Positions 1-6,791 of a stretch of 6,791 bases of DNA are shown here, in pieces. Both the position numbers and the translations under genes were made by a program. Every line of letters starts with the position of its first letter. Position 1 is the first letter of the stretch. The notes beneath the pieces are model-generated. The model was not told the DNA's origin. It worked only from the letters and a program-made list of their open reading frames with translations, and ran no database searches. Source of the stretch: an uncultured Sphingosinicella sp. (GTDB taxonomy: Bacteria; Pseudomonadota; Alphaproteobacteria; Sphingomonadales; Sphingomonadaceae); assembly GCA_946886275.1 (NCBI GenBank), contig CAMPIH010000125.1, positions 1 through 6,791 on the forward strand, read 5' to 3'.

Positions 1-245
1 GTGTCGACGATGTTGATGTGGGTGGTCTGGCCCTCATGCTCCCATTCGACGCTGGTGCACTTGGCGAGAATCGTGATCCCGCGCTCCTTTTCGAGGTCGT
101 TCGAATCCATCGCCCGCTCCTCCACGCGCTGATTCTCGCGGAAGGTGCCGGACTGGCGGAACAGCTGGTCGACAAGAGTCGTCTTGCCGTGATCGACGTG
201 GGCGATGATCGCCACGTTACGCAGGCTCATCTCGGTATAACTCAT
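1..245 (-). CDS. typA: Ribosome-associated GTPase TypA/BipA, N-terminal part (runs off the left edge)
   Basis: This is the first 81 codons of a translational GTPase related to EF-G. TypA/BipA binds the ribosome and is linked to ribosome assembly and stress or cold adaptation. The translation starts [20 protein letters not shown]. It contains the G1/P-loop AHVDHGKTT (residues 16-24 from the ATG at 245) and then the switch I segment EKERGITI, with the spacing usual for TypA and LepA. The motif [15 protein letters not shown] is typical of TypA rather than LepA or EF-G. There is no stop because the gene continues beyond position 1. A second in-frame ATG at 230 would start [11 protein letters not shown], which is the usual N-terminus of the family. 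Neither start has a strong Shine-Dalgarno, so the choice is open. The gene follows the cytochrome bd operon in the same direction after a 122-bp gap and is probably a separate transcription unit. Confidence 0.95.
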
Positions 246-268
246 TTGGGCTGGAAAATTGTTCCGCG

Positions 269-297
269 CCTATACGCAGCATATTGCGGCGCAACAA
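269..297 (-). promoter_or_regulatory. Possible sigma-70-type promoter for typA
   Basis: On the minus strand, TTGTTG (297-292) and TATAGG (274-269) are separated by 17 nt, about 24 nt upstream of the first typA ATG. The match is 3/6 to the -35 and 4/6 to the -10 consensus. The spacer contains the perfect small dyad TTGCGgCGCAA (plus-strand 284-294). The location in a gap between two units makes a promoter plausible, but the hexamer matches are weak and alphaproteobacterial promoters often differ from the consensus. Confidence 0.3.
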
Positions 298-367
298 GGG
301 CAGCCCCGGTCATTTCTGCGACAGCACCGGAAGTCGACGGGCGCGGCCGGCCGCAAACTCGGCGCTG

Positions 368-463
368 TCAGGGGGCGAGCCACCAGCGCAGGACGAAGGC
401 CACGGCCCCGACGATGGCGATGCTCGCCGCCCACAGGCCGACGAACCAGCCGATCTGCCTCAA
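368..463 (-). CDS. Small single-pass membrane protein, DUF2474/CydX-like bd-oxidase small subunit
   Basis: This is a 31-codon frame right after cydB that reads M(TTG)RQIGWFVGLWAASIAIVG, then a second hydrophobic stretch, and ends RWWLAP before TGA (370-368). It is one transmembrane helix with a basic/aromatic start and an RWW end. That is the pattern of the DUF2474 proteins that follow cioAB/cydAB operons, and it parallels CydX of E. coli, a small subunit needed for stable bd oxidase. The candidate TTG start begins 1 nt after the cydB stop. The same frame stays open upstream through the last cydB codons, where ATC and ATT codons lie closer to an AGGG ribosome-binding-like sequence (about 13 nt from the TTG). 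The true start is therefore uncertain, and a non-ATG start is unavoidable near this point. Position, length and composition support the call. The family assignment is from memory of the pattern, not from a search. Confidence 0.7.
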   Translation of the reverse strand: MRQIGWFVGLWAASIAIVGAVAFVLRWWLAP

Positions 464-464
464 T

Positions 465-1460
465 CTAATGATAGCCCTGCTCGCCGACCTTGCCCCTGAA
501 CACCCAATAGGCCCAGCCGGTATAGGCAAGGATCATCGGCACCAGCACGAGCGCGCCGACGAGCATGAAGAGCTGGCTCTCATAGGGCGCCGCGGCCTGC
601 CAGATCGTGACCCGGCCCGGGATCACGTCCGGCCAGATCGAGACGGCGAGCCCCGCCATCGACAGCAGGAACAGGGCCAGGGTCAGGACGAAGGGCAGCC
701 AGTCGCGGCCGCCGCCGAGGCTGCGCCACAGAGCGAAGGCGATTCCGGCGACGAGCAGTGGCATCGGCACGGCGACGATGAGCCCCGGATAATCGAACCA
801 GCGCTCGAAATAGCGCGGCTCGACGAACGGGGTCGCGAGGCTGACCAGCCCGATCGCGGCGAGAAGCGCCGGAACCAGGAAACGGGCGTGACGGCGGGCG
901 TCGGACTGGATCTGCCCCTCCGTCTTCCAGATCAGCCAGCCGGCACCGAGCAGGGCATAGCCGATGACGAGGGCGGCGCCGGTCAGCAGGCTGAACGGGG
1001 TCAGCCATTCCCACCAGCCGCCGGAATAGGCCCGGCCGTCGACGCTGATCCCCTGAAGCAAAGCGCCGAGCGTGATTCCCTGGGCGAAGGTGGCGACCAG
1101 CGAGCCGAGACAGAAGCCGGCATCCCAGAATCGGCGATGGCCGGGGTCGCGCCAGCGGAACTCGAAGGCGACGCCGCGGAAGACGAGCCCGAGAAGCATC
1201 GCGATCAACGGTGCGTAGAGGGCGGGAAGGATGATCGCATAAGCGAGCGGAAAGGCCGCGAGGAGCCCGCCGCCGCCGAGCACCAGCCAGGTTTCGTTGC
1301 CGTCCCAGACGGGCGCGATGCTGTTCATCGCCTGGTCGCGCTCCTTGCCGACTCGGAAGCCGGGAAAGAGGATCCCGATGCCGAGGTCGAAGCCGTCCAT
1401 GACGACGTAAGCGGCGACGGCGAAGGCGATCAGGAATGCCCAGACGATCGTCAGGTCCAT
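465..1460 (-). CDS. cydB: Cytochrome bd-type quinol oxidase subunit II (CydB/CioB)
   Basis: This is the 331-residue integral membrane subunit II of a bd-type terminal oxidase, which oxidises quinol and reduces oxygen to water in the inner membrane without pumping protons. The family signature is clear: DGFDLG at residues 22-27 in the first helix, and NSIAPVWDGNETW at about 46-58 before the second. The latter is the conserved region containing the W-D-G-N stretch. Several more hydrophobic helices follow, ending at about residues 298-321 near the C-terminus. The length fits the shorter CIO-type CydB rather than the roughly 380-residue E. coli protein. The ATG at 1460 overlaps the MAPEG stop as TGATG, with AGGAGG 7 nt upstream inside the MAPEG coding sequence, so translation is probably coupled. 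The protein pairs with CydA at 2098-3534. It is unusual that the two subunit genes are separated by another gene. Confidence 0.97.
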   Translation of the reverse strand: MDLTIVWAFLIAFAVAAYVVMDGFDLGIGILFPGFRVGKERDQAMNSIAPVWDGNETWLVLGGGGLLAAFPLAYAIILPALYAPLIAMLLGLVFRGVAFEFRWRDPGHRRFWDAGFCLGSLVATFAQGITLGALLQGISVDGRAYSGGWWEWLTPFSLLTGAALVIGYALLGAGWLIWKTEGQIQSDARRHARFLVPALLAAIGLVSLATPFVEPRYFERWFDYPGLIVAVPMPLLVAGIAFALWRSLGGGRDWLPFVLTLALFLLSMAGLAVSIWPDVIPGRVTIWQAAAPYESQLFMLVGALVLVPMILAYTGWAYWVFRGKVGEQGYH

Positions 1461-1477
1461 CAGAGCGCCTCCTCGCC
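1457..1477 (-). repeat. Junction repeat copy 1 (MAPEG/cydB boundary)
   Basis: This 21-bp segment holds the end of the MAPEG gene, an AGGAGG ribosome-binding site and the TGATGG stop/start of cydB. It matches 2095-2115 at 19 of 21 positions. The two differences are at 1464 versus 2102 and at 1476 versus 2114. The copies are in direct orientation, 638 bp apart, exactly the repeat-to-repeat unit that contains the MAPEG gene. Confidence 0.85.
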
Positions 1478-2098
1478 GATGGACTCGGGACTGCGCGTTC
1501 CCCAGAACAGGACGGCTTCGAACAGGAGAAAGGCGCCGATCACGACGGCCGAGCCGATCGAGCCGGCGACGTCGGCGCCGATCCTGGCCGCGACATAGAG
1601 AAGCGCCAGCATCGTCACCAGCATGCCCGGCGCGCCGAGGCCGCGAAGCGCCGCGCTTCGATGATAGCCGATCCAGAAGGCGAAGCGGGCCAGGATCCAG
1701 ACGATGGTCGTGGCGAGCACGGACCTGATCGAGTCCCCGTCCTCGCTATAGGCGGCAAGCCCGAAGAGCGCGGCGGCGAGGACGATGATCTGCTCGACCG
1801 TGTTCTGGAGATAGCGCTGGTTCACCTCAAGCCGGCGGGTCGAATGAGGATCGAGCGGATCGAAAGCCGGCGAGCCCAGCCGTTCGTGGGCGACCGCCTC
1901 GACTCCGGTCACCAGGCAGAAAAGCACGGCCAGGCAGAAGCATTTGAGAGTGAAGACCATCCGCCCGGAAAAATCCTCCATGCCGTCGAGCGGCGGCGCG
2001 CAGAAGCGGATGGCGAACCAGAGCAGCGAGGCGACCAGGCTTGCCGCGGCGATCGCCGCCATCCCGCTCCTGCGCTGGGCCCGCCAATCGCCCGCCAT
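1460..2098 (-). CDS. MAPEG-family membrane protein encoded between cydA and cydB
   Basis: This is a 212-residue, very hydrophobic protein. Residues 90-102 read LEVNQRYLQNTVE, leading straight into a helix. This is the hallmark of MAPEG proteins (membrane-associated proteins in eicosanoid and glutathione metabolism), where a conserved R/N/E cluster at the start of a helix binds glutathione in active members. Hydrophobic segments lie at about 13-31, 48-68, 101-118, 125-144, 149-171 and 178-199. That suggests up to six helices, against four in the classic fold, and makes it longer than the usual 130-160 residues. The ATG at 2098 overlaps the cydA stop as TGATG, with AGGAGG 7 nt upstream, and its own stop overlaps the cydB ATG in the same way. 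Known relatives include glutathione transferases/peroxidases and proteins without proven activity. The enzymatic role here is unknown. Its place suggests co-expression with the oxidase at matched levels, possibly for lipid peroxide detoxification or as an accessory subunit (inference). The frame is open upstream into cydA, but that extension is a shadow. Confidence 0.87.
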   Translation of the reverse strand: MAGDWRAQRRSGMAAIAAASLVASLLWFAIRFCAPPLDGMEDFSGRMVFTLKCFCLAVLFCLVTGVEAVAHERLGSPAFDPLDPHSTRRLEVNQRYLQNTVEQIIVLAAALFGLAAYSEDGDSIRSVLATTIVWILARFAFWIGYHRSAALRGLGAPGMLVTMLALLYVAARIGADVAGSIGSAVVIGAFLLFEAVLFWGTRSPESIGEEAL

Positions 2099-2115
2099 CA
2101 GCGCGCCTCCTCGTC
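2095..2115 (-). repeat. Junction repeat copy 2 (cydA/MAPEG boundary)
   Basis: This is the second copy of the 21-bp junction. It holds the last cydA codons (DEEAR then stop), AGGAGG, and the TGATGG stop/start of the MAPEG gene. The copy at 1457-1477 encodes GEEAL then stop. Both therefore encode a matching acidic GAG GAG GCG ending that doubles as a ribosome-binding site. Confidence 0.85.
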
Positions 2116-3534
2116 GGGAGAAGGATCCGATTCGCCGCCGCGCCGCTCGACGGCCGGCGCCGGAGTGATACCTGCGCTTCGGATCGGCTGCTCCGCCGGC
2201 CGCGGCTCGCCTGCCTTGGGCGCGTGGGCCATGAGCTTCAAGATGTAGATCGTGCCGGCGGCGAAGACCGTGAAATAGACGATGACGAAGGCGATCAGGG
2301 ATCCGGTGACGCCGGGGGTCGCGATCGGCGACACCGCGTCCTTCGTCCTGAGCAGGCCGTAGATCACCCAGGGCTGGCGGCCGACCTCGGTCGTGACCCA
2401 GCCGGCGATGACGGCGACGAAACCGGCCGGCCCCATCACAAGCGCGAACAGGTGGAGCGGGCGCCAGTCGTAGAGGCGGTGGCGGACGCGCGCGACCAGG
2501 CTGAACAGGCCGAGCAGGAACATCAAGGTGCCGAGCCCGACCATGATCCGGAACGACCAGAAGACGATCCCCACCGGCGGCCGCTCGTCGCGCGGCCAGG
2601 CGTCGAGACCGGTCACCGGCGCGTTCCAGCCATGGTGGAGGATGAGCGAGGACAGGTTCGGGATCTCGACGCTGGCATGGACCGTCTCGGCTTCGGAATC
2701 CGGGATTCCGAACAGGATCAAGGGGGCGCCGTCCGGATAGGAACGGAAATGGCCTTCCATCGCCGCGATCTTCTGCGGCTGGTGCTCGAGCGTGTTGAGC
2801 CCGTGCAGGTCGCCGACGAAAATCTGCACCGGAGCGACGAGCGCAAGCATCCACATCGCCATCGAGAACATCCGCCTCACCTCGGGCGTGTCCCGGCGGC
2901 GAAGCAGGTGCCAGGCGCCGGCGCCGCCGACGACCAAGGCGGTGGTGAGATAGGCGGCGAGCACGGTGTGGACGAGGCGGTAGGGAAAGCTGGGATTGAA
3001 GATGATCTCCAGCCATCCTCCCGAAGGGACGAACTGGCCGACCTCGTTGAGCGCCCAGCCGACCGGGGTCTGCATCCAGCTGTTCACGCTCAGGATCCAG
3101 AAGGCCGAGATGAAGGTGCCGATGGCGACCATCAGGGTCGCCGCGAAATGAAGCCCCTTCCCCACCCTTTCCATCCCGAACAGCATGACCCCGAGGAAGC
3201 CGGCTTCGAGAAAGAAGGCGGTGAGGACCTCATAGGCCATGAGCGGCCCGATGATCGGCCCGGCCCGATCGGAGAAGACCGACCAGTTGGTGCCGAACTG
3301 GTAGGACATGACGATCCCGGAGACGACGCCCATCGCGAAGGTCAGCGCGAAGATCTTCAGCCAGTAGCGGAACAGGTTGAGATAGGAGTCCTGGCCGGTC
3401 TTGAGCCAGAGCGCCTCGAGCACCGCAAGATAGGAAGCGAGGCCGATCGAGAAGGCCGGAAAGATGAAGTGGAAGGAGATCGTGAACGCGAACTGCGCTC
3501 GGGCCAGGATCAATGCGGTTTCGGCATCGGCCAC
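2098..3534 (-). CDS. cydA: Cytochrome bd-type quinol oxidase subunit I (CydA/CioA), short Q-loop
   Basis: This is the 478-residue haem-bearing subunit I of the bd oxidase, which takes electrons from quinol and reduces oxygen in the inner membrane. Residues known from E. coli CydA are present at a constant offset of +3: haem ligand H22 (E. coli H19), E102 and E110 (E99, E107), haem ligand H189 (H186), and Q-loop K255 and E260 (K252, E257). The haem b558 pair R329 and M331 (R391, M393) then falls 65 residues short, so the Q-loop is the short CIO/S-type. GRQPW lies at 385-389. The last helix ends near 436. A hydrophilic tail rich in Pro, Arg and Glu follows (about 437-478). The start is GTG, with AGGGA 6 nt upstream; no ATG lies near. 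It follows the S33 peptidase gene by 14 nt and overlaps the MAPEG start by 1 nt. No cydDC assembly genes are visible in the window. Confidence 0.97.
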   Translation of the reverse strand: MADAETALILARAQFAFTISFHFIFPAFSIGLASYLAVLEALWLKTGQDSYLNLFRYWLKIFALTFAMGVVSGIVMSYQFGTNWSVFSDRAGPIIGPLMAYEVLTAFFLEAGFLGVMLFGMERVGKGLHFAATLMVAIGTFISAFWILSVNSWMQTPVGWALNEVGQFVPSGGWLEIIFNPSFPYRLVHTVLAAYLTTALVVGGAGAWHLLRRRDTPEVRRMFSMAMWMLALVAPVQIFVGDLHGLNTLEHQPQKIAAMEGHFRSYPDGAPLILFGIPDSEAETVHASVEIPNLSSLILHHGWNAPVTGLDAWPRDERPPVGIVFWSFRIMVGLGTLMFLLGLFSLVARVRHRLYDWRPLHLFALVMGPAGFVAVIAGWVTTEVGRQPWVIYGLLRTKDAVSPIATPGVTGSLIAFVIVYFTVFAAGTIYILKLMAHAPKAGEPRPAEQPIRSAGITPAPAVERRGGESDPSPDEEAR

Positions 3535-3548
3535 GCGCCGTCCCTAGC

Positions 3549-4970
3549 TCAGGGCGAAGGAGAGTTCATCCCCCAATCCGCCGGCGGCTCGAGGAGAAAT
3601 GAAGGCGGCCGCACTTGTGCGAGGCAGGTCGGATCGAGCCGGTTCGGATCGCCATGGTCGAGAAAGGCGATGAGCAAGGGGTCGAGGCAGGTGTCGATTC
3701 CGGAAAGCCCGTCGGGAATGTGGCCGCCGCCGGAAAGGATGAAATGGCGGGCCCTGCCCGATCGCTGGGCGACCGCCTCGGCCCAGTCGGGCGGAGTAAC
3801 GGGATCGAGCTCGCCCGACACGAAGAGGACAGAGGCGCTCGGCCGCGGCGGGTCGAAGAAACTGGCGGCGGTCGCTGCCACGGGCCAGTCCTCGCAAGCC
3901 GCGCGCTGGCGGCGGAGGCGATAGTCGCCGAACAGGGTATTCCGCGCGGCGGCGCTGGCCTGTTCGAAGTCCATTCCGGCCATGCCCTCGGCGCAGACGA
4001 TGGACAGATAGACGCCGTCGCTGTCCAGCGCCGGCTCGGTTCGGCGGGTGGCGGCGAAGAAGGGCCGGAGATCGCCGTCCGCGGCGTAGCGCAGGATCAG
4101 GGGGATCATCCGCGCCCGGGCGGGAGCGTACATCAGGCTTCGAAGCCGTTCGAGGAAGACGTCGCGATCGGGAGCGCCGGAAATGCCCGGCAGCAGGGCC
4201 AGCGCGCGGTCGAGATCGACTCGGGGGTTTGGGAAGCGCGAGGCACAGACCGGATCGGCGGCGCAGGCGGCGAACAGGCCGGTAAGCGCGCGCTGGCCGG
4301 CTGGGGCATGGCCGGAAGGCACTCGCGCCTCCGGGGTCGCCGTGCCGAGCAGGACCATCGCCCTCGCGCGGCCGGGAAAGAGCTGGTCGTAGCGAAGGGC
4401 GAGCAGGGTCCCGTAGGACAGGCCGAACAGGTCGATCCTGTCATGGCCAAGCGCCTGCCGGACCGCCTCCAGATCGGCCGCGGCGGCGTCCGTACCGTAA
4501 TGCTCCAGCCGCGCGCGGCTCGACAGGGAGGTCCGGCAGGCGGCGACCCGCTCGACCGGATAGAAAAGCTCATATTGGCGGTCGGGCGAAGCGAGGTCGG
4601 GGCACTGAAGCCCATTGGACCGGCCGGTGCCGCGCTGATCGAGCAGGACGATATCGCGACCCTCGCGATAGGCGCCGCCGAAGCTCAGATAGAATTCGGC
4701 AGTCTGGGTCGCGGGAAGGCCGGGTCCGCCCGCGAGATCGTAGAGCGGCAGCAGCCTTTTCTCGCCGGTCGCGGGAAGAATGACGAGATTGAGCGCGATC
4801 CGCCGCCCGCCTGGATCGGCCCGGTCCTCCGGCACGCTGACGATCCCGCAGCGTGCCGTCTCGCCGATCCGGCTGTCGGCGCAGGGCCGAGCCTCGAAGA
4901 CCGGCGCCTGCGCCCAGGCGCTGGCCGCCAGGAAGAAGCCGAGGCCGGCGGCGAGACGCAAGAGCCTCAT
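3549..4970 (-). CDS. Exported alpha/beta-hydrolase, S33-type (proline/tripeptidyl aminopeptidase-like)
   Basis: This 473-residue protein has a Sec signal peptide (positive MRLLR, hydrophobic stretch 6-18, cleavage likely after AWA at 20 or AQA at 22), so it should work in the periplasm or outside. The fold signatures run in order: GGPG (81-84), an oxyanion-hole motif typical of family S33; DQRGTGRS (111-118); the nucleophile elbow GLSYG (183-187, Ser185); acid Asp389 in GELDPVTPP; and His417 in GGGHIP. The catalytic triad is thus complete. S33 enzymes of this shape remove N-terminal proline or short peptides, but some hydrolyse esters, so the substrate is uncertain. The mature part has ten cysteines (30, 41, 123, 145, 236, 242, 326, 359, 428, 449), consistent with disulfides outside the cytoplasm. 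The ATG at 4970 overlaps the upstream stop as ATGA. I see no good Shine-Dalgarno there, so translational coupling is likely. Confidence 0.88.
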   Translation of the reverse strand: MRLLRLAAGLGFFLAASAWAQAPVFEARPCADSRIGETARCGIVSVPEDRADPGGRRIALNLVILPATGEKRLLPLYDLAGGPGLPATQTAEFYLSFGGAYREGRDIVLLDQRGTGRSNGLQCPDLASPDRQYELFYPVERVAACRTSLSSRARLEHYGTDAAAADLEAVRQALGHDRIDLFGLSYGTLLALRYDQLFPGRARAMVLLGTATPEARVPSGHAPAGQRALTGLFAACAADPVCASRFPNPRVDLDRALALLPGISGAPDRDVFLERLRSLMYAPARARMIPLILRYAADGDLRPFFAATRRTEPALDSDGVYLSIVCAEGMAGMDFEQASAAARNTLFGDYRLRRQRAACEDWPVAATAASFFDPPRPSASVLFVSGELDPVTPPDWAEAVAQRSGRARHFILSGGGHIPDGLSGIDTCLDPLLIAFLDHGDPNRLDPTCLAQVRPPSFLLEPPADWGMNSPSP

Positions 4971-6667
4971 ATGCGCGACGGGTAAGCCGGGCGGATGTCG
5001 GTCGGGATATGGGCGGTCGCAGCGAGCGCAGTGCGCGCTTCGTCGTCGAGCCGCGCGTAGCGCTCGAAGAAGGCACGAGTGCCCTCATAATCGCCATTGC
5101 CCTGAAGCCGCACCAGCTCGCCGACCAAGTCCCTTATCCCCGCCTCCATTCGCGGATAGTCGATTCGGAAGCGCCGTTGCGAAGAATCCCAGGCGAAGGC
5201 GCCCTTCTCCTTCAGATAGGCATATTGGACGGCGGCGCCGCGGCCATGGGCCTCGTCGATGCCGAAGCGGACGGCCCTGAAGATGCCCGCGAAATAGGTG
5301 GCGAGCGCCGATTCGCGCTCGGCCGCCGGAAGTTCTCCGCGCTCCATCATGTAGAGGATGTTCCACACCCCCATGACGTCGGCCTTGCACTCCTCGCTCG
5401 CCGAATAGACGTCGCGAAGCTCGGCATTCACCGTCGTCTGCCGGCCGTCGACGATGATCGTTCCGGGCCCGAGGCTGTGGGACAGTTCGTGGAACAGGGT
5501 TTCCTCGGTCATCCAGCGCCGGCTCACCAGCCGGGCCTGCTCCGGGACGAGGACGAACTGGGCCATCGGCGCCAGGATCCGCTCATATTTGGCGCCCAGG
5601 ACGTTGGCGAGGATCACCTTCTTGGCGCCCTTGGTCTCGCGCACGCGCTCGTCGTTGGGAAGGTTGAACGCGATCGTCTGCACCCCGGGCACATTGTCGC
5701 CGCCGCCATGGACCTGGTCGGCCACGAGGATCGGGGAATCGAAGCGGCGGTTGAAATTCTTGTAGCGTTCCTCGACCGGGAGGTTGCGCTCCATGTCCGG
5801 CAGTAGCGCCTTGTAGCGGTCGAGCGCTGCGCTGGCCTCCGGGTCCTTGACGGTGATGAAGGCCTCGAACGCCGTCTTCTGACCGTAGAGCGTGTCGGTA
5901 TAGACTTCGTAGGGGCCGATCACCGGCTCGATCGGAGTCCCGCTGATGTCCATCCAGGCGAGCTCCGAGGGATAATAATCGTTGGTCCGGAACGCCTCGG
6001 CGCGAAGCTGGAGGAAGTTGCGAAGGCTCTGGTTGCTCGTCGTCCTGGCCGCCTCCTCGAGCAGCCGCGCCGCCGGCTCCAGCCATTCGCGATAGGCTTC
6101 GCTATAGGGGATCGCGACGAGCCGGTCACCTTGCCGGCGGACGATCGTATAGCCGCTGGTCAGCGCCTCGCGCTGGTCCGGATGGGCAGCGAGATAGGCA
6201 TCGAACGCTTCCTTCGTCATATCCTCCGGGTAGAAGCCGGCGCCCGGCGGCATCGGCTGGTCGCCCCAGAAGGGATGGTTTTCGGCAAGAGTGTCCCACG
6301 GGCCGAAATGAAGGTCGAACATGTCGAGCAAGGCGGCACGATCAGGCGCGTTGCTCGCCGCGATCGCCTGGCGGATCTGCGGATTGCGGGCCGATCGCTG
6401 GCGAAGATAGATTTCGCTCATCAACTCGGCGGCCCGGTTGAGGAGGTTCACCACCTGCCGCTCCTCGGCATTGAGGAAGCTGGTGTCGGGATTCATCGCG
6501 ATGTCGGCGAACTTGGCGCGCTGCGCAGCGAGGTCGTAGCTATCATGGCCGGCGACGGAATCGGCGGTGGCAGCGGCTGGTGGGGGCGGTGCCGGCTGCG
6601 GCTCGGCCTGCGGCATGGTGCAGGCCGCCGTCGAGATCATCAAAGCCGCCAGGAACGCCTTGCGCAT
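4967..6667 (-). CDS. Lipoprotein-like zinc metallopeptidase, dipeptidyl peptidase III (M49) type
   Basis: From the ATG at 6667 this is a 566-residue protein. A basic start and hydrophobic stretch lead to STAAC, a plausible lipobox with Cys16 as the lipidated residue. A Pro/Ala-rich linker (about 19-35) follows, which would tether the enzyme in the periplasm. The C-terminal half has GGGDNVPG (321-328), FNLPND (334-339), the zinc motif HELSH (393-397, in LFHELSHSLGPG) and EECKAD (425-430). The last of these supplies the third zinc ligand, by comparison with EECRAE of DPP III. Classic DPP III has HEXXGH and about 650-740 residues; this shorter HEXXH form resembles the M49-like domain also seen in plant NUDT3-type proteins. 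DPP III removes dipeptides from peptide N-termini; the substrate here is unknown. GTG codons at 6673 and 6670 are also in frame, but AGGAGG at 6676-6681 sits 8 nt from the ATG and too close to them. It is the first gene of the apparent operon. Confidence 0.85.
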   Translation of the reverse strand: MRKAFLAALMISTAACTMPQAEPQPAPPPPAAATADSVAGHDSYDLAAQRAKFADIAMNPDTSFLNAEERQVVNLLNRAAELMSEIYLRQRSARNPQIRQAIAASNAPDRAALLDMFDLHFGPWDTLAENHPFWGDQPMPPGAGFYPEDMTKEAFDAYLAAHPDQREALTSGYTIVRRQGDRLVAIPYSEAYREWLEPAARLLEEAARTTSNQSLRNFLQLRAEAFRTNDYYPSELAWMDISGTPIEPVIGPYEVYTDTLYGQKTAFEAFITVKDPEASAALDRYKALLPDMERNLPVEERYKNFNRRFDSPILVADQVHGGGDNVPGVQTIAFNLPNDERVRETKGAKKVILANVLGAKYERILAPMAQFVLVPEQARLVSRRWMTEETLFHELSHSLGPGTIIVDGRQTTVNAELRDVYSASEECKADVMGVWNILYMMERGELPAAERESALATYFAGIFRAVRFGIDEAHGRGAAVQYAYLKEKGAFAWDSSQRRFRIDYPRMEAGIRDLVGELVRLQGNGDYEGTRAFFERYARLDDEARTALAATAHIPTDIRPAYPSRI

Positions 6668-6791
6668 CACCACTTCCTCCTCGAAACGTTACGAAGCCGG
6701 TTTAACGGCGGAGACGGGATTCAGCTAGGGCGGCGGCGAACGGACCGGATCGGCAACCTGGCGACAGCCGCAGCGTTACAGCCTTCTTCCC
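6668..6791. other. Leader region upstream of the operon, no gene recognised
   Basis: This 124-bp stretch carries the strong Shine-Dalgarno AGGAGG (6676-6681, minus strand) of the M49 gene. Just upstream is the near-perfect palindrome CGTAACGTTTCG (minus strand, 6682-6693; 5 of 6 pairs). No convincing -35/-10 pair and no FNR-like TTGAT-N4-ATCAA site was found. One minus-strand frame is open from the right edge to a TAA near 6701-6703, and another to a TGA at 6721-6723. Either could be the tail of an upstream gene, but the residues are too few to recognise. I see no plus-strand start. Confidence 0.4.

Follow-up and report, generated by a model that had tools for sequence, protein, structure and literature searches.

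The locus described here raises the question of why a gene for a MAPEG membrane protein should stand between cydA and cydB, the two subunit genes of a bd oxidase, and whether its product belongs to that oxidase or is simply made alongside it. The window, that is, the whole stretch of 6,791 nucleotides analysed, was examined for its gene content and junctions and compared with related genomes. The reading favored here, with a probability of roughly 0.55, is that a native MAPEG glutathione enzyme was captured as the co-expressed middle cistron of an operon of the CIO type.

Gene order and junctions

As the initial annotation had proposed, the MAPEG gene lies between cydA and cydB, all on the minus strand (Table 1). 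The span 1460-3534 assigned to the arrangement holds for cydA and the MAPEG gene and falls short for cydB, which extends to 465. In Pfam, CydA matches Cyt_bd_oxida_I with 550 bits and CydB matches Cyt_bd_oxida_II with 336 bits.

Table 1. Features of the window and of the two junctions that flank the MAPEG gene.
Feature	Position	Strand	Remarks
M49-like peptidase gene	6673-4967	minus	4-base overlap with the hydrolase gene; Pfam
Alpha/beta hydrolase (TAP-like) gene	4970-3549	minus	ends 14 bases ahead of cydA; Pfam
cydA, bd oxidase subunit I, 478 aa	3534-2098	minus	GTG start; Pfam
cydA/MAPEG junction	2095-2113	minus	GAGGAGG and TGATG; 19-base repeat, copy 1
MAPEG gene, 212 aa	2098-1460	minus	ATG start; Pfam PF01124
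MAPEG/cydB junction	1457-1475	minus	19-base repeat, copy 2
cydB, bd oxidase subunit II, 331 aa	1460-465	minus	Pfam
CydZ/DUF2474-like single-helix protein, 31 aa	463-368	minus	TTG start likely; Pfam 22.9 bits, under the cut-off of 26.6
GTPase gene, first 81 codons only	last in minus-strand order, after the CydZ-like frame		Pfam GTP_EFTU

Both ends of the MAPEG gene carry the TGATG overlap that had been annotated, in which stop and start share one base. The junctions go further than this bare overlap. GAGGAGG lies 7 bases ahead of the MAPEG start and again ahead of the cydB start, each time within the last codons of the preceding gene, and the two flanks of the MAPEG gene share a 19-base stretch that is identical at 18 of its 19 positions. 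The base composition of the gene is like that of its neighbors. The cydA and cydB of relatives are likewise joined by TGATG in 19 of the 46 distinct loci compared, with GAGGAGG close before it in 4 of these 19. The insertion is precise, and both MAPEG junctions resemble in kind the one by which relatives join cydA to cydB. A repeat on both flanks would follow from a duplication of the junction at insertion; the same ribosome site could also have been selected independently at each. Since these junctions look like translational coupling, the natural inference is that cydA, MAPEG and cydB are made together. On one message, ribosomes ending cydA would re-initiate on the MAPEG gene at TGATG and those ending the MAPEG gene would re-initiate on cydB, MAPEG thereby feeding the translation of cydB.

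The hydrolase gene upstream is possibly on the same transcript as cydA; promoter and terminator patterns in the window occurred in numbers close to those of shuffled sequence. The M49-like peptidase gives a partial-length Pfam match (49 bits, cut-off 21), and copies at 72-77% identity lie upstream of cyd in the loci L070 and L071. Between the M49 gene and cydA, where the window has the alpha/beta hydrolase, L070 (6453-7619) has an opposite-strand histidine-kinase-like gene and L089 (66-1250) a glutaminase-like gene, both named by eye from their translations. Downstream of cydB, the CydZ-like frame lacks a suitably placed ATG or GTG and would use TTG or ATT as its start. It shares 57-66% identity with its counterparts in L035 and L036, and similar small frames occupy the same place after cydB in most of the relatives opened. 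The truncated GTPase gene that follows is one which we take to be typA-like.

The MAPEG protein and its relatives

The 212-residue protein matches the Pfam MAPEG family with 38.5 bits against a cut-off of 23.4, in agreement with the initial annotation. An extra N-terminal helix (residues 4-33) precedes a predicted four-helix MAPEG core, and this predicted fold is the four-helix membrane bundle of the LTC4S/MGST2 kind. The putative glutathione-site residues R95, N99, E102, R138, Y145 and R152, paired by motif with R51, N55, E58, R90, Y97 and R104 of MGST2, are each retained in 60-61 of the 61 rows of an alignment of 56 of the 120 homologues listed with the window protein and four loci. No MAPEG turned up when solved structures were searched by sequence, and NCBIfam returned no MAPEG match but two prenyltransferase models only, far under their cut-offs. 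Between the window protein and the homologue P0006, represented here by its protein, 20 residues differ, of which 1 falls in conserved columns versus 7.9 expected (p 0.0004; columns defined from the other 58 rows, the compared rows left out). The MAPEG protein is, on this comparison of sequences, kept functional.

Most likely, the protein would form a homotrimer in the inner membrane, with glutathione transferase or peroxidase activity of the MGST2 kind. Among the functions offered by the initial annotation, that of a lipid-peroxide or electrophile detoxifier is the most reasonable: the enzyme would clear lipid hydroperoxides or membrane electrophiles in cells that are making the oxidase. It would act alongside the oxidase without being an obligate part of it, and co-expression would join two membrane defences.

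The closest relatives come from metagenomes and are represented here by their proteins. Two of them, at 99% and 91% identity, keep the same coupling tail, and the 99% one (P0005) stands for 48 sequences on contigs of up to 9326 bases. The C-termini of P0005, P0006, P0008 and P0009 are EEAL, EEAL, EEAE and EEVR, and 7 of the 120 homologues listed have EE within their last seven residues. Such tails could encode the ribosome site of a coupled next gene, a hint that the insertion is common to several species. The longest contigs disagree as to whether P0005 and P0006 lie beside cydB: they measure 9326 for P0005, 8402 for P0006, 9857 for the CydB homologue P0125 and 1796 for the hydrolase homologue P0245, and the contig counts behind these lengths, taken among the matches listed, look incomplete (P0245 has 59 members and 1 contig). 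A strain with this cydB but without the MAPEG gene is possible. A further homologue, P0007, is identical to P0005 over its first 74 residues and strongly different over the remainder; it lies on a 944-base contig, is probably an assembly chimera, and was excluded from the alignment and the tree.

The tree was built from 77 of the 120 homologues listed, the window, eleven loci and three genomes; its bootstrap is unsettled, several rows have long branches and its root is a midpoint only. In it, P0005 and P0006 join the window gene first and P0008 and P0009 next (98/84), within a 44-row clade (100/96) that holds all known Sphingomonadales rows except the very divergent G418. Because the gene falls within the clade holding the Sphingomonadales, it probably came from a relative or from within the same genome. 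The capture would have brought a MAPEG gene, elsewhere of a stand-alone kind, into the cydA/cydB coupling junction of one Allosphingosinicella-like lineage, a label taken from the sources named for close CydB homologues, P0126 (89%) among them.

Relatives of the gene were also located on 25 genome-contig loci, 19 of them at 57-71% identity (L001-L019). No cydA, cydB or small gene was found in the fetched flanks of any of the 25, which reach up to 5 kb and are shorter at contig ends. A comparison of neighbors across 15 loci in 9 lineage groups found none that was widely shared; what recurs is the MAPEG gene with its overlapping shadow frames, and the frames at 7578-8003 in L014 and 5591-6181 in L011 each matched one further lineage group. 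No MAPEG relative was found in phage records and viral contigs; one at 57% identity is present on two Caballeronia plasmid records, each some 2 Mb long.

Rarity of the arrangement

The initial annotation had stated that the subunit genes of bd oxidases are normally adjacent. This is borne out by all 46 distinct related cydAB loci (51 rows less 5 second copies, a set that leaves out L031/L032 and L092, whose CydA is in pieces), in which the aligned end of CydA and the aligned start of CydB lie at most 178 bases apart, so that a gene of 639 bases cannot fit between them. In the near relatives L083, L084 and L087, about 100-170 bases separate cydA and cydB, with no overlap. In L092 the CydA match comes in two pieces, the later of lower identity, with cydB directly after, which reflects a broken gene or a sequencing error.

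Genome draws at several taxonomic levels, which overlap one another, give the same picture. Among 396 genomes of the order, CydA was found in 186 (E <= 1e-100) and this MAPEG in 2 (E <= 1e-20), one without a CydA match (G001) and one with the two on separate contigs (G374); at these thresholds the cydA-MAPEG-cydB order occurs in none of the 396. The best 30 CydA loci of the 186 genomes were opened, and cydB adjoins cydA in all 30. The genus with the nearest CydA carries it in 15 of 26 genomes, at up to 86% identity (reached in G411), and none of these 15 has a MAPEG gene between cydA and cydB. One of these 15, G415, has a 63% identical MAPEG on a contig other than that of cyd. In the family draw, MAPEG appears in 2 of 397 genomes (E <= 1e-30), G415 and G960, the latter with no cyd within a short flank; the class draw gives 5 of 385 (E <= 1e-10), namely G001 and four at only 28-30% identity. 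Among 150 Pseudomonadota genomes, some MAPEG is present in 58, CydB in 69 and both in 47, a co-occurrence above expectation by a Fisher test that ignores genome size and kinship (p 4.5e-12). The nearest pair on the 24 contigs bearing both is 31 kb apart.

The arrangement is real, precise, rare and bound to one lineage: known protein families stand in a new order. The cydAB genes of relatives are present and adjacent without MAPEG, and the oxidase therefore does not need it. The initial annotation had taken absence from relatives as telling against its proposal; this absence was found in every readable genome neighborhood, and is softened only by the 99% and 91% metagenome homologues described above.

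Competing explanations and known systems

Chance capture without a functional link is a serious rival, and a quite possible one, if less probable than the favored reading. The MAPEG gene would have fallen by accident into an expressed operon, its enzyme working but its position saying nothing of the oxidase, and would survive because the junction repeat keeps cydB translated. It agrees with the lack of a widely shared neighbor among MAPEG relatives and with the absence of MAPEG beside cyd in all readable relatives. Gene turnover does happen at this locus, since relatives also differ in what lies between the M49 gene and cydA. However, a gene placed between the subunits of one complex should usually carry a cost, and yet P0005 and P0006 retain the tail that carries the cydB ribosome site, and P0008 and P0009 have a similar one. 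An assembly artefact, in which a MAPEG fragment was misjoined into a cydAB contig, is very improbable. The window may come from a metagenome, the gene is flanked on either side by a repeat of some 19 bases and a likely chimera (P0007) exists among the homologues, but two misjoins would both need exact TGATG overlaps with ribosome sites. The mismatch within the repeat, the fitting composition of the gene and the 48 sequences behind the same-tail protein, on contigs of up to 9326 bases, also argue against it.

Closer ties to the oxidase are doubtful in varying degrees. It is improbable, though conceivable, that in the Allosphingosinicella-like clade (the window, P0005, P0006, perhaps P0008 and P0009) the MAPEG trimer became a dedicated, glutathione-using partner of the CIO-type oxidase, standing next to CydAB to repair peroxidised lipid or quinone there and produced in a ratio set by the two coupled junctions. 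An accessory or assembly subunit bound to CydAB is unlikely. A middle cistron coupled at both ends would yield matched amounts, and small extra subunits, CydX/CydS and CydY/CydH, are described for other bd oxidases in the part of PMC8951039 consulted. Those known subunits are single helices, however. Moreover, the MAPEG gene does not travel with cydAB, as the counts of 0/396 order-level and 0/15 nearest-genus genomes indicate. Among the 11 nearest-genus genomes with a CydA 79-86% identical, only G415 has a MAPEG of the subfamily, on another contig, and G366 has only a 30% match, far from cyd; 4 of 8 MAPEG-bearing genomes have no CydA match. The accessory subunit that the initial annotation had offered thus fails as a general feature, no readable relative having MAPEG beside its adjacent cydAB genes. 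Its other suggestion, a MAPEG that would use glutathione as an electron source for the quinone pool or the oxidase, is the least probable of all: gene order and the retained putative glutathione site are what favor it, and to our knowledge no MAPEG has such an activity. The arrangement probably speaks for joint synthesis of MAPEG and the oxidase and not for a new subunit of the latter.

If a glutathione enzyme is made in step with a bd oxidase, the favored reading offers a testable link between membrane-lipid repair and respiration. Even if the gene was merely captured, the duplicated coupling junction illustrates how an incoming gene can separate two subunit genes and leave the second translated. 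There is no evidence here for a general new oxidase subunit, a class which, according to the excerpts of PMC8951039, was long overlooked in bd oxidases; the same excerpts credit these oxidases with contributing to peroxide, NO and sulfide tolerance. In the literature searched, which includes few subscription journals, no title or abstract concerned a cydA-MAPEG-cydB system. One paper there, PMC4602095, names MAPEG, cydA and cydB together, in the text consulted as separate topics; MAPEG and 'cytochrome bd' occur together in it and in PMC10100675, and the portion of PMC6431628 consulted has nothing on a MAPEG-cyd system.

Among known systems, the closest are the CIO-type (subtype C) cydAB operons, which have the same order of cydA, cydB and a single-helix DUF2474-like gene; L089 shares the typA-like gene that comes next. 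The window differs from them by a MAPEG gene between cydA and cydB. The oxidase is probably of the CIO type: DUF2474 accompanies CIO subtype C in the accessible text of PMC5322542, and its protein is named CydZ in that of PMC4325964. The MAPEG proteins of Sphingomonadales, Acetobacteraceae/Acidiphilium and Paraburkholderia/Burkholderia (L001-L019) belong to the same subfamily, at 57-71% identity, but in contrast to the window all 19 show no cyd in the fetched flank. Human MGST2 and LTC4 synthase are about 20% identical to the window protein, which differs from them by its extra N-terminal helix. For its likely job, a model is Synechocystis Sll1147, another bacterial membrane MAPEG. In the part of PMC6798054 consulted, which mentions no oxidase operon, Sll1147 has an experimentally tested part in the tolerance of heat, cold and lipid peroxide, and its loss lowers tolerance to tert-butyl hydroperoxide and leads to a transient build-up of peroxidised lipids.
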